Source of the DNA: a virus
DNA: 64,000 nt
Direction: 5' to 3' (one strand)
Virus record (IMG/VR): IMGVR_UViG_3300033146_003955
Coordinates: 62,001-126,000 of that record
A program made the translations under genes and the position numbers. The notes under the pieces were generated by a model that saw nothing but the letters and a program-made list of their open reading frames with translations, was not told the DNA's origin and searched no databases. Below, piece by piece: positions 1-64,000 of this stretch; positions within the stretch are counted from its first letter, which is position 1; each line of letters starts with the position of its first letter.

Positions 1-135
1 GATCTTTTATTAGTACAAACTGAATATGATAATAAATATTACATTTATAAAAATAGATATGGAGATAAGGGTTGGAAAACGACTCTTACTGAAGAACAAG
101 CTGCAAAAATATTTCTTACTACAAAACTTATTTAA
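1..135 (+). CDS. Unknown protein, C-terminal part (truncated by window edge)
   Basis: The frame is open from the first base and ends at TAA 133-135, giving the last 44 residues of a protein rich in Tyr, Lys and Thr. No motif was recognised. It is probably real because the frame has no internal stop and is followed by an AT-rich gap carrying a class B box and then a strong ribosome binding site. The start lies outside the window. Confidence 0.6.
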   Translation, partial: DLLLVQTEYDNKYYIYKNRYGDKGWKTTLTEEQAAKIFLTTKLI

Positions 136-170
136 TTTTTATTAAAAATACTAATTTTATTAAAAATATA

Positions 171-177
171 TAAGATA
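171..177 (+). promoter_or_regulatory. Class B box TAAGATA upstream of the gene at 203
   Basis: TAAGATA begins 32 nt before the ATG at 203 in a very AT-rich 67-nt gap. It belongs to the recurring TAAGATAA/TAAAGATAAT family found at similar distances before many genes here. A promoter -10-like role is inferred, not shown. Confidence 0.45.
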
Positions 178-202
178 CTCTTAAGAAAACCGGGAGGGTT
201 AT

Positions 203-367
203 ATGTCTGAAAATCTTGAAAGATATGTCTTCATGTTTAAAGAATTACAACAACATGATTTAGAAGACCGACTTAGAAATAATTATGAAGATGAAATAAA
301 TGAGTTGTATTATAATTTAAATGATGATGAATTAGAATATATAGCATATCATGAATTAGAAGTGTAA
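203..367 (+). CDS. Small acidic protein of unknown function (54 aa)
   Basis: ATG at 203 follows a very good ribosome binding site (GGGAGG at 193-198) and the frame runs to TAA at 365-367. The 54-residue product is acidic, Glu/Asp/Asn/Leu-rich and probably helical. Its stop directly abuts the ATG of the endonuclease gene at 368, so the two are likely co-transcribed, with the endonuclease translated by coupling because it has no ribosome binding site of its own. No family was recognised. Confidence 0.65.
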   Translation: MSENLERYVFMFKELQQHDLEDRLRNNYEDEINELYYNLNDDELEYIAYHELEV

Positions 368-1438
368 ATGAGAAAATTAACAACTAAAGAATTTATACAA
401 AAAGCTAAATTAAAACATGGTAATAAATATGATTATTCTTTAGTTGATTACATAAATAATAAAATTAAAATAAAAATAATATGCCCTAAACATGGTATAT
501 TTGAACAAACACCGAACAATCATTTAAATGGTACATTATGTTACAAATGTGTAAATATAGTAAAAACAACTAAAGAATTTATACAAAAAGCTAAGTTGAA
601 ACATGATAATAAGTATGATTATTCTTTAGTAAAATATAAAGATTCAAAAACCAAAGTTAAAATAATATGTCTAGAACATGGTACATTTGAACAAACACCA
701 AACAATCATTTAAATGGTAAAAATTGTTTAATTTGTGCTGGCCATGAAAAATTAACAACTAAAGAATTTATACAAAAAGCTAAGTTGAAACATGGTAATA
801 AATATGATTATTCTTTAGTTGATTATATCAATAGTCAAACTAAAGTTGAAATAATATGTTTAGAACATGGTATATTTAAACAATTGCCTAATAGCCATTT
901 AAATGGCATAGGATGTCCTACCTGCGGTGGTACTAAAAAATTAACAACTAAAGAATTTATACAAAAAGCTAAATTAAAACATGATAATAAGTATGATTAT
1001 TCTTTAGTTGATTATATCAATAGTCAAACCAAAGTTAAAATAATATGTTTAGAGCATGGTATATTTGAACAAACACCAAATAGCCATTTAAATGGCGTAG
1101 GTTGTCCTATCTGTAAATCATCCAAAGGTGAGCAACAAATAATAAATTATCTAAAAAGAAATAATATAAAATATATAAAAGAATATAAATTTAATAATTG
1201 TAAAAACATGAGACCATTACCATTTGATTTTTATCTCCCTGATAAAAATATATTAATAGAATATGATGGAATACAACATTTTAAACCTTTTACTTTTTTT
1301 GGAGGTGTTAATGGTTTAAATTATAGAATACGTAATGATAATATAAAGACTGAATATTGTAAAAATTATAATATAAAATTAATAAGAATAAAATATAACG
1401 ATGTTGTGAATAAAAAATTAAAAATTGATATTTTTTAG
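368..1438 (+). CDS. Repeat-module (DUF723-like) putative homing endonuclease with VSR-like nuclease domain
   Basis: The 356-aa product has four tandem modules of about 62 residues (roughly 4-64, 66-124, 127-188, 190-250). Each starts TTKEFIQKAKLKH, continues with KYDYSLV and ends in a probable zinc site: CxxH, then a His, then CxxC. From about residue 255 comes a PD-(D/E)XK/VSR-like nuclease domain with a Glu helix, LPFDFYLP, LIEYDGIQHF and a final LIRIKY strand. Proteins of this build are common in large phage genomes as presumed homing endonucleases whose modules bind DNA. Relatives lie at 19836 and 31180. There is no ribosome binding site; the ATG abuts the preceding stop, as expected for a mobile gene using upstream translation. 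The gene looks intact. Nuclease activity is inferred from motifs. Confidence 0.7.
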   Translation: MRKLTTKEFIQKAKLKHGNKYDYSLVDYINNKIKIKIICPKHGIFEQTPNNHLNGTLCYKCVNIVKTTKEFIQKAKLKHDNKYDYSLVKYKDSKTKVKIICLEHGTFEQTPNNHLNGKNCLICAGHEKLTTKEFIQKAKLKHGNKYDYSLVDYINSQTKVEIICLEHGIFKQLPNSHLNGIGCPTCGGTKKLTTKEFIQKAKLKHDNKYDYSLVDYINSQTKVKIICLEHGIFEQTPNSHLNGVGCPICKSSKGEQQIINYLKRNNIKYIKEYKFNNCKNMRPLPFDFYLPDKNILIEYDGIQHFKPFTFFGGVNGLNYRIRNDNIKTEYCKNYNIKLIRIKYNDVVNKKLKIDIF

Positions 1439-1445
1439 CAAAAGT

Positions 1446-1485
1446 GTAAAGATATAATAAGTAAATAAACTATATCTTACGGAGG
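1446..1485 (+). promoter_or_regulatory. Leader of gene 1492: class B box plus inverted repeat next to the ribosome binding site
   Basis: TAAAGATATAAT (1447-1458) starts 45 nt before the ATG at 1492. GTAA(A)GATATA at 1446-1456 pairs with TATATCTTAC at 1471-1480, with one bulged A, and the right arm touches GGAGG (1481-1485). It may be a promoter, an RNA hairpin controlling access to the ribosome binding site, or both. The same arrangement recurs at 15225, 28400, 33956 and 44387. Confidence 0.45.
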
Positions 1486-1491
1486 ATTATT

Positions 1492-1932
1492 ATGGATTTT
1501 GGAAATTTCCTAAACGAATTGAATGAAGACAATAAACTTGTACGAAGAGTATCAAGTAAACAACTTAGAGAAGCAAACGGTGAATCTGCTTCAGCACTCA
1601 AAGAAGATGCTAAATGGTATTATGTACCTACAAAAGAATACGGTGGATTTCGACATATTGTTGTTGAGCATGGAAATGGATGGGGCGTATATTATTTAGA
1701 TCAAATTGCTGGTGCTGGTCAAGATGCTGCTGATGTATCTGGTTGGGGAGATGAATACGAAATGAGCAGAAACGAAGAAAAAGATTTAAACAATCTTAGA
1801 AACTTCCTTCTTAATGAAGCACAAGGTGAAGATAACGGAGTTGACCTTACTGGTTTCATCGTAAGAAGAAAAGTTGAAGGTGACTTTGCAACAGTTCTTA
1901 AAGAATGTGTAGAAATCGTTAAAAAAGGTTAA
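1492..1932 (+). CDS. Unknown protein with FLNELNE N-terminal motif (146 aa)
   Basis: It starts at an ATG seven nucleotides after GGAGG. The N-terminus MDFGNFLNELNED resembles that of several unrelated proteins in this window (34482, 24857, 22117). The middle is rich in Trp, Gly and Tyr (GFRHIVVEHGNGWGVYY), suggesting a small beta domain; the C-terminus is probably helical. It is the first gene of the AAA+/metallopeptidase/VWA cluster, 22 nt before the ATPase gene. No known family was recognised. The LxE-containing leader recalls T4 capsid-targeting sequences, which is only a hypothesis. Confidence 0.7.
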   Translation: MDFGNFLNELNEDNKLVRRVSSKQLREANGESASALKEDAKWYYVPTKEYGGFRHIVVEHGNGWGVYYLDQIAGAGQDAADVSGWGDEYEMSRNEEKDLNNLRNFLLNEAQGEDNGVDLTGFIVRRKVEGDFATVLKECVEIVKKG

Positions 1933-1954
1933 TTCAAGAAAGGAGTATTTTATT

Positions 1955-4567
1955 ATGGATCTTAATGAAGAATTGAGAAGAAATCATAAAAAAATGCACT
2001 TAACTGAACAACAATTAGACGAACGAATTATTAAAGATTTTTTTAGAGGAGCTACTGCGAAATTCACAGGGCTCCTTAAATCTATATCGGGTGTTTTGAC
2101 AAAAAGCATTGCTTCTATAGTTGGTCCAGTAAAACGCATTTTTACAAAAAGAATAGGAAAAACAGAATATTTTGTTTATGAACAAAAAGGACCTAAAGGT
2201 CGTATGTATGGTTTCCTATATCCTGATGCTGTTAAAAAAGCAGTAACTGGTACTAAAGGTGGAGCTAATCAAACTACATTAGCAAAAGCTTATTTTAAAG
2301 GTCAAAACCCAAGAAAACCAGAACAAATAGTTGTAGCTTTCGATAAAAGATTTAAAGGTAATGTAACCAAATCAAATACAAATGTTAAAGCTGCTCCTGT
2401 GAAACAAGATTTTGCAGATATACCTGAAAGTTTCTTAGGCAAAATGTCTGGTGAAATATTAAATGAGGCACCTTTATCAAAAAGTTTCCTGCATAGACAA
2501 AGTTCTGAGTATGATAGAGATCGTGCTGAAACAATGGCTATGAAAGGGACTTTCCAATCTGTTGATGTACCTGTGCCTAATGACATAGATATGGCAGATA
2601 ATGTTGAATTGCAAGAGTATTTGAATACTGCAAAAGTTGGACCGGAAGCCGTCGGGGATATTTTAAGTGAATTCCTCACTGCTCTCGCCTTCCGTGCTGA
2701 TAAGGATTCAGATGCCATCCCTTCTCTTCTTATTATGGGTTTCCCTGGTGGTGGTAAAACTGCTATCATTAAAGCCTTTGCTAAGAAGAGATTTAAAATT
2801 CATATCCTTGAAATTGCATCAATCTACAAAGAAATTCTAGGTGGTTTCCCAACTATCGAAGATGGTGGTGGTGCTCAAGCTCTTGAGGATAGAATAAAGA
2901 AATTAAAAGCAGATCCTGATAGAACAATTGCGTCTTGGGACATTGACGGTGATGATTCAGGTTCTAAAGTAAGAATGAAAGCTGCTGATATATTCCCTGA
3001 AGAAGACGGTCAAATACATGTATTCTTTTTAGATGAATATAATAGAGATGCAGAAAAAATGGCTGCATCAATGAACCTTATGTTATCTGGTTCTATTGGT
3101 AATCAATACCAACTTCCTCTTAAAACTATTGTAGTTGCAGCAGGTAATTTAGGTATAGATATTGATAAAGTAGACGTTCAAAGATTGGATAACGCTACTT
3201 TCGACAGGTTCAATGCGTCGATCATGTTAAAGAAAGATATGATTGCTGGTGCTGAATATGCTGGTGCTCAAACTGATTATAGTAGTAAAGGTATATCAAG
3301 AAGTATTGAGAAGAATATTGAAGATACGGCTTTCGTCCCTATTGAAAAACAAGCTGAGTATAATATAAAGATGGGTGGTGCTATATCGTCTATGGATATA
3401 TTTATTGGTCAAATGACACAAAAATATGGTGCTGAGTTAAACGGTGCTGGTTGGCAAGACGAATTAGGTCTTAATCCACTTGAATCAGAGTATGTAGGTG
3501 ATGAAGATGAACGTGATCCTGATGATCAATATCTTCTTACTGGACGTAAATTAGAAACTATAAATAGACGTGTTAAAAATAGAGTTGTAAGAGATTGGAT
3601 TGAAGCTAAAGAAGGAATGTCTGAACTAGCAGATCCAAAAGAAATAACTGGTGCATGGAATAAGGGTAGTGAAAAATATAAAAATTTTACTAAGCCTGAA
3701 GACTGGGAGAAAGCTTGGAAAGATAAAAAACAAACTTATATTTCTCGTGGCATTCCGTCTCCAGCAGCATTATATATGCATATTATGCAATGGCATTTTA
3801 CGTACCTTCCAACTGTACTTAAACAAACATTAGGTGGTAATCCTGGTGAATTGATTTCAAAAATTAGATCTGCTGCTGAAGTGGCGATTCAAGAAGCAAA
3901 CCAAGTTACACCTTATGATATTATATTTGGTTATGCTGCTAAACGTATTTTATACGGACATACTATGAAGATCGGTAAAAAACAGCAACAGATTGAAGCT
4001 GAAGAATTTATGTCTCGAGTCAAAATGATGCCAACTCTTGGTGATACTGTTATGCGTTCTCTAGCTGATGCTATCAACGAAAATAGCACAGAGGCTAAAA
4101 TTTCTAAAATGATTAAAAAAGTAACTGGTCACACATGGGCTGAGGTTAAGGCTGATTTAGCTGATAGTTCTAAACATGCAAAAGCTGGTGGTAAACCGAT
4201 AACAATTCCAGATGCTAAAAATTTTGTTGCATATAATTTGCATCTCTTTATTTCAAATATAGATTTAAGTTTAGACAGAATTGCTATTCTTGTTACAAGA
4301 ATGAGAGACTTCGGTTTCACTATTGAAGAAAATGGCGGAAAGAATAAGGTTGTTTCTGGCAAGAGTGATGAAAAAATAAATAAAGAAGCAAAAAATACAA
4401 TTGGTTATATATACGGTGCTCTTGTACAGAAAAATAAAAACTTTCAAGAATCTCGTATTATTTCAGCTAATGCCAATTTTGATGAATTGGATAAACTTGA
4501 TAATGAGAAGAATGAAAATATAATTGATGATGGAATGAACGCGCTATTCGAAAAATTAAAGGGATAA
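1955..4567 (+). CDS. Large AAA+ ATPase (MoxR-like), module 1
   Basis: The 870-aa product has a P-loop GFPGGGKT (262-269), a Walker B strand ending FFLDE (D360, E361) and a sensor-1-like VVAAGNLG near 392-399. This order fits MoxR-type AAA+ ATPases, which usually act with VWA-domain partners to remodel or mature protein complexes. An unfamiliar N-terminal extension of about 250 residues and a long helical C-terminal region make it far larger than a typical MoxR protein of about 330 aa. The ribosome binding site is AAAGGAG. Four nucleotides separate it from the metallopeptidase-like gene, and the VWA gene lies two genes on, so a complex of these products is likely. A smaller paralogue is at 12451. 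Its substrate is unknown. Confidence 0.85.
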   Translation: MDLNEELRRNHKKMHLTEQQLDERIIKDFFRGATAKFTGLLKSISGVLTKSIASIVGPVKRIFTKRIGKTEYFVYEQKGPKGRMYGFLYPDAVKKAVTGTKGGANQTTLAKAYFKGQNPRKPEQIVVAFDKRFKGNVTKSNTNVKAAPVKQDFADIPESFLGKMSGEILNEAPLSKSFLHRQSSEYDRDRAETMAMKGTFQSVDVPVPNDIDMADNVELQEYLNTAKVGPEAVGDILSEFLTALAFRADKDSDAIPSLLIMGFPGGGKTAIIKAFAKKRFKIHILEIASIYKEILGGFPTIEDGGGAQALEDRIKKLKADPDRTIASWDIDGDDSGSKVRMKAADIFPEEDGQIHVFFLDEYNRDAEKMAASMNLMLSGSIGNQYQLPLKTIVVAAGNLGIDIDKVDVQRLDNATFDRFNASIMLKKDMIAGAEYAGAQTDYSSKGISRSIEKNIEDTAFVPIEKQAEYNIKMGGAISSMDIFIGQMTQKYGAELNGAGWQDELGLNPLESEYVGDEDERDPDDQYLLTGRKLETINRRVKNRVVRDWIEAKEGMSELADPKEITGAWNKGSEKYKNFTKPEDWEKAWKDKKQTYISRGIPSPAALYMHIMQWHFTYLPTVLKQTLGGNPGELISKIRSAAEVAIQEANQVTPYDIIFGYAAKRILYGHTMKIGKKQQQIEAEEFMSRVKMMPTLGDTVMRSLADAINENSTEAKISKMIKKVTGHTWAEVKADLADSSKHAKAGGKPITIPDAKNFVAYNLHLFISNIDLSLDRIAILVTRMRDFGFTIEENGGKNKVVSGKSDEKINKEAKNTIGYIYGALVQKNKNFQESRIISANANFDELDKLDNEKNENIIDDGMNALFEKLKG

Positions 4568-4571
4568 ATAA

Positions 4572-5396
4572 ATGAATATATTGAATGAAATGCAAATTGA
4601 GTTTAATGATATTCAAGAAAATATTCTAAATGAAAGTTATTCTAGATATCCTCCTAAAAAGGTATCTAGAATTCTTTCAGCTATATTAAAAGTGGATGCT
4701 TTCTTATATTCTTTATACTCTCAACATACATTCTGGGATGATTCCCTACAAAAACCTACAGCTGGTGTAGCTCCACACCCAAATAATACTCATATAGTAT
4801 TTCACTATAATGCAGCTTGGTTTAATTCTTTAACTTCAGCCCAATTAATGTTTCTTCTTCTTCATGAGATTGGACATATTTTGAGAGAACATCATGCTCG
4901 TTCTAAATATCAAGGCGAAACAAACGGTAAAATGTATCATAAGATTGCAAACATTGCAATGGATACTTGGATTAATCAAGATATTCTTGATGGTAAAATG
5001 GGTCAATTTACTGTAAAAGCCCCTATGACAGGATTTTCTTTTAAAGATTATGGCGAAGAATGTTCCTCCGTAGAGGAATGGGTTAATGAATCTGTAGAAA
5101 AAGCAACAGGTACTAATCACAATTATAAATATGATGGGCCTCATTCTACAGAACCTTTATACGATTGGATCGTTAAGATATTTGACAAACATGGTTTGTT
5201 AACACCTCCACCTCCTCCAGAAGGTGCACCACCTAAAATTGGCGATATTGTTAGAGGACCTGGGAAGGTATTTGGTAAAATCGTAGCTATAGATGAGAAG
5301 ACTAAGAAGGTCACGAAAATTACACCAATGACTAAAGCAGAAGCATATCAAGAAGTAAGAATACGAGATGGTGTTATGAAACCTCCTAAAAAATAA
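4572..5396 (+). CDS. Metallopeptidase-like protein (DUF2201 N-terminal type), module 1
   Basis: The 274-aa product carries HEIGHILREHHAR at about 98-110, the HExxH-plus-third-His pattern of the putative metallopeptidase domain normally fused to a VWA domain in DUF2201 proteins. Here the VWA half is a separate gene at 5890. After a proline run (PPPPPEGAPP) comes a small beta-rich tail with IGDIVRGPGKVFGKIVAI, similar to the end of the next gene (IGKIVQDMKTGKYGRVTGI) and likely a KOW/SH3-like fold. It probably acts with the AAA+ ATPase just upstream. Whether it cleaves protein or only binds metal is unknown. The start is an ATG 4 nt after the ATPase stop. Confidence 0.75.
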   Translation: MNILNEMQIEFNDIQENILNESYSRYPPKKVSRILSAILKVDAFLYSLYSQHTFWDDSLQKPTAGVAPHPNNTHIVFHYNAAWFNSLTSAQLMFLLLHEIGHILREHHARSKYQGETNGKMYHKIANIAMDTWINQDILDGKMGQFTVKAPMTGFSFKDYGEECSSVEEWVNESVEKATGTNHNYKYDGPHSTEPLYDWIVKIFDKHGLLTPPPPPEGAPPKIGDIVRGPGKVFGKIVAIDEKTKKVTKITPMTKAEAYQEVRIRDGVMKPPKK

Positions 5397-5405
5397 GGAA
5401 TGATT

Positions 5406-5906
5406 ATGGATTTAAACAAATTTTGTGAAAATTTAATTGAAGAAAATGATAATATATTTGAAGAAATAAACGATGGAACTGTTGATTGGGATTTTGATGA
5501 TGTTACAATCCTTAAAAGTTCTGGCGGTAAAAAAGGCGATCCACCGCCTCCACCACCAGATGGTGAAGATCCACCTCCTCCTCCTCCACCTCCACCAGGT
5601 AACGAAGAGGATATAGATCCTCCAGATCCAGAAGATGGCGAAGATGGCGAAGATGGAGAACCTGGTGAAAGCAAAGAAACAGACACAGATGAAATTACTA
5701 TTGGCAAGATAGTTCAAGATATGAAGACTGGAAAATATGGTAGAGTTACTGGTATTTATGGTGATAAAGTAGAAATGGAACCAGTATCAGATGCTGATTT
5801 AAAAAGCGATGGATACAAAACATTCGTAAAACGTAATAGCATAATTAGTAATGACGATTTTAATGATGCAGTAAATTGGGGGCCAGGCAGTGAGCAGTAT
5901 ACTTAA
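5406..5906 (+). CDS. Proline-rich linker protein with KOW/SH3-like C-terminus
   Basis: The ATG at 5406 is preferred over the in-frame ATG at 5400 because AAGGA (5395-5399) is six nucleotides from the former and touches the latter. The product (166 aa) has an acidic N-terminus beginning MDLNKFCENLIEEN, long polyproline stretches around residues 50-75, an Asp/Glu/Gly-rich stretch and a C-terminal beta domain (GKIVQDMKTGKYGRVTGI) like that of the preceding gene. It may physically connect the metallopeptidase-like and VWA proteins that flank it, doing the job of the linker found in single-chain homologues. That role is inferred from position and composition only. Confidence 0.65.
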   Translation: MDLNKFCENLIEENDNIFEEINDGTVDWDFDDVTILKSSGGKKGDPPPPPPDGEDPPPPPPPPPGNEEDIDPPDPEDGEDGEDGEPGESKETDTDEITIGKIVQDMKTGKYGRVTGIYGDKVEMEPVSDADLKSDGYKTFVKRNSIISNDDFNDAVNWGPGSEQYT

Positions 5907-7491
5907 AAAATTATTTGAAGAAGTAGACGATATTCAACTTGTAACAGAGATGACTGCTAATATTGGTGATATTCGTACTGTTACTAAAATTAAGTCCAAT
6001 AAAGACAAAGACAAAGACAAAGACAAAGATGACGATAAAGGTGACAGCCAAAATGGTGATGGTCAACCTGGAGATGGTCAACCTGGTGATGGTCAACCTG
6101 GTGATGGTCAGCCTGGTGATGGTCAACCTGGAGATGGTCAACCTGGAGATGGTCAGCCTGGTGATGGTCAACCTGGAGATGGTCAGCCTGGTGATGGTCA
6201 ACCTGGTGATGGTCAGCCTGGTGATGGTCAACCTGGTGATGGTCAGCCTGGAGAAGGGCAACCTGGTGGCGGAAAAACAACGACTGATATAGGTGATGAT
6301 GATCCTAATGGCCCAAAAATAATGGATGACCACGAAGGTATGGATAAAGGTAAAGGCGTTGGTTCATTCAAAAAGATATTTGATAAAGTATATAAAACAG
6401 CAAAAGAAGTCGAAAAGCAAGCTGGTAAATCAGGCGGATATGGAGATAATTCAGGTAGTTTAATGCGTCAAGTTGAAGGTTTCCTTGAACCACATTTTGA
6501 TGTTGATGGCATAATGAAGAAATTGAATAAATTTAAGCGTCTCTCTGCTGAAGAATATTCAACAGTAAGAGCTGAAACTTTCCAAGCTTCAGCGTTCAAC
6601 CCAGTAAATCAACACTCCCCTGGTTCTAAGTCAAGAATGAATCAGCCTGGTATGGCTAAAATCGGTAAAGATGTAAAACCCTTTAAAAGGTCTGCAATTC
6701 TCTTTTTCTCTATAGATACTTCTGGTTCTATTGGACCACAAGATTTTGCAGTTATTAAGGGTTATTTAAGAGAGATTGTAAATAGATTTGCTAAAACAAT
6801 CCCTGTTAAAAATAATAAAGGTAGAGTTGTTGGTCATATGGGTGGAGAAGTTTATCTCTTAGAGTGGGATACTGAACTTAAAACTCCTATAAGAAAATGG
6901 ACTAAGGTTGGTAAAAATGGAACTGTTGCCGCTATCACTAATCCAAATTTAAAGAAGGGTAAGTATGACGCTGCTGGTGGAAGAGACGCATATAAAGAAG
7001 AATTCAAAGTAAGAGGTGGCGGTGGTACTAATATTAATAGATTTTTTAGTGATATTGACGTTGCTTTCCATAGAGTTGAAAACGGGAAAGAATATTTTGA
7101 CTTAGATGATTCTGCTGATTACATTGCAACTGATGCAGATAAATTTGAATCTCAAGAGGATTTAAAAACAGAATTTAAAAAAGACCATCTTAAGGCTGAA
7201 TTGAAGAATAATAATAAGAAATGGAAAAATCCTAAAAAACAAAAAGAATTAGATTTAAACGATGGTATATTAAATTTTACCGAGAATCATGTTTCTGGTG
7301 ATCCAACTCCATTTTTAATAGTTTATACTGATGGTTGTTTTAGTCCAGCTAAATATCAAAATTCTGAACTTTTTAAGAATAATCCTGGTAATATATTATA
7401 CATTCTTACGATGCCTGATATGGTGGATAATATATCGCCCAAAAATGTTGTTTTTCATGACTTACAAAAAGAACACGCAAGACCGAGATAA
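5890..7491 (+). CDS. VWA-domain protein with GDGQP repeats, module 1
   Basis: It starts at GTG 5890, overlapping the previous gene by 17 nt. The first 55 residues are followed by fourteen 5-residue repeats (13 GDGQP, one GEGQP) and a flexible linker. A VWA domain begins near 270 with the MIDAS motif DTSGS (276-280) and a later T480-D481 (YTDG), so metal binding looks intact. A charged insertion lies before the last strand. The context (AAA+ ATPase and metallopeptidase-like gene upstream) matches MoxR/VWA partnerships. The fused counterpart is at 13631. A rho-independent terminator follows at once, marking the operon end. Confidence 0.8.
   Translation: MSSILKKLFEEVDDIQLVTEMTANIGDIRTVTKIKSNKDKDKDKDKDDDKGDSQNGDGQPGDGQPGDGQPGDGQPGDGQPGDGQPGDGQPGDGQPGDGQPGDGQPGDGQPGDGQPGDGQPGEGQPGGGKTTTDIGDDDPNGPKIMDDHEGMDKGKGVGSFKKIFDKVYKTAKEVEKQAGKSGGYGDNSGSLMRQVEGFLEPHFDVDGIMKKLNKFKRLSAEEYSTVRAETFQASAFNPVNQHSPGSKSRMNQPGMAKIGKDVKPFKRSAILFFSIDTSGSIGPQDFAVIKGYLREIVNRFAKTIPVKNNKGRVVGHMGGEVYLLEWDTELKTPIRKWTKVGKNGTVAAITNPNLKKGKYDAAGGRDAYKEEFKVRGGGGTNINRFFSDIDVAFHRVENGKEYFDLDDSADYIATDADKFESQEDLKTEFKKDHLKAELKNNNKKWKNPKKQKELDLNDGILNFTENHVSGDPTPFLIVYTDGCFSPAKYQNSELFKNNPGNILYILTMPDMVDNISPKNVVFHDLQKEHARPR
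6055..6264 (+). repeat. 15-bp tandem repeat, 14 units, encoding GDGQP
   Basis: Fourteen in-frame 15-bp units (ggtgatggtcaacct type) run without a break. Units differ only at third positions (caa/cag, ggt/gga), plus one GAA for GAT in the last unit. A 6-bp gacaaa repeat (about 6003-6028) encoding KD pairs precedes it. Repeat number is likely to vary between isolates without breaking the frame. Confidence 0.95.
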
Positions 7492-7493
7492 TA

Positions 7494-7522
7494 AAAAAAG
7501 AGGTTGAAAAACCTCTTTTTTT
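7494..7522 (+). terminator. Rho-independent terminator
   Basis: GAGGTT-gaaa-AACCTC, with an A tract before and seven T after, lies 3-31 nt beyond the VWA stop. It ends the module 1 operon. The class A element of the next gene starts three bases later. Confidence 0.9.
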
Positions 7523-7524
7523 AT

Positions 7525-7541
7525 GCATATTTTATTATATG
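7525..7541 (+). promoter_or_regulatory. Class A start element GCATATTTTATTATATG
   Basis: The 17-nt block ends with the ATG of the gene at 7539. It lies between the terminator and the start codon, so transcription of the next gene must begin here or read through. No SD is present, which fits a leaderless transcript. Confidence 0.6.
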
Positions 7542-7856
7542 AATATTATAGATAAAAACACATTATGGACTAAATATTTCCTAACTGAAGACAGGCATAA
7601 CTTAACAAGTCTTAGACAATTTGTAATACATGAAGTTGATGTTATGGACCTCACAAAAAAAGTATCAGTAGATAAAAAAAAGAAGTTTCTACGCTATATG
7701 TTGAAATCACTTTCAAAACGTGATATAGTTAAAACATATACAGAGGATGTAATATTATCCCCTTTTAGAAAAACATTTTTACAATATTCAAAACATGATA
7801 TAATAGATAAAATTATAAAATCAACAACAATATGGGATGAAAAATGGCATATATAA
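7539..7856 (+). CDS. Unknown basic helical protein (105 aa)
   Basis: It begins at the ATG inside a class A element directly after a terminator, with no ribosome binding site. The product is Lys-rich and predicted mostly helical. The next gene (receiver-like, 7844) overlaps its end by 13 nt, so it heads an operon. No recognised family. Confidence 0.65.
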   Translation: MNIIDKNTLWTKYFLTEDRHNLTSLRQFVIHEVDVMDLTKKVSVDKKKKFLRYMLKSLSKRDIVKTYTEDVILSPFRKTFLQYSKHDIIDKIIKSTTIWDEKWHI

Positions 7857-8227
7857 AAAAAGCTGATCAACTTAAAATACTCGTTGTTGAAGATATGTCT
7901 TCAAGAATTCAATTTTTTAGAAATAGGTTTAAAGGGCATGATCTCTATTTCTTTGATAACGCTACTGATTCCATTGATGCTCTTAAGCTTATGACTGATA
8001 AACCTTGGGATATTGTCTTCCTAGATCATGATTTGGGTGGAAAAGTATTTGTTCCCTCATCAGATCCAAATACAGGTTATGTTGTGGCTGAATATATTAG
8101 GGATAATAATATTAAAATTAATCAAATATTTATACATTCTATGAATCCTGCTGGAAGTCAGAATATTAAATCTGTTCTCCCTCAAGCTAAAATTATACCA
8201 TTTACTCTTTTAAAAACAAGTATATGA
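7844..8227 (+). CDS. Receiver-like protein resembling cyclic-phosphate-processing receiver (cREC) domains
   Basis: The 127-aa product has a CheY-like pattern: ILVVEDMSSR at the first strand, then IVFLDHDLGG with D61-H62-D63, then a downstream TGYVVAEYI helix. The conserved Arg after the acidic strand and the LDHDL motif are typical of the cREC variant of receiver domains, proposed to process cyclic phosphates rather than to accept phosphoryl groups. There is no output domain. It overlaps the upstream gene by 13 nt and the next by 4 nt (ATGA). The biochemical role in a phage is unknown; nucleotide-signal or RNA-end processing is one option. Confidence 0.55.
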   Translation: MAYIKKADQLKILVVEDMSSRIQFFRNRFKGHDLYFFDNATDSIDALKLMTDKPWDIVFLDHDLGGKVFVPSSDPNTGYVVAEYIRDNNIKINQIFIHSMNPAGSQNIKSVLPQAKIIPFTLLKTSI

Positions 8228-8634
8228 ACGCTTTAACTGCTAAATTTAACCTTTTACATGGAACTTTTCAAGAATATATCGATAATGATGAATATTTTTC
8301 TTTTGAGGTATCTTCGACACAAGATAAAGTTTCAAATATGTATAATGATGAAGTATTTGAAGACTTTGAAGCATTTTATATAACTGAGGGTTTTACTAAA
8401 ATTAGTGAATTAATATATAAAGATCCTGATGACGGGACTGAGAAGGAATTTACATGGCAAACATGGGCTGACCTCTGGGATGAGTTGAGAGAAGAGTTTG
8501 TAGAAGAGTTAGTTGATACTTTCGTTGAATTTCTTGAAGATAAATTAGGTGAGGAATATAAACCCTTCATCACAAGTAATAATGATATAATACGTAAAAA
8601 GGCAGAAGAATTACCTTATGAGTGGGAACTTTGA
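8224..8634 (+). CDS. Unknown acidic protein (136 aa)
   Basis: ATG overlaps the preceding stop (ATGA). The product is strongly acidic, with an amphipathic Glu-rich helical stretch in the middle (WADLWDELREEFVEELVD). It sits in a translationally coupled run from 7539 to 10085. Not recognised. Confidence 0.65.
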   Translation: MNALTAKFNLLHGTFQEYIDNDEYFSFEVSSTQDKVSNMYNDEVFEDFEAFYITEGFTKISELIYKDPDDGTEKEFTWQTWADLWDELREEFVEELVDTFVEFLEDKLGEEYKPFITSNNDIIRKKAEELPYEWEL

Positions 8635-9349
8635 CATACAGCTAAAAACTCTTCAATTTCATGCTACAAAGCAAGATGTCAATTTTTTAAATAACCCAGA
8701 TAATAAACGTGGTATAATCAAGCTAATCAAAAAAAATAAACTTAATCCCTCTGTGATAGAATATATTTGGAGTAATTCTAAATATAAGAATGAGATTATA
8801 AAAAAACAAACTCTCCCTACCGTTATAAGGGAAGATATAATACACAGTTGTCAAATGTCATATTCTACTTATAATTGGGCAACTATATTAAGAAATTTTA
8901 TTAAATTTCATTCTCCAACAGATGAAGAATATAAAAAATTTTTAACATCGTATAGATCAAATCTAATGATATTAGAATTATGGAATATCGTTCCTAGAAA
9001 ATGTTATGAATTAGGTGGTGAAGAAGCATTATATAAAATAATGCTTAATAATGAAGTAAGAACGCAATATGCTCTTAAAAGACTTCACTATTTAGTCGTT
9101 GAGATAATGAAATATGTGCCTGAAATGCATCTTCCACTCATTGAAACTATAATTAATGTAGACGACGATAGTTTTACTACAAAATTTTTAAGCCCTGTCT
9201 TCAAAGCAACTACAGTAAGCGATGAGGCAGTAAACTTCTTACTTAAAAATTTAAAAACAGATACTTTCAAAGAAATTGTTAAAAATGCTATGCGTCGAGG
9301 TAATATTAGCGATATTATGTTGGCTAAAATATATTTGGCTATAGATTAA
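8618..9349 (+). CDS. Unknown helical protein (243 aa)
   Basis: It starts at ATG 8618, overlapping the previous gene by 17 nt, and ends where the next ATG begins (TAATG). The composition is that of an all-helical soluble protein; repeating Ile/Leu helices in the second half could form a HEAT-like array. No motif or family was recognised. Confidence 0.65.
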   Translation: MSGNFDIQLKTLQFHATKQDVNFLNNPDNKRGIIKLIKKNKLNPSVIEYIWSNSKYKNEIIKKQTLPTVIREDIIHSCQMSYSTYNWATILRNFIKFHSPTDEEYKKFLTSYRSNLMILELWNIVPRKCYELGGEEALYKIMLNNEVRTQYALKRLHYLVVEIMKYVPEMHLPLIETIINVDDDSFTTKFLSPVFKATTVSDEAVNFLLKNLKTDTFKEIVKNAMRRGNISDIMLAKIYLAID

Positions 9350-9624
9350 TGTTGAGTCTCCTCCTCTTTAACATATTATATTCTTTTCTTATCCTAGTGG
9401 TATTAAGTTTATTTGTACATGTCTTCAGAAATAATTTACGTGCTCTGCTCAAAGATACAAAACTTATTGATATTATAGGCGAGAGTGATGATGAATCTTA
9501 TTCAAATAAGCATGGCTTTTTAGCATATTTATTTTTGTGTGGTACATATATAGCTTTTATGATTTATGCCATTGCAGGATTAGGATTTCTAATATATATG
9601 GGGTTGATATGGGGAAGAAAGTAA
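9349..9624 (+). CDS. Small two-helix membrane protein (91 aa)
   Basis: Two hydrophobic segments, about residues 2-24 and 60-88, flank a short charged loop, so this is an integral membrane protein. It overlaps the previous stop by one base. The next gene, also membrane, begins inside its 3' end. A paired role (for example superinfection exclusion or lysis timing) is possible, but nothing specific supports it. Confidence 0.6.
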   Translation: MLSLLLFNILYSFLILVVLSLFVHVFRNNLRALLKDTKLIDIIGESDDESYSNKHGFLAYLFLCGTYIAFMIYAIAGLGFLIYMGLIWGRK

Positions 9625-10085
9625 CAATTAGTTTTACACTTTTAGAATATATAATAATTATATGGCTTATAAGTCTTTTACTTTTACCTGAGATATTTAT
9701 GGTTAATCACCTCTTAATTTTAATAATGGGAATTGTTATTGGTATATATAACATTGGATTAACTATTATTTTACCATTCATGATAATAGCTTTAGGGGCT
9801 GCGTATATATTTGTCTATACAAACAAAATTAAGCATAAATTTAATGATACTATCAAAACTGTTAGAAGTTCTACAGATATAAAACATACATTCTATAAAC
9901 AAGCTGTTGATATTATATTACGTTTTGTCATCATATACCTTGCATGGCGTTTCAATTATAAATATCTATCTATAATTTCAATTATTAGTCTTATTATAAC
10001 ATTGGGTTTTAAGGCTATAAACACTGATTTCAAGGTTAAAATTGCTAAGCTTACTCTTTTGGACAACGCAGAAGATGTGGTATAA
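9609..10085 (+). CDS. Multi-pass membrane protein (158 aa)
   Basis: ATG 9609 (MGKKVTISF) is chosen because GGGG and GGTTG lie just upstream and the overlap with 9349-9624 is then only 16 nt; an in-frame GTG at 9537 would make an 88-nt overlap. There are about four hydrophobic segments: residues 10-29, 33-64, 91-112 and 117-132. The middle loop is basic. Function is unknown. Confidence 0.6.
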   Translation: MGKKVTISFTLLEYIIIIWLISLLLLPEIFMVNHLLILIMGIVIGIYNIGLTIILPFMIIALGAAYIFVYTNKIKHKFNDTIKTVRSSTDIKHTFYKQAVDIILRFVIIYLAWRFNYKYLSIISIISLIITLGFKAINTDFKVKIAKLTLLDNAEDVV

Positions 10086-10099
10086 TTACTTTAGTAATT
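10084..10099 (+). repeat. Short inverted repeat AATTACT-TT-AGTAATT
   Basis: A perfect 7-bp inverted repeat straddles the stop of the membrane protein gene and precedes the radical SAM gene by 30 nt. Without a T run it is not a standard terminator. It could be an operator or mRNA 3'-end hairpin, or chance in AT-rich DNA. Confidence 0.35.
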
Positions 10100-10129
10100 G
10101 AAATAATAATATTAACAAGAGGTGAGCAA

Positions 10130-11020
10130 ATGAATGTACAAAGTCTATCTGTAGTAGTTCCTGGTGGATGTCCTAATAGTTGTTTATATTGTGTTTCTAA
10201 AACACATAAAGAAATTAAATATAAAGATACAATATCACCATGTGTTAGGCGAATACAAAATAAAGCTTCTTTCACAAATTATGATATGGAACAATATATC
10301 AATAGAATGGAGTTTGCTAGAGATAACGGTTGTAATACTGTAATTCTAACTGGTGAAGGTGAACCAGTCTGGAATAAGAAATTTCTCAAAGCTTTCGGAC
10401 AATGGAATAAGGCTCTTGATAAACCTTTCAGATGGATTGAGATTCAAACTTCTGGTATTGGTCTTGATGGTGAGACACTCTCACTTCTTAAAAAAGTTGG
10501 TGTTAACACAATCTCTCTCTCAATCTCATCTTTTAATGATGAAAAGAATAACGAATATAATGGTATCAAACCCGAGAATCAATTTAATATAGCTGAAAGA
10601 TGTAACCAAATTAAGAAGGAAGGTTTTAATCTAAGACTTTCTATTAATGCAACTGATGCATTTAATAGGTGGCTGCCGGTAGAAATATTTAATACAGCTA
10701 GTATTTTAGGAGCTGATCAATTGACATTCCGTGTTCTTTACGATTCTGGAAATCCAGAGCATGAAGTTGATATCTGGATTAATGAGCATAGAGTTAGCAA
10801 CCAGTTACAAAAGAATTTTATTACGTATGTTCAGGAAAATGGTAATAAATTAGAACAGCTTCCTTTTGGCCCTTTTAAATATTCGGTTGATGGCGTATCT
10901 ACTGTTATCGACGACGACTGTATGAGCAAGGAACTTAAAGATACTATTAAGTACTTTATCTTAAGACCTAATGGGAAATTATATACTCGTTGGGATGATA
11001 CGGGGAGTTTGTGGTTTTAA
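10130..11020 (+). CDS. Radical SAM enzyme
   Basis: The 296-aa product has the CxxxCxxC cluster motif at C14, C18 and C21 (GGCPNSCLYC), which holds the 4Fe-4S cluster, followed by TGEGEP, equivalent to the GGE motif for S-adenosylmethionine, and alternating strands and helices of a partial TIM barrel. A late DDDC does not amount to a second cluster motif. The substrate cannot be deduced; candidates include RNA or base modification and peptide modification. The ribosome binding site is AGAGGTGAG. It is coupled to the downstream YwqK-like gene (TAATG). Confidence 0.85.
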   Translation: MNVQSLSVVVPGGCPNSCLYCVSKTHKEIKYKDTISPCVRRIQNKASFTNYDMEQYINRMEFARDNGCNTVILTGEGEPVWNKKFLKAFGQWNKALDKPFRWIEIQTSGIGLDGETLSLLKKVGVNTISLSISSFNDEKNNEYNGIKPENQFNIAERCNQIKKEGFNLRLSINATDAFNRWLPVEIFNTASILGADQLTFRVLYDSGNPEHEVDIWINEHRVSNQLQKNFITYVQENGNKLEQLPFGPFKYSVDGVSTVIDDDCMSKELKDTIKYFILRPNGKLYTRWDDTGSLWF

Positions 11021-11412
11021 TGGATGATACGGAGGCTAAGCTTCTATTAAGAGGTGCAGAGGAATATAAAATCTTCTATTCTAATGGGCAGCAATATGAA
11101 TCATATTATGTTTTAGATGGTTTAAGGGAAGGTGAATATAGAGAATGGTATATAGATGGCCAAATAAAAAAATGTTGTTTTTATAAAAATGATGTTATAG
11201 ATGGTGAATATAAAGAATGGCATGAGAATGGACAATTGCGAATTCACAACTTTTACAAAAATGGTTGTGAAATAGGAAATATAACTACATGGTATGATAA
11301 TAACCAAATATCTTCGGAATGTAAATTTGATAAAAATGGTGAAGTTATAGACTATAGGATGTGGAATAAAAAAGGTGAACAAATAGAAGATATTTCTAGA
11401 GAAGATGCTTAA
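11020..11412 (+). CDS. YwqK/MORN_2-repeat protein, copy 1
   Basis: ATG 11020 overlaps the radical SAM stop and gives an N-terminus (MDDTEAKLLLRG) that lines up with the two paralogues at 18557 and 18882. A GTG at 11011 is too close to the GGGGAG site. The protein consists of about five repeats of the form GEYxEWYxDGQIKxxCFYKN (MORN_2 type, as in YwqK). In bacteria such repeats are annotated as antitoxin-like or surface proteins; their role in phages is unknown. The protein is soluble, with no signal peptide. Confidence 0.75.
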   Translation: MDDTEAKLLLRGAEEYKIFYSNGQQYESYYVLDGLREGEYREWYIDGQIKKCCFYKNDVIDGEYKEWHENGQLRIHNFYKNGCEIGNITTWYDNNQISSECKFDKNGEVIDYRMWNKKGEQIEDISREDA

Positions 11413-11447
11413 AGCAGGCATACTTAATATTAAACAAAGGAGATTAT

Positions 11448-11750
11448 ATGAGTAATAGTTTACTTCTTAAAGAAATTCAAGAAGATGGAATTAACGTTAT
11501 AGCACTCTTTAAATATAAACGTGATGACAATGTTGGTGGTCATAAGAAAGGTGATGTTAAAGAAGCATATATTTGTACTATGATTGGTAATGAAATTACT
11601 CTTGGTGAGCAATTTATAGATCAGTATGATATTACTGCTGACTGGATGAATCCAATCGAATACACTCCGACTGGGTATGCACAAAATTCGTATATATATA
11701 AAATTACTGAGAAAAGTTCTGGTAATGTTGTTTTTGAACAAAAAAGGTGA
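11448..11750 (+). CDS. Unknown small protein (100 aa)
   Basis: An excellent ribosome binding site (AAAGGAG) precedes the ATG. The N-terminus MSNSLLLKEIQEDG is helical and the remainder beta-rich, ending basic. Its last bases (GTGA) overlap the GTG start of the zinc-finger endonuclease. No family recognised. Confidence 0.65.
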   Translation: MSNSLLLKEIQEDGINVIALFKYKRDDNVGGHKKGDVKEAYICTMIGNEITLGEQFIDQYDITADWMNPIEYTPTGYAQNSYIYKITEKSSGNVVFEQKR

Positions 11751-12421
11751 CAAACTGTATAAGTTGTAATAAAAAATTATCAAGAAAAACAAAATCTGGT
11801 ATGTGTAAAATTTGTTGGGATAAGTACAGACTTGATAGTGCTAAATCTTATGCTTATTGCGAGATATGTAATAAAAGATTTTTTACGACTTATAACATTG
11901 GAAAACTTTGTAGAAAGTGCAAAGAAAAAGAATTAGGTCATACACCAAAACAATTTACTTGTATTGTTTATGGTAAAATAGTTTATCATAAGAATAAATA
12001 TAATATGTGTTATGATTGTTATAAAAAATCTGATATACCTAAAAAAATAGGACGAGAAAATTGGGCTAAAGCTGGTTCTTGGACGTTTAAAAGAAGTAAG
12101 AATGAAATTTATTTTGCTTCTTTGTGCGCAGATAAATATAACATTTCGACAAATGATGTTAGATTTAATGGATGGGATGCTGATATTATTTTAAATGATT
12201 TTAATATTGCCATAGAATGGAATGGCATATGGCATTACGAAAAATTATTTGATTCATACAATCTTAATGAAAAACAAAATAGAGATTTGATTAAAGCTAA
12301 AGAAATTAAAAATGCGGGATATACACTGTATATCATTAAAGATTTAGGACGAGAAAATAAAGAATTTGTTGAAAAAGAATTTAAAAAATTTGAAAAATAT
12401 ATGATTCATATGCATATATAA
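11747..12421 (+). CDS. Zinc-finger, VSR-like putative homing endonuclease
   Basis: It starts at GTG 11747, overlapping the previous stop. The first 90 residues hold at least five CxxC pairs (CISC, CKIC, CEIC, CRKC, CYDC), implying several zinc ribbons. The C-terminal half has a VSR/EDxHD-like nuclease pattern: a conserved Glu helix (KNEIYFASL), DADIILNDFNIAIEWNGIWH, then a Lys-rich helix and YTLYIIKDLG. Free-standing endonucleases of this type are presumed mobile. It lies directly before the second AAA+ gene, as another endonuclease lies before the first module. Confidence 0.65.
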   Translation: MTNCISCNKKLSRKTKSGMCKICWDKYRLDSAKSYAYCEICNKRFFTTYNIGKLCRKCKEKELGHTPKQFTCIVYGKIVYHKNKYNMCYDCYKKSDIPKKIGRENWAKAGSWTFKRSKNEIYFASLCADKYNISTNDVRFNGWDADIILNDFNIAIEWNGIWHYEKLFDSYNLNEKQNRDLIKAKEIKNAGYTLYIIKDLGRENKEFVEKEFKKFEKYMIHMHI

Positions 12422-12450
12422 ATGTATAAAGATTTGATAGGAGATGTTTG

Positions 12451-13542
12451 ATGTCAACAATTAAAGAGATGAAGAAAAAATTACGTTATGTTTTAAAAGA
12501 AGGAACAATTCAGCCAGTAACTCCCTTTATCTGGGGAAAACCTGGAATTGGGAAATCTCAGTCTGTAAAACAAATTGCTGATGAGATGGGAATTATGTTT
12601 ATTGACCTTAGACTTTCACAGTTGGAGAGCGCTGATCTTAGAGGTATTCCTGTACCTGATATGGAACAAGGTATATCTAAATGGATGCCACCAGAATTTC
12701 TTCCTTTTAAAGGCATTAAAAAATTTGAAGGTACTTCTGGTATAATTCTTCTTGATGAGTTTAATAGAGCACGACCCGATGTTCTTCAGGCAGCATTCCA
12801 GCTTGTGTTAGATAGACAGGTTGGTATTCATGAAATTATGGATTCATGGTTTATTGTAGCTGCTGGTAACCTTGGAGATGAGGATAGAACAGATGTTATC
12901 GAGATGGATTCTGCTCTTAAGAATAGATTTATTCACTTTAGTGTAGATGTTGAGTTGGATTCTTGGTTACGTTGGGCAAACAAAACCAAAATTAATTCTG
13001 ATATTATAACTTTTCTAACTTCAAAACCTGCTTATCTGTATCATACGGCTAAAGAAGAAGATAATATATTTGTTACTCCTCGTTCATGGGAGAAGTTTTC
13101 TGATATTCTTGCTCAGAATCCGGATGTTGATCCTATGGAAATTACTGCTATTCTTGGTCCTGATATTATCAATGGAGCTGCTGGTCACTTCATGAAATTT
13201 CTTGAATCTAAAGAGATTGTTTCTGGTAAAGATGTTATTACTAAATATCATCAGGATGCGGTTAAGAAGAAAATCAAAGCTATGCAGAGGGATCAGATTT
13301 ATGCTCTAGACGGCGATATTGTAGACTATATTCTTAAGAGCAAGAAAACTACAGATATTCATTTAGAGAACCTACACAATTTCGCTAAAGAGAATCTTGA
13401 GAAAGATATCTATATTGCATTCATGAGAAATCTTGCTCAAAAATGCGTTAATGAGGAACATAACTTCATTGATAAGTACCTCAAAAAGTACATCAAGGAA
13501 TCAAAAGAGATTATTCAAATCTTTAAAAATAAATTAAGCTAA
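12451..13542 (+). CDS. MoxR-like AAA+ ATPase, module 2
   Basis: The start is ATG 12451, seven nucleotides after AGGAG; an in-frame TTG at 12448 is less likely. The 363-aa product is of normal MoxR size: Walker A GKPGIGKS (29-36), Walker B IILLDE (98-103), then FNRARPDVLQAAFQL, a sensor-1 AAGN and an arginine-finger-like NRF. It is separated by a terminator from, but clearly paired with, the metallopeptidase-VWA gene at 13631. Such pairs act as chaperone-like remodelling machines. It is a diverged paralogue of 1955-4567 without the long extensions. Confidence 0.88.
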   Translation: MSTIKEMKKKLRYVLKEGTIQPVTPFIWGKPGIGKSQSVKQIADEMGIMFIDLRLSQLESADLRGIPVPDMEQGISKWMPPEFLPFKGIKKFEGTSGIILLDEFNRARPDVLQAAFQLVLDRQVGIHEIMDSWFIVAAGNLGDEDRTDVIEMDSALKNRFIHFSVDVELDSWLRWANKTKINSDIITFLTSKPAYLYHTAKEEDNIFVTPRSWEKFSDILAQNPDVDPMEITAILGPDIINGAAGHFMKFLESKEIVSGKDVITKYHQDAVKKKIKAMQRDQIYALDGDIVDYILKSKKTTDIHLENLHNFAKENLEKDIYIAFMRNLAQKCVNEEHNFIDKYLKKYIKESKEIIQIFKNKLS

Positions 13543-13553
13543 TCACTAGCTTG

Positions 13554-13580
13554 CTCCCTCTTTGAGGGAGTTTTTTTTTT
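13554..13580 (+). terminator. Rho-independent terminator
   Basis: CTCCCTC-ttt-GAGGGAG is followed by ten T, immediately after the MoxR-like gene. Partial termination may set the ratio of ATPase to VWA protein; a class A-like element follows at 13600. Confidence 0.93.
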
Positions 13581-13599
13581 GAAAATTTCGGTTTCTCAT

Positions 13600-13613
13600 G
13601 CATAGTTAATTGC
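13600..13613 (+). promoter_or_regulatory. Class A-like element GCATAGTTAATTGC with SD-bearing leader
   Basis: GCATAGTT lies after the terminator. By analogy with the leaderless copies, transcription would start about 14 nt after its first G, near 13614. That leaves a 17-nt leader containing AAGGAG before the ATG at 13631. Confidence 0.45.
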
Positions 13614-13630
13614 ATAATAAGGAGATGATG

Positions 13631-15211
13631 ATGGCTAAAGAAACAAAAGATGTAAGTACTTCAAAAGTTAGTTTAACTAATGAGCAAAAGGAACAGGCTA
13701 GGTCTGCTCTTGTGTCTGCTGGTGTAGTTGCTCCTCGACTAAAGAAAGTAAGGATTCCAAAAAGATTTGAAGATATATCCCTCCGATGGGTAAAACAAGC
13801 ACCATTTTTCTCAGAATTTATGCTTCGTTTTCACTTCTTCAAAACTAAAGATATCCCAACAGCTGGTGTTAATGTTATGAGAGGAAATCTCAATTTCTAC
13901 TTCAACCCTGAATTTATTGATGGTGGTGGAGAGAGACCTGACATCGGTGATGATGGACATCCTGTAATAATTAAAAATAAAGCTGGAGACCCAGAGCTTG
14001 ATGCTCAAGGTAATGTTCAGGTTAAAATGGTTCCTCGTGAAGCATTAACCAATTCAGAACTTGAAGGCCTTCTTATACATGAGATTTATCACATTATCCG
14101 CCTCCACCACGAAAGAAGTCTTGAGGATCACCAGCTCTTTAACGTAGCTGCTGATATGCTCATTAACGATGATATCTCTACTCTCAAAATAAATAATAGA
14201 GGTATGGATCTTCCTGCTGGTGGTGTCTTTTATAAAATGGCAATTGATGAAGGTTATACCGGTGAGAAAGTGACCGAAGAACTTTACATTTGGTTACAAG
14301 ATGTAAGACAGAAATATGAAGATATGATGCAGAAACTTATTCAGCAACAAATGGGTGGTTCTGGCGGTGAAGGATCAGGTAGTCAAGGTCAACAGGAATG
14401 TTCTGCGTGTGGTGGTGACGGTCAGGAAAAAGATGAGAATGGTAATCCTACTGGTGAAACTTGTGAGAAGTGTGGTGGTTCTGGTAAAGAGTCAGGTCAA
14501 AGTGGTCAAGGTAAGAAAAACTCCCTCTTCGACGTACTCTTCGGCTCAAATATTGATGTTCATGAAATCATGGGTCAGAGTGATGAACTTTCAGATGCAA
14601 CTATTCAGGAAGTATTAGACTCAGCAAAAATACGTGGCTGGGGCTCTATGGCAGGAGATGCTGTCTCAAAAATTCAGGAATTGATGACTCCAGCAAAAAT
14701 TCCTTGGAGACAGGTTTTAAGAAAATCACTTTCTCCTCTTATTTATGATTATGGACCACATTTTGAAAATACATGGTCTCGTAGAAACAGAAGAGGACTT
14801 CCTCTTCCAGGTCTTAGACGTCTTACTAATCGTCTTGTTATTGCAATTGATACTTCTGGTTCTATCGGTGGTAATGAACTTGAACAATTCTTCGCTCAAA
14901 TCGAGAAGATTGTCAAAGACTTTTCGCAGTTGATAGTTATTCAATGGGATACTAAAATCGCAGATGTCTCGCTCGCTTATAGAAAGGGTGATTGGAAGAA
15001 CATTGAAGTTAAAGGTCGTGGTGGAACACATGTACAATGTGTATTCGACTGGATGAGCGATAACGGATATAAAAAATATCCACTCATAAACTTCACAGAT
15101 GGCTACTTTGATTATGGCTTTGATAACCATGGCATTAAAACTATTTGGTGTGTAACTGAAGCAGATTCAACTGTACCCCGTGGCAAAAATATATTTATTG
15201 ATGTAAATTAA
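13631..15211 (+). CDS. Fused metallopeptidase-like / DnaJ-type zinc / VWA protein (DUF2201-like), module 2
   Basis: ATG 13631 lies six nucleotides from AAGGAG; ATGs at 13625 and 13628 are closer. The 526-aa protein holds an N-terminal metallopeptidase-like domain with HEIYHIIRLHHER at about 150-162, a Gly/Ser/Gln-rich linker with a DnaJ-like zinc motif (CSACGGDG at 257-264, CEKCGGSG at 278-285), and a C-terminal VWA domain with MIDAS DTSGS (407-411) and T489-D490. It is the single-chain counterpart of the split genes at 4572 and 5890. The zinc motif is not present in module 1. It most likely works with the ATPase at 12451; the client protein is unknown. Confidence 0.85.
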   Translation: MAKETKDVSTSKVSLTNEQKEQARSALVSAGVVAPRLKKVRIPKRFEDISLRWVKQAPFFSEFMLRFHFFKTKDIPTAGVNVMRGNLNFYFNPEFIDGGGERPDIGDDGHPVIIKNKAGDPELDAQGNVQVKMVPREALTNSELEGLLIHEIYHIIRLHHERSLEDHQLFNVAADMLINDDISTLKINNRGMDLPAGGVFYKMAIDEGYTGEKVTEELYIWLQDVRQKYEDMMQKLIQQQMGGSGGEGSGSQGQQECSACGGDGQEKDENGNPTGETCEKCGGSGKESGQSGQGKKNSLFDVLFGSNIDVHEIMGQSDELSDATIQEVLDSAKIRGWGSMAGDAVSKIQELMTPAKIPWRQVLRKSLSPLIYDYGPHFENTWSRRNRRGLPLPGLRRLTNRLVIAIDTSGSIGGNELEQFFAQIEKIVKDFSQLIVIQWDTKIADVSLAYRKGDWKNIEVKGRGGTHVQCVFDWMSDNGYKKYPLINFTDGYFDYGFDNHGIKTIWCVTEADSTVPRGKNIFIDVN

Positions 15212-15224
15212 ACTATATTTTCTT

Positions 15225-15254
15225 CCGTCTATAAAGATAATAAGTAGACGGAGG
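15225..15254 (+). promoter_or_regulatory. Leader of the STAS gene: class B box in the loop of a CCGTCTA/TAGACGG hairpin
   Basis: CCGTCTA (15225-15231) pairs perfectly with TAGACGG (15245-15251). The 13-nt loop contains TAAAGATAAT (15232-15241), and the right arm includes the first two G of the ribosome binding site GGAGG. If the box is a -10 element the left arm is not transcribed; if the hairpin is RNA it would hide the SD. Confidence 0.5.
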
Positions 15255-15262
15255 ATATTTTT

Positions 15263-15805
15263 ATGGAAATAACAAATTATTTTGATAAGTTTAATAATTC
15301 AGATAAAGAATTAATAATAGAAGAAAGGTATTTTAATGAAGATACCAGATTTGTAATGTTGGGTTTAAAAGGTTTAATAGATACATATAATACAATTCCA
15401 TTCTACGATAATATTAAGAAATTTTTAGCTTTAGAAGAGCGTTTAGTTTTAGTTTTAGATATGAATTCAATAAGTTATATGTCTTCTACTGGAATTGGGA
15501 TATTTCTTCAAATAGATAAAGATTGCAAAGCTGGGAATATAAAGTTATATTTAATGGGCATACGAAAGAATGTCGACGAAGTATTTTCCCTTCTGGGTTT
15601 TAAAATGTTTTTTAATTATATAACAGAGTTGAATGACATTAAAGAGGAAAAAATTATTAGATCAATCTTCCCTCAGAAAATAAAATGCCCAAACTGCGGC
15701 ATAACTTTAAAAATATCAAAAATTGGTGCTTTTAAATGTACTGGCTGTTTAAAAACATTTAGAATAGTAGAAAAAAATAATAATGAAATAGGAGTTAATA
15801 AATGA
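15263..15805 (+). CDS. STAS-domain (anti-anti-sigma-like) protein with C-terminal zinc ribbon
   Basis: The 180-aa product contains LVLDMNSISYMSSTGIGIFL (about 63-82), which matches the strand-loop-helix around the phosphorylatable Ser of SpoIIAA-type anti-sigma-factor antagonists (S74, S75 or T76 here). A C-terminal zinc ribbon has CPNC (142-145) and CTGC (159-162). In bacteria these proteins bind anti-sigma kinases and free a sigma factor. A phage copy could redirect host transcription, or may have been recruited for another contact; that is inference. The ribosome binding site is CGGAGG. It overlaps the next gene (ATGA). Confidence 0.75.
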   Translation: MEITNYFDKFNNSDKELIIEERYFNEDTRFVMLGLKGLIDTYNTIPFYDNIKKFLALEERLVLVLDMNSISYMSSTGIGIFLQIDKDCKAGNIKLYLMGIRKNVDEVFSLLGFKMFFNYITELNDIKEEKIIRSIFPQKIKCPNCGITLKISKIGAFKCTGCLKTFRIVEKNNNEIGVNK

Positions 15806-16011
15806 AGGTTGGTGTAGCATTTGACAATCTTGCGTCTTTCTTTAACGATGACGATGAAAAAGAAAGCGCTTCAATCCCTGCAGAAGTTTTTAGAGATGAA
15901 GAAGGAAAAGTTATAGAAGTACGCATATATAATCCAGAGTACGAAGAAATAATTGTTGTTGGGAGAAATAAAAATGTTGAAGCACTCTCGGTCGAAGAAT
16001 ATTCTAAGTAA
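15802..16011 (+). CDS. Unknown small acidic protein (69 aa)
   Basis: ATGA overlap with the STAS gene and a GGAG site eight nucleotides before the start support translation. The N-terminal half is acidic (FFNDDDEKE); the second half looks like a small beta hairpin (VIEVRIYNPEYEEIIVVGR). The start of the following transglycosylase gene lies within it. No family recognised. Confidence 0.65.
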   Translation: MKVGVAFDNLASFFNDDDEKESASIPAEVFRDEEGKVIEVRIYNPEYEEIIVVGRNKNVEALSVEEYSK

Positions 16012-16648
16012 ATTATTTTTAATATTCATACTTTTTCTGTGTTTTATTACGCTAAGTGTTTTATTAATATCAGTAAATTCATCTTTAGTTATTACTAAAG
16101 AATCAAATATGATTGAATTATATACACCAATAGTAGATGATTCAACTTTTTTGATGAGATGGGATATAAACTCCCATGCTATGGAGAATCCAGAAAATGT
16201 AATCCTCTTCTACTCTGAGTATACTAATAATGAAATAATCACATCAGCTATTATAAATAATGCAATAGAACACAATGTTCCCCTAAATATAGCTTTCTCT
16301 GTAGCTTGGGCTGAAAGTAAATTTAACCCTGATGCATATAATAATAATGGTTCAACAACAGATAGAGGTCTTTTCCAATTAAATGATCTTTATAGAAATT
16401 GGACTAAAAATGAATATTATAATATAGAACTAAATGCTCACGAAGGAACTAGATATTTGAGCGAAATGATTACTCTTAATAAGGGTGATATTATTTATGC
16501 CCTCTACTGTTACAACGCAGGTCCTACTCGCGTTAGAGGGGAGGGCATTATCCCTAATATGACTAAAAAGTATGTAGATAAGGTTTTAGAGTATGAAGAC
16601 ATGTTAAACCAAGATTTTAACAAATGGGTTAATGAGGAGCATAGTTAA
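15974..16648 (+). CDS. Membrane-anchored lytic transglycosylase (SLT-like)
   Basis: ATG 15974 follows GGGAGA by seven nucleotides. Residues 13-38 form an N-terminal hydrophobic anchor. The SLT-type lysozyme fold is shown by VAWAESKFNP with catalytic E114, then RGLFQLN and ALYCYNAGPTRV, the usual three-motif order. The enzyme would cleave the glycan strands of peptidoglycan from the outer face of the inner membrane, probably in lysis or lysis control, since it has a signal anchor and lies outside the tail operon. A membrane protein gene follows at once. Confidence 0.85.
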   Translation: MLKHSRSKNILSKLFLIFILFLCFITLSVLLISVNSSLVITKESNMIELYTPIVDDSTFLMRWDINSHAMENPENVILFYSEYTNNEIITSAIINNAIEHNVPLNIAFSVAWAESKFNPDAYNNNGSTTDRGLFQLNDLYRNWTKNEYYNIELNAHEGTRYLSEMITLNKGDIIYALYCYNAGPTRVRGEGIIPNMTKKYVDKVLEYEDMLNQDFNKWVNEEHS

Positions 16649-16655
16649 ATATATG
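16639..16655 (+). promoter_or_regulatory. Class A start element GCATAGTTAAATATATG
   Basis: The element ends with the ATG at 16653 and overlaps the 3' end of the transglycosylase gene. GGAG directly precedes it but would be 13 nt from the ATG, too far for normal initiation. Confidence 0.55.
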
Positions 16656-16904
16656 ATGTGGTTAATATTAATTACTATTATTTTAATAGTTTTCAATATA
16701 ATAAATTTGATTTATGTTCTTAAGAAAAATAATAAAAAAAAAGAAGCACTTAACAGATATAAAGTAAAATATAAATTAGTTGGCGACAATGCTGTTGCTG
16801 CAATGAAAATACACAAACAATTTATAAAAGAATACAATGAATTGGGCGGAAATTATCAAATTGACGTCATAGATAAAACAAATAATATATTAGGAAGGAG
16901 CTAA
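16653..16904 (+). CDS. Small single-pass membrane protein (83 aa)
   Basis: The start at 16653 is chosen from the class A element; an upstream in-frame ATG at 16632 is possible. The first 25 residues (MMWLILITIILIVFNIIN and on) form one transmembrane helix; the rest is basic and helical, probably cytoplasmic. Next to a transglycosylase it could be an accessory lysis protein (holin- or spanin-like), but no specific motif supports this. Confidence 0.5.
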   Translation: MMWLILITIILIVFNIINLIYVLKKNNKKKEALNRYKVKYKLVGDNAVAAMKIHKQFIKEYNELGGNYQIDVIDKTNNILGRS

Positions 16905-16905
16905 G

Positions 16906-17118
16906 ATGGAAGACGGTTACAGAAAAGTTGAACGAGAAAATGGATTTTCAGAAATAACAATCGGTGACAGAATTAGACTTTCAGATGTAGAAAAAGATGG
17001 TATTACCTTACTTGAAGATGTTCCTCAAAAGGGTGATAAAATTTATTTAGTAAATACTCTCCCAGTTAAAAATAAGGATGGAGTTTTAGCCGTAGAATGT
17101 GATACTGTTGAAGAATGA
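16906..17118 (+). CDS. Unknown small protein (70 aa)
   Basis: ATG follows AAGGAG by five nucleotides. The product is probably a beta-rich domain (IGDRIRLSDVEKDGITLLED, then KGDKIYLVN). It overlaps the next gene by four nucleotides. Not recognised. Confidence 0.65.
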   Translation: MEDGYRKVERENGFSEITIGDRIRLSDVEKDGITLLEDVPQKGDKIYLVNTLPVKNKDGVLAVECDTVEE

Positions 17119-17357
17119 ACGTTGGAGAAGTTTGGCTTAAAAGAAGACAAAGGCCTGAAAGAGAACGATTTTTTGTTATGAAGAAAAATAACAATTCTGG
17201 TTTTCGAGGACTTATGATGGCTCGTCAATCTTTATATGAAAATGTTTTTTTGAGTAATGATAGTATAAAAGGTTTTGAAGAAAAAAATAAACTTCTAACT
17301 GATGATGAAGTTGCTAAATATATATTATTGGGTGATTTGAATCCAGCAATACTATAG
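17115..17357 (+). CDS. Unknown small basic protein (80 aa)
   Basis: ATGA overlap with the previous gene implies coupled translation. It is Arg/Lys-rich in the first half (RRQRPERERF), with a helical C-terminus. Eight nucleotides separate it from thymidylate kinase. Not recognised. Confidence 0.6.
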   Translation: MNVGEVWLKRRQRPERERFFVMKKNNNSGFRGLMMARQSLYENVFLSNDSIKGFEEKNKLLTDDEVAKYILLGDLNPAIL

Positions 17358-17365
17358 GGGATAAT

Positions 17366-17995
17366 ATGAATTTGGAGAAGTGGAAAAATCGTTTGATAGT
17401 GTTCGAAGGTGGAGATCAAAGTGGAAAATCTTCGGTAGCTAAAGCACTCACAAAGTATCTTAATAATAAAGGTGTAGAAACAGTTTTTACCTTCCAGCCT
17501 GGTGATATTAATTGGGGTACTAATGCTGCAATTACTCGCTCTTGGTGTAAAGATAAAAGACATAATTTTCATCCTCTTGCAAACTTTTTCGCATTTCAGC
17601 TCGATCGAGTAGAACAAACTTCGAAAATTATTGTCCCTGCTCTCGCAGCTGGGAAAACAGTTATATCTGATAGATGGAATTACTCTACTATAGCATATCA
17701 AATGTATGGTAAACAATTAATAGAAAAATATAATATGCCAGAAGATGTATTAAATTGGCTTCTTACTACAGCAATAACATCTAAAGAACCCGACCATGTA
17801 TTTTATTTCCCGGAGAAATTGAATGTTGGTAGAGAGAATAACAAAGACGACTTATTTGATAACGCCGGTTCTTCATTCATAAATAGAGTTCACAATGCAT
17901 ATGAAAGTTTGTATGGGAAAGCAGATAATTGGTTTCGTATAACTCCCGGCTCCTCAGTCGAAGAGACATTAGCAAAAGTATTGGAGTGTCTATAA
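17366..17995 (+). CDS. tmk: Thymidylate kinase
   Basis: The 209-aa product shows the P-loop GGDQSGKS (15-22), a FTFQPGD segment where thymidylate kinases bind substrate, HPLANFFAFQLDR, and the DR motif D102-R103 in SDRWNYSTIAYQ. It phosphorylates dTMP to dTDP for phage DNA synthesis in the cytoplasm. The length is typical of the family. The start ATG lies 8 nt after the preceding stop with GGGG nearby. The next ATG follows the stop by one base. Confidence 0.93.
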   Translation: MNLEKWKNRLIVFEGGDQSGKSSVAKALTKYLNNKGVETVFTFQPGDINWGTNAAITRSWCKDKRHNFHPLANFFAFQLDRVEQTSKIIVPALAAGKTVISDRWNYSTIAYQMYGKQLIEKYNMPEDVLNWLLTTAITSKEPDHVFYFPEKLNVGRENNKDDLFDNAGSSFINRVHNAYESLYGKADNWFRITPGSSVEETLAKVLECL

Positions 17996-17996
17996 T

Positions 17997-18260
17997 ATGG
18001 AACCGGATGATTTAATGAAAGTAGGTTTTAAGTGGGATGATAATGATAAAAATCTTGGTGTCTATACAGTAATATCTGATTGGGCAAAACAAATAAAAGG
18101 TGGTGTAAGTAATGTTGCTACTCTTGTACAAAAAGATGGAAAATTGTATTTGAGGACAAAAGATAAAGATGCTGAATTAAATACTAATAATCCTACTAAA
18201 ATTGGCGAGTTAATAGTAGCTGAATATGCTAAGCAGGTATTAGATAACAATGCAACATAA
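17997..18260 (+). CDS. Unknown small protein (87 aa)
   Basis: It starts one base after the tmk stop and overlaps the next gene by 11 nt. It looks like a compact alpha/beta domain (VGFKWDDNDKNLGVYTVI). No motif recognised. Confidence 0.6.
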   Translation: MEPDDLMKVGFKWDDNDKNLGVYTVISDWAKQIKGGVSNVATLVQKDGKLYLRTKDKDAELNTNNPTKIGELIVAEYAKQVLDNNAT

Positions 18261-18564
18261 CTTTTGTGACCAAGAAGATTGCCTTCTCCATCCCACCTAT
18301 ATTAAAAAAGAAGAGGAAAGAGCAAAACGGGAAGCTCAAGCAAAAGGACATCTTGTTGCTATAGAAGATGGTTCTCAATGGGCGCCGGCTTCTTATGACC
18401 ATAGTATTTTTTGGGATAGTTCATGTATTAGCGTGCAAGCAGTGAGAATTAAAACCTCAACAGTAGATATCCCTGTCGAATGTACAATATGCTCACATTT
18501 TAAAAAGTTGGACATGAAAGAAATATTAATAATAGAAGAAGCAAAAAAGGCATTGAATGACTGA
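18250..18564 (+). CDS. Small Cys/His protein (104 aa)
   Basis: Conserved-looking metal ligands occur as CDQEDC and a His near the N-terminus and CTICSHF near the C-terminus, suggesting one zinc site bridging the ends. The C-terminal helix reads IIEEAKKALND. It overlaps both neighbours. Other small Cys-rich proteins follow at 23474-24207 and 30027, but it does not share their N-terminal leader. Confidence 0.55.
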   Translation: MQHNFCDQEDCLLHPTYIKKEEERAKREAQAKGHLVAIEDGSQWAPASYDHSIFWDSSCISVQAVRIKTSTVDIPVECTICSHFKKLDMKEILIIEEAKKALND

Positions 18565-18898
18565 AATAGATGAAGCTAAATTTCTTCTCACCCACACTAA
18601 ATGTATAAAATACTACGATAACGGTAATATACAATCTACACATTATATGTTTGATAATTTAATAGATGGTGAAGAGAAGATATGGCGAGAAGACGGTAAA
18701 CTCTTAATCCAATCTAATTGGGTTAAAGGAAAGAAAGAAGGTAAATTTGAACAGTGGCATGCTAACGGCATGTTGAGCGAAATATGTTATTTTAAAAATA
18801 ATAAGAAGAATGGTGAAAGCAAAAAATGGTATTATAACGGATTGTTAAAAAAACATACACTATATAGACATGGAGAAGTGCTTGAAACCTACAAATGA
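18557..18898 (+). CDS. YwqK/MORN_2-repeat protein, copy 2
   Basis: ATG overlaps the preceding stop region. The N-terminus MTEIDEAKFLLTH carries the AKxLL motif, followed by four to five MORN_2-type repeats (IWREDGKLLIQSNW, FEQWHANGMLSEICYF, KKWYYNGLLKKHTLY). Its 3' end overlaps the next paralogue, so these two arose by tandem duplication. Confidence 0.75.
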   Translation: MTEIDEAKFLLTHTKCIKYYDNGNIQSTHYMFDNLIDGEEKIWREDGKLLIQSNWVKGKKEGKFEQWHANGMLSEICYFKNNKKNGESKKWYYNGLLKKHTLYRHGEVLETYK

Positions 18899-19313
18899 AG
18901 AAGCTAAATTTTTATTATTACATGATTTACAAAAGCAATATTACACTAACGGTAGAATAAAAGCAAAGTATTATATGTTAGATGATAAAATGGACGGAGA
19001 ATACAAAAGTTGGCATCAAAATGGTAATATGAGTATTTGCTGTTTTTATAAAAAAGGTGTTTTACATGGTGATTATACAGATTGGTATCAAAACGGTCAA
19101 TTATGGGAGAAACGCTTCTATATAGATAACAAATTAAATGGTCAAATAAAAGTCTTCTACGAAGACGGCCAGCAGCAATATACAGTTTATTATAAAGACG
19201 ATTTGCGTGAGGGTGAATATAAAGAATGGGATGAAGAAGGGTTACTCATTACACATTATATATATGAAAACAATGAAGTTGTAAAAGATTATCCTCTTAA
19301 AAAGCATATTTAG
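18882..19313 (+). CDS. YwqK/MORN_2-repeat protein, copy 3 (TTG start)
   Basis: The likely start is TTG 18882: GGAG at 18872-18875 lies six nucleotides upstream, and the resulting MKPTNEEAKFLLLH aligns with the other two copies. The in-frame ATG at 18870 would precede that SD. Five to six MORN_2 repeats (YKSWHQNGNMSICCFYKKG, TDWYQNGQLWEKRFY, KVFYEDGQQQYTVYYKD) make up the rest. No export signal. Confidence 0.72.
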   Translation: MKPTNEEAKFLLLHDLQKQYYTNGRIKAKYYMLDDKMDGEYKSWHQNGNMSICCFYKKGVLHGDYTDWYQNGQLWEKRFYIDNKLNGQIKVFYEDGQQQYTVYYKDDLREGEYKEWDEEGLLITHYIYENNEVVKDYPLKKHI

Positions 19314-19317
19314 TATT
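19304..19317 (+). promoter_or_regulatory. Class A-like element GCATATTTAGTATT with SD-bearing leader
   Basis: It lies across the stop of the MORN gene, 36 nt before the ATG at 19340. A transcript starting about 14 nt from its first G would keep the TTGGGG site as SD. Confidence 0.35.
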
Positions 19318-19339
19318 AATTAAAAATGTTGGGGAAAAT

Positions 19340-19843
19340 ATGATAAAAGATCAGTATGAGAAAAATTATAAGAAGTATATAAATAATACACAATTTGATG
19401 ATTTTATGAGTTCAACAACAACGGAGTTAACAGCAACAACGGAGTTAACAGCAACAACGGAGTTAACAGCAACAACGGAGTTAACAGCAACAACAAGTGG
19501 TGGAATATGGAGTATTAATCCTTTGACTACAGGCGATGGTTGGTACTCAGATGGGACAGCTACAAGTCTACCTATAATAGGTGATAATACTTATAGCGGC
19601 GGTATGATAAATATACCGCTCTTAGCCGGAAATACTACTTATGAATATCCTGCACATCGTACTCCAGGGACTGAAGAATGGCCAATAGTACCTGATGCCC
19701 TAGGTGTTGTATATATCGAGGGTAATGAAATTAAAATAAGAATGGCAGATGGGAAAACAATTGTTATAGGCCGTTTAGATGATGGAGAAGATTTCGTACC
19801 TATTGAAGTTGTTGCAGCTAAGAAAAAATTAATAGATGAGTAA
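19340..19843 (+). CDS. Unknown protein with TTELTA repeats (167 aa)
   Basis: After a basic helical N-terminus comes a run of four TTELTA repeats, then a Gly/Thr/Tyr/Pro-rich region (GGIWSINPLTTGDGWYSDG) and a beta C-terminal part (VVYIEGNEIKIRMADGKTIVIG). The composition is that of a surface or virion decoration protein, but no family is evident. Its stop overlaps the start of the next endonuclease gene. Confidence 0.6.
   Translation: MIKDQYEKNYKKYINNTQFDDFMSSTTTELTATTELTATTELTATTELTATTSGGIWSINPLTTGDGWYSDGTATSLPIIGDNTYSGGMINIPLLAGNTTYEYPAHRTPGTEEWPIVPDALGVVYIEGNEIKIRMADGKTIVIGRLDDGEDFVPIEVVAAKKKLIDE
19418..19489 (+). repeat. 18-bp tandem repeat, 4 perfect units (TTELTA)
   Basis: Four identical copies of acaacggagttaacagca run in frame. 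Perfect identity indicates recent expansion by slippage; copy changes would not shift the frame. Confidence 0.95.
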
Positions 19844-21116
19844 AAAATTAACTACTGAAGAATTCATACAAAAAGCTAAACAAGTACATGGTGATAAGTA
19901 TGATTATTCTTTAGTTGATTATAAAGGCGCCAAGATTAAAGTTAAAATAATATGTCCTAAACATGGTATATTTGAACAAATACCCGATAACCATGTAGTA
20001 GGTAGAGGATGTAATAAATGCGGTAATATTAATAGTTCTAATAAGCAGTCTTTAACTATTAAAAAATTTATACAAAAAGCTAAGCAAGTGCATGGCAATA
20101 AATATGATTATTCTTTAGTTGATTATAAAAATATGAATATTAAAGTTAAAATAATATGTCCAGAACATGGAATTTTTAAACAATTACCTAGTGCACACAT
20201 AGCCAGTCAAGGATGCTTTAGATGTAATGGCGGGGTTAAATATACGACTAAAGAATTTACACAAAAAGCTAAACAAGTACATGGTGATAAATATGATTAT
20301 TCTTTAGTTGATTATAAAAATATGAATATTAAAGTTAAAATAATATGTCCAGAACATGGAATTTTTAAACAATTACCTAGTGCACATATAGCTGGACGAC
20401 AATGCTCTAAGTGTTCAAATAGACTTAGGTATACAACAGAAGAATTTACACAAAAAGCTAAACAAGTACATGGTGATAAATATGATTATTCTTTAGTTGA
20501 TTATAAAAATAATAAAATTAAAGTTAAAATAATATGTCCTGAACATGGAATTTTTAAACAAAAGCCTATAGATCACATACTTGGCGGAAATTGTTCAAAA
20601 TGTTCGCAAGTATATCAATATACGACTGAAGAATTTATAGATAAAGCTAAAGAAGTACATGATGATAAATATAATTACTCTTTAACAAATTATATAAATA
20701 ATAAAACAAAAGTTGATATAATATGTCCAGAGCATGGTGTGTTTAAACAAAAACCAGCAAATCATTTATATGGGCAAGGCTGCCCTATATGTAATGAAAG
20801 CAAAGGCGAAAAAGCTGTAGCTAAGTATTTAGATGATAATAATATAAAATATATAAGAGAATATAGATTTAATGATTGTAAAGACAAACGTGTTCTTCCA
20901 TTTGACTTTTATATTAAAAATAAAAATGTGTTAATAGAATTTGATGGAGGTCAACATAAAAAAGCTATAGAATATTTTGGGGGTAAAGAAGGACTCGAGA
21001 ATATAAAACGACGAGATATAATCAAAACACAATATGCTAAAAGGCATAATATAAAATTAATAAGAATAAATAATATAAATGAAATTTTAGATAAATTGAA
21101 GCATATTTTAATATAA
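19836..21116 (+). CDS. Repeat-module (DUF723-like) putative homing endonuclease with VSR-like nuclease domain, five modules
   Basis: The 426-aa product has five modules of about 63 residues, each TT(E/K)EF(I/T)QKAKQVHGDKYDYSLVDY, then KVKIICPEHGIFKQ with a CxxH...H...CxxC zinc pattern. The C-terminal nuclease has SKGEKAVAKYL, VLPFDFYI, VLIEFDGGQHKKA and IKLIRIN. Modules 2-4 are nearly identical in DNA, evidence of internal duplication or conversion. It starts inside the end of the previous gene, without an SD. Confidence 0.7.
   Translation: MSKKLTTEEFIQKAKQVHGDKYDYSLVDYKGAKIKVKIICPKHGIFEQIPDNHVVGRGCNKCGNINSSNKQSLTIKKFIQKAKQVHGNKYDYSLVDYKNMNIKVKIICPEHGIFKQLPSAHIASQGCFRCNGGVKYTTKEFTQKAKQVHGDKYDYSLVDYKNMNIKVKIICPEHGIFKQLPSAHIAGRQCSKCSNRLRYTTEEFTQKAKQVHGDKYDYSLVDYKNNKIKVKIICPEHGIFKQKPIDHILGGNCSKCSQVYQYTTEEFIDKAKEVHDDKYNYSLTNYINNKTKVDIICPEHGVFKQKPANHLYGQGCPICNESKGEKAVAKYLDDNNIKYIREYRFNDCKDKRVLPFDFYIKNKNVLIEFDGGQHKKAIEYFGGKEGLENIKRRDIIKTQYAKRHNIKLIRINNINEILDKLKHILI
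21101..21114 (+). promoter_or_regulatory. Class A-like element GCATATTTTAATAT with SD-bearing leader
   Basis: Located at the 3' end of the endonuclease gene and 33 nt before the ATG at 21134. A start near 21115 would give a leader containing AGGAG. Confidence 0.4.
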
Positions 21117-21133
21117 ATATATAGGAGAAAAAC

Positions 21134-21397
21134 ATGGCAGAAGAAGCAGTTTATATTAATCAGATGAGTGACGCAGACATAAAAATTATCCAAACAACTT
21201 ACAATGCGATAAGAACACTCGATGAAGAGAAAAAAAGTATTGGAGAGGACATTAAAGAAGAGAAGGCCAAATGTATTAAAGATACAGGCATCAAGCCTAA
21301 AGATCTCAATAACATCTTCAAACTTTTAAAACTTCAGGAAGATGGATTTGATCCTAAGAAGTATGATAATGTTATTGACAAGATTCATGATATGTAA
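21134..21397 (+). CDS. Small coiled-coil protein, possibly GapR-like DNA-binding (87 aa)
   Basis: The ribosome binding site is AGGAG. The core RTLDEEKKSIGEDIKEEKAK followed by GIKPKDLNNIFKLLKLQ resembles the helix pattern of GapR/DUF2312 proteins (LEEEKK..I.EDIKE...), which form DNA-embracing coiled coils. The match is from memory of the family pattern and the C-terminus differs, so the assignment is tentative. It is a single-gene unit ended by a terminator. Confidence 0.45.
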   Translation: MAEEAVYINQMSDADIKIIQTTYNAIRTLDEEKKSIGEDIKEEKAKCIKDTGIKPKDLNNIFKLLKLQEDGFDPKKYDNVIDKIHDM

Positions 21398-21416
21398 AAG
21401 TAATACTTAAAAATTT

Positions 21417-21443
21417 AAGCGCCTAAAAATGGGCGCTTTTTTT
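21417..21443 (+). terminator. Rho-independent terminator
   Basis: AAGCGCC pairs with GGCGCTT around an AT-rich loop and is followed by a T run. It ends the gene at 21134. Confidence 0.92.
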
Positions 21444-21451
21444 GTATATTG

Positions 21452-21461
21452 TAAAGATAAT
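21452..21461 (+). promoter_or_regulatory. Class B box TAAAGATAAT
   Basis: It lies just after a terminator and 38 nt before the ATG at 21490, so this is a place where a promoter is needed. This is among the best arguments that class B boxes are promoters. Confidence 0.55.
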
Positions 21462-21489
21462 TTTAAATATAAAAAGTTGGAGGATTATC

Positions 21490-22101
21490 ATGATTGATCC
21501 TAGTATTATAGAAGAAGCTTATACAGAATTAAATGAAGTTAAAGAAATTAAGAGTAAGTCGATAAAAGAAGAAAAATTAATCTATAAACCACGAAAAATT
21601 CAAGAAAGTGAAGTATATCAACAATTTTTAGTAGAGAACCCAGTATATATGTCAAAAGATGACATAGAAGTTGAATGTGATCCTGTTGTAGAGAGAATGA
21701 GAAAACTTATCAATGATATACAATCAATGCTCTTTAAATTAGATGATAACGTATATGACAAAGAAGCAGGTAAAGAAGATGATGATATTCGTGATGAAAT
21801 GAAAGCTGCTATGAAAATTTCTATTTTAAAAATGATTGAACGGTTGGAAGAAGTTGCCAAGAAGGAATGGAAAGAAGAAGAAGAAGAAGAAGCTGAAGAA
21901 GTAGAAAAAGAGGAAGAAGAAGTTAAAGAGGACGGTCCTGAAATACTTAAACTTTTTCCTACTGAAGAAGTAATATCACCTCAAGGTGTTAATTATACAA
22001 TAATTGAAATAAATGAAAATAAAGCTTTGTTACAAGATCCCCATGGTGAACAATTTAAGATTGAAACAAATACATTAAAGAAATGGAAAAGTAATAAATA
22101 A
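21490..22101 (+). CDS. Acidic coiled-coil protein with small beta C-terminus (203 aa)
   Basis: ATG 21490 (MIDPSIIEEAYTELNE) follows TTGGAGGA. The centre is a long Glu/Lys coiled coil including an EEEEEEAEEVEKEEEE run. The end (GVNYTIIEINENKALLQDP) resembles the KOW/SH3-like tails of the genes at 4572 and 5406. It could be a scaffold-like protein from its composition; no family assigned. Confidence 0.65.
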   Translation: MIDPSIIEEAYTELNEVKEIKSKSIKEEKLIYKPRKIQESEVYQQFLVENPVYMSKDDIEVECDPVVERMRKLINDIQSMLFKLDDNVYDKEAGKEDDDIRDEMKAAMKISILKMIERLEEVAKKEWKEEEEEEAEEVEKEEEEVKEDGPEILKLFPTEEVISPQGVNYTIIEINENKALLQDPHGEQFKIETNTLKKWKSNK

Positions 22102-22116
22102 AGGAGATAATATAAA

Positions 22117-22833
22117 ATGGCCGGTTTAGAATTTGGAGATTTCCTGAACAAAATGAGCGGAGAAACAAATAGTAGGAAAAAACGTCCTGTTCCTGTTGAA
22201 GAAACATATATTCCCGAAAGACAACAACCAGTAAAAGAAAAAGTACGTTCAACTCCTGTAGCTGAAGAAATACGTACTCCTAAAAGAGAGAAACCTATGA
22301 ATCGTATTGATGAAGAATTTAGAGATAGAGCTTACGACTATAGTCAAAGCGTAATAAAATTAGTGAGAGATAATTTTAAATCTGTAGAAGAGAGAACACT
22401 CATGTTTGAAAGTCTTATTAACGCTATCAATTATTATATGGGTAGAAGTTCCACTACTGTAGTTAATAATTCTGTAGCTTCTGTACAGGAATCTAGTCCT
22501 ATGTTTGGTTCAGCTCCTGTAATAAACGAAAATGAATGGCAAAAAATGGGTTCACCTATGGATAGTACTGGCATGAGAGATTTAACAGGCCAGACAGTAA
22601 CACAACCTGCACCTACAGGCAATTATAAAACAAGTTTAAATCTCGGACTTAAAATTGGCGCAGATGGTAAACAAGAAGCAGATCTTTCTGGTATTACAGC
22701 AACAGATATAAATGAAATGAAAATTTTAGCAGGAATGATTGGTCCTGAAGCTGATAATAAAACAAGAGAACTGAATGCTGCAAAACAAGCTGTCGCGCAA
22801 GAAGTAGCTGATAAAGCAAATATGAGGGATTAA
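22117..22833 (+). CDS. Unknown protein with FGDFLN N-terminus (238 aa)
   Basis: SD AAGGAG. The N-terminus MAGLEFGDFLNKMSGE resembles MDFGNFLNELNED of the gene at 1492. A basic, Pro-rich disordered stretch follows, then a helical region (80-120) and a Gly/Ala-rich C-terminal part. It could be a virion-associated protein, but only the shared leader suggests so. Confidence 0.65.
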   Translation: MAGLEFGDFLNKMSGETNSRKKRPVPVEETYIPERQQPVKEKVRSTPVAEEIRTPKREKPMNRIDEEFRDRAYDYSQSVIKLVRDNFKSVEERTLMFESLINAINYYMGRSSTTVVNNSVASVQESSPMFGSAPVINENEWQKMGSPMDSTGMRDLTGQTVTQPAPTGNYKTSLNLGLKIGADGKQEADLSGITATDINEMKILAGMIGPEADNKTRELNAAKQAVAQEVADKANMRD

Positions 22834-22834
22834 T

Positions 22835-23020
22835 ATGGACGCCGATGAATTAGCAAAAAAAGAAACTGCTGAAAATCAAAGAGCAGAAATAATAAAACTA
22901 TTAAATAAACTTATAAAAACAAACGAAGGTATTAACGAAACTATGACCGATATGATCAATCTTTTTAAACGTTATGAGATTGAAGAAGTCATGTATAACG
23001 AGAATTTACGTGACGGATAA
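22835..23020 (+). CDS. Small coiled-coil protein (61 aa)
   Basis: Starts two nucleotides after the previous stop with a GAGGG site. The whole product is predicted helical with Leu/Ile heptads (IIKLLNKLIKTNEGINETM). Unknown function. Confidence 0.6.
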   Translation: MDADELAKKETAENQRAEIIKLLNKLIKTNEGINETMTDMINLFKRYEIEEVMYNENLRDG

Positions 23021-23037
23021 GCATATTTTATTTTATG
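23021..23037 (+). promoter_or_regulatory. Class A start element GCATATTTTATTTTATG
   Basis: The element starts right after a TAA stop and ends with the ATG at 23035. No SD lies between the preceding stop and this start. Confidence 0.6.
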
Positions 23038-23493
23038 GATTATGTAACAGAATCAATTTATGCCAACATTTATATAACTCACAATAGAGATAAAACTCAT
23101 ATTTATCAAAAAATACGTATAGTACCACAAAAACCAATTTTCCTCAAATATTTCATGTATGAAAAGTATAAAATAGGCAGAATCGTTCATGACCTCTTCC
23201 AGGAATTATATCTTGGGGATGGTGATAATATCATGTATGAAAGTACTATGACTTTCAAGAATACCAAAACAATAACTTATCGAATAGATAATGAAATAGA
23301 TCTAGACCTTGACGATCAAGAATATCACGTTGAAGGAGAGAGACCTAAATTTGATGCTTGTTCTGCTTGTACCTATCTTGTGATATCTAAAAGCGGTGCT
23401 GATAAATGTAGATTTCATAAAAAATTCCTTAAAAGACATAAAAAGAGTTGCACAGACTTCCTTGAGAAGGGAAATGATAATGGGGCAGTCTGA
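23035..23493 (+). CDS. Unknown protein with C-terminal Cys cluster (152 aa)
   Basis: Leaderless-type start. The first 100 residues form a probable beta-rich domain. The C-terminal part has CSACTYL, CRFHKKF and a final C, a plausible zinc site like those in the small Cys-rich proteins that follow directly. It overlaps the next gene by 20 nt. Confidence 0.6.
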   Translation: MDYVTESIYANIYITHNRDKTHIYQKIRIVPQKPIFLKYFMYEKYKIGRIVHDLFQELYLGDGDNIMYESTMTFKNTKTITYRIDNEIDLDLDDQEYHVEGERPKFDACSACTYLVISKSGADKCRFHKKFLKRHKKSCTDFLEKGNDNGAV

Positions 23494-23764
23494 TATTGCT
23501 AAAAGTTTATTAATTGGACAAACTTGCGATAGTTGTACTCATAAAACCACTTTTTTTGGCATTGGTGGCCCAAATAATAATCCTGTAACAGGATGTATAC
23601 TTAAAAAAACCGAAACGTTCCCCAAAGAAAAAACATGTAGTAAATGGTCTTTAAAAATAGAAGGGCCACAGTATGGCGTTTTTTCACCAACATACACTAC
23701 TGAAACAAAACTTACATTATTGGAGAAAATATGGAAGAAGTTGAAACAGCTAAAAATCTTTTAG
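23474..23764 (+). CDS. Small Cys-rich protein with AKSLL leader (copy a)
   Basis: Start at ATG 23474 or 23480; AGAAGG lies just upstream. The N-terminus DIAKSLLIGQTCDSC matches the leader of neighbouring genes. Cys at CDSC, then single Cys before KKTE and SKW complete a four-Cys site. A basic helical tail of about 40 residues extends beyond the domain and overlaps the next gene by 34 nt. Confidence 0.6.
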   Translation: MIMGQSDIAKSLLIGQTCDSCTHKTTFFGIGGPNNNPVTGCILKKTETFPKEKTCSKWSLKIEGPQYGVFSPTYTTETKLTLLEKIWKKLKQLKIF

Positions 23765-23916
23765 AGGGAAAAAGTTGCGATAATTGTAAAAGACAAAAAA
23801 GTGAAGATATATGCGTTAGATGGCTGGGTGAAGCTTATGGATGGCAATGGTGGAGTAAAGCGGAGGAAGGTATATGTGATGACTGGATTGATAAACAACG
23901 AGAAAACACGCTGTAG
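23731..23916 (+). CDS. Small Cys-rich protein with AKNLL leader (copy b)
   Basis: ATG follows TTGGAG by about seven nucleotides. The 61-aa product reads METAKNLLEGKSCDNC-type leader, then Cys-Val-Arg-Trp-Leu-Gly and a later Cys-Asp-Asp-Trp: four Cys in a CxxC...C...CxxW order, probably a zinc knuckle. Closely related to the gene at 23998. Confidence 0.65.
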   Translation: MEEVETAKNLLEGKSCDNCKRQKSEDICVRWLGEAYGWQWWSKAEEGICDDWIDKQRENTL

Positions 23917-23997
23917 CTAAAAACTTTCTACTAGAGAGGCAAAAATATTTCCACATATCAGAATTTCCACATCTAAAAAAAATAAAGGAGCAATTAT

Positions 23998-24207
23998 ATG
24001 AGCTGGATGAAACCAACACCTGTAGCAAAGATAAACAGTATGACTAGACCTGAGATGGCTAAAAATCTCCTTGAAGGAAAAACTTGCGACACCTGTGGCT
24101 TAGAAAGAGATGAAGATGATTGCTGTGTGTGGTTGGGTGAAGATAAAGGTTGGGCTTGGGTACATAACAAAGGTTATGGTACATGTGCCTATTGGGAAGA
24201 ATTATGA
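23998..24207 (+). CDS. Small Cys-rich protein with AKNLL leader (copy c)
   Basis: SD AAGGAG. The 69-aa product has an extra N-terminal segment, then PEMAKNLLEGKTCDTC, CCVWLGEDKGWAW and CAYW, paralogous to copy b. The gap before it (23917-23997) still carries what looks like a decayed copy of the same leader. Confidence 0.65.
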   Translation: MSWMKPTPVAKINSMTRPEMAKNLLEGKTCDTCGLERDEDDCCVWLGEDKGWAWVHNKGYGTCAYWEEL

Positions 24208-24236
24208 ATAAAATAACACATTTGTTGAGATTTAAA

Positions 24237-24244
24237 TAAGATAA
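24237..24244 (+). promoter_or_regulatory. Class B box TAAGATAA
   Basis: It begins 37 nt before the GTG at 24274 in a 66-nt AT-rich gap; AGGAG lies between them. Confidence 0.5.
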
Positions 24245-24273
24245 CCTTATATAACGAAATTAGGAGAATTATC

Positions 24274-24837
24274 GTGGAAAATACCTTAGAATCCTTTGTA
24301 GATATGTTGGAAGAAAATACTAATGCTGATTATGTTGTTACCGAGAGCGGTAAAACTATACTCCTTGTTAAGAGAGTAGAAGAGAGTATAAAAGAGCAAG
24401 TTAGAGAACCTGGTGAAGGTTCAATATTTGCTAAAGCTTGGAAATTAGAAGAGTTAAAGTCCTCCCTTGAGAAGATTACACCTGAAGGGAATAAAGAATT
24501 ATATGAGGGTGAATTAAATGGTGCTGGTTTTAATCTCATCAAAGAGAGAAAGGAAGTAGTTCCTTATATGAAACTTGTTGGTGTTAATGAAAGTAAAATT
24601 CTTGTTGAAGCTCAAACACGGAGAGTTATAAACCTCCCACTCCCTATGGATAAGTTTAAAACTAATACAGTTACTTACTCCCTACGTTCAGTAAACATTG
24701 ATGAAGCAATTAAAAACTTTACAGAATTTGAAGATACAGCTCGTGCTGATAAACTTTTCATTCTTGAAGATGTTACAATTGGACCATATCTTAACAAGTG
24801 GAATGATGATTTATTTATCATTGTGCCTAATAAATAA
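24274..24837 (+). CDS. Unknown protein (187 aa)
   Basis: GTG start with AGGAG eight nucleotides upstream. The N-terminus MENTLESFVDMLEENT is acidic and helical, like other leaders in the window; the rest is mixed alpha/beta. Not recognised. Confidence 0.65.
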   Translation: MENTLESFVDMLEENTNADYVVTESGKTILLVKRVEESIKEQVREPGEGSIFAKAWKLEELKSSLEKITPEGNKELYEGELNGAGFNLIKERKEVVPYMKLVGVNESKILVEAQTRRVINLPLPMDKFKTNTVTYSLRSVNIDEAIKNFTEFEDTARADKLFILEDVTIGPYLNKWNDDLFIIVPNK

Positions 24838-24856
24838 AGAAATAAAGAAAGGAAAA

Positions 24857-25232
24857 ATGGATTTTAATATAAATGAATTAAATGAAGGCTTAAATGAAGG
24901 CTTAAATGAAGCAAAAGGTGAAAGATTATTTAGAAAGCAAGCTTATAAACTCAGTGGCAAACAAATTGCTGGGTAATACCATACAAGATATAGATGCTTG
25001 GATGGAAGGTTATGAATCTTATCTTAGTGTTAAATTTGATGATTCTGAAAAATTTTACGATGATAGTAATGCATATGCCGCTTTTAAAAAATTATGTTTG
25101 CCATTAGGTATAGATGTTATTGATATAAGAGAACTATCATATCCCATGGTTAAAAAGAATGGGCATAAAGATTTGGTTGAAGAAATATGGGTTGAATTTG
25201 CTGAAGGTACCCGCAGCTCTGATTCTTTTTGA
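24857..25232 (+). pseudogene. Probable single gene split by a frameshift (NELNE-leader protein)
   Basis: A frame from ATG 24857 (AAAGGA upstream) encodes MDFNINELNEGLNEGLNEA and stops at 24974-24976. A second frame from ATG 24906 runs to 25232 and reads naturally (KVKDYLESKLINSVANKLLG and on). Removing one A from the AAAA run at 24913-24916 fuses them as LNEAKVKDYLESKL. Thus a one-base insertion, a sequencing error or programmed +1 frameshifting is likely. A 12-bp TTAAATGAAGGC repeat lies in the leader. If not frameshifted, 24906-25232 is a separate 108-aa gene with a poor SD. Confidence 0.55.
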
Positions 25233-25241
25233 ACAAAGAGA

Positions 25242-25263
25242 GAGCTATTAAGCTCCTTTTTTT
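25242..25263 (+). terminator. Rho-independent terminator at convergent gene ends
   Basis: GAGCT-ATTA-AGCTC followed by CTTTTTTT. It serves the plus-strand operon; it also overlaps the stop of the minus-strand gene at 25248. Confidence 0.75.
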
Positions 25264-25676
25264 ATAATCTCCATATGACCTAATTTAGGTTGATATAGGA
25301 CAGGGATTACATTATTTTTATACGCCATTTCAACTTCAAAGTTTGAAAACTTAGGAGCTACTATGAATGGCGTTATTTTTTTGCTTCGATATAATTGCAA
25401 TTGTAGGAATCTAGCATATAACATACTTTGATGAACAGCTGATTTGAGAGCATCAACCTTATGCCTTTTAAATTCCAGGACAATCATTTTATTATCTTTA
25501 GAATATGGCTCTTCTTCAATTTCACAAACTACATCTGCGTACTTTACACCATCAGCAGTTTTAACCGGAAGTTCTATTCCGTATACTCTTAGCTTCCCTT
25601 TAGGTGCTTTTATCAATTCCTCAAAGTTGGAAAGGTGCTTCTTCATAAATATGTGTTTAATTTCCTTCTCTGTCAT
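25248..25676 (-). CDS. PD-(D/E)XK nuclease-like protein (142 aa)
   Basis: ATG with AGAGG upstream. The segment ADVVCEIEEEP followed by MIVLEFKRHK fits the D...ExK active-site arrangement of restriction-endonuclease-like folds, and QSMLYARFL resembles their following helix. The C-terminal IVAPKFSNFEV and VIPVLYQP are further strands. It is short for a self-sufficient nuclease and the substrate is unknown. It lies last in a minus-strand block but has its own class B box. Confidence 0.5.
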   Translation of the reverse strand: MTEKEIKHIFMKKHLSNFEELIKAPKGKLRVYGIELPVKTADGVKYADVVCEIEEEPYSKDNKMIVLEFKRHKVDALKSAVHQSMLYARFLQLQLYRSKKITPFIVAPKFSNFEVEMAYKNNVIPVLYQPKLGHMEIIKKGA

Positions 25677-25701
25677 ATATACCTCTTTTACACTTTCATA
25701 C

Positions 25702-25709
25702 TTATCTTA
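25702..25709 (-). promoter_or_regulatory. Class B box TAAGATAA (minus strand)
   Basis: It reads TAAGATAA on the minus strand, starting 33 nt before the ATG of the nuclease-like gene at 25676, with AGAGG between. Confidence 0.5.
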
Positions 25710-25733
25710 CAAGTGTAAAAAGAATTATATCAT

Positions 25734-25931
25734 TTATGGGAAAATAATTTTTAAATATCTGTGTTTAATATTGTATGGTAATTGGTTGGCTGTTAATAGT
25801 TTAGATTCCACAAAATCGTGTGAGCCTACATTTAATCCCTTCCCACTATATCTTTTTATATTTTCACTGTCACCATAGATATGGTAGATAGCAGATGCGT
25901 AATAATAAGTATAATCTTTTTGGCTCACCAC
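25734..25931 (-). CDS. Doubtful small gene or remnant (65 aa)
   Basis: An open frame from GTG 25931 encodes a Tyr-rich, protein-like sequence (KDYTYYYASAIYHIYGD, GSHDFVESKLL) but has no ribosome binding site, and its start sits in the arm of a hairpin. It could be the C-terminal remnant of a lost gene. Confidence 0.3.
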   Translation of the reverse strand: MVSQKDYTYYYASAIYHIYGDSENIKRYSGKGLNVGSHDFVESKLLTANQLPYNIKHRYLKIIFP

Positions 25932-25946
25932 TATTTTTATAGTGGT
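25927..25946. repeat. Perfect hairpin ACCACTAT-TTTT-ATAGTGGT
   Basis: An 8-bp perfect stem with a 4-nt loop between the acidic repeat gene (ends 25965) and the frame at 25931. There is no directly following T run on either strand, so it is not a standard terminator; an mRNA 3'-end or processing hairpin is possible. Confidence 0.6.
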
Positions 25947-25964
25947 GGGATTAATTTTTCCATA

Positions 25965-26468
25965 TTATTCTAACGATTCTAATTCTTCAAAATTTAATTC
26001 ATCATCTGTTATTTCAATAATATTTTCATCTAAGGTTATATCATCATCTAAGGTTATATCATCATCTAAGGTTATATCATCATCTAAGGTTATATCATCA
26101 TCTAAGGTTATATCATCATCTAAGGTTATATCATCATCATCCAACATGTTTAGTAACTCCTCATCAGTTTCATCTAATAAATTATCTTCAAGACCAAGAT
26201 CTAAATCATCGTCAATATTTAAAGTACCTGATACCTCGTCAAAATCAGCTTTTTCTATCTCTGGCATCTCAATTTCTTCGACTATAATATTATCAATTAT
26301 CTCTCTTTCTTCTTCGGCCTTTCCAAAGATGGATATTTCTTGTACAATACCATCCTTTTTTATAACCTTCCCTTGCATTTTAGATGAAAATAAATCATCA
26401 GCATAAGCCGCTTCAAATTCAGTCTCAAACTTTATTGTTAAATTCCCATCGTCTAATATAAATCTCAT
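25965..26468 (-). CDS. Acidic protein with DDDITL repeats (167 aa)
   Basis: Start ATG after AAGGAG, 12 nt after the resolvase gene. The first 65 residues form a beta-rich domain (MRFILDDGNLTIKFETEFE). The rest is highly acidic, including six DDDITL repeats. Extreme acidity could indicate a DNA mimic or a flexible tether; nothing more specific can be seen. Confidence 0.65.
   Translation of the reverse strand: MRFILDDGNLTIKFETEFEAAYADDLFSSKMQGKVIKKDGIVQEISIFGKAEEEREIIDNIIVEEIEMPEIEKADFDEVSGTLNIDDDLDLGLEDNLLDETDEELLNMLDDDDITLDDDITLDDDITLDDDITLDDDITLDDDITLDENIIEITDDELNFEELESLE
26029..26136 (-). repeat. 18-bp tandem repeat, 6 units (DDDITL)
   Basis: Six identical 18-bp units (plus-strand tctaaggttatatcatca) lie in frame within the acidic protein gene. 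Perfect identity points to recent expansion. Confidence 0.95.
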
Positions 26469-26480
26469 ATTTTTTCTCCT

Positions 26481-27035
26481 TTATAGTTCCCAACTTTTCT
26501 CAATTTTATCTTCATAATCTTTACAGTTACCTTGTAAATAATCTTCAACAAAACAACAAAGCGCGTGACTGTCAACTACGTTATCGTCGAATACTGTTTG
26601 TTTCTTAATTCTTTTAAAGAATGGTATATTAGCACCTCTCTTATTTGCTTCTTCTATCATAGCCAATTTGTCTGCATTACCACTACCTGTATAATATTTT
26701 TTTAAAGTCTTAGGCGGAATGATGATAAATTTAATATCTTTAGTGAAGTATAAGGCCCGGAGCATATGGGACAAGCCTCCAAGTTCAAATAAAGTATTTC
26801 CGCGACTCGCATATGACATACCCTCCATACAAATATAGTCTGGCTTATATTTCTTTATAATCTCAGTTATATCTTCAACTATTTTTATTAATCGTTTCGT
26901 ATAATCAATAGTTGGGGTTTTTGTATTTTTAGTTTTAGACGATGATATTAAATAATAATATTCTTCACCTTCAGAAAAAACTGTTATGCCACTACCAACA
27001 AGACTTTGATCAATACCCATATATATATTACTCAT
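26481..27035 (-). CDS. RuvC-like Holliday junction resolvase
   Basis: The 184-aa product has the RNase H-fold pattern of RuvC: D9 in MGIDQSLVGSG, E71 in YICMEGMSYASRG, and acidic residues near 155-160 (DDNVVDSHALC). GNADKLAMIEEANKRG fits the usual helix before the last catalytic strand. It would cleave branched DNA during replication, recombination or packaging. The ATG at 27035 lies inside the sequence that once encoded the C-terminus of the upstream endonuclease; AAGGAT serves as SD. Confidence 0.88.
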   Translation of the reverse strand: MSNIYMGIDQSLVGSGITVFSEGEEYYYLISSSKTKNTKTPTIDYTKRLIKIVEDITEIIKKYKPDYICMEGMSYASRGNTLFELGGLSHMLRALYFTKDIKFIIIPPKTLKKYYTGSGNADKLAMIEEANKRGANIPFFKRIKKQTVFDDNVVDSHALCCFVEDYLQGNCKDYEDKIEKSWEL

Positions 27036-27084
27036 CTTTTATCCTTATAAATTTATATTCAGGTAAATACTTTTCTATTTGATG

Positions 27085-27942
27085 TTATCTTACTATATCT
27101 TTTTCACAAAGATTTCCACTTATATCAAAATGTTTTTTCTCATCATATTCCATAATCAATTTCATATCATGGTTTATATAATCTACCCAATAACCTAATT
27201 CTTTTATATGATACTCACCACCGTTTCTAGCATGTTGACCATTCGTATTATTATCTTTATCGAATTGTTCGAAATGGTTACAAGCTTTGGGATTCCAATT
27301 TGGTACTAATTGTTGTCCTAGTGTCAATCTTTCCTCAACTGTTTTTATAGCTTTTAACCTTCTATTTTTAATTTCTTCAGCAGATTGAATTCTAACTTTT
27401 CCTTTTTTTGCTTTGCTCATTTTCATTCTTGTTTCTTTAGAAAATGGTTTTCTTTTTGTTCCTTTCATTGCATCCATAGCGCACTTATGACAACAATATT
27501 TACTATCATTACGTTTTTTGTATGATATTTCATATTCATTTTTGCAATAATTACATATCAATTTAACATCAGGACTAGGCTTTTTATTTGATTTACATTT
27601 TATACGCATTTCCTGCGCTTTATCTCCATACAACTCTTCAAATGTTTTACCTTTACTCCAAGGAATATTACCAATATGACTTTTACTCCTCACCTTTCTT
27701 GATTCCGCCGACATTTCTAAATCTTTTTGCCATTCATTAAAACAATTTTTACTACAATATTTACGGTCTCTTTTTTTGTATTCTACACTAAAAATTATTC
27801 CACAATAATTACATTTTATTTTTACAGGGCTATGAGCTTTAGCTTTATTTCTGTGTGTTGTTGCACAAGACTTACTACAAAATTTTTGATTTTTATAATA
27901 TGTTTTAAACTCTTTATTACATTCTAAACAAACTTTTATCAT
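27085..27942 (-). CDS. Zinc-finger/NUMOD3-like homing endonuclease, C-terminus cut by a premature stop
   Basis: The 285-aa product has three zinc-finger-like CxxC...C(S/H)xxC units (residues 4-25, 44-65, 130-153), a SKxKxGK-type NUMOD3-like region (FSKETRMKMSKAKKGK), and the nuclease segment ELGYWVDYINHDMKLIMEYDEKKHFD. It stops at DIVR. Beyond the TAA the same frame continues HQIEKYLPEYKFIRIKDE to a TAA at 27028-27030, exactly the final strand such enzymes carry. A nonsense mutation has removed the last 19 codons (one replaced by the stop plus 18 after it). The start follows a class B-type box with no SD. Confidence 0.75.
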   Translation of the reverse strand: MIKVCLECNKEFKTYYKNQKFCSKSCATTHRNKAKAHSPVKIKCNYCGIIFSVEYKKRDRKYCSKNCFNEWQKDLEMSAESRKVRSKSHIGNIPWSKGKTFEELYGDKAQEMRIKCKSNKKPSPDVKLICNYCKNEYEISYKKRNDSKYCCHKCAMDAMKGTKRKPFSKETRMKMSKAKKGKVRIQSAEEIKNRRLKAIKTVEERLTLGQQLVPNWNPKACNHFEQFDKDNNTNGQHARNGGEYHIKELGYWVDYINHDMKLIMEYDEKKHFDISGNLCEKDIVR

Positions 27943-27945
27943 ATA

Positions 27946-27953
27946 ATTATCTT
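27946..27953 (-). promoter_or_regulatory. Class B-type box AAGATAAT close to the start (minus strand)
   Basis: On the minus strand AAGATAATTATATG runs directly into the ATG at 27942. The identical 14 bases precede the gene at 37388. The short distance leaves no room for an SD. Confidence 0.45.
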
Positions 27954-28009
27954 GTATATATTTTTAAAATTGTCATGTTTCTACTTCTAAAGTAAGTGCT
28001 TCCCAATCA

Positions 28010-28246
28010 CTAATACGGATGGAAGCTTATTACTTCTATAAACCTTGTAAATATAAATTTTATTCCATCTGCAGGAAGATAAGTAGTTTCGTAAGATAGA
28101 ATTTTCTCATCTCCAACTTTATTATTGTCCCCGTGTATAATATGAGTTATTATTCCTTCTATTTCAACACGGCCAAACCTCTCTATTTTCTTATCATCTG
28201 TTTCGATAATATAAGCTTCACCTAAGAACATTACAAACTTTTCCAT
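28010..28246 (-). CDS. Unknown protein (78 aa)
   Basis: ATG overlaps the stop of the gene before it by one base. Beta-rich N-terminus (MEKFVMFLGEAYIIETDD). Just past the stop another frame reads RISDWEALTLEVET to a TGA, which looks like a plausible natural C-terminus, so a small frameshift near the end is possible. Not recognised. Confidence 0.5.
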   Translation of the reverse strand: MEKFVMFLGEAYIIETDDKKIERFGRVEIEGIITHIIHGDNNKVGDEKILSYETTYLPADGIKFIFTRFIEVISFHPY

Positions 28247-28389
28247 TATTCAAATACCAACCTTATTATTTTTCTGAAAGCTTCAGGCTTATCAACTTCA
28301 ATCTTTGCTTTTAAATTTTTCAGCAGAGTAATATACGCAAAAAATTTATATTCTATATTATCTTTGTAAAGTGTTGATATTATGATCAT
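28246..28389 (-). CDS. Unknown very small protein (47 aa)
   Basis: ATG 28389 (MIIISTLYKDNIEYKF) is preferred to 28428, which would run through the opposite promoter region. There is no SD. It is basic and helical, and contains the left arm of a 25-bp inverted repeat. Coupled to the next gene. Moderate doubt that it is translated. Confidence 0.4.
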   Translation of the reverse strand: MIIISTLYKDNIEYKFFAYITLLKNLKAKIEVDKPEAFRKIIRLVFE

Positions 28390-28419
28390 TTTATAAAGAT
28401 AATATAGAATATAAATTTT
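28341..28419. repeat. 25-bp perfect inverted repeat with 29-nt spacer
   Basis: The left arm (28341-28365) and right arm (28395-28419) are exact reverse complements. Each arm includes the class B core AAAGATAAT, pointing outward-in. It lies between divergent genes at 28389 (minus) and 28446 (plus). Confidence 0.95.
28394..28403 (+). promoter_or_regulatory. Class B box TAAAGATAAT with SD-adjacent inverted repeat
   Basis: The box lies 52 nt before the ATG at 28446. TAATATAG (28400-28407) pairs with CTATATTA (28428-28435), whose right end touches GGAG (28436-28439), the same design as at 1446 and 15225. Confidence 0.5.
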
Positions 28420-28445
28420 CAAAATCACTATATTAGGAGAATTAA

Positions 28446-28727
28446 ATGCCTAAAATTGATTTACAATCTCAAATAGTTTTAACTGTAGTTGGCCTACTTG
28501 TAACAGCTGCTCTTGTATTTGTTGGTATATCATTCTTGGGAATGCAAGATGATCTTCAACAACTAACTGTCGACGTAACAACTTTGCAGTCTTTACAAAA
28601 AACGTCAGCGATAGCCAATTCTAATGCTTTTAAAAATGCAAATGAGGATTTGATTGCTGTAAAAACTGATTTGAAATTAGATATACGAGAGTTGAAAAAT
28701 GATATAAAATATTTATGGAGGAGATAA
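28446..28727 (+). CDS. Small membrane-anchored coiled-coil protein (93 aa)
   Basis: Start ATG after AGGAG. Residues 9-33 form one transmembrane helix (IVLTVVGLLVTAALVFVGIS); the rest is a coiled coil ending in basic residues. Overlaps the secreted protein gene that follows (TAATGA). Possibly an i-spanin-like or envelope-contacting pair, but this is a guess from topology. Confidence 0.6.
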   Translation: MPKIDLQSQIVLTVVGLLVTAALVFVGISFLGMQDDLQQLTVDVTTLQSLQKTSAIANSNAFKNANEDLIAVKTDLKLDIRELKNDIKYLWRR

Positions 28728-29248
28728 TGAGAATACTATTTATTATATTGTTAATCATACTGCCTATTTTTGTATTTTCTCAGCAAATTGTAGAAGAAGA
28801 TTTAATAGATGAGTTAAATTTTTGGAATTCAAATTTAAATTTTGAGTATAAAAACAATACTCTTTATATATATGATTATTATTCAAGTGATTACAGCGAT
28901 GTATCTCTTGGTTTATCAGATATCTTAGAAGGTATAACATATTATTTGAAAGATATTCAAATAGATTTAAAAAATTTAGATTTAAATGTTGAATATACAT
29001 GGGGAAGCCGTAATTATAGTAATGATGACTTCATTATGGAAAAATTGCATATAGATCCAGAATGGTTGATCGCCTACACTTTAACCGAAAGTAGAAAAGA
29101 TAAACAAGCAATGTTTGATGAGGTATTAAATCCAATATATAGAAGCATAAAAGATGACTTTCAGATATATCAGTCTCAACAAGTAAAACAAGCCATTTTT
29201 AATTTAAAAGAAGTTCAAATTTTACCTAAAGATGATTTTGAACGATAA
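28727..29248 (+). CDS. Secreted protein with signal peptide (173 aa)
   Basis: ATG 28727 is chosen because GGAGGAG lies just upstream and inside the alternative in-frame ATG 28715. Residues 1-17 (MRILFIILLIILPIFVF) are a signal peptide with a probable cut near SQQ. The mature part is acidic, Tyr/Asn-rich and helical. It may be periplasmic. No family recognised. Confidence 0.6.
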   Translation: MRILFIILLIILPIFVFSQQIVEEDLIDELNFWNSNLNFEYKNNTLYIYDYYSSDYSDVSLGLSDILEGITYYLKDIQIDLKNLDLNVEYTWGSRNYSNDDFIMEKLHIDPEWLIAYTLTESRKDKQAMFDEVLNPIYRSIKDDFQIYQSQQVKQAIFNLKEVQILPKDDFER

Positions 29249-29309
29249 CACAGAAATTAAGTATAATAAATTTAATTTTTTCTCTATCTTTAATATTTTC
29301 ATCTTTAGA

Positions 29310-29326
29310 GCATAATTTAATATATG
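29310..29326 (+). promoter_or_regulatory. Class A start element GCATAATTTAATATATG
   Basis: It ends with the ATG at 29324 after a 75-nt AT-rich intergenic gap with no SD. Confidence 0.6.
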
Positions 29327-30025
29327 AGAAAGAATAAATACTCGAAATCAAAGATAGACACGTTCAAGAAATGTAAACTTCAATATAAAAAAAAGTATAT
29401 TGAGAAAATTAAATTGCCTCAGCCTCATTCTGATGACCTTCAATTCGGCTCCTGGATTCATAAATGTTTAGAAATTTACAACCCAGATGCAGACAACAAG
29501 ATTGAAGTTATTAAACTTTTTAAACATTTCGATATTAGAGGGAAAGCTTATATTAATGCCATCCCTCAAACTCTTAGAAATGCTATAGCATATACTAAGA
29601 AAAATTGGAAATACCCTAGAGAGAATGAGCAAACTATAACTTATGAAGGGAATGAGATTACAATCACTGGTATTGTAGACTTAAAAATGGAGCAGAAAAA
29701 TGGTTTAGTTGTTGTCGATTATAAATCATCAAAAACTGCTAATCCATGGCGTCATGAATATCAAATGAAGATGTATACATACATGTTTATGAAAATTGAA
29801 AGTCTCCCAGCTGAAAAAATACATTCAGTTATATACTATCCTCGAATTGATGATTACAATCATTATAATTTTACTACAATAGATATGAAATTATTTGAAC
29901 AAGAACTCATGCAAGATATTGTGGATATAGAAACTACAAAAGTTTATCCTGCTTCACCTGGTTACCATTGTAGATGGTGTCCTTACCTTGATACTGAACA
30001 TTGTTCTAAAGGTCAAAAGCCTTAA
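29324..30025 (+). CDS. Cas4/RecB-like PD-(D/E)XK exonuclease with Fe-S cysteines
   Basis: The 233-aa product shows the order of the RecB/Cas4 nuclease family: KIDTFKKCKLQY with C17, FGSWIHKCLE, TGIVDLKM (catalytic Asp), VVVDYKSSK (D-x-K motif), YQMKMYTYMF (QxxxY motif), and a C-terminal CRWC...C cluster (C216, C219, C227). With C17 this makes the four ligands of a 4Fe-4S cluster. It likely degrades DNA ends in recombination or repair. Start without SD inside a class A element. Confidence 0.85.
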   Translation: MRKNKYSKSKIDTFKKCKLQYKKKYIEKIKLPQPHSDDLQFGSWIHKCLEIYNPDADNKIEVIKLFKHFDIRGKAYINAIPQTLRNAIAYTKKNWKYPRENEQTITYEGNEITITGIVDLKMEQKNGLVVVDYKSSKTANPWRHEYQMKMYTYMFMKIESLPAEKIHSVIYYPRIDDYNHYNFTTIDMKLFEQELMQDIVDIETTKVYPASPGYHCRWCPYLDTEHCSKGQKP

Positions 30026-30026
30026 A

Positions 30027-30206
30027 ATGGATTTAGCTTTAGCTGCTAAACATTTGTTACTTGGTAGAAATTGTTTTAATTGTAATTATTATAAAACTAA
30101 AAAAAGTAAATGTTCACATGATTTAGATATTTGTATTTTTGCTAACGGGCAAGGTGACAAATTACCTAGCGCAAATATTTGTAAATATTGGAGTAGATAT
30201 GAATGA
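30027..30206 (+). CDS. Small Cys-rich protein with AKHLL leader (copy d)
   Basis: Starts one base after the nuclease stop; no clear SD. MDLALAAKHLLLGRNCFNC shares the leader of the genes at 23474-24207 although it lies 6 kb away. Cys at CFNC, KCSHDLDIC and CKYW make a four- to five-Cys site. Confidence 0.65.
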   Translation: MDLALAAKHLLLGRNCFNCNYYKTKKSKCSHDLDICIFANGQGDKLPSANICKYWSRYE

Positions 30207-30420
30207 AGACAAATTAGCAAAAAAATTATTGGAGAACAATATTCCTCCCCAATATATTCCTTATTATGAGATAATAGGTGATAGAAAATTAACATTACCA
30301 GTGAAAGGTGCAGTCATCATATTAGCAGAAAATAATGGATTTGATGTACGATTTATAAAAATTGATACAGTAATAACGGATGATTTTCATCCTTATAGAT
30401 TAAATATACATATAGATTAA
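30199..30420 (+). CDS. Small protein, C-terminus altered by a 17-bp tandem duplication (73 aa)
   Basis: ATG 30199 after TTGGAG, overlapping copy d by 8 nt. MNEDKLAKKLLENN again carries the AKxLL motif. The end (RLNIHID, stop) is created by a tandem duplication: with a single copy the frame would go on as RLNIHIDENHNLKNITIG and stop at 30468-30470, just before the next SD. Function unknown. Confidence 0.6.
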   Translation: MNEDKLAKKLLENNIPPQYIPYYEIIGDRKLTLPVKGAVIILAENNGFDVRFIKIDTVITDDFHPYRLNIHID

Positions 30421-30430
30421 ATATACATAT
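30397..30430 (+). repeat. 17-bp tandem duplication across a stop codon
   Basis: Two perfect adjacent copies of agattaaatatacatat. Seventeen is not a multiple of three, so the duplication shifts the frame at the 3' end of the gene at 30199. Confidence 0.95.
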
Positions 30431-30479
30431 AGATGAAAATCATAATTTAAAAAATATAACTATAGGATAGGAGTTGAAA

Positions 30480-31178
30480 ATGGTTAGAAGTTACCCGGCA
30501 CTTACCACCCTTATACGTGGTAGATTAAATAGAGACATATCTGATGCACAATTTTTTCTTCATGAAAAAGGTATTGCACTTCTGATAGATGATGAAAATC
30601 TTTATTCTCTTAAAACAGAAAATGATGGTCATAAGTCTGAACTTTTTGAAGTTTGTTACAAAGGTTTAATATATCGTGGAACTGAATTGGTGTGTTTTAA
30701 GGGACCAAGAGTACCTGAAATGTCTCTCAAAGAAGCTCAAGAGAAAGATACAATAGTTTGGAATGACAAGACAGTTTTTGCTGAAAAAATTAAAGGTAAA
30801 AAAATGTATATGTATTGGGATTACGAGAAAGAAGATTGGCAATTTGCAGATGAGAATAAAGCCATAAATAAATCTTATGGTGATATTTTAAGAAATAAAC
30901 TTTATAACATCATGGGAATTGAATATTTTTTTACTTACGTTTTTATAATATCTGAAAATAATATTAAACATGAAACTGGCATTTATCTTGAAACAATGTA
31001 TGATAACAAAAAAGGTAAAGAAATAAAATGGGATAGAGTATGGAATTATGCTATGCGTTTAAAAGCAAAACCTGTTATGTATTATAACTTCGAAGGTTTT
31101 GATAAACTTGAAGAAAGCGATTTCCCTATATATGTATTAGATATCTCTGGAAATAGAATATTATTAACAAAGATGTAA
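30480..31178 (+). CDS. Possible RNA-ligase-like protein (232 aa)
   Basis: ATG 30480 is six nucleotides from AGGAG. The stretch VFAEKIKGKKMYMYWDYEKE resembles the nucleotidyltransferase motif I region of T4 Rnl1-type RNA ligases (EKxDGSxIxxYY), with K-I-K-G in place of KxDG. Later YFFTYVFIISENN and GIYLETMYDNKKGKEI resemble the FxFE and LYLIGARNNxTGEE segments. It may be a diverged or inactive ligase. The remaining motifs cannot be placed with confidence. Confidence 0.4.
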   Translation: MVRSYPALTTLIRGRLNRDISDAQFFLHEKGIALLIDDENLYSLKTENDGHKSELFEVCYKGLIYRGTELVCFKGPRVPEMSLKEAQEKDTIVWNDKTVFAEKIKGKKMYMYWDYEKEDWQFADENKAINKSYGDILRNKLYNIMGIEYFFTYVFIISENNIKHETGIYLETMYDNKKGKEIKWDRVWNYAMRLKAKPVMYYNFEGFDKLEESDFPIYVLDISGNRILLTKM

Positions 31179-31179
31179 A

Positions 31180-32259
31180 ATGAGTTTAAAAAAAACAACT
31201 AAAGAATTTATAAAAGAAGCAAAAGAAATACATGGTGGGAAGTATGATTATTCTTTAGTTAATTATAAGACAGCTATAACTAAAATTAAAATAATATGTT
31301 TAAAACATGGAACGTTTGAACAAATTCCAAATAGTCATTTAAACGGTAGCGGCTGTCCTAAATGTTCACATAAAGGAATTAAATATACAACTGAAGAATT
31401 TATAATAAAAGCAAAAGAAATACATGGTGGGAAGTATGATTATTCTTTAGTTGATTATATTGATAATAAAACTAAAATTAAAATAACATGTCCAAAACAT
31501 GGAGTATTTAAAAAAAGACCTAATTTACATTTATCCAAAAAACAAGGTTGTCCAAAATGTATGGGTAGAAATCGAACAACTGAAGAATTTATAATAAAAG
31601 CAAAAGAAATACATGGTGGGAAGTATGATTATTCTTTAGTTGATTATATTGATAGCACGACTAAAATTAAAATAATATGTCCGAAGCATGGGGTATTTGA
31701 ACAAACACCAGGCAATCATTTTTTAGGTAAAGAATGTTATAACTGTGGCAAATTTAAAATTAAATATACAACTGAAGAATTTATAATAAAAGCAAAAGAA
31801 ATACATGGTGGGAAGTATGATTATTCTTTAGTTGATTATATTGGTAGCACAACTAAAATTAAAATAATATGTCCGAAGCATGGGATATTTAAACAAAAAG
31901 CATCAAGTCATTTAAATGGTAATGGTTGTCCTACTTGTAATAGTTCCAAAGGTGAAATAGAAATTATTAATTATTTAAATTATAAAAATATAAATTATGA
32001 AAGAGAATATAAATTTGATGATTGTAAAGATAAAAGAGTTTTACCTTTTGATTTTTATATAAAAGATTTAAATATTCTTATTGAATTTGACGGAGATCAA
32101 CATAGAAAAGCTATAAAATTTTTTGGTGGAGAAAAAATGTTTAAAGATAGACAACGAAAAGATGTTATAAAAACTAAATATGCAAAAGATAACAATATAC
32201 AATTAATAAGAATAAATTGTGTAAAAGATATTAAAACGCTACTTACATCAATGGAATAA
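31180..32259 (+). CDS. Repeat-module (DUF723-like) putative homing endonuclease with VSR-like nuclease domain, four modules
   Basis: The 359-aa product contains four modules of TTEEFIIKAKEIHGGKYDYSL type with CPKHG...H...CxxC zinc patterns, then a nuclease domain with SKGEIEIINYL, VLPFDFYI, ILIEFDGDQHRKA and IQLIRIN. Long stretches of modules 2-4 are identical at DNA level. It starts one base after the previous stop without SD. Third member of the set with 368 and 19836; intact. Confidence 0.7.
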   Translation: MSLKKTTKEFIKEAKEIHGGKYDYSLVNYKTAITKIKIICLKHGTFEQIPNSHLNGSGCPKCSHKGIKYTTEEFIIKAKEIHGGKYDYSLVDYIDNKTKIKITCPKHGVFKKRPNLHLSKKQGCPKCMGRNRTTEEFIIKAKEIHGGKYDYSLVDYIDSTTKIKIICPKHGVFEQTPGNHFLGKECYNCGKFKIKYTTEEFIIKAKEIHGGKYDYSLVDYIGSTTKIKIICPKHGIFKQKASSHLNGNGCPTCNSSKGEIEIINYLNYKNINYEREYKFDDCKDKRVLPFDFYIKDLNILIEFDGDQHRKAIKFFGGEKMFKDRQRKDVIKTKYAKDNNIQLIRINCVKDIKTLLTSME

Positions 32260-32260
32260 T

Positions 32261-33022
32261 ATGAAATTTAATGATATAAAAACTGAAGATAAAAAAATTT
32301 TAAAAACTAATAAATCTAAAAATACTTTCACACAAAACTCTTCTATTATAGAACATTGGTACCGATTCGGTACAGTTGGTGTTTATATTATGAATAATGG
32401 TAAGAAAGGTCTTTTTCGTGAAATTGCCTCGTATGCTAATGACGGAAAAAAACCTACTTCATGGGCTATGAAAATATATCATACAGACAAATGGCATCTT
32501 CAATTTGGTATTCATCCCAACGCTGATATTACAAAAAATGATATTTTTTTAACTGAAATATTTTCCGTCTTTGAAGAAAAGTATGAATATCTAGAAATAA
32601 CTGGTAATAGAAAAGTTGTACTCTTCACTGAATTTGAGAGTAAAAAAGAAGTAGAAGATATAGCTAATTATATTATTGAAATGTTTAGAAATATAGAATT
32701 AGATTTTGTAAATGAAATTATTAATCCCAATTTTATTACACAAGAAAATCAAGGGAAATTGAAAATTATTGGATATTTCTCTGATGGGAAAAGTGATAAA
32801 GCTTCTCAACAAAAATTTATAGATATGGTTAATAGATTAAATAATATATCTATGAGTGGGAAAGATGAAAGTAATTTTAATATAATAAAAAAAAGAATAT
32901 TACAGAAAGTAATCTTAAGTAGTAAAGACAAACAAGTTTTAAATGATTTATTAAAGGAATACCTATCAGATCATGATAGAATATCTATAGCTATGAAATA
33001 TTTAAAAAAGGATGGAAAATGA
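32261..33022 (+). CDS. Unknown protein (253 aa)
   Basis: Starts one base after the endonuclease stop. Mixed alpha/beta N-terminal 160 residues and a helical C-terminal third. It overlaps the exonuclease gene (ATGA), so it may take part in DNA metabolism. No family recognised. Confidence 0.65.
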   Translation: MKFNDIKTEDKKILKTNKSKNTFTQNSSIIEHWYRFGTVGVYIMNNGKKGLFREIASYANDGKKPTSWAMKIYHTDKWHLQFGIHPNADITKNDIFLTEIFSVFEEKYEYLEITGNRKVVLFTEFESKKEVEDIANYIIEMFRNIELDFVNEIINPNFITQENQGKLKIIGYFSDGKSDKASQQKFIDMVNRLNNISMSGKDESNFNIIKKRILQKVILSSKDKQVLNDLLKEYLSDHDRISIAMKYLKKDGK

Positions 33023-33945
33023 AACATTTATTAATAGATGCTAACAATATCGCATCACTTAGCTTTTTCCGCGCTAAATCTATTATGATGAAAGAAATAA
33101 ATTCTAAAATTGATATTGATAATGAAAAAGAATTAATTACGGAAGTTCAAAAAAATATTATAGGTTTTTCTACACATATGTTTTTTAACAAACTTCATAG
33201 TATTATGAAGTTAAACAAAGGTGCTAAAGTTTATATTATTTGGGATGGTAAAGGCGGTTCTAATTGGAGAAAAAAAATTAATTCTGACTATAAAGCAAAT
33301 AGGAAACATGGCAATGATAGTTTCTACCCTGTATATATTAATATGATGAATAAATCAAAAGAAATTCTTAAATCTTATCCTGTTGTTCAATTTACAAAGC
33401 AAGAAGCTGAAGCTGACGATTTAATTTATTCTATAGTTAAATATGTAAGTAACAACGTTGAATCAGAAGTAGCAACAAATAAATTAATTGATAAATCATA
33501 TATTAACGTAGTTTCTACAGATACAGATATGATACAGCTGGCACAGCAATTTTCAAATGTAGATATTTATAACCCTATAACTAAAAAAAATCAAGTAATA
33601 CCAGAATACAATTATGTACTTTACAAATCTATAGTTGGTGATAAAAGCGATAATATTGTTGGCGTTCCAAGATACGGAAAAAAGAAAGGAGCAAATGCAG
33701 CGATAGCTGGTATTGATTCTATGAAAGAAGAATTTCACCCTCTTATTAAAAATAATTTATTAATTATTGATATGGCACAAAATCCTAATCAAAAAGATAA
33801 TTATTCATATATAAGTGAAATTATTAAAGGAACGAAAATAACTCTTGATATTGATAAAATTAAAAAACACTACTTTGATTTAAAATTAAAATCACTTCTT
33901 GATGGATTGGATACTACATCTAAACTATTAAAGAATCTTCTATAA
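33019..33945 (+). CDS. 5'-3' exonuclease / flap endonuclease (T4 RNase H-like)
   Basis: The 308-aa product has the metal-binding acidic residues of the FEN family in order: D7 (LLIDANN), the YIIWDGKGG strand, E129/E131/D133/D134 (EAEADD), D168/D170 (STDTD) and GDKSDNI (207-213) before the helix-hairpin region. It would remove RNA primers or 5' flaps in lagging-strand synthesis. Coupled to the gene before it; SD GGAAA. Confidence 0.88.
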   Translation: MKHLLIDANNIASLSFFRAKSIMMKEINSKIDIDNEKELITEVQKNIIGFSTHMFFNKLHSIMKLNKGAKVYIIWDGKGGSNWRKKINSDYKANRKHGNDSFYPVYINMMNKSKEILKSYPVVQFTKQEAEADDLIYSIVKYVSNNVESEVATNKLIDKSYINVVSTDTDMIQLAQQFSNVDIYNPITKKNQVIPEYNYVLYKSIVGDKSDNIVGVPRYGKKKGANAAIAGIDSMKEEFHPLIKNNLLIIDMAQNPNQKDNYSYISEIIKGTKITLDIDKIKKHYFDLKLKSLLDGLDTTSKLLKNLL

Positions 33946-33955
33946 AATATATTTC

Positions 33956-34019
33956 ACTCCATTTTTACTATATTTTGGTAATTATATTAAGATAATAGTA
34001 TATAATAAATAAGTGGAGT
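33956..34019 (+). promoter_or_regulatory. Leader of gene 34025: class B box within an ACTCCA/TGGAGT inverted repeat
   Basis: TAAGATAAT (33988-33996) lies 37 nt before the ATG. ACTCCA (33956-33961) can pair with TGGAGT (34014-34019), which is itself the ribosome binding site. Confidence 0.45.
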
Positions 34020-34024
34020 AAAAT

Positions 34025-34426
34025 ATGTTAAAAACTGTCAATTTAATTAATTTTGGAGCTTTTTTAAAAGAAGACATAATAAACGCAATAGGAGAAGAAC
34101 ACTCCATTTTTGTAAAACAGATAAATATAAAAAATACATCTCTCAACTTGAAAAAACACTCAACGTTTATTCAAGTACACGATCTTGTTGAACAAAATAA
34201 AGATTATTTTTCTGAAGACTTCATCGTTAATCTTCCTGGACTTCCAATATTTGCAGCAATGCTTATCGCTGAAATACATGGCTTAACTGGAGCATTCCCT
34301 AAAATAGTAGAATGTGTTAAGGATTATAGCCAAGAAGGTATGTTCTCTGAATTTAAATATAAACGATTATACAATTTAGATAGAGAAAGAACACAATCAA
34401 GAGAAAATTATAAAAAATTTAACTAA
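34025..34426 (+). CDS. Unknown protein with VNLPGLPIFAAMLIAEIHG motif (133 aa)
   Basis: Start ATG after TGGAG. The segment VNLPGLPIFAAMLIAEIHG, followed by GAFPKIVECV, recalls a small family that I associate from memory with type III CRISPR accessory proteins (Csx15-type), some of them reported as ring nucleases. That recollection cannot be tested here. The N-terminus (NLINFGAFLKED) also resembles the FLNELNE leader group slightly. Single gene flanked by class B leaders. Confidence 0.5.
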   Translation: MLKTVNLINFGAFLKEDIINAIGEEHSIFVKQINIKNTSLNLKKHSTFIQVHDLVEQNKDYFSEDFIVNLPGLPIFAAMLIAEIHGLTGAFPKIVECVKDYSQEGMFSEFKYKRLYNLDRERTQSRENYKKFN

Positions 34427-34442
34427 TATCTCTTAATTTATA

Positions 34443-34450
34443 TAAGATAA
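34443..34450 (+). promoter_or_regulatory. Class B box TAAGATAA
   Basis: It lies 39 nt before the ATG at 34482; AAAGG is the only SD-like sequence and is rather far from the ATG. Confidence 0.45.
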
Positions 34451-34481
34451 ATAAAACTAAGTAAAAGGTAAAAACAATTAA

Positions 34482-34760
34482 ATGAATGTTGATAAATTTT
34501 TTAATGAATTAAATGAAAAAACTTGGCGCAACGAAAAACGTTTTTTTGTAGAACGCAAATTTGACGCTTTAATTGAATACCTTCAAGAGAATAAAGAAGA
34601 AGTACTTGATGATATAATCGATGATTTAAATGGTATGGAGAAGATGCAAACTGAAGATAAAGAAATATTTGATTATAAAGAGTTTGACAAATGGGTAAAT
34701 GTATTTGCTAAAGACAATATGTCTGCTTGGCTTGAAGAAGTAGACGAAGAAGAAGAATAA
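34482..34760 (+). CDS. Small protein with FFNELNE N-terminus (92 aa)
   Basis: MNVDKFFNELNEK closely matches the leader of the gene at 1492. The body is acidic and helical, ending EEVDEEEE. Abuts the next gene. Function unknown. Confidence 0.6.
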   Translation: MNVDKFFNELNEKTWRNEKRFFVERKFDALIEYLQENKEEVLDDIIDDLNGMEKMQTEDKEIFDYKEFDKWVNVFAKDNMSAWLEEVDEEEE

Positions 34761-35546
34761 ATGGATTTATCCACACTCGCAGCTTCTATAGTTAACCAAC
34801 CTAAATCATCTAAAAAAGATTATCAAACTTTAATGCCTCAACAGCAGCAAACACGTTCTTATTCAGATGAACCCACTATAAACTATTCAGAATTAATTAT
34901 AAATGTAACTCGATTCAAATTTGGTAAAACTAGACTTGGTTGGACTCTTCAATATAAAATAAATTATCCTCTTAGTTCTTTTAATAGGAAAACTACAGAC
35001 TTAAGACAAATAAAACAATATGCTAAAGATTACTTAGAAGCAAATACTGATAAAAAAGATTTGCCCTATATTGATATTACTAAAATAAGTGAATATTTGA
35101 TTGAATATCGTTTTAATCATAAAAAATGGATTAAAGCTAATTTCAGTAGAAAACCTCATTTTATGCCTCCAACTACTTTATATTGGAAATATAAAATAGA
35201 TATACCTAGAATAATTTTTGTTAATCAAGTAGGTTCAGATTTACAAAAATTTATAGAAGAGATGTTTTATGAATATATAGATAAACGAGCCAATCTCTTG
35301 AAACATAAAGAATTCTCCTTTGTGCAGCGAATGGTTGCAAAACTTTTCACTTTTAAGTGGGATAGAGTAAATATGAGAATGTATGCACATTTAAAATATT
35401 CTGTTATTTTAGGTTCTCTTGCTATATATATGTCCCTTTACCATAAAAAAGATGCCAATAAATATGATATTAAAAAACTTCAACGTAAAGCTTCAAATCT
35501 TGGTGATATAAAGAAACTTGATAAATATATAAAGAGGTTGAAATGA
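34761..35546 (+). CDS. Unknown basic protein (261 aa)
   Basis: Begins right after the previous stop. A Gln-rich, probably flexible N-terminal 45 residues precede a Lys/Tyr/Phe-rich alpha/beta domain. Overlaps the next start (ATGA). No motif recognised. Confidence 0.65.
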   Translation: MDLSTLAASIVNQPKSSKKDYQTLMPQQQQTRSYSDEPTINYSELIINVTRFKFGKTRLGWTLQYKINYPLSSFNRKTTDLRQIKQYAKDYLEANTDKKDLPYIDITKISEYLIEYRFNHKKWIKANFSRKPHFMPPTTLYWKYKIDIPRIIFVNQVGSDLQKFIEEMFYEYIDKRANLLKHKEFSFVQRMVAKLFTFKWDRVNMRMYAHLKYSVILGSLAIYMSLYHKKDANKYDIKKLQRKASNLGDIKKLDKYIKRLK

Positions 35547-35824
35547 TAAAATATTATAAACTTATAAAATATATTTTAGAAAATAATAAAATAGAACTTA
35601 ATTTAATTGATGATTTTTCTATAGGTAAATATTTTATATTTGATATAGATGACTTTGGGTATGACGATAAAGGTAAAAGATTAGACTATGTTGAGGCTGA
35701 TGATTTAATGGAAAAAACAATGTATGATACTAAAATTAAATATAAAAATAAGAATTGGTATGTTGAAGTTGATGAAGATGTTATTGCTGTATGTCCAAAA
35801 GAGCATAAAGAAGTATTAATATAA
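35543..35824 (+). CDS. Unknown acidic protein (93 aa)
   Basis: ATGA overlap with the preceding gene and GAGG upstream. Tyr/Asp-rich (FDIDDFGYDDKG). Not recognised. Confidence 0.6.
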   Translation: MIKYYKLIKYILENNKIELNLIDDFSIGKYFIFDIDDFGYDDKGKRLDYVEADDLMEKTMYDTKIKYKNKNWYVEVDEDVIAVCPKEHKEVLI

Positions 35825-35851
35825 TTATGAATAATCTTTAAGGAGTTGAAC

Positions 35852-36310
35852 CTGGCAAACAAAAAATATAAATCATCAATGTTCAATTACAGAAAAAAGT
35901 TTAAACCTAATACGAAAAGAAATGCTGGGAATAGGGTTCAGGATATAAAAAAGAGAAGAGGTTTATATACTGAGAGTTGGGACTCAATAAGAAAACAGTG
36001 TTATCGTCGTGATGGCTATAGATGTGTAATGTGTGGCAAAAAGGGTAAGATATCAGCTCATCATATTGTTCCTGTTCGTATCTCTCATAATAACTCTCTT
36101 ACAAATTTAGTCAGTGTGTGTGATAGATGTCATAAGAGATTAGAAGAAGTAGGCTTCGCAATCCTTAGAAATGGCGGTCATCAATCAGATGTTAGACGAG
36201 TAGAACTAACAATGATTATGGAAGCTAAACAGAAGAGGAAAGAGAAGGAAAGAAAACTTATAGCTAAAAAGAGATTAGAAGAAGGGAAAGATGTACCTAG
36301 TAACAATTGA
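35852..36310 (+). CDS. HNH endonuclease, apparently starting at CTG
   Basis: The product (152 aa) has a complete HNH motif: CVMCGKKGKISAHHIVPV, an Asn (SLTNLVSVC) and CDRCHKRL, with the CxxC pairs binding zinc. The frame has no ATG near its beginning. AAGGAG (35840-35845) is six nucleotides from CTG 35852 (giving M/L-ANKKYKSSM) but touches TTG 35846; the first ATG is at residue 10. HNH enzymes in phages act in packaging or as mobile endonucleases. Which one is unclear. Confidence 0.75.
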   Translation: MANKKYKSSMFNYRKKFKPNTKRNAGNRVQDIKKRRGLYTESWDSIRKQCYRRDGYRCVMCGKKGKISAHHIVPVRISHNNSLTNLVSVCDRCHKRLEEVGFAILRNGGHQSDVRRVELTMIMEAKQKRKEKERKLIAKKRLEEGKDVPSNN

Positions 36311-36494
36311 TCCTGCAAATAATTGGTATTCAATACATAGTGGTGATAGGTACTCACAATCTTCATATATCGTCCATAAAGAAATTATTAATCTTTATGG
36401 TGTTGGTGACTTTGAGCCTGGTTCAATTATCTCACTATTTTCAGTTGAAAGATTCGATACACTGCAAAAAAAGTATAAAGTATTTCATTTCTGA
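36291..36494 (+). CDS. Unknown small protein (67 aa)
   Basis: ATG overlaps the HNH gene end by 20 nt with GAAGGG upstream. Beta-rich (MYLVTIDPANNWYSIHSGD), probably a small barrel. No family recognised. Confidence 0.55.
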   Translation: MYLVTIDPANNWYSIHSGDRYSQSSYIVHKEIINLYGVGDFEPGSIISLFSVERFDTLQKKYKVFHF

Positions 36495-36541
36495 AGTCTT
36501 AAAATAAATTTACAAAAATAGATAATATTAAGGATACTCAG

Positions 36542-36549
36542 TAAGATAA
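36542..36549 (+). promoter_or_regulatory. Class B box TAAGATAA
   Basis: It lies 31 nt before the ATG at 36573, with AAAGGAG between. Confidence 0.5.
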
Positions 36550-36572
36550 CTTTATAGATTAAAGGAGTTAAT

Positions 36573-36722
36573 ATGGGAGATACTGAGAAAAAAGCTTTGC
36601 TTAAACTTATGAAGGACATGAAAGAAGTTAAAGAAAATGTTTCATATCTTGTTGAAGCAGTAGAATTATTATTATCAATTCAAACACAAGCAATAAAAGA
36701 TAATAATAACAGGAGAAGATAG
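36573..36722 (+). CDS. Small helical protein (49 aa)
   Basis: ATG follows AAAGGAG by six nucleotides and the frame ends at TAG 36720-36722, overlapping the next GTG by one base. The product (MGDTEKKALLKLMKDMKEV and on) is a single amphipathic helix or coiled coil with an Arg-rich end. Unknown function. Confidence 0.65.
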   Translation: MGDTEKKALLKLMKDMKEVKENVSYLVEAVELLLSIQTQAIKDNNNRRR

Positions 36723-37057
36723 TGTATGAATATACTCTAAATCAACAAATAAATTTACATGATTTAGTAAAATTAAATTTTGTTGGGGAAGTAGAATATA
36801 ATGATAATGCCTTAACCATTGTTGAGAGCTGGATGTCAAGCGATGAATTTTTTACAAAGTTTAAAGATAAAAGTAGTTATTTTACTATAGACCCTGGAAC
36901 ACTAATAAAATTTGAAATTGTTTCTAATACTATACAGGTAATATTCTATGCTGCAGTTATGATGGAAGACGATATAACAGATGGTGGGTGGGGCACACTT
37001 ACAATTATTGGTGATAAGATTAAAAAGTTTATATATATGGCAAATGAATTAGATTAA
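36722..37057 (+). CDS. Unknown acidic protein (111 aa)
   Basis: GTG start seven nucleotides after AGGAG. Probably beta-rich (YFTIDPGTLIKFEIVSNTI). Follows the small helical gene directly. Not recognised. Confidence 0.6.
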   Translation: MYEYTLNQQINLHDLVKLNFVGEVEYNDNALTIVESWMSSDEFFTKFKDKSSYFTIDPGTLIKFEIVSNTIQVIFYAAVMMEDDITDGGWGTLTIIGDKIKKFIYMANELD

Positions 37058-37074
37058 TAAATAAGGAGATAGAT

Positions 37075-37302
37075 ATGGCTGATAAAAAAGAAGATAAAAA
37101 AAAGGGTGTATTTACAAATTATACAAAAATCCCTGTAAAAAAGCGTCCTTATTATTACGATTATAACGATACTTCAAAAGAGGAAAAAGAATTTGCAGAT
37201 ATGTTTTCTGAATTGGGTTCTTTTAATGATAAATTAAAAGATGAATTAAAAAAGGATAAACCCGCTAAAATTAAAATTAAAGGTTCTAAAGACTCAGAAT
37301 AG
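37075..37302 (+). CDS. Small Lys/Asp-rich protein (75 aa)
   Basis: SD AAGGAG. Highly charged, likely disordered (KKEDKKKGVF, DDKLK-type stretches). Last gene before a terminator. Unknown. Confidence 0.6.
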   Translation: MADKKEDKKKGVFTNYTKIPVKKRPYYYDYNDTSKEEKEFADMFSELGSFNDKLKDELKKDKPAKIKIKGSKDSE

Positions 37303-37324
37303 TATTTTTGTATATTAACATAAT

Positions 37325-37353
37325 AAAGCTACCTTAAGGGGTAGCTTTTTTTT
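37325..37353 (+). terminator. Rho-independent terminator
   Basis: AAAGCTACC-ttaagg-GGTAGCTTT followed by a T run, just before the tail operon. Confidence 0.93.
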
Positions 37354-37374
37354 AATGATATTTTATAATATACG

Positions 37375-37384
37375 TAAAGATAAT
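37375..37384 (+). promoter_or_regulatory. Class B box TAAAGATAAT close to the start
   Basis: It starts only 13 nt before the ATG at 37388. AAGATAATTATATG is identical to the sequence before the minus-strand gene at 27942. It lies right after a terminator, at the head of the tail operon. Confidence 0.5.
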
Positions 37385-37387
37385 TAT

Positions 37388-37978
37388 ATGAATTCATTAT
37401 TTAACAAATTGGTCAACACAGTAACAAAACAACAGCAAAGTAATATAATACCTTTTGCTGTTGGCAGAATATATCAATGTAGATACAGGAATTTCAAGCA
37501 AGATCCAGCTCCCTTAGTTTTAATTTTAGGCAGTAATAATTTTTATACAGTTGGTATTAATTTACATTATGTATCAGCTTTTTACCACAACATAGAAGCA
37601 TGGATTATGATGATGAGAAAGAGTAAAAAAGTTTTAACAGGGAAAATAATATATGATGTTATGAAAATGCGAATACCCATGGTTCCTAAAATTGCTTACA
37701 GGAAATACTTCACTTCTATGTTAAGAGGAAGACTAATAAGTCAAGGTCTGTATACAGGTCCTGAAATGGCTGCGATGCAATTAGCTATGGATCCATTTGT
37801 AAGACGTTTAAATAAAAAAATAAATGGTTCAATAGCTAGAGCGGCAGGACCAGGAAGTGAAGAATTGGCCGGAATAAGAAGTCAAATAACACAATCAAGC
37901 TATGCATCTGATTCGCAACGTCCTTTTGCCAACAGAACACAGAAAACAGTCGTCCAATATCGACCACCAGGAGCGTAA
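37388..37978 (+). CDS. Probable tail/baseplate-associated protein (196 aa)
   Basis: ATG 37388 is preferred to an upstream in-frame ATG (37355) that precedes the class B box. The core has GRIYQCRYRNF, APLVLILGS and TVGINLHYV, a pattern common in phage structural proteins next to baseplate hub genes. A basic C-terminal tail is Gln/Ser/Arg-rich. It begins the operon that runs to 52924. Exact role unknown. Confidence 0.6.
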   Translation: MNSLFNKLVNTVTKQQQSNIIPFAVGRIYQCRYRNFKQDPAPLVLILGSNNFYTVGINLHYVSAFYHNIEAWIMMMRKSKKVLTGKIIYDVMKMRIPMVPKIAYRKYFTSMLRGRLISQGLYTGPEMAAMQLAMDPFVRRLNKKINGSIARAAGPGSEELAGIRSQITQSSYASDSQRPFANRTQKTVVQYRPPGA

Positions 37979-37981
37979 TAG

Positions 37982-39721
37982 ATGACAAAAAAAGAGATAG
38001 AGGCATTAAAAGCTGGAGGTGCTGGAGCTAGTATGGGTATTTCCAATCGTCGTCATGATTTCAGTAAACGGGCTCCAGAAAAAGATAGTTGGCTGGATGA
38101 GAGTAGGATTCTTCCAACAACGCAGACTTGGATTCAAGTTGATTTCTTTGTAGAAACAGGAGCTGGTGATGACGAGTTACTTAAAAATTTTTATAATACA
38201 ATGAGTCATCGCGAATATGGAAAGTTAACTATTCCACGGTATTATATACAAAATGCAGAGTTTGATGGTGTTCAAATTGGAGCAAGAAAGGGTTCTATAA
38301 CAATTATTGATCCAGAGAACACGTGGTCTCGTGCTTTCGATTATATAGGGTATTGGAAGAATAAAAACGCTGGAAGACCAAACATGAGCATTCAATTTGG
38401 ATGGGTTGATTTAAAGGCAGGTGCTGAGAGAGGAGATATGGTTCAAACAATTCCTGCTATACTCTTAAAAACTGGATTTAACATGAATGAAAATGGTATT
38501 GTGACTATAACATTGGAATTTATAGAAAATACAGAAAGAATATTAGATATTGTTAAATTTAATAAGTTGGAAGATTTAACTTTATTAAACTCTGAGGTTA
38601 ATGGAGACCTTAAAAAAATGAGTGTTAAAGAAATTTTAGAATTTGTAATAGCAACAGATGGCATTAAAGCTCAATTAGAGACTTTTGATATCCATCTAAG
38701 TTTTGATGATACGTTTGAAATGAATGATGATAAATTTGGTGAAACGGGTGTAGATATAAAAATAAGATTAGGTGATACACTTGGTTCTAAAATAAATGAA
38801 ATAATTTCTAAAGCTACTCCAGATACAACTGAAAAAGATTTTTCTGATAAAGGTTGGTTATTAGCTTCATACGTTATGAAAGATAAAGAAATAAAATATA
38901 AAACAGTAAATGGGAAAACACACTATCATTCTTATATATTGTTTGGTTGGCGTTACGCTGTTACAGATGAAGGTAGGGCCGGAAATTTAAAAAAATGGCA
39001 AATAGAAAAATATACCATGGGAGTTGAGTCTGAGTCCGATATAGAAGAATTAAAAGGTCCAACACTGCTATGGAAAAAACAGTCAATGAATTATTCTGAG
39101 AAAACGCTTCTTACTTTTGATGTAGATTTAAAAATGTTAGATTATGCAACGTCCATGATTAAGAGTGAATTAGATACAAAACTTTCACAGTTTAATGAAG
39201 AAGATTGGGGCAAAATCGCTGAAGTAGTACAACAAATACAAGAAAAAGGTGATACTGATGCCAAAGCGTTATTAACTATGAATCCCCAACAATTAAGTGA
39301 AAAAGCTACATCTGAAGGTAAATCTTTTGGTTTAAGTTACGACGTTGGCGCACATATTTTTGGGTGGGGAATAAGTGAAGATGACAAAGCCAGAACCCAA
39401 ATAATAGATGAATTTAATGAGGTACTTAGAAATTCTAGTAGTAATGTAACTAAAGCTATAGGCGCTATTATACACAATAACGTCTTTAAAGCTAAAGCTA
39501 AAATAATGGGTGATCCTAGTTTTGGTACTGATTATACAATGTTTAATGTCTACTTTGATAGTGATTTTAATGGGGCAGGATCTTTTGCTGCATTCTTCAC
39601 TAGGAAATGGCTTTTGACGAAGGTTTCTCACAAGATAGAAGAAGGAAGTTATTTTACTGAATTAGAAATAATGGCTCTACCAATAGAACCGCCAAAATAT
39701 GCTCACGGTAACGTGAAATAG
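37982..39721 (+). CDS. Baseplate hub protein (gp27-like)
   Basis: The 579-aa product sits between a structural protein and the tape measure. TWIQVDFFVETG near the start and a C-terminal block with FNVYFDSDFNG, FFTRKWLLTKVSH and GSYFTELEIMAL match the strand pattern of gp27/XkdQ-like hub proteins that join the tail tube to the spike. Longer than T4 gp27 because of a middle insertion. Starts 4 nt after the previous gene. Confidence 0.7.
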   Translation: MTKKEIEALKAGGAGASMGISNRRHDFSKRAPEKDSWLDESRILPTTQTWIQVDFFVETGAGDDELLKNFYNTMSHREYGKLTIPRYYIQNAEFDGVQIGARKGSITIIDPENTWSRAFDYIGYWKNKNAGRPNMSIQFGWVDLKAGAERGDMVQTIPAILLKTGFNMNENGIVTITLEFIENTERILDIVKFNKLEDLTLLNSEVNGDLKKMSVKEILEFVIATDGIKAQLETFDIHLSFDDTFEMNDDKFGETGVDIKIRLGDTLGSKINEIISKATPDTTEKDFSDKGWLLASYVMKDKEIKYKTVNGKTHYHSYILFGWRYAVTDEGRAGNLKKWQIEKYTMGVESESDIEELKGPTLLWKKQSMNYSEKTLLTFDVDLKMLDYATSMIKSELDTKLSQFNEEDWGKIAEVVQQIQEKGDTDAKALLTMNPQQLSEKATSEGKSFGLSYDVGAHIFGWGISEDDKARTQIIDEFNEVLRNSSSNVTKAIGAIIHNNVFKAKAKIMGDPSFGTDYTMFNVYFDSDFNGAGSFAAFFTRKWLLTKVSHKIEEGSYFTELEIMALPIEPPKYAHGNVK

Positions 39722-39733
39722 GAGTAATATTTT

Positions 39734-42700
39734 ATGGGCACAATGAATGCCTTAAAAATGCGTTTAGATTTTCTCTTTAATACTAAAGAAGCAGTTCAAG
39801 GTGTTGCCTCCCTGACTAAAGGTTTTAACAATTTTGGTAATACTCTTGATATAATGAAAAATTTTATACCTGTTCATGATAATATGACTGGATCAATTAA
39901 TCAAATTAGTGAAAATTTGAAAAACGCTGTTGAATCAGGTAAAGAATACGGTGATGTTTTAAACAACTATATTAAGAGTGGAAATAGTATTGATGGATTA
40001 GCTGGAGGGATGGAGAGATTATATGAAGCACAAATAAAAGTAGGTCAATCTATTAAAACAGCAGGACAAATAGATATTTTAACAGGAGCAGTTAATGTTC
40101 TAGACCGAGCTTATATTAATGCAGGTAGCAGTGCTAATCAACTCCATGAAATACTTAAAGGATTTGATCCTAAAGGTGATAGATTTAATTTTGGTGATCA
40201 ATTAACTGAACAAATAATTGAATTGGAAGGAAGTAATGAAAAACTTGCTAAAGAGTTTAGAGAAGTAAATAGTGCTGCGGCTGAATTTAAGAAAAACCTT
40301 AATGGTAAACAGCTGGTACAATATAGCACATTAACTATGAAACTAGCAGAAGAATTCGCACACGGTACAATTAGTGCTAAAGCATATACCAAACAATTAG
40401 AACAATTAAACCATAGAACTACGTTTTTAAATCAGACTCTCCCTAAATTAAAAGGTCAACTAGCAGGTTTAGCTGGTGGTACTCTATCTACAATGACTAC
40501 TGCTTTAGGTGCTTTACGTATCATGGATGATGCTGTAAGTGCTCAAGCTCAAACAGTAGAAACAACTCATAGATTAGCTCTTGCTAATGCTACTGTATTT
40601 GAAGGTGCAGGAGAGAATGCAAAAAGTTTTACTAAAACAGTTATGGATATGAATAAAGCCGTTCGTGATGTTGGCACTCAAACAGGTGTATCAATGACAA
40701 GAGCTGCTGAAGCCATGAATTCTTTAGCTGCAGCTAGAGTTTCAGATAATATAGACGATTTGAATGAACTGGCTATTACATCAATTAGAATGTCACAGGC
40801 TTTTGGTATATCTGAAGGAGCGGCTGCAGATTTAATGAGGCAGCTTGTTCTCGTTGGTGGTTTAGACGTGGATAGTGTAAATGCAATGGCAGAGGAAATG
40901 GCAGATGTTCAAGCGGTATTCGGACTCACAGCAGAGGAAGCGACTGAAGTTACGGCACAAGTAGGGAAAGTGATAAATAGAATGACTGCGATGGGAGCCA
41001 ACTCTATTAAGAATGCAAAAATTGTAGCGAAAGAAGTTGCTAAAATGACTACATCATTTACTAAAGCTGGTCTAAGTGCTCAAGATGCTAGTGGTATGAT
41101 TGATCGTTTTATGGATCCAACTAAATTAGAAGATAATGTTCTTCTATGGCATAGTATGGGTATATCAGTTGCTGACGGTTTAGCTATGATGACTGGTGAT
41201 GCGTCTGCTATGGAAGGTATGACAGAAAAGTTAACAGCAACCGCAGTTCAATTAAAAGAACAATATGGTGGGAATGCTCTCGCTCTTCAAGCTATGGCAG
41301 AAGCTCATGGTATGACTATACAACAAATTAATCAACTAACTAATGCCCAAGAAAGACAAAAAAATATGTCTGCTGAAGAAATTAAAAAGATGGAAGAGCA
41401 AGCAACATTAGAATCTCAAGCAGAACAAGCACGTCAATCTATGAAAGAATCATTAACACGTTTGGCGTTTATAGGTAATGTGTTGATGCAAACATTCCTT
41501 ATGCCTCTTATAGATATCCTTACACCTATTGCGTCAAAGATAGCAAAAGTTGCCCAAGGTTTTACAGAATTTACTAAGAAGTTGGGACCTTTTGGCGGAG
41601 CCATTCGTGGTACTATGGGTTTAATTATATTATTCACTGCTTTAACTAAAACAAATTTACTTAAACTGTTAATGCCAATTGGGAAATTAGGTGAAGGTTT
41701 TGGTGGTATGTTTGGTGGTATAGCTTCAGGCGCTAAAAAGGGTATTGCAGCTTTAGGTAAATTTGTTACGTTAGCTGCTGGAAAGTTAAAAAATAAAGCA
41801 TTGAGTGAAGGATTAGGCAAACTTGGTTCAAGTATGCAGAGTGTTGCAGGTGGTGATAATAGTAAAACTATAAAAGGTGGTGCATCAAATGCAATAGGTG
41901 ATAAATCTATGGACAATGGGACTGATGCTACAAGCAAATTAAGTAAAATAAATGGTAAAGGTTTAATGCAAGTCGGCATTGGTTTAGCTGCGATTGCTGC
42001 TGCTGTTTTTTTATTAGCTCTTGCATTTAAAGTTTTAGTTGATGTTGTTCAAAATGCATCTGGACCAGATATGATTAAAGCTGGCCTTATCATGGCTTTA
42101 ATGATGGTCGGATTAGGAGCAGCAGCTTTTGCCTTAGGTAAAATATCCGCAGTTGCTGGTCCAGAAATAATGTTACTCGGCGGAGCGATGTTAATGGTTG
42201 CGGGATCCGTCGCTATATTAGCTGGAGCTTTCTGGCTTTTAAATGAAGTAATACAGAATGACGGTGGATGGAAAACATTTGGTATAATGGCTGCAATGAT
42301 GGCCATATTAGTTGTAGCTGTATTGGCTCTGGCAGCTGCTGGGACTGCTGCTGCCGTACCATTAATTACACTTGGTGGAGCTATGTTAATGATTGCAGGA
42401 TCAATAGCGATACTTGGTGCTGGTTTATTTTTAATAGGTTGGGGTTTAGATAAAATAATTCAAGCTATATCTAAGACTGGTAAAGAGTTTGCAGAAGGTG
42501 CTAAAAATATGGCTGCTGGAATTTTTTCTCTACTTATACCATTGGGCTTATTAGGTATTGTTGGTGGAGCGGCAGCTCTTGGCTTGTCATTGTTTGCTAT
42601 TGCTATGGCAGTTATTGGCTTAGCCGCTATGGCTCTAGTTATGATGTTTAATGTAATAAAAGATTCTATCACAGGATTTGTAGACGGATTAAGATATATA

Positions 42701-43684
42701 AGTGAAAATGCCGGAGTTGTTGTAGCAGGCCTTGCAGTATTAGGAGCCGGGCTTTTATTACTTGGTATTCAAGTCACACCAGTTATTCCCGCCTTATTAG
42801 GGGTTGGGCTTGCTTTTGTTATGATGGGAGCAGGTATGGCTTTGGTTGGTTTAGGGTTTAAATTCTTCAGTGAAGGTATTGCTAAACTTTCAGGTAATAT
42901 CGGTACTCTTGCTTTAGGATTAATTCTTACGATAGCTGCTTTTACTGCTTTTGTGACGGCTATAAATTTCTTTATTGTACCGATAGCAACTGCTATTATT
43001 GCTATTGCCGCATTAGGTGTAGCTACAATAATTCTTGGAGCAGGTATGGCTCTTTCCGGCCTTGGCATGCAACTTATGGCTAAAGGATTTGCATCTCTTA
43101 CTGAACATTCTAAGACTATGTTGAATACATCAATAGAACTAGCAAAATCTTTAGTCGCATTAGCTGTTGGTATGGGTATTGCTGCCGCGATTATGATGCC
43201 TTTTGTTGGTACTTTTGGAGCCGCTGCTATTACTCTTGGTTTATTTGCTCTCGTTGCTTTAAGCATAGGTGCTGCATTTAAAATGATGGGTACTGGAACA
43301 CAATTATTAGCTAAAAATGCTGTTGGAGCAATAGAAGGCATAAAAGGAATTAAGTCGGAATTAGGTGGTATGAAAGATGTAGCCAAAGATTATATCAGTT
43401 CTATAGATGATATAACAACATCATTTATTAAATTGGGCCAGGTTCAAGATAAAGGACTTAAAGGATTAAAAGCATACAAGAAGATTGTTCATGATATTCA
43501 AGTTGAAGTTAAAAAAAGCGGTGATGTTGATAAAGCTGCAGCTCAAATGGATACAGCTAATGAACATTTAAATAAAATATCCGGGTTTACTTCTAGAACA
43601 GCTCTTGCAGTTGAGAAGTTAGCAGATACTGTTAAGGGTGGCGGTAATAATTCTTTTGTAGCGACCATGGAAACTGGTCTTTAA
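39734..43684 (+). CDS. Tape measure protein
   Basis: The 1316-aa product is the longest helical protein in the tail operon: a coiled-coil N-terminal third, a middle with MADVQAVFGLTAEEATEVTA typical of tape measures, and a Gly/Ala/Ile/Leu-rich part (about 650-1200) with many hydrophobic helices that may insert into the host membrane. It sets tail length; at the usual 0.15 nm per residue the tail would be near 200 nm. SD AGGAG. Confidence 0.9.
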   Translation: MGTMNALKMRLDFLFNTKEAVQGVASLTKGFNNFGNTLDIMKNFIPVHDNMTGSINQISENLKNAVESGKEYGDVLNNYIKSGNSIDGLAGGMERLYEAQIKVGQSIKTAGQIDILTGAVNVLDRAYINAGSSANQLHEILKGFDPKGDRFNFGDQLTEQIIELEGSNEKLAKEFREVNSAAAEFKKNLNGKQLVQYSTLTMKLAEEFAHGTISAKAYTKQLEQLNHRTTFLNQTLPKLKGQLAGLAGGTLSTMTTALGALRIMDDAVSAQAQTVETTHRLALANATVFEGAGENAKSFTKTVMDMNKAVRDVGTQTGVSMTRAAEAMNSLAAARVSDNIDDLNELAITSIRMSQAFGISEGAAADLMRQLVLVGGLDVDSVNAMAEEMADVQAVFGLTAEEATEVTAQVGKVINRMTAMGANSIKNAKIVAKEVAKMTTSFTKAGLSAQDASGMIDRFMDPTKLEDNVLLWHSMGISVADGLAMMTGDASAMEGMTEKLTATAVQLKEQYGGNALALQAMAEAHGMTIQQINQLTNAQERQKNMSAEEIKKMEEQATLESQAEQARQSMKESLTRLAFIGNVLMQTFLMPLIDILTPIASKIAKVAQGFTEFTKKLGPFGGAIRGTMGLIILFTALTKTNLLKLLMPIGKLGEGFGGMFGGIASGAKKGIAALGKFVTLAAGKLKNKALSEGLGKLGSSMQSVAGGDNSKTIKGGASNAIGDKSMDNGTDATSKLSKINGKGLMQVGIGLAAIAAAVFLLALAFKVLVDVVQNASGPDMIKAGLIMALMMVGLGAAAFALGKISAVAGPEIMLLGGAMLMVAGSVAILAGAFWLLNEVIQNDGGWKTFGIMAAMMAILVVAVLALAAAGTAAAVPLITLGGAMLMIAGSIAILGAGLFLIGWGLDKIIQAISKTGKEFAEGAKNMAAGIFSLLIPLGLLGIVGGAAALGLSLFAIAMAVIGLAAMALVMMFNVIKDSITGFVDGLRYISENAGVVVAGLAVLGAGLLLLGIQVTPVIPALLGVGLAFVMMGAGMALVGLGFKFFSEGIAKLSGNIGTLALGLILTIAAFTAFVTAINFFIVPIATAIIAIAALGVATIILGAGMALSGLGMQLMAKGFASLTEHSKTMLNTSIELAKSLVALAVGMGIAAAIMMPFVGTFGAAAITLGLFALVALSIGAAFKMMGTGTQLLAKNAVGAIEGIKGIKSELGGMKDVAKDYISSIDDITTSFIKLGQVQDKGLKGLKAYKKIVHDIQVEVKKSGDVDKAAAQMDTANEHLNKISGFTSRTALAVEKLADTVKGGGNNSFVATMETGL

Positions 43685-43687
43685 GGA

Positions 43688-43704
43688 GCATAATTAATAA
43701 TATG
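43688..43704 (+). promoter_or_regulatory. Class A start element GCATAATTAATAATATG
   Basis: It ends with the ATG at 43702. AAGGAG overlaps its first G but lies 13 nt from the ATG, too far for standard initiation. Confidence 0.55.
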
Positions 43705-44379
43705 AAAATAATAAAATATTTATATGAACCCATACTTGAACTTCAATGTTCTACATGTATGGAAGAGCACACCATGCGTTTTGATATTTGTAAAGATTTT
43801 AAAAACGATGAAAATCATGAAGCTTTATACGTTGATTTAATAAGCGAATATACTCCTGGTTTTTTTGAGAGATTAAAGACTTTTTTTCATTATAGGAAGA
43901 ATTGGAAAAAATATATAAATGGGAAAGAACAAACATATAACGGTATAACTCTTGATATTACACAAATTAGAGAAATGTACCCAATCTTAATAGACAAACT
44001 TTTAAAGTATGAAACTATAACTTTAAAGGATGTAGAAGAAATAGAAAGTTGGGACAATTTTCCAACTATAGAATATGATAAAGATGGATGGGCAGAACAA
44101 ATTATATTTAATGGAAATGATATTGTTTTATCTATTGAAGCTCACGAAAGTAATGGAAAAAATATAATTCAATTTTTTACTCTTGGCTATAGATTTTATG
44201 ATGAGATGAAACAGAAAGATATTAATAGACGTACATGGTATTACTTGATATATAAAAGTAAGGCAATGATTAGTAATTATGAAGGATTTATTGATTATAA
44301 TAATACTAAGTTATTTCTTTCAGTATTATACTATTTAATTAAAAATATGAACAAAGAAACAAACCAACTCAATAAATAG
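43702..44379 (+). CDS. Unknown protein in the tail operon (225 aa)
   Basis: Follows the tape measure by 17 nt. The N-terminus contains LQCSTCMEEHTMRFDIC, a possible zinc site. The rest is alpha/beta. Position suggests a tail or baseplate component, or an assembly factor like the small proteins coded near tape measures. Confidence 0.6.
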   Translation: MKIIKYLYEPILELQCSTCMEEHTMRFDICKDFKNDENHEALYVDLISEYTPGFFERLKTFFHYRKNWKKYINGKEQTYNGITLDITQIREMYPILIDKLLKYETITLKDVEEIESWDNFPTIEYDKDGWAEQIIFNGNDIVLSIEAHESNGKNIIQFFTLGYRFYDEMKQKDINRRTWYYLIYKSKAMISNYEGFIDYNNTKLFLSVLYYLIKNMNKETNQLNK

Positions 44380-44386
44380 CCTAATT

Positions 44387-44429
44387 TCTCAATTTATCTT
44401 AAGATAATAGTAAGTAATAAGTTGAGAGG
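44387..44429 (+). promoter_or_regulatory. Leader of gene 44435: class B box within a TCTCAA/TTGAGA inverted repeat
   Basis: TAAGATAAT (44400-44408) begins 35 nt before the ATG. TCTCAA (44387-44392) pairs with TTGAGA (44422-44427), which overlaps the GAGAGG ribosome binding site. Confidence 0.45.
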
Positions 44430-44434
44430 TAAAA

Positions 44435-47400
44435 ATGGCTAATTGTGATAACACTTCTAATGATAGTGGTAACCTTGGCGTGGGACCAGGTGTTCCAAAT
44501 CCTAATATTGATTCTGAGATTTTAAAACCAGAACAAAATATCCCCCCTCGAGAAAGTTATAAATTGGGTGAAAATTTTTTAGAACCTGATAATAAAGCTC
44601 AGAAAGGTATACGTACTTTAGGTTCTTTCGGTACTCAAAAAAATAAAAATGAAAATGACTTAACACTTCCAACTGGTCAGAGAATAAAAAATGAACAAGA
44701 AATACAGCAAGCTATAGAAAGAAGAGGTAAGGACGAAGCTGAACCTCAAATGCCTATATCTTCTACAAGTAAAATAGATGAAAAAATCACTCAAATAAAA
44801 GATTCTGAAACTAAAAAATCTGTTGATATTGCTAGCACAGAAACTCGACCAAATAAAAATTTAAATGAAATATCCATTTCTTCAGATTCTAAATTAAAAG
44901 AATTAAATTCAATAAACATTAAATCTGATTCTAAAAAAGATGAGCAAGAAGTATTAGAAAGTGAAAATAGAGATATAAAAATAGGTGATCAAATAGATTT
45001 GGTAAGTAGTAGACAGATTAAAGATTCTTCTATTACTATAACAGGTGAAAAAAATTTTAAAAAAGATGAAGTGGTGGAAGATACTAATACTCATGAGAAA
45101 AAAGATTCTCCATCTATGGAAGTTAGCGGAGCTAACGGAAATCAAGTAAAAGTAGAAAATGATATAAATACAACTGCTCCTGTTGTAAATGATAAATTTT
45201 TTAATGAGAAGGATTTAAATGTAGTTGATATATTTAAAAATTCTAAAAAAGACGAAGTTGTAAATGTACACGACTCAACTGGGAAAAAGTCCGAATCAGA
45301 TTTGGGTCCAGAAGAAGATCACACTCTCAAGTTTGAGATGGATATACCTTCAACAATTTCAGTTAATAAAACTGAAGAAGAAATTGCTGGTACTATACCT
45401 ACTGAAAAGACTGAAGAAGAAATTGCAGACACTACATCTACTGAAAAGACTGAAGAAGAAATTGCAGACACTACATCTACTGAAAAGACTGAAGAAGAAA
45501 TTGCAGACACTACATCTACTGAAAAAGATTTACAAGAAATTGCAGACACTATATCTACTGAAAAAGATTTACAAGAAATTGCAGACACTATATCTACTGA
45601 AAAAGATTTACAAGAAATTGAAGAAGCTACAGCGTCTCAGGGTAAACCAACTGATGTTCAAATAACAACAGAAGCATCCAGCTCTGTTAATGCTTCACCT
45701 ATAACTATATTAGAAGCAGAAACAGGTGGAAGTGCTTTATCTTATAACGTAAACACTCCTGCTTCAGAACAAATAATAGAGAACGATTATGATACTACCT
45801 CGGTATTAAGAAATAAAGATGTAGCTGACAATAGCGCCTCTCGTGCAGATTCTGAAGGTAACGTTACTTTTATTGATGAAAATGGGAATGTAAATACAAC
45901 AATTAGAAAAATTAAAGATTCAACAAATACTGTATCGGCGTTAGCTTCTGCTGGTTTTAATCCTACAACAACTAATGGCGAAATTGATACAGAATTGTAT
46001 GACAATGCTGTTAAGGTACTATATGAGGACAATGTATTATCTAGTAATTATAGTACAAATAATAATGCTAATAAAAATTATGAATATGAATTAAATACTA
46101 ACATAAAAGCTAATAGAGAAATAGAATCTAATGAAGGTTTACTTGAAAAAGAAACATTAAAACAGGAAACAACAACTGATACCCATTCTAAAATAGGAGA
46201 TGTGTTATCAGATCCCGATCAAAGAAACGAGAGATACGATTATACAGAGTTGGAAAATGATGGGCAGGTAATAAAAGGAAGCGGCGATGCTATCGGTGCA
46301 AGAGATTTTAAATCTATAGACGTAAGTAGTGATGGAATAATAAATCAAGAATTATATCCTAATGATCCTGTTAATATACCTGAAAGTGCTAATGTCATTG
46401 ATAAAAATATATCTAATATATATCATGAAAATTTTATATATGATGATTTTGGTAATGAAAGAAACACTGATATAAGTTCAGAATCTAATGTTGGTTTATT
46501 CGATAGTGAAACTCCAAAAAAAGAAGTAACAGATCCAACAAATCAACTAAATTTAGAAAAACCTAATGATCAACTTCAAAATAGGCCAGAATACGTAGGT
46601 GATAATAATACAAATGATGAAATAAAAGGTATAAGAGATAATAAATTAAATGGTATAACAAATGAAAATATCATTCACTCAAATTATGAAGCTTCTATAA
46701 AAATTGATAATGCAGTATTAAATGCTGGTGAAGAAAGAGAAAGTGGTCAAGAAAATACTAATCATGATTATAGTAATTATATAAGTAGCAGAAATGTAGA
46801 AAACGATTTTATAGATACTACTGTACATGAACAAAACACACCTCGTAAAACAGTTGTACCTCCTAATAATATAATTGGCAACACTGAACCTTTAACCCAA
46901 TTACAAGACCGTTCGGAATACGTGGGTGACAACGATATAAACGATAGAATAAAAGGTGTAAGAGATAATAAACTAGATGGCATAACAAATGAAAATATTA
47001 TTCACTCAAATTATGAATCTGAATATAAAATAAATGAAGCAGCTCAGTTTAATGCTGTGACTACAGATGATGTTATTTCAGGTCAAGACAAGAGTAATTT
47101 TAATTATGATTCTGTACAAATTAAGAGACCGTATTCAAAATTATCAGAGAGTACAATAAATTCAGAATCATTTGTCCACGGTGTTACTCAAACTGATGAA
47201 ACAAATGTTGTATACCAAGACGATGATACTGATGGATATACTGGGCAAGTTAATGTCCAAGATGTTCTTACTGTAACTCGATTAGATAGAAACGTTGAAT
47301 ATACACTTAACGATATAGATAAGACAAAATTAAAAATAGATGCAACTACAGTTAATAGCGAAGGTGATATTACAGATATTGATTTTAATAATTATAATCA

Positions 47401-50400
47401 ACAACCTGGTGATTTTGATGACGGAAATGCTAACGAATATATCCCCAACAGAGACGCTATAAATTATGTCATAGACGACCCGGCGACAGAAGATGTAAAT
47501 GAGATGGCTGATGCTGCTATATTCCAGAAACAACAAGTTGATAATTTTGACTATACAGATATATTAGTTAAGTCTTCAGGTAAGATTTCTGGTACTCCAA
47601 GTGTTAGAGGAGCAAAAGATTTCAGATATATTGGTGCATCAAAAGTACCTGGAAGTATTGCGACAACTTCAAATCAGAAATATGCTGATCTCTTAGATAC
47701 AAAAAACATAGATTATGGTTCTGCTAAAGTGGAAGAAGCTTTTCTTGCAGAATTTGGGTTGGAAACTATTGAGGAGTGGAAAACTCAAGGTGTTTATTTA
47801 GAAAACGTACGTAATAAAATTGGTGAAGTGGATTTTAATCTATATAGAGAAGACAACAATGGTGATTATTCGTCCATTCAAGAAACAACAAATTTTACAT
47901 ATAGTACGTTAGCTTCCGATGGTAGTGAAATAACTATCTTCAATATTAAAGAAGGTGATATCGCATCAAAAAATAGTTTCTATAAAACATTAGAAGGTAA
48001 TAATGAATTTGGTGAAAATGATTATGCCTTCCCTACAGCTATTGCTATTAATAATAATGTTGATATAAATTCAGATAGATGGCAAGAAACTACATCACGT
48101 GATATAATAATGAGTGATTTATCAGAAGTAGATTGGTTTACATTGGTTGCTGCTGGAATGGGTGTTACGAGTGCTTTAAGTACAGCGTCTAATTTAGTGG
48201 ATACTATTGAAGATCTTAGTAATCCTCAAGGTTTTAGTGATTTCAGTATAAATGATGATACACAAAATGTGTTGAGACGGTTAACTTTCGTAAATGCAGC
48301 GTCTATAGTTTATAATGTTAAAAGTAATATCACATTAGAAGGTAGTGCAGGTTCAGGTGTTCTTGGTTATGTTGATTCAGTTTCAGAAGTTGCAACTTCA
48401 TTTGGAGCATTACAAAACCACCCTGCTGCATGGACAATGTCTCGCCTAAGAGCTATTAATCCTAAAAATGAACGTGATGTATTACCAGCGACAAATGTTG
48501 CTATCCAAGGCTCACGAGGAGAAGTAAAGGGAGATGCTAGTGGAAATTGGAATGGATGGCTTGATGGTGAAGAGTGGGATATAGAAAATTCATTCGCAGC
48601 TAAATATTCTTCTATGGCAAATTTTCGGGATGCTGTTATAGAAGGAAAAGCTGGCCAGTTAAATATATTTAATAGTGATAGAAAAATACGGCCTAGTTCT
48701 GGTACAGAAGGCAAAGACGCTATGTCTTATGATGAGTGGGACGGTCAATGGACAGAAATTGATGGTATGACTTTTATAAATGAGTGGACTGGAAATGTTA
48801 ATATAACCGCTAGTTGGTTACAACCAACAGAATATCAAGCTATTTATAATTTTAGTCAACATGTTAATGGAAAAGATAAAATTGATGTTGAAAAATTATG
48901 GAACATCAACAAAGATCGTACCAAACATAGAAAAGGTGCTTATACTAGTAAGTTGTGGGGTTTGGCAAGTGAATTTTTTACACCAAATGCTGATGGAATT
49001 TATAGACAGGATCTTAATACTAATATAGAAAGTAATTTCAATTCCGCTAAAGATGATAATATTAATAATTTTCCAGCTCCGTTTACAACAAATAGTATCT
49101 ATATGGCTGAAGATGGTGATACCAAAGGTACGCTTGGAAGTTATAAAATTTTATTTCCAGATGTTGAAAAAGGATGGCACGCAAATAATACCACTTATTA
49201 TATTAATAAAGATGTTTTAACCAAAATAAATGATAAATCGACAAAAATATTTGATGGAATGTTTCATGTTAAATCTGATCAAACCTTCTACGGTGAGTTA
49301 ATGGCTAATGCATCACTTGGTGCCGGTAAAGTAATTTATACAGATTATAAAGGAAAATCATTAAATCCGACTGTAGATAATGAACTTGATATAGATCCTC
49401 ACTTTATCGATGCTGGACTTAATGATATATTGATACCATTAACTGGTGTTGAAAATCTTACAGGTAAAGATTTGTTTTATAAAGAATTGATTAAAGATGA
49501 TAAAAACGAAAATTTAGAGGGTTTTAAACATTTTAATTGGACAAATTGGAAAAACAGTCAAGATAAGCATAATATATTTCAAGGGCTTTGGAATATAGAT
49601 ACTATGGCCGAGGGTAATGAAGCGGTTAATGAACGTATGGCTATCTCTAATATTAAAAGATACGAAACTATAAACATCTTCTATGACGAGTTGATGACTA
49701 ATAAAACTAATATTACAGAAAATAATTATCACCCTGAATATCAAGATGCAGAAGGTAATTTAGGTGATCCTCATCTCGGACAATTTCAAATTGATTATAC
49801 TACTACTGGTGGTACAGAAACACCTATATATAATACTGGTATAGCTCATGCGCAAGGCAAAGATTTATTTGCTTATAATATGGCAACACAAACTTTTGGT
49901 AAAGAAGAAGATTTATTTTCATGGTCACGTATTGGCTCTTTGAGTGAACAAGATACCGATTATAATTATTGGAATATGATGGGTATTATTAATAACGAAA
50001 ATAGATTGGCTGGTGGAGAATTTCAAAATATTAAAACAATAAAAAATAGTATAAATATTGTTAATTTTAAATATCGAGGTAAGTTATCAGGTTCAGGATT
50101 AACAAATAAGTCTGCTAATAATAGATTTTCATACGATGATTTTAGATTTATGGATAGTAGTAATCAAATTACTAAAACTATAAATATATTAGATGAAAAT
50201 GGAGCAATTACTAACAGCAATCTTGGTGAAGATTTAGCGTTTTTTAATGATGATAATTATGCTCTGTCTGCTCTTGCTGTTAATGTTCCTACTATTGTTG
50301 AATATGATAAATTTACATTTGGAACAGATGAAACTGGTAGTAGAGATGGGATAACAGATAAATTAATAGAATCAGCTCCTTTCGCTCAATCTGCATTTGG

Positions 50401-51691
50401 AGGAACACAACCTCAACCGGGTAAATATCCAACGATAACAGCAGAAACAAAAAATAACGCATTACTTAATACTATTGCAATTGACATGACACCTCCTGGT
50501 AATACAGATAAAAATGGAATTAATGATAATAGTTTTATTGAAACAGATATCGGTTTAATAAGAAAGGGTGGAGAAGTTGATTTTTATGCATCGAAATATA
50601 GTACAACTGATGGCACAACGCCCTCCACAAGAAATGATTCCGCCAAACGGCCATTAAAGAAAGAAATTAAACCACAATATTATGTTGATAAAGAAGTTGT
50701 CAATTATGGCAAAGGGGTAACGAAAAATGCTGATGGTACAAATGTAAATGTAGTAACAGGAGAAATAACAAAAACAGCTTTGCATGGTGCAATGGTTGCA
50801 TTCGGTGCTGACGTCGACGATAACAATACCAGATTTGTGGCATATAATGACTCTAACTCTCAACTTGTATATACAGATACTCAAAAAATACAAGCAGAAA
50901 CAAAATCTGATTTTCATATGAAAATAAAAAATAAACTTGATTTTTTTCTAAAAGATAACAGGAAACAAACTTTAAAAGAAAAATGTATTATAGAAAACTA
51001 TGTTGACGACCTAGGATATATACTCGTTTATCCAGATTCTTCAAAAGAATATGATATTAACAATAATATGTTATTTACGATCCCATTTCAATTTAATCCC
51101 GAATTATCTGGTGAAACACGTTCTGCAGCTTGGGCAACACATACCGCTATTGGCCGAACTAATGAATTTCTTGTATGGGGTAATACATCAGCTCGTTCTC
51201 TTCAGTTTAAAACGACTATTGCAATTATTGCCCCAGAGAGTGGTAAAGATAGCAAAACAGGATCTGCAGATATATCCTTTAAAGATACGTATAATGGTAG
51301 TAATGGGCGTATGAATCCAATTTATGATGGTTGGGGACAGAGTTGGAATGAAACAAATATGTATAAAGTATTAAATGCGTATCGCGGTCTAGTTTTACCA
51401 GTAGATTATTCAACAGATAGAGCAGACACAAGTAGTAATATTATATCTCCTCCAGTTTTATCATTTACATTTGGAGAAGATATAACACAAACAAGATATT
51501 CAGGAGTTGAAGGACTTGTTAAATCTAAGTGGATTGCTACTGATGTTAATATCGATGCACGTATTGAAGCTGGATATACTGCAAAAAGAAATCCTAGAGT
51601 TTACGATATTACAATGACATTAAAAGAAGTATATGGTAATTTTAGAAGTTTTCAAACTCATAAACAACTTATATCGTCTGGAGGACAATAA
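44435..51691 (+). CDS. Giant baseplate/tail protein with disordered N-terminus (2418 aa)
   Basis: The first 1000 residues are Ser/Thr/Asn/Asp/Glu/Lys-rich and probably disordered, with 13-residue repeats (about 323-387) and a longer duplicated segment around 700-865 (EYVGDN, IKGIRDNKLNGITNENIIHS). The C-terminal 260 residues are a compact domain with LFTIPFQFNPELSG, SARSLQFKTTIAIIAP and PPVLSFTFGEDI, followed by KWIATDVNIDARI. This resembles baseplate/tube-initiator proteins that precede LysM-like and spike genes in contractile tails. Overlaps the next gene by one base. Confidence 0.65.
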   Translation: MANCDNTSNDSGNLGVGPGVPNPNIDSEILKPEQNIPPRESYKLGENFLEPDNKAQKGIRTLGSFGTQKNKNENDLTLPTGQRIKNEQEIQQAIERRGKDEAEPQMPISSTSKIDEKITQIKDSETKKSVDIASTETRPNKNLNEISISSDSKLKELNSINIKSDSKKDEQEVLESENRDIKIGDQIDLVSSRQIKDSSITITGEKNFKKDEVVEDTNTHEKKDSPSMEVSGANGNQVKVENDINTTAPVVNDKFFNEKDLNVVDIFKNSKKDEVVNVHDSTGKKSESDLGPEEDHTLKFEMDIPSTISVNKTEEEIAGTIPTEKTEEEIADTTSTEKTEEEIADTTSTEKTEEEIADTTSTEKDLQEIADTISTEKDLQEIADTISTEKDLQEIEEATASQGKPTDVQITTEASSSVNASPITILEAETGGSALSYNVNTPASEQIIENDYDTTSVLRNKDVADNSASRADSEGNVTFIDENGNVNTTIRKIKDSTNTVSALASAGFNPTTTNGEIDTELYDNAVKVLYEDNVLSSNYSTNNNANKNYEYELNTNIKANREIESNEGLLEKETLKQETTTDTHSKIGDVLSDPDQRNERYDYTELENDGQVIKGSGDAIGARDFKSIDVSSDGIINQELYPNDPVNIPESANVIDKNISNIYHENFIYDDFGNERNTDISSESNVGLFDSETPKKEVTDPTNQLNLEKPNDQLQNRPEYVGDNNTNDEIKGIRDNKLNGITNENIIHSNYEASIKIDNAVLNAGEERESGQENTNHDYSNYISSRNVENDFIDTTVHEQNTPRKTVVPPNNIIGNTEPLTQLQDRSEYVGDNDINDRIKGVRDNKLDGITNENIIHSNYESEYKINEAAQFNAVTTDDVISGQDKSNFNYDSVQIKRPYSKLSESTINSESFVHGVTQTDETNVVYQDDDTDGYTGQVNVQDVLTVTRLDRNVEYTLNDIDKTKLKIDATTVNSEGDITDIDFNNYNQQPGDFDDGNANEYIPNRDAINYVIDDPATEDVNEMADAAIFQKQQVDNFDYTDILVKSSGKISGTPSVRGAKDFRYIGASKVPGSIATTSNQKYADLLDTKNIDYGSAKVEEAFLAEFGLETIEEWKTQGVYLENVRNKIGEVDFNLYREDNNGDYSSIQETTNFTYSTLASDGSEITIFNIKEGDIASKNSFYKTLEGNNEFGENDYAFPTAIAINNNVDINSDRWQETTSRDIIMSDLSEVDWFTLVAAGMGVTSALSTASNLVDTIEDLSNPQGFSDFSINDDTQNVLRRLTFVNAASIVYNVKSNITLEGSAGSGVLGYVDSVSEVATSFGALQNHPAAWTMSRLRAINPKNERDVLPATNVAIQGSRGEVKGDASGNWNGWLDGEEWDIENSFAAKYSSMANFRDAVIEGKAGQLNIFNSDRKIRPSSGTEGKDAMSYDEWDGQWTEIDGMTFINEWTGNVNITASWLQPTEYQAIYNFSQHVNGKDKIDVEKLWNINKDRTKHRKGAYTSKLWGLASEFFTPNADGIYRQDLNTNIESNFNSAKDDNINNFPAPFTTNSIYMAEDGDTKGTLGSYKILFPDVEKGWHANNTTYYINKDVLTKINDKSTKIFDGMFHVKSDQTFYGELMANASLGAGKVIYTDYKGKSLNPTVDNELDIDPHFIDAGLNDILIPLTGVENLTGKDLFYKELIKDDKNENLEGFKHFNWTNWKNSQDKHNIFQGLWNIDTMAEGNEAVNERMAISNIKRYETINIFYDELMTNKTNITENNYHPEYQDAEGNLGDPHLGQFQIDYTTTGGTETPIYNTGIAHAQGKDLFAYNMATQTFGKEEDLFSWSRIGSLSEQDTDYNYWNMMGIINNENRLAGGEFQNIKTIKNSINIVNFKYRGKLSGSGLTNKSANNRFSYDDFRFMDSSNQITKTINILDENGAITNSNLGEDLAFFNDDNYALSALAVNVPTIVEYDKFTFGTDETGSRDGITDKLIESAPFAQSAFGGTQPQPGKYPTITAETKNNALLNTIAIDMTPPGNTDKNGINDNSFIETDIGLIRKGGEVDFYASKYSTTDGTTPSTRNDSAKRPLKKEIKPQYYVDKEVVNYGKGVTKNADGTNVNVVTGEITKTALHGAMVAFGADVDDNNTRFVAYNDSNSQLVYTDTQKIQAETKSDFHMKIKNKLDFFLKDNRKQTLKEKCIIENYVDDLGYILVYPDSSKEYDINNNMLFTIPFQFNPELSGETRSAAWATHTAIGRTNEFLVWGNTSARSLQFKTTIAIIAPESGKDSKTGSADISFKDTYNGSNGRMNPIYDGWGQSWNETNMYKVLNAYRGLVLPVDYSTDRADTSSNIISPPVLSFTFGEDITQTRYSGVEGLVKSKWIATDVNIDARIEAGYTAKRNPRVYDITMTLKEVYGNFRSFQTHKQLISSGGQ
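45401..45595 (+). repeat. 39-bp tandem repeat, 5 full units in two subtypes
   Basis: Three identical units (encoding TEKTEEEIADTTS) are followed by two units of a second type (TEKDLQEIADTIS), with degenerate partial units at both ends. All are in frame within the giant protein gene. Confidence 0.95.
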
Positions 51692-52032
51692 TGGCTAAAA
51701 AAAATTCGTCTGCTATGCCTAGTTTTGGTAGAGAGAGTAAAATGGGAAGATATAACTTAATTTTTGATAATAATGTGCAACAGGTAAGAGCTGGCTTTTT
51801 TGATAAAACGTTATATAAAATAAATACCAATGTTCAAAAGGATGATTTTATTTGGACAGTTGAACCTGGATTTGAATATAGAACAGATTTGATATCTAAT
51901 AAATTTTATGGTACAGCGAAATATGATTGGATTATCGAAGAAATAAATAATATAAAAGATCCTATTAAGGATGTAAAAATAGGCACTAAATTAAGATTTA
52001 TGTCTAAATCACGTTTATTTGGTTTAATATAA
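51691..52032 (+). CDS. Baseplate wedge gp53/LysM-like protein (113 aa)
   Basis: The C-terminal half (FEYRTDLISNKFYGTAKYDW, then INNIKDPIKDVKIGTKLRF) follows the pattern of gp53/LysM-like baseplate proteins (YRxDLIS...YG...W...NNIxDP...GxxLRxP). It lies between the giant baseplate protein and the spike. ATG overlaps the previous stop (TAATG); GGAGG upstream. Confidence 0.72.
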   Translation: MAKKNSSAMPSFGRESKMGRYNLIFDNNVQQVRAGFFDKTLYKINTNVQKDDFIWTVEPGFEYRTDLISNKFYGTAKYDWIIEEINNIKDPIKDVKIGTKLRFMSKSRLFGLI

Positions 52033-52042
52033 AGGAGTTAAA

Positions 52043-52924
52043 ATGTCGGTAGAAATGGCTGGAATTTTCCGGGCAGAAGTTTTAGATACATCAATGTTTA
52101 AAGAATCAGGTCGTATTAAAATACATGTAAAAGGTGTTAATACTCCAGAAGCATATGAAATGGCCGCTGTAATGACTCCATTTGGTGGTCTCCCGAACAT
52201 GGGTATGCAAGCTCTTCCACCAATTGGTGCATATGGTTTAGTTCTATTTGAGAGGGAGAGAGATCAAAATCCTATATGGATGGGAAGTTTAATGCGGTAT
52301 TGGGGTGAAGAACTAAATGATAATACAGCGCACCCTGTTGAAGCCGAGGACCCCACAGATTTTGTAATTAAAACACAATACACCTCTATTGACGATCAAG
52401 AACTAGATGGGAACAATAAGGTTGAAAATGTTATAAAAATGAATGAAGAAGCCATAACTCTTTCCAAAATACAGCAAGGTGGAAATTATGAATACCAAGT
52501 TGAAGGTTATGATTCTAACGAAGAATTTCCAGCTAATACAATAACGATAAAAGATGATGAAATACGCTTGAAGGTCAGAACAGATGGCGATGATGCTGAC
52601 AGGGTTTTTGTGGTTAACGGTGACGAATTACGTCTTGAGTGGGGAAGCGATCAAACTATGACTGTAACTGAAGATAAAACTATTATTAAAAATGGCGAAG
52701 CAGATATTACAGTATATAACGATGGTAAGGTTGAAATTAATGCTGAAAAAATACATCTTAATGGTACTGATGGCACTGGAGTATTTTATGAAGGAATACG
52801 TGATTTTATAAATAATGCATTTAATAGTCATACACACGGAACACCATCAGGGCCATCATCTCCGCCCATAGCACCATATACATCTATATCTACAGCGAAA
52901 TCCTCAAACGTGAAGTTATCATAG
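52043..52924 (+). CDS. Tail spike / baseplate hub tip (gp5/VgrG-like, no lysozyme domain)
   Basis: The 293-aa product begins with a gp5-type OB fold (GIFRAEVLDTSMFKESGRIK, then PPIGAYGLVLFERERDQNPI), continues with a repetitive beta region (about 140-245) that would form the trimeric needle, and ends with FNSHTHGTPSGPSSPP, a His-rich segment typical of spike tips. T4 gp5 has an internal lysozyme; this one does not. SD AAGGAG. Confidence 0.82.
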   Translation: MSVEMAGIFRAEVLDTSMFKESGRIKIHVKGVNTPEAYEMAAVMTPFGGLPNMGMQALPPIGAYGLVLFERERDQNPIWMGSLMRYWGEELNDNTAHPVEAEDPTDFVIKTQYTSIDDQELDGNNKVENVIKMNEEAITLSKIQQGGNYEYQVEGYDSNEEFPANTITIKDDEIRLKVRTDGDDADRVFVVNGDELRLEWGSDQTMTVTEDKTIIKNGEADITVYNDGKVEINAEKIHLNGTDGTGVFYEGIRDFINNAFNSHTHGTPSGPSSPPIAPYTSISTAKSSNVKLS

Positions 52925-52940
52925 CATAATTAAATATATG
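52924..52940 (+). promoter_or_regulatory. Class A start element GCATAATTAAATATATG
   Basis: Begins at the last base of the spike gene stop and ends with the ATG at 52938. No SD. Confidence 0.6.
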
Positions 52941-54548
52941 ATATTAAAAGTAAATGGTATAACAGTTGAAACGAAAATAAAATATACAACTGTTAGAGGT
53001 GCTAATTCCATTAAAATAAATGGAAATTATATATTAAAAAAAAATGATAATATAATATTTAAATGTTGTATATGCAATAAAGAAAAAAATCAAAAATTTA
53101 GATTTAAACCCAAATTTATAGAAGATGATATAATATGTGATTCATGCAATAGAAGTATAAATAATCCATTTAAAAGAAATGATGTTAAAGAAAAGATCAA
53201 AAATACAAATTTAAAACGTTATAACGTTAAAAATTCAATGCAAAATAAAGAGATATTAAAAAAAGCACAACAAAAACAAAAAGATAATAATAATGGTGTT
53301 CTAGCCTTCAATTCAGATAAACAAAAAAAAACCTTAAAAAAAAAATATGGTAATGAAGTAATATTTAAAACGCAACACTTTAAAGAAAAAACAAAAAAAA
53401 CTTTATTAAAAAATTATGGCGTTGAAAATCCAATGAAATCTGATATTATTAAAAATAAAACCAAATCTACAATGAAAAAACGATATGGAAACGAAATAAT
53501 ATATAAATCTATTTATTTTAAAAAAAAATCTAAAAAAACAATACAAGAAAGATATGGTGTAGATTATATTATACAAAATCCCGAAATTAAAGAAAAAATA
53601 GAAAATACCATGATTACGCGTTATGGATCTAAAACATTTTTAACATCAAATAGATATATTGCTATGGGAATTAATACTAATACATCTAAAACTCATTATG
53701 AAATAATTTCATTTATTAAAAGTTTTAATATAACAAATATTAAAATAAATAATAGAAAAATTATATCTCCTATGGAACTAGATATTTATTTGCCTGATCA
53801 TAATATCGCTATTGAATTTGATGGTCTTTACTGGCACTCTGATAAGTTTAAAGAGAAAAACTATCATATCAATAAAACCCTTCAGTGTGAGGCTAAAAAC
53901 ATTCATCTTATACACATCTTTGAAGATGAGTGGGCTAACAAGAGAGGAATAATTGAAGCTCGGTTAAAAAATCTTTTAGGTTTAAACTCTAAAAGAATTG
54001 GAGCCAGAAAAACTATAATAAAAGAAATTAGCCCTAAAGTTAAAAATGCTTTCTTAGAAAAACATCATATACAAGGAGAAGATAAAAGTAATATTAAGTT
54101 GGGTGCTTATTATAGGAACGAATTAATTGGTGTTATGACTTTTTCTAAACCTAGAATATTTATGAGCAAAAAAGCTAAAGATGGAAGTTGGGAACTTAGT
54201 AGATTTGCTACTATACCGGATACATATACACCAGGATTAGCTTCTAAAATGCTTAAATATTTTGAGAGAGGTTGGAATCCTAAGCTGATAGAATCATTTG
54301 CAGATAGAAGATGGAGCCAAGGTAATTTATATAAAAAATTAGGTTTTGAACTTGCAAGTCAAACTAATCCTAATTATTATTATTTTAAAAATTTAAAACG
54401 ATGGCATAGATATAAATTTAGAAAATCAGAACTTACCAAGTTTGATAATTATACACCAGAAAAGACTGAGAAAGAAATAATGAACGAAGCCGGATGGGGT
54501 AGAATATATGATTGTGGTAATTATAAATTTACAAAAGATTATTTTTAG
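52938..54548 (+). CDS. Hef-like homing endonuclease (repeat DNA-binding region, EDxHD/VSR-like nuclease, GNAT-like C-terminus)
   Basis: The 536-aa product has a CxxC...CxxC zinc pair (about 44-68), several repeats of KKRYGNEIIYKSIYFKKK type, then a nuclease centre: MELDIYLPDHNIAIEFDGLY, WHSDKF, and LIHIFEDEW, the ordered acidic/His residues of the EDxHD/VSR-like fold. The C-terminal 190 residues (KNAFLEKHHIQG, ELIGVMTFSK, FERGWNPKLIESFADRRWS) form the GNAT-like region found in phage Hef-type enzymes. It is inserted exactly between the tail operon and the oppositely oriented fibre genes. The DNA is more A-rich than its neighbours, especially the first half. Confidence 0.82.
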   Translation: MILKVNGITVETKIKYTTVRGANSIKINGNYILKKNDNIIFKCCICNKEKNQKFRFKPKFIEDDIICDSCNRSINNPFKRNDVKEKIKNTNLKRYNVKNSMQNKEILKKAQQKQKDNNNGVLAFNSDKQKKTLKKKYGNEVIFKTQHFKEKTKKTLLKNYGVENPMKSDIIKNKTKSTMKKRYGNEIIYKSIYFKKKSKKTIQERYGVDYIIQNPEIKEKIENTMITRYGSKTFLTSNRYIAMGINTNTSKTHYEIISFIKSFNITNIKINNRKIISPMELDIYLPDHNIAIEFDGLYWHSDKFKEKNYHINKTLQCEAKNIHLIHIFEDEWANKRGIIEARLKNLLGLNSKRIGARKTIIKEISPKVKNAFLEKHHIQGEDKSNIKLGAYYRNELIGVMTFSKPRIFMSKKAKDGSWELSRFATIPDTYTPGLASKMLKYFERGWNPKLIESFADRRWSQGNLYKKLGFELASQTNPNYYYFKNLKRWHRYKFRKSELTKFDNYTPEKTEKEIMNEAGWGRIYDCGNYKFTKDYF

Positions 54549-54765
54549 TCGTCTCTATTAAAAGGATTTGTTCTATAAGTTCAGACGGGAGCCATATACT
54601 TTCTTTTTTAGGAAAAACTGTTTCAACGTTCCACACACTTTTCTCAACAACCCAGCCATTCTTTTCTTGTTCAAATTCATAAGATATAATTGTTTTATTA
54701 TCATCGCTTCGCATCTCAGCTTTATGAACCGTTTTCTCTTCTTTGCTCAACTTATATTTACCCAT
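54529..54765 (-). CDS. Unknown small protein (78 aa)
   Basis: Starts in a class A element on the minus strand, 15 nt after the preceding fibre-region gene. Basic N-terminus (MGKYKLSKEEKTVHKAEM) and a beta-rich middle. Its last 20 nt overlap the end of the endonuclease gene tail-to-tail. Not recognised. Confidence 0.55.
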   Translation of the reverse strand: MGKYKLSKEEKTVHKAEMRSDDNKTIISYEFEQEKNGWVVEKSVWNVETVFPKKESIWLPSELIEQILLIETTKNNLL

Positions 54766-54779
54766 ATAAATAACTATGC
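54763..54779 (-). promoter_or_regulatory. Class A start element GCATAGTTATTTATATG (minus strand)
   Basis: The only minus-strand copy; it ends with the ATG at 54765 and follows a TGA stop by one base. No SD. Confidence 0.6.
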
Positions 54780-54780
54780 T

Positions 54781-55632
54781 TCAATTTGGATCATCATTGG
54801 GGTCATATGATGCTCTATATACTTCTAACGCCCAATGTCCATGTGCGTTTTCTACACCTACAACATCCGGTATTGTTACTTCTGCACGAAAAATAGTCCC
54901 AGGAGGGGCAGGATTTTCTGCTGCACTCTCAGTATTTAACTCATCTCCCATTGGACACGAGCCTTCCATATGATATTTTACCACCCAATGCATAAATGGT
55001 ACAGGAAGAGGACCAGCTAATTGATATGATTTAACAATATTTTGTTTGGAGTCTAATACTTTTTTAGGGAAGTATGAACCACCAGGAGATACAAGCCAAA
55101 GATCAATATATGAACCTTTAGGCATGTTGAAGAAATAGAATGTTCCTTCTTTAATATAAACATAACTTGAATAAGTCCAATCTATTCTTTGTCTTTTAAA
55201 ACCAGCAGGAGCATCAATCCATCTTGTATCATTTCCGGGAGCTGCAAAATCATAAACAAAATCTACACCACTACCCATTTTACCAGTTATCATGTCATCA
55301 CCAGCGCCAGAAAATACTACATCCCAATTGTTACGTCTAGAATCAGATCTAACAACCCATCGCCCTAACTCGTCAACTTCTGTAGCACGTTGTATTTTTC
55401 TAATGAGATCAAGGCCTTCGGAAAGTGAAAGGTCTCTCAACCCATCACTTACCTGAATTTTATCTGTACCCATTATTAAAAGTTCTAATAAATCGTCAGA
55501 TGATGCTAATTCTATTAATCTGCTTTCATTGCCGCCCAGATCTATAGCACCATTAGCAAGGATTTTAACGTCTCCTAAGTCTGATATAATAAATTCTTCA
55601 TCTGTATGGTTTTTTATAATTCTTTGTGCCAT
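54781..55632 (-). CDS. Virion/fibre-associated protein (283 aa)
   Basis: The N-terminal 75 residues (IIKNHTDEEFIISDLGDVKI, later LRDLSLSEGLDLI) are related to the N-terminus of the fibre at 56077 (VILKNTTASEIKLANLGIRV), suggesting a shared attachment domain. The C-terminal part is a beta-rich domain with many Trp, Pro and Gly. Probably a fibre tip, adaptor or short fibre. SD GGAG. Confidence 0.6.
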   Translation of the reverse strand: MAQRIIKNHTDEEFIISDLGDVKILANGAIDLGGNESRLIELASSDDLLELLIMGTDKIQVSDGLRDLSLSEGLDLIRKIQRATEVDELGRWVVRSDSRRNNWDVVFSGAGDDMITGKMGSGVDFVYDFAAPGNDTRWIDAPAGFKRQRIDWTYSSYVYIKEGTFYFFNMPKGSYIDLWLVSPGGSYFPKKVLDSKQNIVKSYQLAGPLPVPFMHWVVKYHMEGSCPMGDELNTESAAENPAPPGTIFRAEVTIPDVVGVENAHGHWALEVYRASYDPNDDPN

Positions 55633-55651
55633 TTAATACTCCATTACTTTT

Positions 55652-55879
55652 TTACAATGTCCAAGACTTTATTTTTTCGCTTAATAATAATTTAATTATT
55701 TGCCGATTTAAATCTGAATCACCCGTTATAGGATCTTCAAACTTAAAATGATATTCTTTTTTTTCATATACTTCATTGGTTTCAGGATAAAACAACAAAC
55801 ATTTAATTATTTTATCCTCCAATATTTCTATAGGAACTACCAAACCATCAAACGTATAAATTCTATACAATTCAATCAT
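55652..55879 (-). CDS. Unknown small protein in the fibre region (75 aa)
   Basis: GGAG before the ATG. Beta-rich (YRIYTFDGLVVPIEILEDK). Overlaps the next upstream gene by 4 nt. Possibly a fibre assembly helper, by position only. Confidence 0.55.
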   Translation of the reverse strand: MIELYRIYTFDGLVVPIEILEDKIIKCLLFYPETNEVYEKKEYHFKFEDPITGDSDLNRQIIKLLLSEKIKSWTL

Positions 55880-56061
55880 ACTAACTCCAGCTGCTCTTTA
55901 AATAACATCTTAATTAATGCCCCTTTATTTAGGTTATCTTCTAACTCCCCTTCCAATACTTCTTCAATTTCTTCTTTTATTTTTGTATGAGCAACTTTCG
56001 CTATCTTCTCGCCAAATAATAACTCGTATTCTCTTATAATATAGGTAAAATTAGTAATCAT
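55876..56061 (-). CDS. Unknown small helical protein in the fibre region (61 aa)
   Basis: ATG with no clear SD, 15 nt after the fibre stop. Acidic and helical (KIKEEIEEVLEGELEDNL). Coupled to the gene that follows (55879). Not recognised. Confidence 0.5.
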   Translation of the reverse strand: MITNFTYIIREYELLFGEKIAKVAHTKIKEEIEEVLEGELEDNLNKGALIKMLFKEQLELV

Positions 56062-56076
56062 ACTGAATAAGTTTAA

Positions 56077-58203
56077 TCATATTCGCCTCTTAACTATTGC
56101 CCAGGCTTGTGGTCTATCAGCATCATTATCATGACCATCCATATAAAAACTTAATATATCATTTTCATTAAAATTTACATTTAAATTATTAACACTATTT
56201 TTATAATCATTATTATAATATACTCGTGCACTAGTATTATTACCATTTTTTCTAATAACAATTGAATTTGAACAATTATCATCATTACTCACAATACTCA
56301 TGGCTACTATAACACCATCCCATGGAGCACACCACCCAATATGATTATTCATTGATGTTCCATTAAACATTTTTAAATATTTATCTTTAACATTATTAGC
56401 GTTATATCCACCACCAATTGTCATACTGAATGTAGATACCCAACTACTTCTTGTAGCATCGTATAAATATAATTCACCATCTCTTATACATAACTCTCCA
56501 CCACTTAACCATCGATTAGGAGTGTATCCAAGAGGTGGAAGTTTAATAGGTGCAAATCCTCTAGACGCATTAAATTCTACACTTCCTGCATCTACACTTA
56601 TTATTCTACCTTCACCATTACTATACATATTGTTATTATCATAAGCATCATCTAGACTAATCAATCCACCACCTAAATCGCTATGTGTATGGAGCCCAGC
56701 AGCATCGCTTCCATTTGTTAGGGTCTCCAATTCAACTCCTGTCACGTTAGTTGTAGAATCATTAGAGCTAATTCTATTATAATCTATCCCATTTAATAAA
56801 TTATCGGTTTGTGTTTTTGAATAATACCTTTCATCATGATTATGAAATACATTAGCATAAGTATCTAGTAAATCATCAGTTTCATCTTCTGTATAATATC
56901 TCCCATCATGGTTATGAAGATCGGTATCTTGTCCAGATGTTAATTCATCTGCACTATCTTGTGATATCGGATGTGATACATTAGTAACTGGTGGGGAAGT
57001 ATTATTTGCCAACCATATCCATCCGTTAACTTCATCATTCCAAGTATAAAAACCTTCATCGTACGTTATACCATAAAAAGATCCATTGATTATAGTTTGA
57101 AAATCATTTTCAGATAATTCACCTTCTTGTAAGAAAAATTCATCTATTTTAATTGAATCATCAGGGCCATGTTGTTCTTCTATATTATATCCAAAATAAA
57201 GATAATCACTTTCCTGCACAATTGTTCCACCATCATTAAGAGATTCTTCTTTATTTAAGATACCATTTATATAAATCTTTACCATTTTAGATACATTTGA
57301 ATAAGAAAAACCTATATGTGTCCATGTATCTTTAGATATTTTTGTTGGTGCATGAGGTTCTTTGTGACCTTCATCCGTACCAACCCAAAATTTAGGTCTT
57401 CCATCTTTTAGCAAAAGATACATTCCTTTTTTAGGACCTTTTTTCCACATATGAAATAAAGGATTATACTTCTCATAATGATCTACAGTACTATAAATCC
57501 ACATTCCACCTGATATTTCTCCTGGTGTAAATGACTTAACTGTCGGCGAATATCTAGCCCTCTCATCATCTGTTCCATCACCATCCCAGCCACGAAATGA
57601 AACGGCTTGATTTACTCTACCTTCAGACCAAACTGCAATATTACTATTAATAGTTTCAGTATAATTCCCAACTTCATCATCGAAATTACCATCTAATTTA
57701 GTGAAAAGAATAGTATCATCATTTATGGTGTATTGACCATCATTATTACCGTCACCACTTGTACCTCTAACAATCCATATTTCACCTTCAACTCCAGTTG
57801 CTGGTAAATTATCCTTATAATCAACAGCACCCTTTATACCAAATGCAGCAGCATTAGAAATCATCCCATCAATTTGTGCTTGTGTATAATATGCCGAACT
57901 ATGATCATGTATCAAAGGCGCTTTTTCACTTAACAAATTATCAGTTTCAGTAATATTATAGTAACCAGATAAATCTGTATTTAAACTTAAATATATTATG
58001 GCTTCTTCCGGAATTAAATCGTTAGAACCATTATTTACAACAATTGAATTATCGTTTATTAAAGAAATTAACTCGGTAGAATCTTCAAACTCTAATATAT
58101 CAGTCCAATTAAGAGTAATTTCTTCTCCTACTCCAACTCTTATTCCTAAATTGGCTAGTTTTATTTCTGATGCAGTTGTATTTTTTAAAATTACTATATT
58201 CAC
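56077..58203 (-). CDS. Tail fibre with LamG-like domain (708 aa)
   Basis: GTG start nine nucleotides after GGAG. An N-terminal attachment-like domain is shared with 54781. Fibre repeats of HDHDxRYYTxxxxDxLL type follow, then a concanavalin/LamG-like sandwich (about 165-380; GNFDDEVGNY, TWTHIGFSYSNVSKMVKIYI), more fibre repeats, and a C-terminal jelly-roll ending AWAIVKRRI that resembles the end of the 1180-aa fibre. The LamG-type domain would bind host surface glycans. Confidence 0.8.
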   Translation of the reverse strand: MNIVILKNTTASEIKLANLGIRVGVGEEITLNWTDILEFEDSTELISLINDNSIVVNNGSNDLIPEEAIIYLSLNTDLSGYYNITETDNLLSEKAPLIHDHSSAYYTQAQIDGMISNAAAFGIKGAVDYKDNLPATGVEGEIWIVRGTSGDGNNDGQYTINDDTILFTKLDGNFDDEVGNYTETINSNIAVWSEGRVNQAVSFRGWDGDGTDDERARYSPTVKSFTPGEISGGMWIYSTVDHYEKYNPLFHMWKKGPKKGMYLLLKDGRPKFWVGTDEGHKEPHAPTKISKDTWTHIGFSYSNVSKMVKIYINGILNKEESLNDGGTIVQESDYLYFGYNIEEQHGPDDSIKIDEFFLQEGELSENDFQTIINGSFYGITYDEGFYTWNDEVNGWIWLANNTSPPVTNVSHPISQDSADELTSGQDTDLHNHDGRYYTEDETDDLLDTYANVFHNHDERYYSKTQTDNLLNGIDYNRISSNDSTTNVTGVELETLTNGSDAAGLHTHSDLGGGLISLDDAYDNNNMYSNGEGRIISVDAGSVEFNASRGFAPIKLPPLGYTPNRWLSGGELCIRDGELYLYDATRSSWVSTFSMTIGGGYNANNVKDKYLKMFNGTSMNNHIGWCAPWDGVIVAMSIVSNDDNCSNSIVIRKNGNNTSARVYYNNDYKNSVNNLNVNFNENDILSFYMDGHDNDADRPQAWAIVKRRI

Positions 58204-58206
58204 AAT

Positions 58207-58467
58207 TTAAACTCCATTAAAAACTTCTTGTATTATTTGTTTTTGAGCATCTTCCATAGTATTACATCTATCTTTGGCTTTAATTTTTTCATCAAAATCA
58301 TTATTAAGCCAATATAATAAGTCATCTTCTTCATCACTCATATATGTATATACATCAATTATATTATTAGTAATAACCCTGTTACTTATAGTATCATAGT
58401 TAATAATAAATATATCAGCATATTCTATTCCATCTGGCTTTAAAACGTACCCAGTATATTTAATCAT
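58207..58467 (-). CDS. Unknown small protein between fibre genes (86 aa)
   Basis: ATG after GGAG; one base separates it from the large fibre gene. It begins IKYTGYVLKPDGIEYADIFI and has an acidic helical C-terminus. Genes of this size between fibres often encode assembly chaperones; no direct evidence here. Confidence 0.55.
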   Translation of the reverse strand: MIKYTGYVLKPDGIEYADIFIINYDTISNRVITNNIIDVYTYMSDEEDDLLYWLNNDFDEKIKAKDRCNTMEDAQKQIIQEVFNGV

Positions 58468-58468
58468 A

Positions 58469-61400
58469 TTATTTTCTCCATGCCAATTCTATTGTAAAGA
58501 CAGCATCATGTAATGCAGCTCCTTGATTAGTAACATATACACTAATATAATCACCTTCATTTAAATCATAATTTAAGGAATTATTTAATACTTTACCGTT
58601 TGAATCTGTATTTAAAGAGAAGGCTAAATTACCATTTACTTCTACCTGTATTTCTTTATTATTTATTGAATTAGAGGTTTCTACTGATACTCCTAATATA
58701 CATGCATCATGCAACATTTTAATTCCTGATCTCCAATCCTTCATCCCTCCAGGTAAAGATAACGTTGTACCATCAGAATTATTATTTTTTGCGTATACTA
58801 CCAACTTTGAAGGACTCAACCATTTATTCCTATTGCCATCATATATATAAAGTATATTATCTATAATTGATATCTGTCCTGCACCAAGATTAGTAGTTGG
58901 AGTAGCTGCTAAACTAGTTAATTCTAATGGTGCGTCTGTTGAGGTCGAAGCATTTAATTTTACCGGTCCATCATCAACTGTAATTTCTTTTCCATTATCA
59001 TATGCTTCATCTAATGTCGAGGAGGTTAAACTTACCTGATTTCTTAATTCTTGTAAAGCGTCTTGTACGTTATTAGATGTTATACCACCAATAAGAGATA
59101 CACCGATCAATGCTGCTCCCGATATTCCGGAATCTGAGTTTAGCTCACTCTCAGTATAATATCTATCGTCGTGTATATGAACTAAATTAGCTTTTCCAGC
59201 TAGAAGACTATTTATTTCATTTTCTGTATAATATCTATCGTCATGTAAGTGAGTTGTAAGTGAATAATTACTTAAAAAAGTATCTATTTCACTTTCTGTA
59301 TAATATAAATTATCATGGTTGTGTACTAAAGTGGCATATCCTAAAAGAATAGTATCAACTTCTGTTTCTGTATAATATAGAGTATTCAGTTGTCCACCAT
59401 TTAATTCTACTTTAGAATAATAATTTGATACTATTTCACTTTCTGTATAATATCTATCATCATGTGTATGGGAAGTTAAAGAATAGTTATCTAAGAGGGT
59501 ATCAACTTCTGTTTCTGTATAATACCTATCATCGTGTGTATGGGAAGTTAAAGAATAATTACTTAATAAAGTATCAACTTCTGTTTCTGTATAATACCTA
59601 TCATCATGTGTATGAGATGTCAAAGAATAGTTATCTAAGAGGGTATCAACTTCTGTTTCTGTATAATACCTATCATCATGTATATGAGATGTTAAAGAAT
59701 AATTACTTAATAAAGTATCAACTTCTGTTTCTGTATAATATCTGTCATCATGTATATGAGATGTAAGAGAGTAGTTATTTAGGAGAGTATCAACTTCTGT
59801 TTCTGTATAATATCTGTCATCATGTATATGAGATGTAAGAGAGTAGTTATTTAGGAGAGTATCAACTTCTGTTTCTGTATAATATAAACTATCATGGTGA
59901 TGTCTGCTGGATGCATCATTACCATCAACTAAATCAGATTTTTCATATCTATTTATATGTCTATAATCTTCTGTGTCTAATCCTAATAATGAATTATGAA
60001 AAATTCCTCCATTATTAAAATCCAACCAAACCCACTCTGTTCCATCCCATCTATAAAAACCTTCTTCTCTATATCCAGTAAATTGTTCATTGTTAACAAG
60101 CTCTTGTAATTGAATATCAGAATAAGTTGATTTTTCTAAAAACAATTCATCTATTTCACCATCTATTCTATGACTATAATATTTACCGATATCAAGTACA
60201 TTAGGAATATTCCCTAAAGGACCATCAAAGACACCTTGTCCTATTACTATTGCATTCTTCCATAATTTTATTGTTGTTCCATCAAATGTTATTGCTACAT
60301 GCGTCCATTCGTTTAATTTTATTCTTGAATATGATATTACTTTTATTAAAGGAGTTGTTTCGCTTTTTAACCACACTTCAACTCTACCATCTCTAATTAA
60401 CAAAGCCCAAGCATTAGCAGAAGAACCATTGCCCCAAGCATCAAATATAGACATAACCTGATCATATGAGTTAGGTTTAAGCCAACAACCAGCAGTAAAT
60501 GCCCCACCAACATTAAAATCAGGAGAGTTCGGAACTCTTACATATCCATCATTTAAATCACCTGACTGGCCGTTTCTGCCTGCTTGATAAGTTATTCCAC
60601 CACCGTGGTAACTAGTTGGGTGGCCTATCTCATCATTAATATTATTATCAAATTTCATAAAAAAAGCAGTATTACTATTTTGTACATATGCTCCACCATA
60701 GTTTGGTGGTTCAGGAATTCCATTTCTTTCCCTTACAATGTAGACATCTCCTTCGGTATTTCCAGTTAAAGGTAAATCTCTAAATTGATCATGTGAACCT
60801 TTAATTCCTTTAGACTCTAGACCAACAAGCATTGAATCAATCGTCGGCTTATCATAATAATTGTTTACAATTTCTGTTTCTGTGTAATAAAGAGTATTTA
60901 ACTGTCCGCTATCCAACTCAATTTTAGAATAATAATTAGTAGATATTTCACTTTCTGTAAAATATCTATCATCGTGAGTATGTAAAACAGTATTATTTCC
61001 ACCTGTAAGTTCAGTGTATTCTAGAGCTGTTAAATGTAGATAATCTCCAATATTTAAATTATTTAATGAATTATGATCTGAAGTACCTATATTATTAGCA
61101 AGAAAAGTCCAGCCACTTCCGTCCCATCTATAAAAACCTTCTTCATTTATGCCTACAGTTGTTTTGACTATATATATAGTTCCTATGTTTTGCGTTATAG
61201 GAAGATTACTATAAGTATCTACATATCCTTTAATTCCAAATGAAGCAGCTGCAATTATTAAATCAATTTCATTTTCTGTATAATATCTATCGTCATGTAT
61301 ATGAGATGTCAAAGAATAATTACTTAATAAAGTATCAACTTCTGTTTCTGTATAATACCTATCATCGTGTATGTGAGATGTAAGAGAGTAGTTATTTAGG

Positions 61401-62011
61401 AGAGTATCAACTTCTGTTTCTGTGTAATATAGAGTATTCAGTTGTCCATCATTTAATTCTACTTTAGAATAATAATTTGATACTATTTCACTTTCAGTAA
61501 AATATCTATCATCATGAACATGAGTTGTAAGAGAGTAATTATTTAAGAGAGTATCAACTTCTGTTTCTGTATAATATCTGTCGTCATGTATATGAGGCGT
61601 TGCAGGAAATGTTGCAGGAGTATTTACTATATTAGTCCAATCAACTTGTGATTGTCCCGGGGATAAAAGTTCCGCTTTCCTGTAATACCAATCATCATGA
61701 TGATGCCAATTACATTGAGTACCCGACGTTAAAGAAAGAGCTTGCATGTCTGTAAGATTATTTACTTCAGCACCTTCTTCTATTGTATCTAATTTATCTC
61801 CGTCTACAGATACATCTCGGCCATCTATTATCATTGTATGAGGATCTAATTGATGTTCATCATCACGCATAATAAATATTGGTATTTGCGCGTCTACTAA
61901 TTGCCCAGTATGTTGTTCTCCACCTAATTCATGGGGTGAGGACATAATATCAACCGGTAAACGGTGATTGATTGGTGGGATGCCGTCAAGTTCGTTTATA
62001 TTAAAAGGCAC
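58469..62011 (-). CDS. Large tail fibre with 24-residue repeats and LamG-like domain (1180 aa)
   Basis: GTG start after GAGGAG. About a dozen copies of a 24-residue unit (DDRYYTETEVDTLLNNYSLT plus SHIH) occur in two blocks, typical of trimeric fibre shafts. A LamG-like sandwich (AFFMKFDNNINDEIG to IDELFLEKSTYS) interrupts them. Each block includes a FGIKGxVDxYxNLP-type segment also found in the 708-aa fibre. The C-terminal jelly-roll (IQVEVNGNLAFSL, FTIELAWRK) is probably the receptor-binding tip. Confidence 0.85.
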   Translation of the reverse strand: MPFNINELDGIPPINHRLPVDIMSSPHELGGEQHTGQLVDAQIPIFIMRDDEHQLDPHTMIIDGRDVSVDGDKLDTIEEGAEVNNLTDMQALSLTSGTQCNWHHHDDWYYRKAELLSPGQSQVDWTNIVNTPATFPATPHIHDDRYYTETEVDTLLNNYSLTTHVHDDRYFTESEIVSNYYSKVELNDGQLNTLYYTETEVDTLLNNYSLTSHIHDDRYYTETEVDTLLSNYSLTSHIHDDRYYTENEIDLIIAAASFGIKGYVDTYSNLPITQNIGTIYIVKTTVGINEEGFYRWDGSGWTFLANNIGTSDHNSLNNLNIGDYLHLTALEYTELTGGNNTVLHTHDDRYFTESEISTNYYSKIELDSGQLNTLYYTETEIVNNYYDKPTIDSMLVGLESKGIKGSHDQFRDLPLTGNTEGDVYIVRERNGIPEPPNYGGAYVQNSNTAFFMKFDNNINDEIGHPTSYHGGGITYQAGRNGQSGDLNDGYVRVPNSPDFNVGGAFTAGCWLKPNSYDQVMSIFDAWGNGSSANAWALLIRDGRVEVWLKSETTPLIKVISYSRIKLNEWTHVAITFDGTTIKLWKNAIVIGQGVFDGPLGNIPNVLDIGKYYSHRIDGEIDELFLEKSTYSDIQLQELVNNEQFTGYREEGFYRWDGTEWVWLDFNNGGIFHNSLLGLDTEDYRHINRYEKSDLVDGNDASSRHHHDSLYYTETEVDTLLNNYSLTSHIHDDRYYTETEVDTLLNNYSLTSHIHDDRYYTETEVDTLLSNYSLTSHIHDDRYYTETEVDTLLDNYSLTSHTHDDRYYTETEVDTLLSNYSLTSHTHDDRYYTETEVDTLLDNYSLTSHTHDDRYYTESEIVSNYYSKVELNGGQLNTLYYTETEVDTILLGYATLVHNHDNLYYTESEIDTFLSNYSLTTHLHDDRYYTENEINSLLAGKANLVHIHDDRYYTESELNSDSGISGAALIGVSLIGGITSNNVQDALQELRNQVSLTSSTLDEAYDNGKEITVDDGPVKLNASTSTDAPLELTSLAATPTTNLGAGQISIIDNILYIYDGNRNKWLSPSKLVVYAKNNNSDGTTLSLPGGMKDWRSGIKMLHDACILGVSVETSNSINNKEIQVEVNGNLAFSLNTDSNGKVLNNSLNYDLNEGDYISVYVTNQGAALHDAVFTIELAWRK
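59420..59880 (-). repeat. 72-bp tandem repeats in the large fibre gene
   Basis: Successive near-identical units encode YYTETEVDTLL(N/S/D)NYSLTSHIHDDR. Adjacent units can be almost identical over 72 bp; a second, shorter block lies at about 61270-61590. Recombination between units could change shaft length. Confidence 0.9.
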
Positions 62012-62037
62012 GTATATTCTCCTCTACTATATTTACA

Positions 62038-62047
62038 ATTATCTTTA
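62038..62047 (-). promoter_or_regulatory. Class B box TAAAGATAAT (minus strand)
   Basis: It lies 36 nt before the GTG of the large fibre gene at 62011, with GAGGAG between; CTATA and TATAG flank it as a short inverted repeat. Confidence 0.55.
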
Positions 62048-62059
62048 TAGCTGGGAAAG

Positions 62060-62305
62060 TTATTTATTGAATTTGAATAATGTATATAAAAGTTGTTTTC
62101 CTATATCTAATTCTTCTTTAGTAGGGGAATCGATAAATAATTCATCACCATCAAGTAAATTTTTCACAACACTGTTTATTCCTTGTTGAAATTTTATGAC
62201 GCCATCAAAAAAACGAATTTGTAATATAGCAGCGTGCATAACACCTATTACTTCTAACCTCTTGCTAGTACGATGGCGAAAATTACCTTGTATAATGTAC
62301 ATCAT
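62060..62305 (-). CDS. Unknown small protein (81 aa)
   Basis: ATG after AGAGG, overlapping the previous gene by 4 nt. Alpha/beta, moderately acidic C-terminus (GDELFIDSPTKEELD). Last of a coupled set of three. Not recognised. Confidence 0.6.
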   Translation of the reverse strand: MMYIIQGNFRHRTSKRLEVIGVMHAAILQIRFFDGVIKFQQGINSVVKNLLDGDELFIDSPTKEELDIGKQLLYTLFKFNK

Positions 62306-62547
62306 ATAAATATTCCTCTAAAAATACTCTCAAATGCATTTGGATAAGCTTTAGATAAAGGTGTAGTATAATTCATAACATCTAAATCTTTTAAATAATG
62401 TATTACACACTCAGGTTCTTTAACATGAACATCACTAGCAAACACACTCATATCATAGTAAAATTCGTCGTCATCCTTCTCAGCCACAAAGCGATAGAAT
62501 TCAAATTGTTTAGCTATATGGTTATAGTGATAATACCATTCATCCAT
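62302..62547 (-). CDS. Unknown small protein (81 aa)
   Basis: ATG overlaps the previous stop by one base; GAAGGG upstream. Aromatic N-terminus (MDEWYYHYNHIAKQFEFYRF). Not recognised. Confidence 0.6.
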   Translation of the reverse strand: MDEWYYHYNHIAKQFEFYRFVAEKDDDEFYYDMSVFASDVHVKEPECVIHYLKDLDVMNYTTPLSKAYPNAFESIFRGIFI

Positions 62548-62792
62548 TATTTTTCGCCCTTCTCCTTATGTATTACAAATAATTCATCTCTCTTCTTATT
62601 CAGCTTGGAGGCAACATAAGCTTTTCTATTTTTAGAAGCATTCTCCCTCTCCATCTTCATAAATTCCTTTCCCACCTTATCTAAATATTTATCCAACTCT
62701 TTATCATCTATGGAGTAGTGATCTGTCCAGGTTTTATCTGGCTGAGCGAAGTGATTTTGTTGTAATTTATGTATATCTTTTGGACTTGCCAT
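62547..62792 (-). CDS. Unknown small basic protein (81 aa)
   Basis: GGAG before the ATG. Helical, Lys-rich (ENASKNRKAYVASKLNKKRD), ending KGEK. First gene of the coupled set 62792-62060. Not recognised. Confidence 0.6.
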   Translation of the reverse strand: MASPKDIHKLQQNHFAQPDKTWTDHYSIDDKELDKYLDKVGKEFMKMERENASKNRKAYVASKLNKKRDELFVIHKEKGEK

Positions 62793-62802
62793 TATTTACT
62801 CC

Positions 62803-63136
62803 TTAAAATTTAAAATTCTCTGGTTCTTCAAATATGAAATATACCAAAGATCGTACTGCATCTACATCATCCTCTATTCCCTCAACATCATCATCAGAGA
62901 GGGTAAATTCAAAGTCTGCCGTTGGTGGAGAAGGTATTCTTATCCTAGCAGTCTTTCTATAATTTGCTATTCTATCTTTATGTTCTTGCGTTCTTCCATC
63001 ATAGATTAAATCAATATAATTCACTATTGTAGTCTGATTTGGTTCCTGTTCCCTTTGTTTTCTCTTGCCAACAGTAAAAGATTCATCACTCTTATAATAT
63101 GTTATTACATATGTTTATTACATATGTTTGTTCCAT
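62803..63136 (-). pseudogene. Gene frameshifted by a 13-bp tandem duplication
   Basis: As sequenced, the only open frame starts at GTG 63024 without an SD (73 aa). With one copy of the 13-bp repeat removed, ATG 63136 opens a continuous frame: MEQTYVITYYKSDESFTVGK and on through REQEPNQTTIVNYIDLIYDG to the same stop, about 106 aa. The start would lie 2 nt after the upstream stop, as in a normal operon. Function unknown; the C-terminal part is acidic (SDDDVEGIEDDVDAV). Confidence 0.6.
63102..63127 (-). repeat. 13-bp perfect tandem duplication
   Basis: Plus-strand ttattacatatgt occurs twice back to back (63102-63114, 63115-63127). Thirteen is not a multiple of three, so it breaks the reading frame of the gene it lies in. 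Confidence 0.95.
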
Positions 63137-63138
63137 AA

Positions 63139-63432
63139 TTAATCCACTATCTGTTCAGAGAGGCTGTATTTGAAAATGAAGTCAAAATATAATCTCTCTT
63201 TCGTTATTTTATAATTTCTCTCTATAGGAACAAGTTCATCTTCCTTCCCTTTAATTATACCATATCTTATATGCTTGCTATAGTTTATCATCCTTTCGCC
63301 TTTAATAATCCAGCCCCATTGGTTGAAATAATTATAATCATCCCATTCGCCAGACTTCTCATATACTAAAATTTTAAGAGAATCTCCTTGCTTATCGTCA
63401 TAGAGATACCAGGTACCAACTTCAAGTTTCAT
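63139..63432 (-). CDS. Unknown small protein (97 aa)
   Basis: ATG overlaps the previous stop. Trp/Tyr-rich, beta-type (LEVGTWYLYDDKQGDSLKIL). It could be a small barrel. Not recognised. Confidence 0.6.
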   Translation of the reverse strand: MKLEVGTWYLYDDKQGDSLKILVYEKSGEWDDYNYFNQWGWIIKGERMINYSKHIRYGIIKGKEDELVPIERNYKITKERLYFDFIFKYSLSEQIVD

Positions 63433-63788
63433 TATTTACCAGCACCACGAATCCAATCATTCATAACTTTATTAAGAAATGCTGATCTGGAAGATACTTT
63501 ACCTTGAGGTGCTATTTTAGAATACTTCCTCTGTATTGCTTTAATGTGTTCTTCCCCAACTTTTCTAAGTTGATTACCATCCATTTTAGCATATCTTTTT
63601 AAATCTTGTGGAAGAAGGAGAGCTCTTACCTGATCATAACCCTTATTAAATTCATTAGCAATTTTTTTACTAATTTCATCACCTGAATTATTTAAAGCTC
63701 TTAATTCTTTAACGCGTGTTTTTAAATCTTTAATTTTATTATTTACTTTGTCTTCGTTTAACTGAAAATCAAACATATCTAATTTCAT
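63432..63788 (-). CDS. Unknown basic helical protein (118 aa)
   Basis: Start ATG after AAGGAG. MKLDMFDFQLNEDKVNN has an LNE like other leaders of this phage. The rest is helical and basic (VKELRALNNSGDEISKKIAN). Not recognised. Confidence 0.65.
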   Translation of the reverse strand: MKLDMFDFQLNEDKVNNKIKDLKTRVKELRALNNSGDEISKKIANEFNKGYDQVRALLLPQDLKRYAKMDGNQLRKVGEEHIKAIQRKYSKIAPQGKVSSRSAFLNKVMNDWIRGAGK

Positions 63789-63802
63789 ATTAATTCTCCT
63801 TG

Positions 63803-64000
63803 TTATTTAAATATTCTCATTACAATTCTATACTTATTATCATTTAACATCTTAGCAACTCCGGTGTTACCCATTTTTCTAGATTTATATGTATATGTAA
63901 AACCACCAATCCATTTTATTTTATCACTAAATTCCATATATTTATCTTTATACATTCTCAAATAAAAGATTGAAAAATTCAACTGGATTACGTTTATATT
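63803..64000 (-). CDS. Unknown protein, partial (cut by window edge)
   Basis: Open frame on the minus strand from the window end to TAA at 63803-63805; the last 65 residues include IKWIGGFTYTYKSRKMGNTG and a basic end (NKYRIVMRIFK). An internal ATG could be the true start, so it may be short and complete. Not recognised. Confidence 0.5.
   Translation of the reverse strand, partial: NINVIQLNFSIFYLRMYKDKYMEFSDKIKWIGGFTYTYKSRKMGNTGVAKMLNDNKYRIVMRIFK

Follow-up and report, generated by a model that had tools for sequence, protein, structure and literature searches.

A large phage carries a gene (positions 15263–15805, plus strand; ATG at 15263, TGA at 15803–15805) whose 180-residue product is, as judged from its sequence and predicted structure, a STAS protein of the phosphorylatable RsbV/SpoIIAA type that ends in a predicted zinc ribbon. 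The STAS superfamily is known; what is new is the zinc-ribbon architecture, the phage setting without partners, and a leader with a candidate promoter inside a hairpin. The gene lies in the window, the 64,000-nucleotide stretch that we analysed, which corresponds to positions 62001–126000 of a 158,812-base viral record. We tentatively favor, at slightly short of an even chance, a model in which this protein is a solitary anti-sigma-antagonist-like factor that is made late, its translation being gated by the hairpin, and that binds an RsbW-type GHKL kinase of the host. A previous, sequence-only reading had described a phage gene for a STAS protein with a zinc ribbon behind a leader hairpin, and had suggested that it frees or traps a host sigma factor by partner switching; its domain reading was right, and its interpretation as a whole is partly supported.

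The STAS domain and its predicted phosphosite

The STAS domain comprises residues 18–122 (15314–15628, plus strand), with modeled secondary structure running from a strand at residues 18–25 to one at 118–120. The Pfam STAS family PF01740 matches residues 27–119 with E = 8.8e-16 and 58 bits against a cutoff of 22.6, and the NCBIfam anti-sigma-antagonist superfamily TIGR00377 (ant_ant_sig) is passed at 55.2 against 53.45 bits, a margin of less than 2 bits. The protein clearly fails the SpoIIAA equivalog TIGR02886 (28.6 versus 114.75 bits) and MlaB NF033618 (18.9 versus 90 bits). Among solved relatives, the sequence search ranked TM1442 first (5e-10), followed by the Haliangium antagonist 4hyl and Bacillus subtilis RsbV. 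An AlphaFold2 model of the protein, computed from a 13-row alignment (pLDDT 79), best matches RsbV of the RsbV/RsbW complex, with a TM score of 0.90 normalized to the target, and SpoIIAA/SpoIIAB also match; a viral structure library gave no fold match at E 0.001. The anti-anti-sigma-like identity proposed earlier is thus upheld by both family models and by a predicted fold that is that of RsbV/SpoIIAA rather than a different one.

The loop SYMSSTGIG, which the earlier reading had taken for the phosphosite, withstands alignment: the predicted phosphoserine S75 (codon 15485–15487, plus strand), the second serine following the methionine and preceding TG, aligns with S56 of RsbV and S58 of SpoIIAA and is invariant across 85 aligned STAS rows. 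In the RsbV/RsbW complex, S56 of RsbV contacts E49 of RsbW, and D23, Y53, and R84/R87 of RsbV also contact the kinase (PMC7340262). D23, Y53, and S56 correspond to D40, Y72, and S75 of the phage protein, which keeps the contact aspartate and tyrosine, while the two arginines are replaced by N103 and E106. A Glu or Asp at the R87 position is also found in Chloroflexota and Haliangium relatives, and it is with these 'YMSS' STAS proteins that the phage protein groups in the tree (support 98/94, on a long branch). The same group holds one STAS row that, by sequence, is fused to a GHKL-like domain. The Chloroflexota relatives examined (L015, L094, and L096) adjoin HATPase_c_2 kinases and GAF-domain genes, and a SpoIIE phosphatase domain is present in one full Chloroflexota locus. 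Given this gene context beside kinases and GAF/SpoIIE regulators, together with the GHKL-like fusion, the 'YMSS' subgroup appears to work in ordinary partner-switching modules.

Predicted zinc-ribbon tail, phage setting, and rarity

The C-terminal segment that we assign as a zinc ribbon (residues 139–168; 15677–15766, plus strand) carries four cysteines in the pattern CxxC-x13-CxxC (C142-x2-C145-x13-C159-x2-C162). Shuffling the 180-residue protein produced a CxxC-x8-25-CxxC arrangement in only 31 of 100,000 trials, and the model of the tail, a region for which the alignment holds no homologues, shows two knuckles and three strands (148–153, 156–159, and 165–170) at a pLDDT of about 75–81. No zinc-ribbon family reaches its curated cutoff: the transposase zinc ribbon PF12760 scores 21.2 versus 25.4, and HypA and McsA match weakly. 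The assignment, which agrees with the earlier reading, therefore rests on the motif and the predicted fold, and metal binding is predicted. The tail was not found in bacterial STAS relatives, comprising 80 loci and the best matches in about 800 genomes of two phyla.

Such a tail could make the protein a phage transcription regulator, with a ribbon that binds RNA polymerase, DNA, or RNA, a STAS domain that only dimerizes or receives a phosphorylation signal, and the phage's own late genes as targets. We regard this as rather unlikely. A precedent exists in CapS, which joins a STAS domain to a C-terminal DNA-binding domain (its counterpart VapS has a STAS domain and a short tail; PMC13373217) and is thus a STAS protein that itself acts as a DNA-bound regulator. 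The phage moreover has no recognizable sigma region 4, which suggests that it may redirect the host polymerase by other means, and a distant relative does encode a sigma region 2 protein. The tail, however, matches none of the known nucleic-acid-binding zinc families strongly, and nothing links it to the polymerase.

That the source is a large, unclassified phage holds on the gene content of the record, which includes a baseplate V domain, a weak tape-measure match, a phage-type 5'-3' exonuclease, and RuvC; we also counted its ribonucleotide reductase, MoxR, and DUF2201-VWA genes as phage support. The STAS gene sits tightly between phage genes, and the description of it as phage-encoded thus stands. 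Upstream on the same strand lie a MoxR ATPase gene (12451–13542), an intrinsic terminator (13553–13571) that probably marks the start of the STAS transcription unit, and, directly adjacent, a gene for a DUF2201 metallopeptidase/VWA protein (13628–15211; PF13203, PF09967, phrog_1314). Downstream, the STAS gene opens a run of overlapping plus-strand genes: a 69-residue acidic orphan without a family match (15802–16011), whose start overlaps the STAS stop (ATGA); an SLT lytic transglycosylase with an N-terminal hydrophobic segment (15974–16648; PF01464, 1.2e-15), overlapping the orphan; and a 90-residue protein, also with an N-terminal hydrophobic segment and without a family match (16632–16904), overlapping the SLT gene. 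The host phylum is hinted at by a TraF-like protein with a signal sequence and a weak match to a Borrelia flagellar transglycosylase, which together point weakly to spirochaetes.

Several other features of the record deserve mention in their own right. MoxR-ATPase/VWA gene sets occur twice in the phage (window:1955–7491 and 12448–15211), and a 189-kb viral contig (G424) also has such a pair, its VWA protein being 42% identical. A eukaryote-type DNA topoisomerase IB with all three domains (PF02919, 2e-64; PF01028, 8e-64; PF14370, 1.5e-21) is encoded at L009:10072–11796 on the minus strand, about 156.1–157.8 kb in the contig; tblastn against 50,697 phage records gave no match to it. A tRNA gene with a CTA anticodon, called tRNA-Pyl by ARAGORN, lies at L006:13503–13575; recoded stops were considered on account of it and rejected, as TAG serves as an ordinary stop and the sequence agrees with the standard code. 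At least six proteins (window:368–1438, 19836–21116, and 31180–32259; L006:16377–17456; L008:13321–14394; L009:671–1597) consist of repeated zinc-finger-like modules of the form 'TTKEFIQKAKxxHGNKYDYSLVDY...KIICPEHGIF' (DUF723/DUF4379-like) and share a C-terminal domain resembling an endonuclease. Finally, a single open frame of more than 3000 codons, apparently for a giant virion protein, occupies L004:10904–20000 and runs past the end of that stretch.

Anti-sigma antagonists are usually encoded together with a GHKL kinase, a SpoIIE phosphatase, or a sigma factor, although this is not required of the family. In the 158.8-kb record we detected no HATPase_c_2, HATPase_c (GHKL kinase), SpoIIE, or Sigma70 region 4 domain, while control genomes were positive, and no late sigma factor was recognized there. 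The contig is possibly incomplete, in which case it might lack a kinase gene that the phage does have. A distantly related 189-kb viral contig encodes a 201-residue protein with a sigma-70 region 2 (L126:6391–6996; PF04542, 1.7e-6), and a counterpart of it was looked for in the phage record and not found. Should the phage protein act through partner switching, it probably does so with a partner supplied by the host, since the phage shows no partners and the nearest bacterial relatives lie beside GHKL kinases and SpoIIE/GAF regulators.

Phage STAS proteins are rare. No PHROGs STAS family matches the phage protein at E ≤ 1, and tblastn of INPHARED (50,697 phage records) yielded no clear phage STAS protein; plasmid records were searched in the same way. 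The INPHARED matches lack annotation and mostly carry Staphylococcus or Listeria names; we rejected them as phage STAS proteins since they look like host RsbV, with the exception of MT835993, which comes from human faeces. Scans of viral contigs with the full protein and two STAS alignments found no relative, with patterns narrow enough that more divergent phage STAS proteins may exist. Neither 29 viral contigs with a related ribonucleotide reductase nor related viral contigs reached through the VWA protein contain a STAS gene; these contigs are distant kin, without a tail-region gene of the STAS phage, and serve as weak controls. The viral contigs, the genome contigs, and about 800 genomes of two phyla yielded no full-length relative of the protein; all findings on the STAS-zinc-ribbon combination come from one genome. 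In the literature searched, no paper linked 'phage-encoded' with 'STAS domain'.

Rarity and base composition raise a further explanation, namely that the gene is a passenger, a host STAS gene recently caught in front of a lysis-like operon and doing little, with the hairpin serving to silence the downstream transglycosylase early in infection, as for T4 lysozyme. The GC content of the gene is 25% and its GC3 20%, versus 31% and 32% for the window, which places its GC below that of its neighbors; the absence of STAS genes from the 29 reductase contigs and the overlapping downstream genes, including the SLT enzyme, also fit this account. Against it, the reading frame, the STAS hallmarks, and the four cysteines are all intact, and the absence of the tail from every bacterial homologue seen argues for evolution under some use. 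The 29 contigs, being distant kin, say little by their absence of STAS, and we consider a mere passenger the least probable of the explanations weighed here.

Leader hairpin and candidate promoter

The Shine-Dalgarno sequence GGAGG (15250–15254), to which the STAS ATG lies 8 nt 3', is contained in the 3' arm of a leader hairpin with a 12-bp stem and an 11-nt loop (15221–15255, plus strand), and an outer 5-bp stem, pairing 15213–15217 with 15262–15266, covers the start codon. The hairpin has a z-score of −3.9 and ranks second in stability among 209 leaders. The earlier claim that this is the only gene behind such a hairpin was inexact, as several other leaders have strong, mostly terminator-like hairpins; what does set the STAS leader apart is the burial of its Shine-Dalgarno sequence, which at a calculated pairing of 0.998 ranks first among 123 leaders.

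TATAAAGATAAT (15230–15241, plus strand), which extends from the last part of the 5' arm across most of the loop, is a copy of a leader motif, TNTWAAGATAAT, that occurs 15 times in the contig versus 2.6 expected under an order-3 Markov model (maximum 5 in 20 simulations) and 7 times in the window versus 1.1 expected. Of the seven window copies, six are followed on the same strand by an ORF start no more than about 60 nt away. From this enrichment, we infer that TNTWAAGATAAT is a candidate promoter element, possibly a late one; other window copies, at 21450, 28392, 33985, 44397, and 62049 (minus strand), would belong to the same candidate phage promoter family. De novo EM motif search of the leaders, which are AT-rich, made no clear motif call, SigB, sigma-28, and sigma-54 promoter patterns did not occur in leaders above chance, and an Rfam search of the STAS leader returned no match.

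Where transcription starts would matter greatly for translation of the STAS gene. The calculated Shine-Dalgarno pairing of 0.998 in RNA with the 5' arm falls to about 0.08 when the RNA starts at 15246–15250, the start expected for a promoter that has this motif as its −10 element; if TNTWAAGATAAT is a phage late promoter, RNAs starting there would expose the ribosome-binding site. The leader of the 2418-residue gene at 44435 (window:44375–44435) has a weaker hairpin of similar design, with the Shine-Dalgarno sequence inside and a AAGATAAT motif within, and trimming its 5' arm changes the calculated pairing little (0.99 to 0.83). The full exposure effect of trimming is seen only in the STAS leader.

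Control by a promoter within a hairpin is known for the T4 genes e (lysozyme), soc, 49, and I-TevI (PMC3014915, PMC2988022). By calculation, the STAS leader fits this T4-type arrangement of a buried or exposed ribosome site, and T4-style timing of translation, a role that the sequence-only reading did not propose, appears to explain the hairpin best. Judging from the structure of the leader, production of the STAS protein is probably late.

Proposed mechanism and comparison with known systems

In the model that we favor, read-through mRNA from upstream would carry the ribosome-binding site folded in the hairpin and be poorly translated, while the putative promoter TATAAAGATAAT within the hairpin would start transcripts without the 5' arm, which would be translated and would also express the overlapping downstream genes, including the lytic transglycosylase. 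The STAS protein would be unphosphorylated when made, since the phage brings no kinase or phosphatase, and would dock on an RsbW-type GHKL kinase of the host, which would then release the sigma factor or other STAS protein that it normally binds. The role of the zinc ribbon may be to anchor this complex on RNA polymerase or nucleic acid, or else to restrict which partners are chosen. In support of an antagonist role we count the PF01740 and TIGR00377 matches, the fold match, S75, D40, and Y72, the tree, the lack of a phage partner, the hairpin, and the promoter-like motif; against it stand the replacement of R84/R87 by N103/E106, the TIGR00377 margin of less than 2 bits, and the possible incompleteness of the contig. 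Binding to an anti-sigma factor is putative, as is the freeing or trapping of a sigma factor suggested by the sequence-only reading. A fuller version, in which the late, unphosphorylated protein with its zinc-ribbon tether takes over a host partner-switching kinase under hairpin-promoter control and either redirects a sigma factor or silences a GHKL-triggered defence, is more doubtful.

Defence could also be the target from the outset. CapK and VapK are DNA-damage-activated GHKL kinases whose substrates, CapS and VapS, switch on defence operons or free the VapC toxin (PMC13373217), and the phage protein might be a CapS/VapS mimic that serves as a decoy substrate of CapK/VapK or binds VapC. In both CapS and VapS the switch is phosphorylation of the loop serine by a GHKL kinase, and both have ties to phage defence (PMC13373217); the phage encodes the substrate half alone, as a decoy would. 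Yet its tail is a predicted zinc ribbon and not a winged helix, no defence model matched, and the sequence search gave RsbV, TM1442, and SpoIIAA, not CapS or VapS, whose entries are possibly newer than the database copy used. Late timing, if true, would likewise count against the blocking of an early defence, for which a protein silenced until late is poorly suited, and would favor a role in late transcription or in the physiology of the lysis phase. We therefore hold the counter-defence explanation to be unlikely, and return to a late-made antagonist of a host RsbW-type kinase as the preferred model.

In bacteria, partner switching between STAS proteins and GHKL kinases controls programmes for stress and sporulation and, according to recent work, for defence against phages. 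Phage proteins that intervene at this point seem to have hardly been described. The present protein points to an uncommon means by which a phage may influence the regulatory kinases of its host in late infection. A phage with an anti-sigma antagonist and no visible sigma factor would allow a direct test of partner-switching sigma control during infection, and its leader offers an opportunity to test timed translation of the T4 kind in a phage that is not of the T4 group.

Also directed at developmental or stress programmes of the host are the sigma factors and Spo0A fragments with which some phages change host dormancy (PMC9429907, PMC10294663). Unlike the STAS protein, they are direct transcription factors, and PMC10294663 mentions no SpoIIAA or anti-sigma gene. 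The T4 e, soc, 49, and I-TevI leaders resemble the STAS leader in having the Shine-Dalgarno sequence in the 3' arm, a promoter-like motif in the hairpin, and an expected long read-through transcript; they differ in their motif, which is TATAAATA in T4 and TATAAAGATAAT here, in a phage with no recognized late sigma factor.

CapS and VapS share with the phage protein a STAS domain followed by a C-terminal part, and in their case a loop serine phosphorylated by a GHKL kinase and a role in phage-host conflict. CapS ends in a winged helix-turn-helix and VapS in a short tail, in place of the predicted zinc ribbon, and both are encoded by the host beside their kinase. We rejected identity with CapS, which needs the winged helix-turn-helix beside capK, given the predicted ribbon and the lack of a GHKL gene in the record, and identity with VapS, which needs an operon of VapC (PIN) and a STAS-GHKL kinase, as the immediate neighbors are the VWA, 69-residue orphan, and SLT genes and the record shows no GHKL gene.

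The closest resemblance in the loop is to the 'YMSS[AT]G' STAS proteins of Chloroflexota and Haliangium (L015, L030, L094, L096, and 4hyl), which have the same SS loop, Glu or Asp at the R87 position, and the 98/94 tree grouping; unlike the phage protein they have no zinc ribbon, and L015, L094, and L096 lie beside HATPase_c_2 and SpoIIE/GAF genes. Compared with RsbV and SpoIIAA, the phage protein differs in having no adjacent kinase, phosphatase, or sigma gene, in its C-terminal zinc ribbon, and in the replacement of R84/R87. With RsbV, SpoIIAA, and TM1442, which at about 25–31% identity to its STAS domain are its best sequence and fold matches, it has in common the STAS fold, the G-x-[IL]-D motif, and the loop serine.
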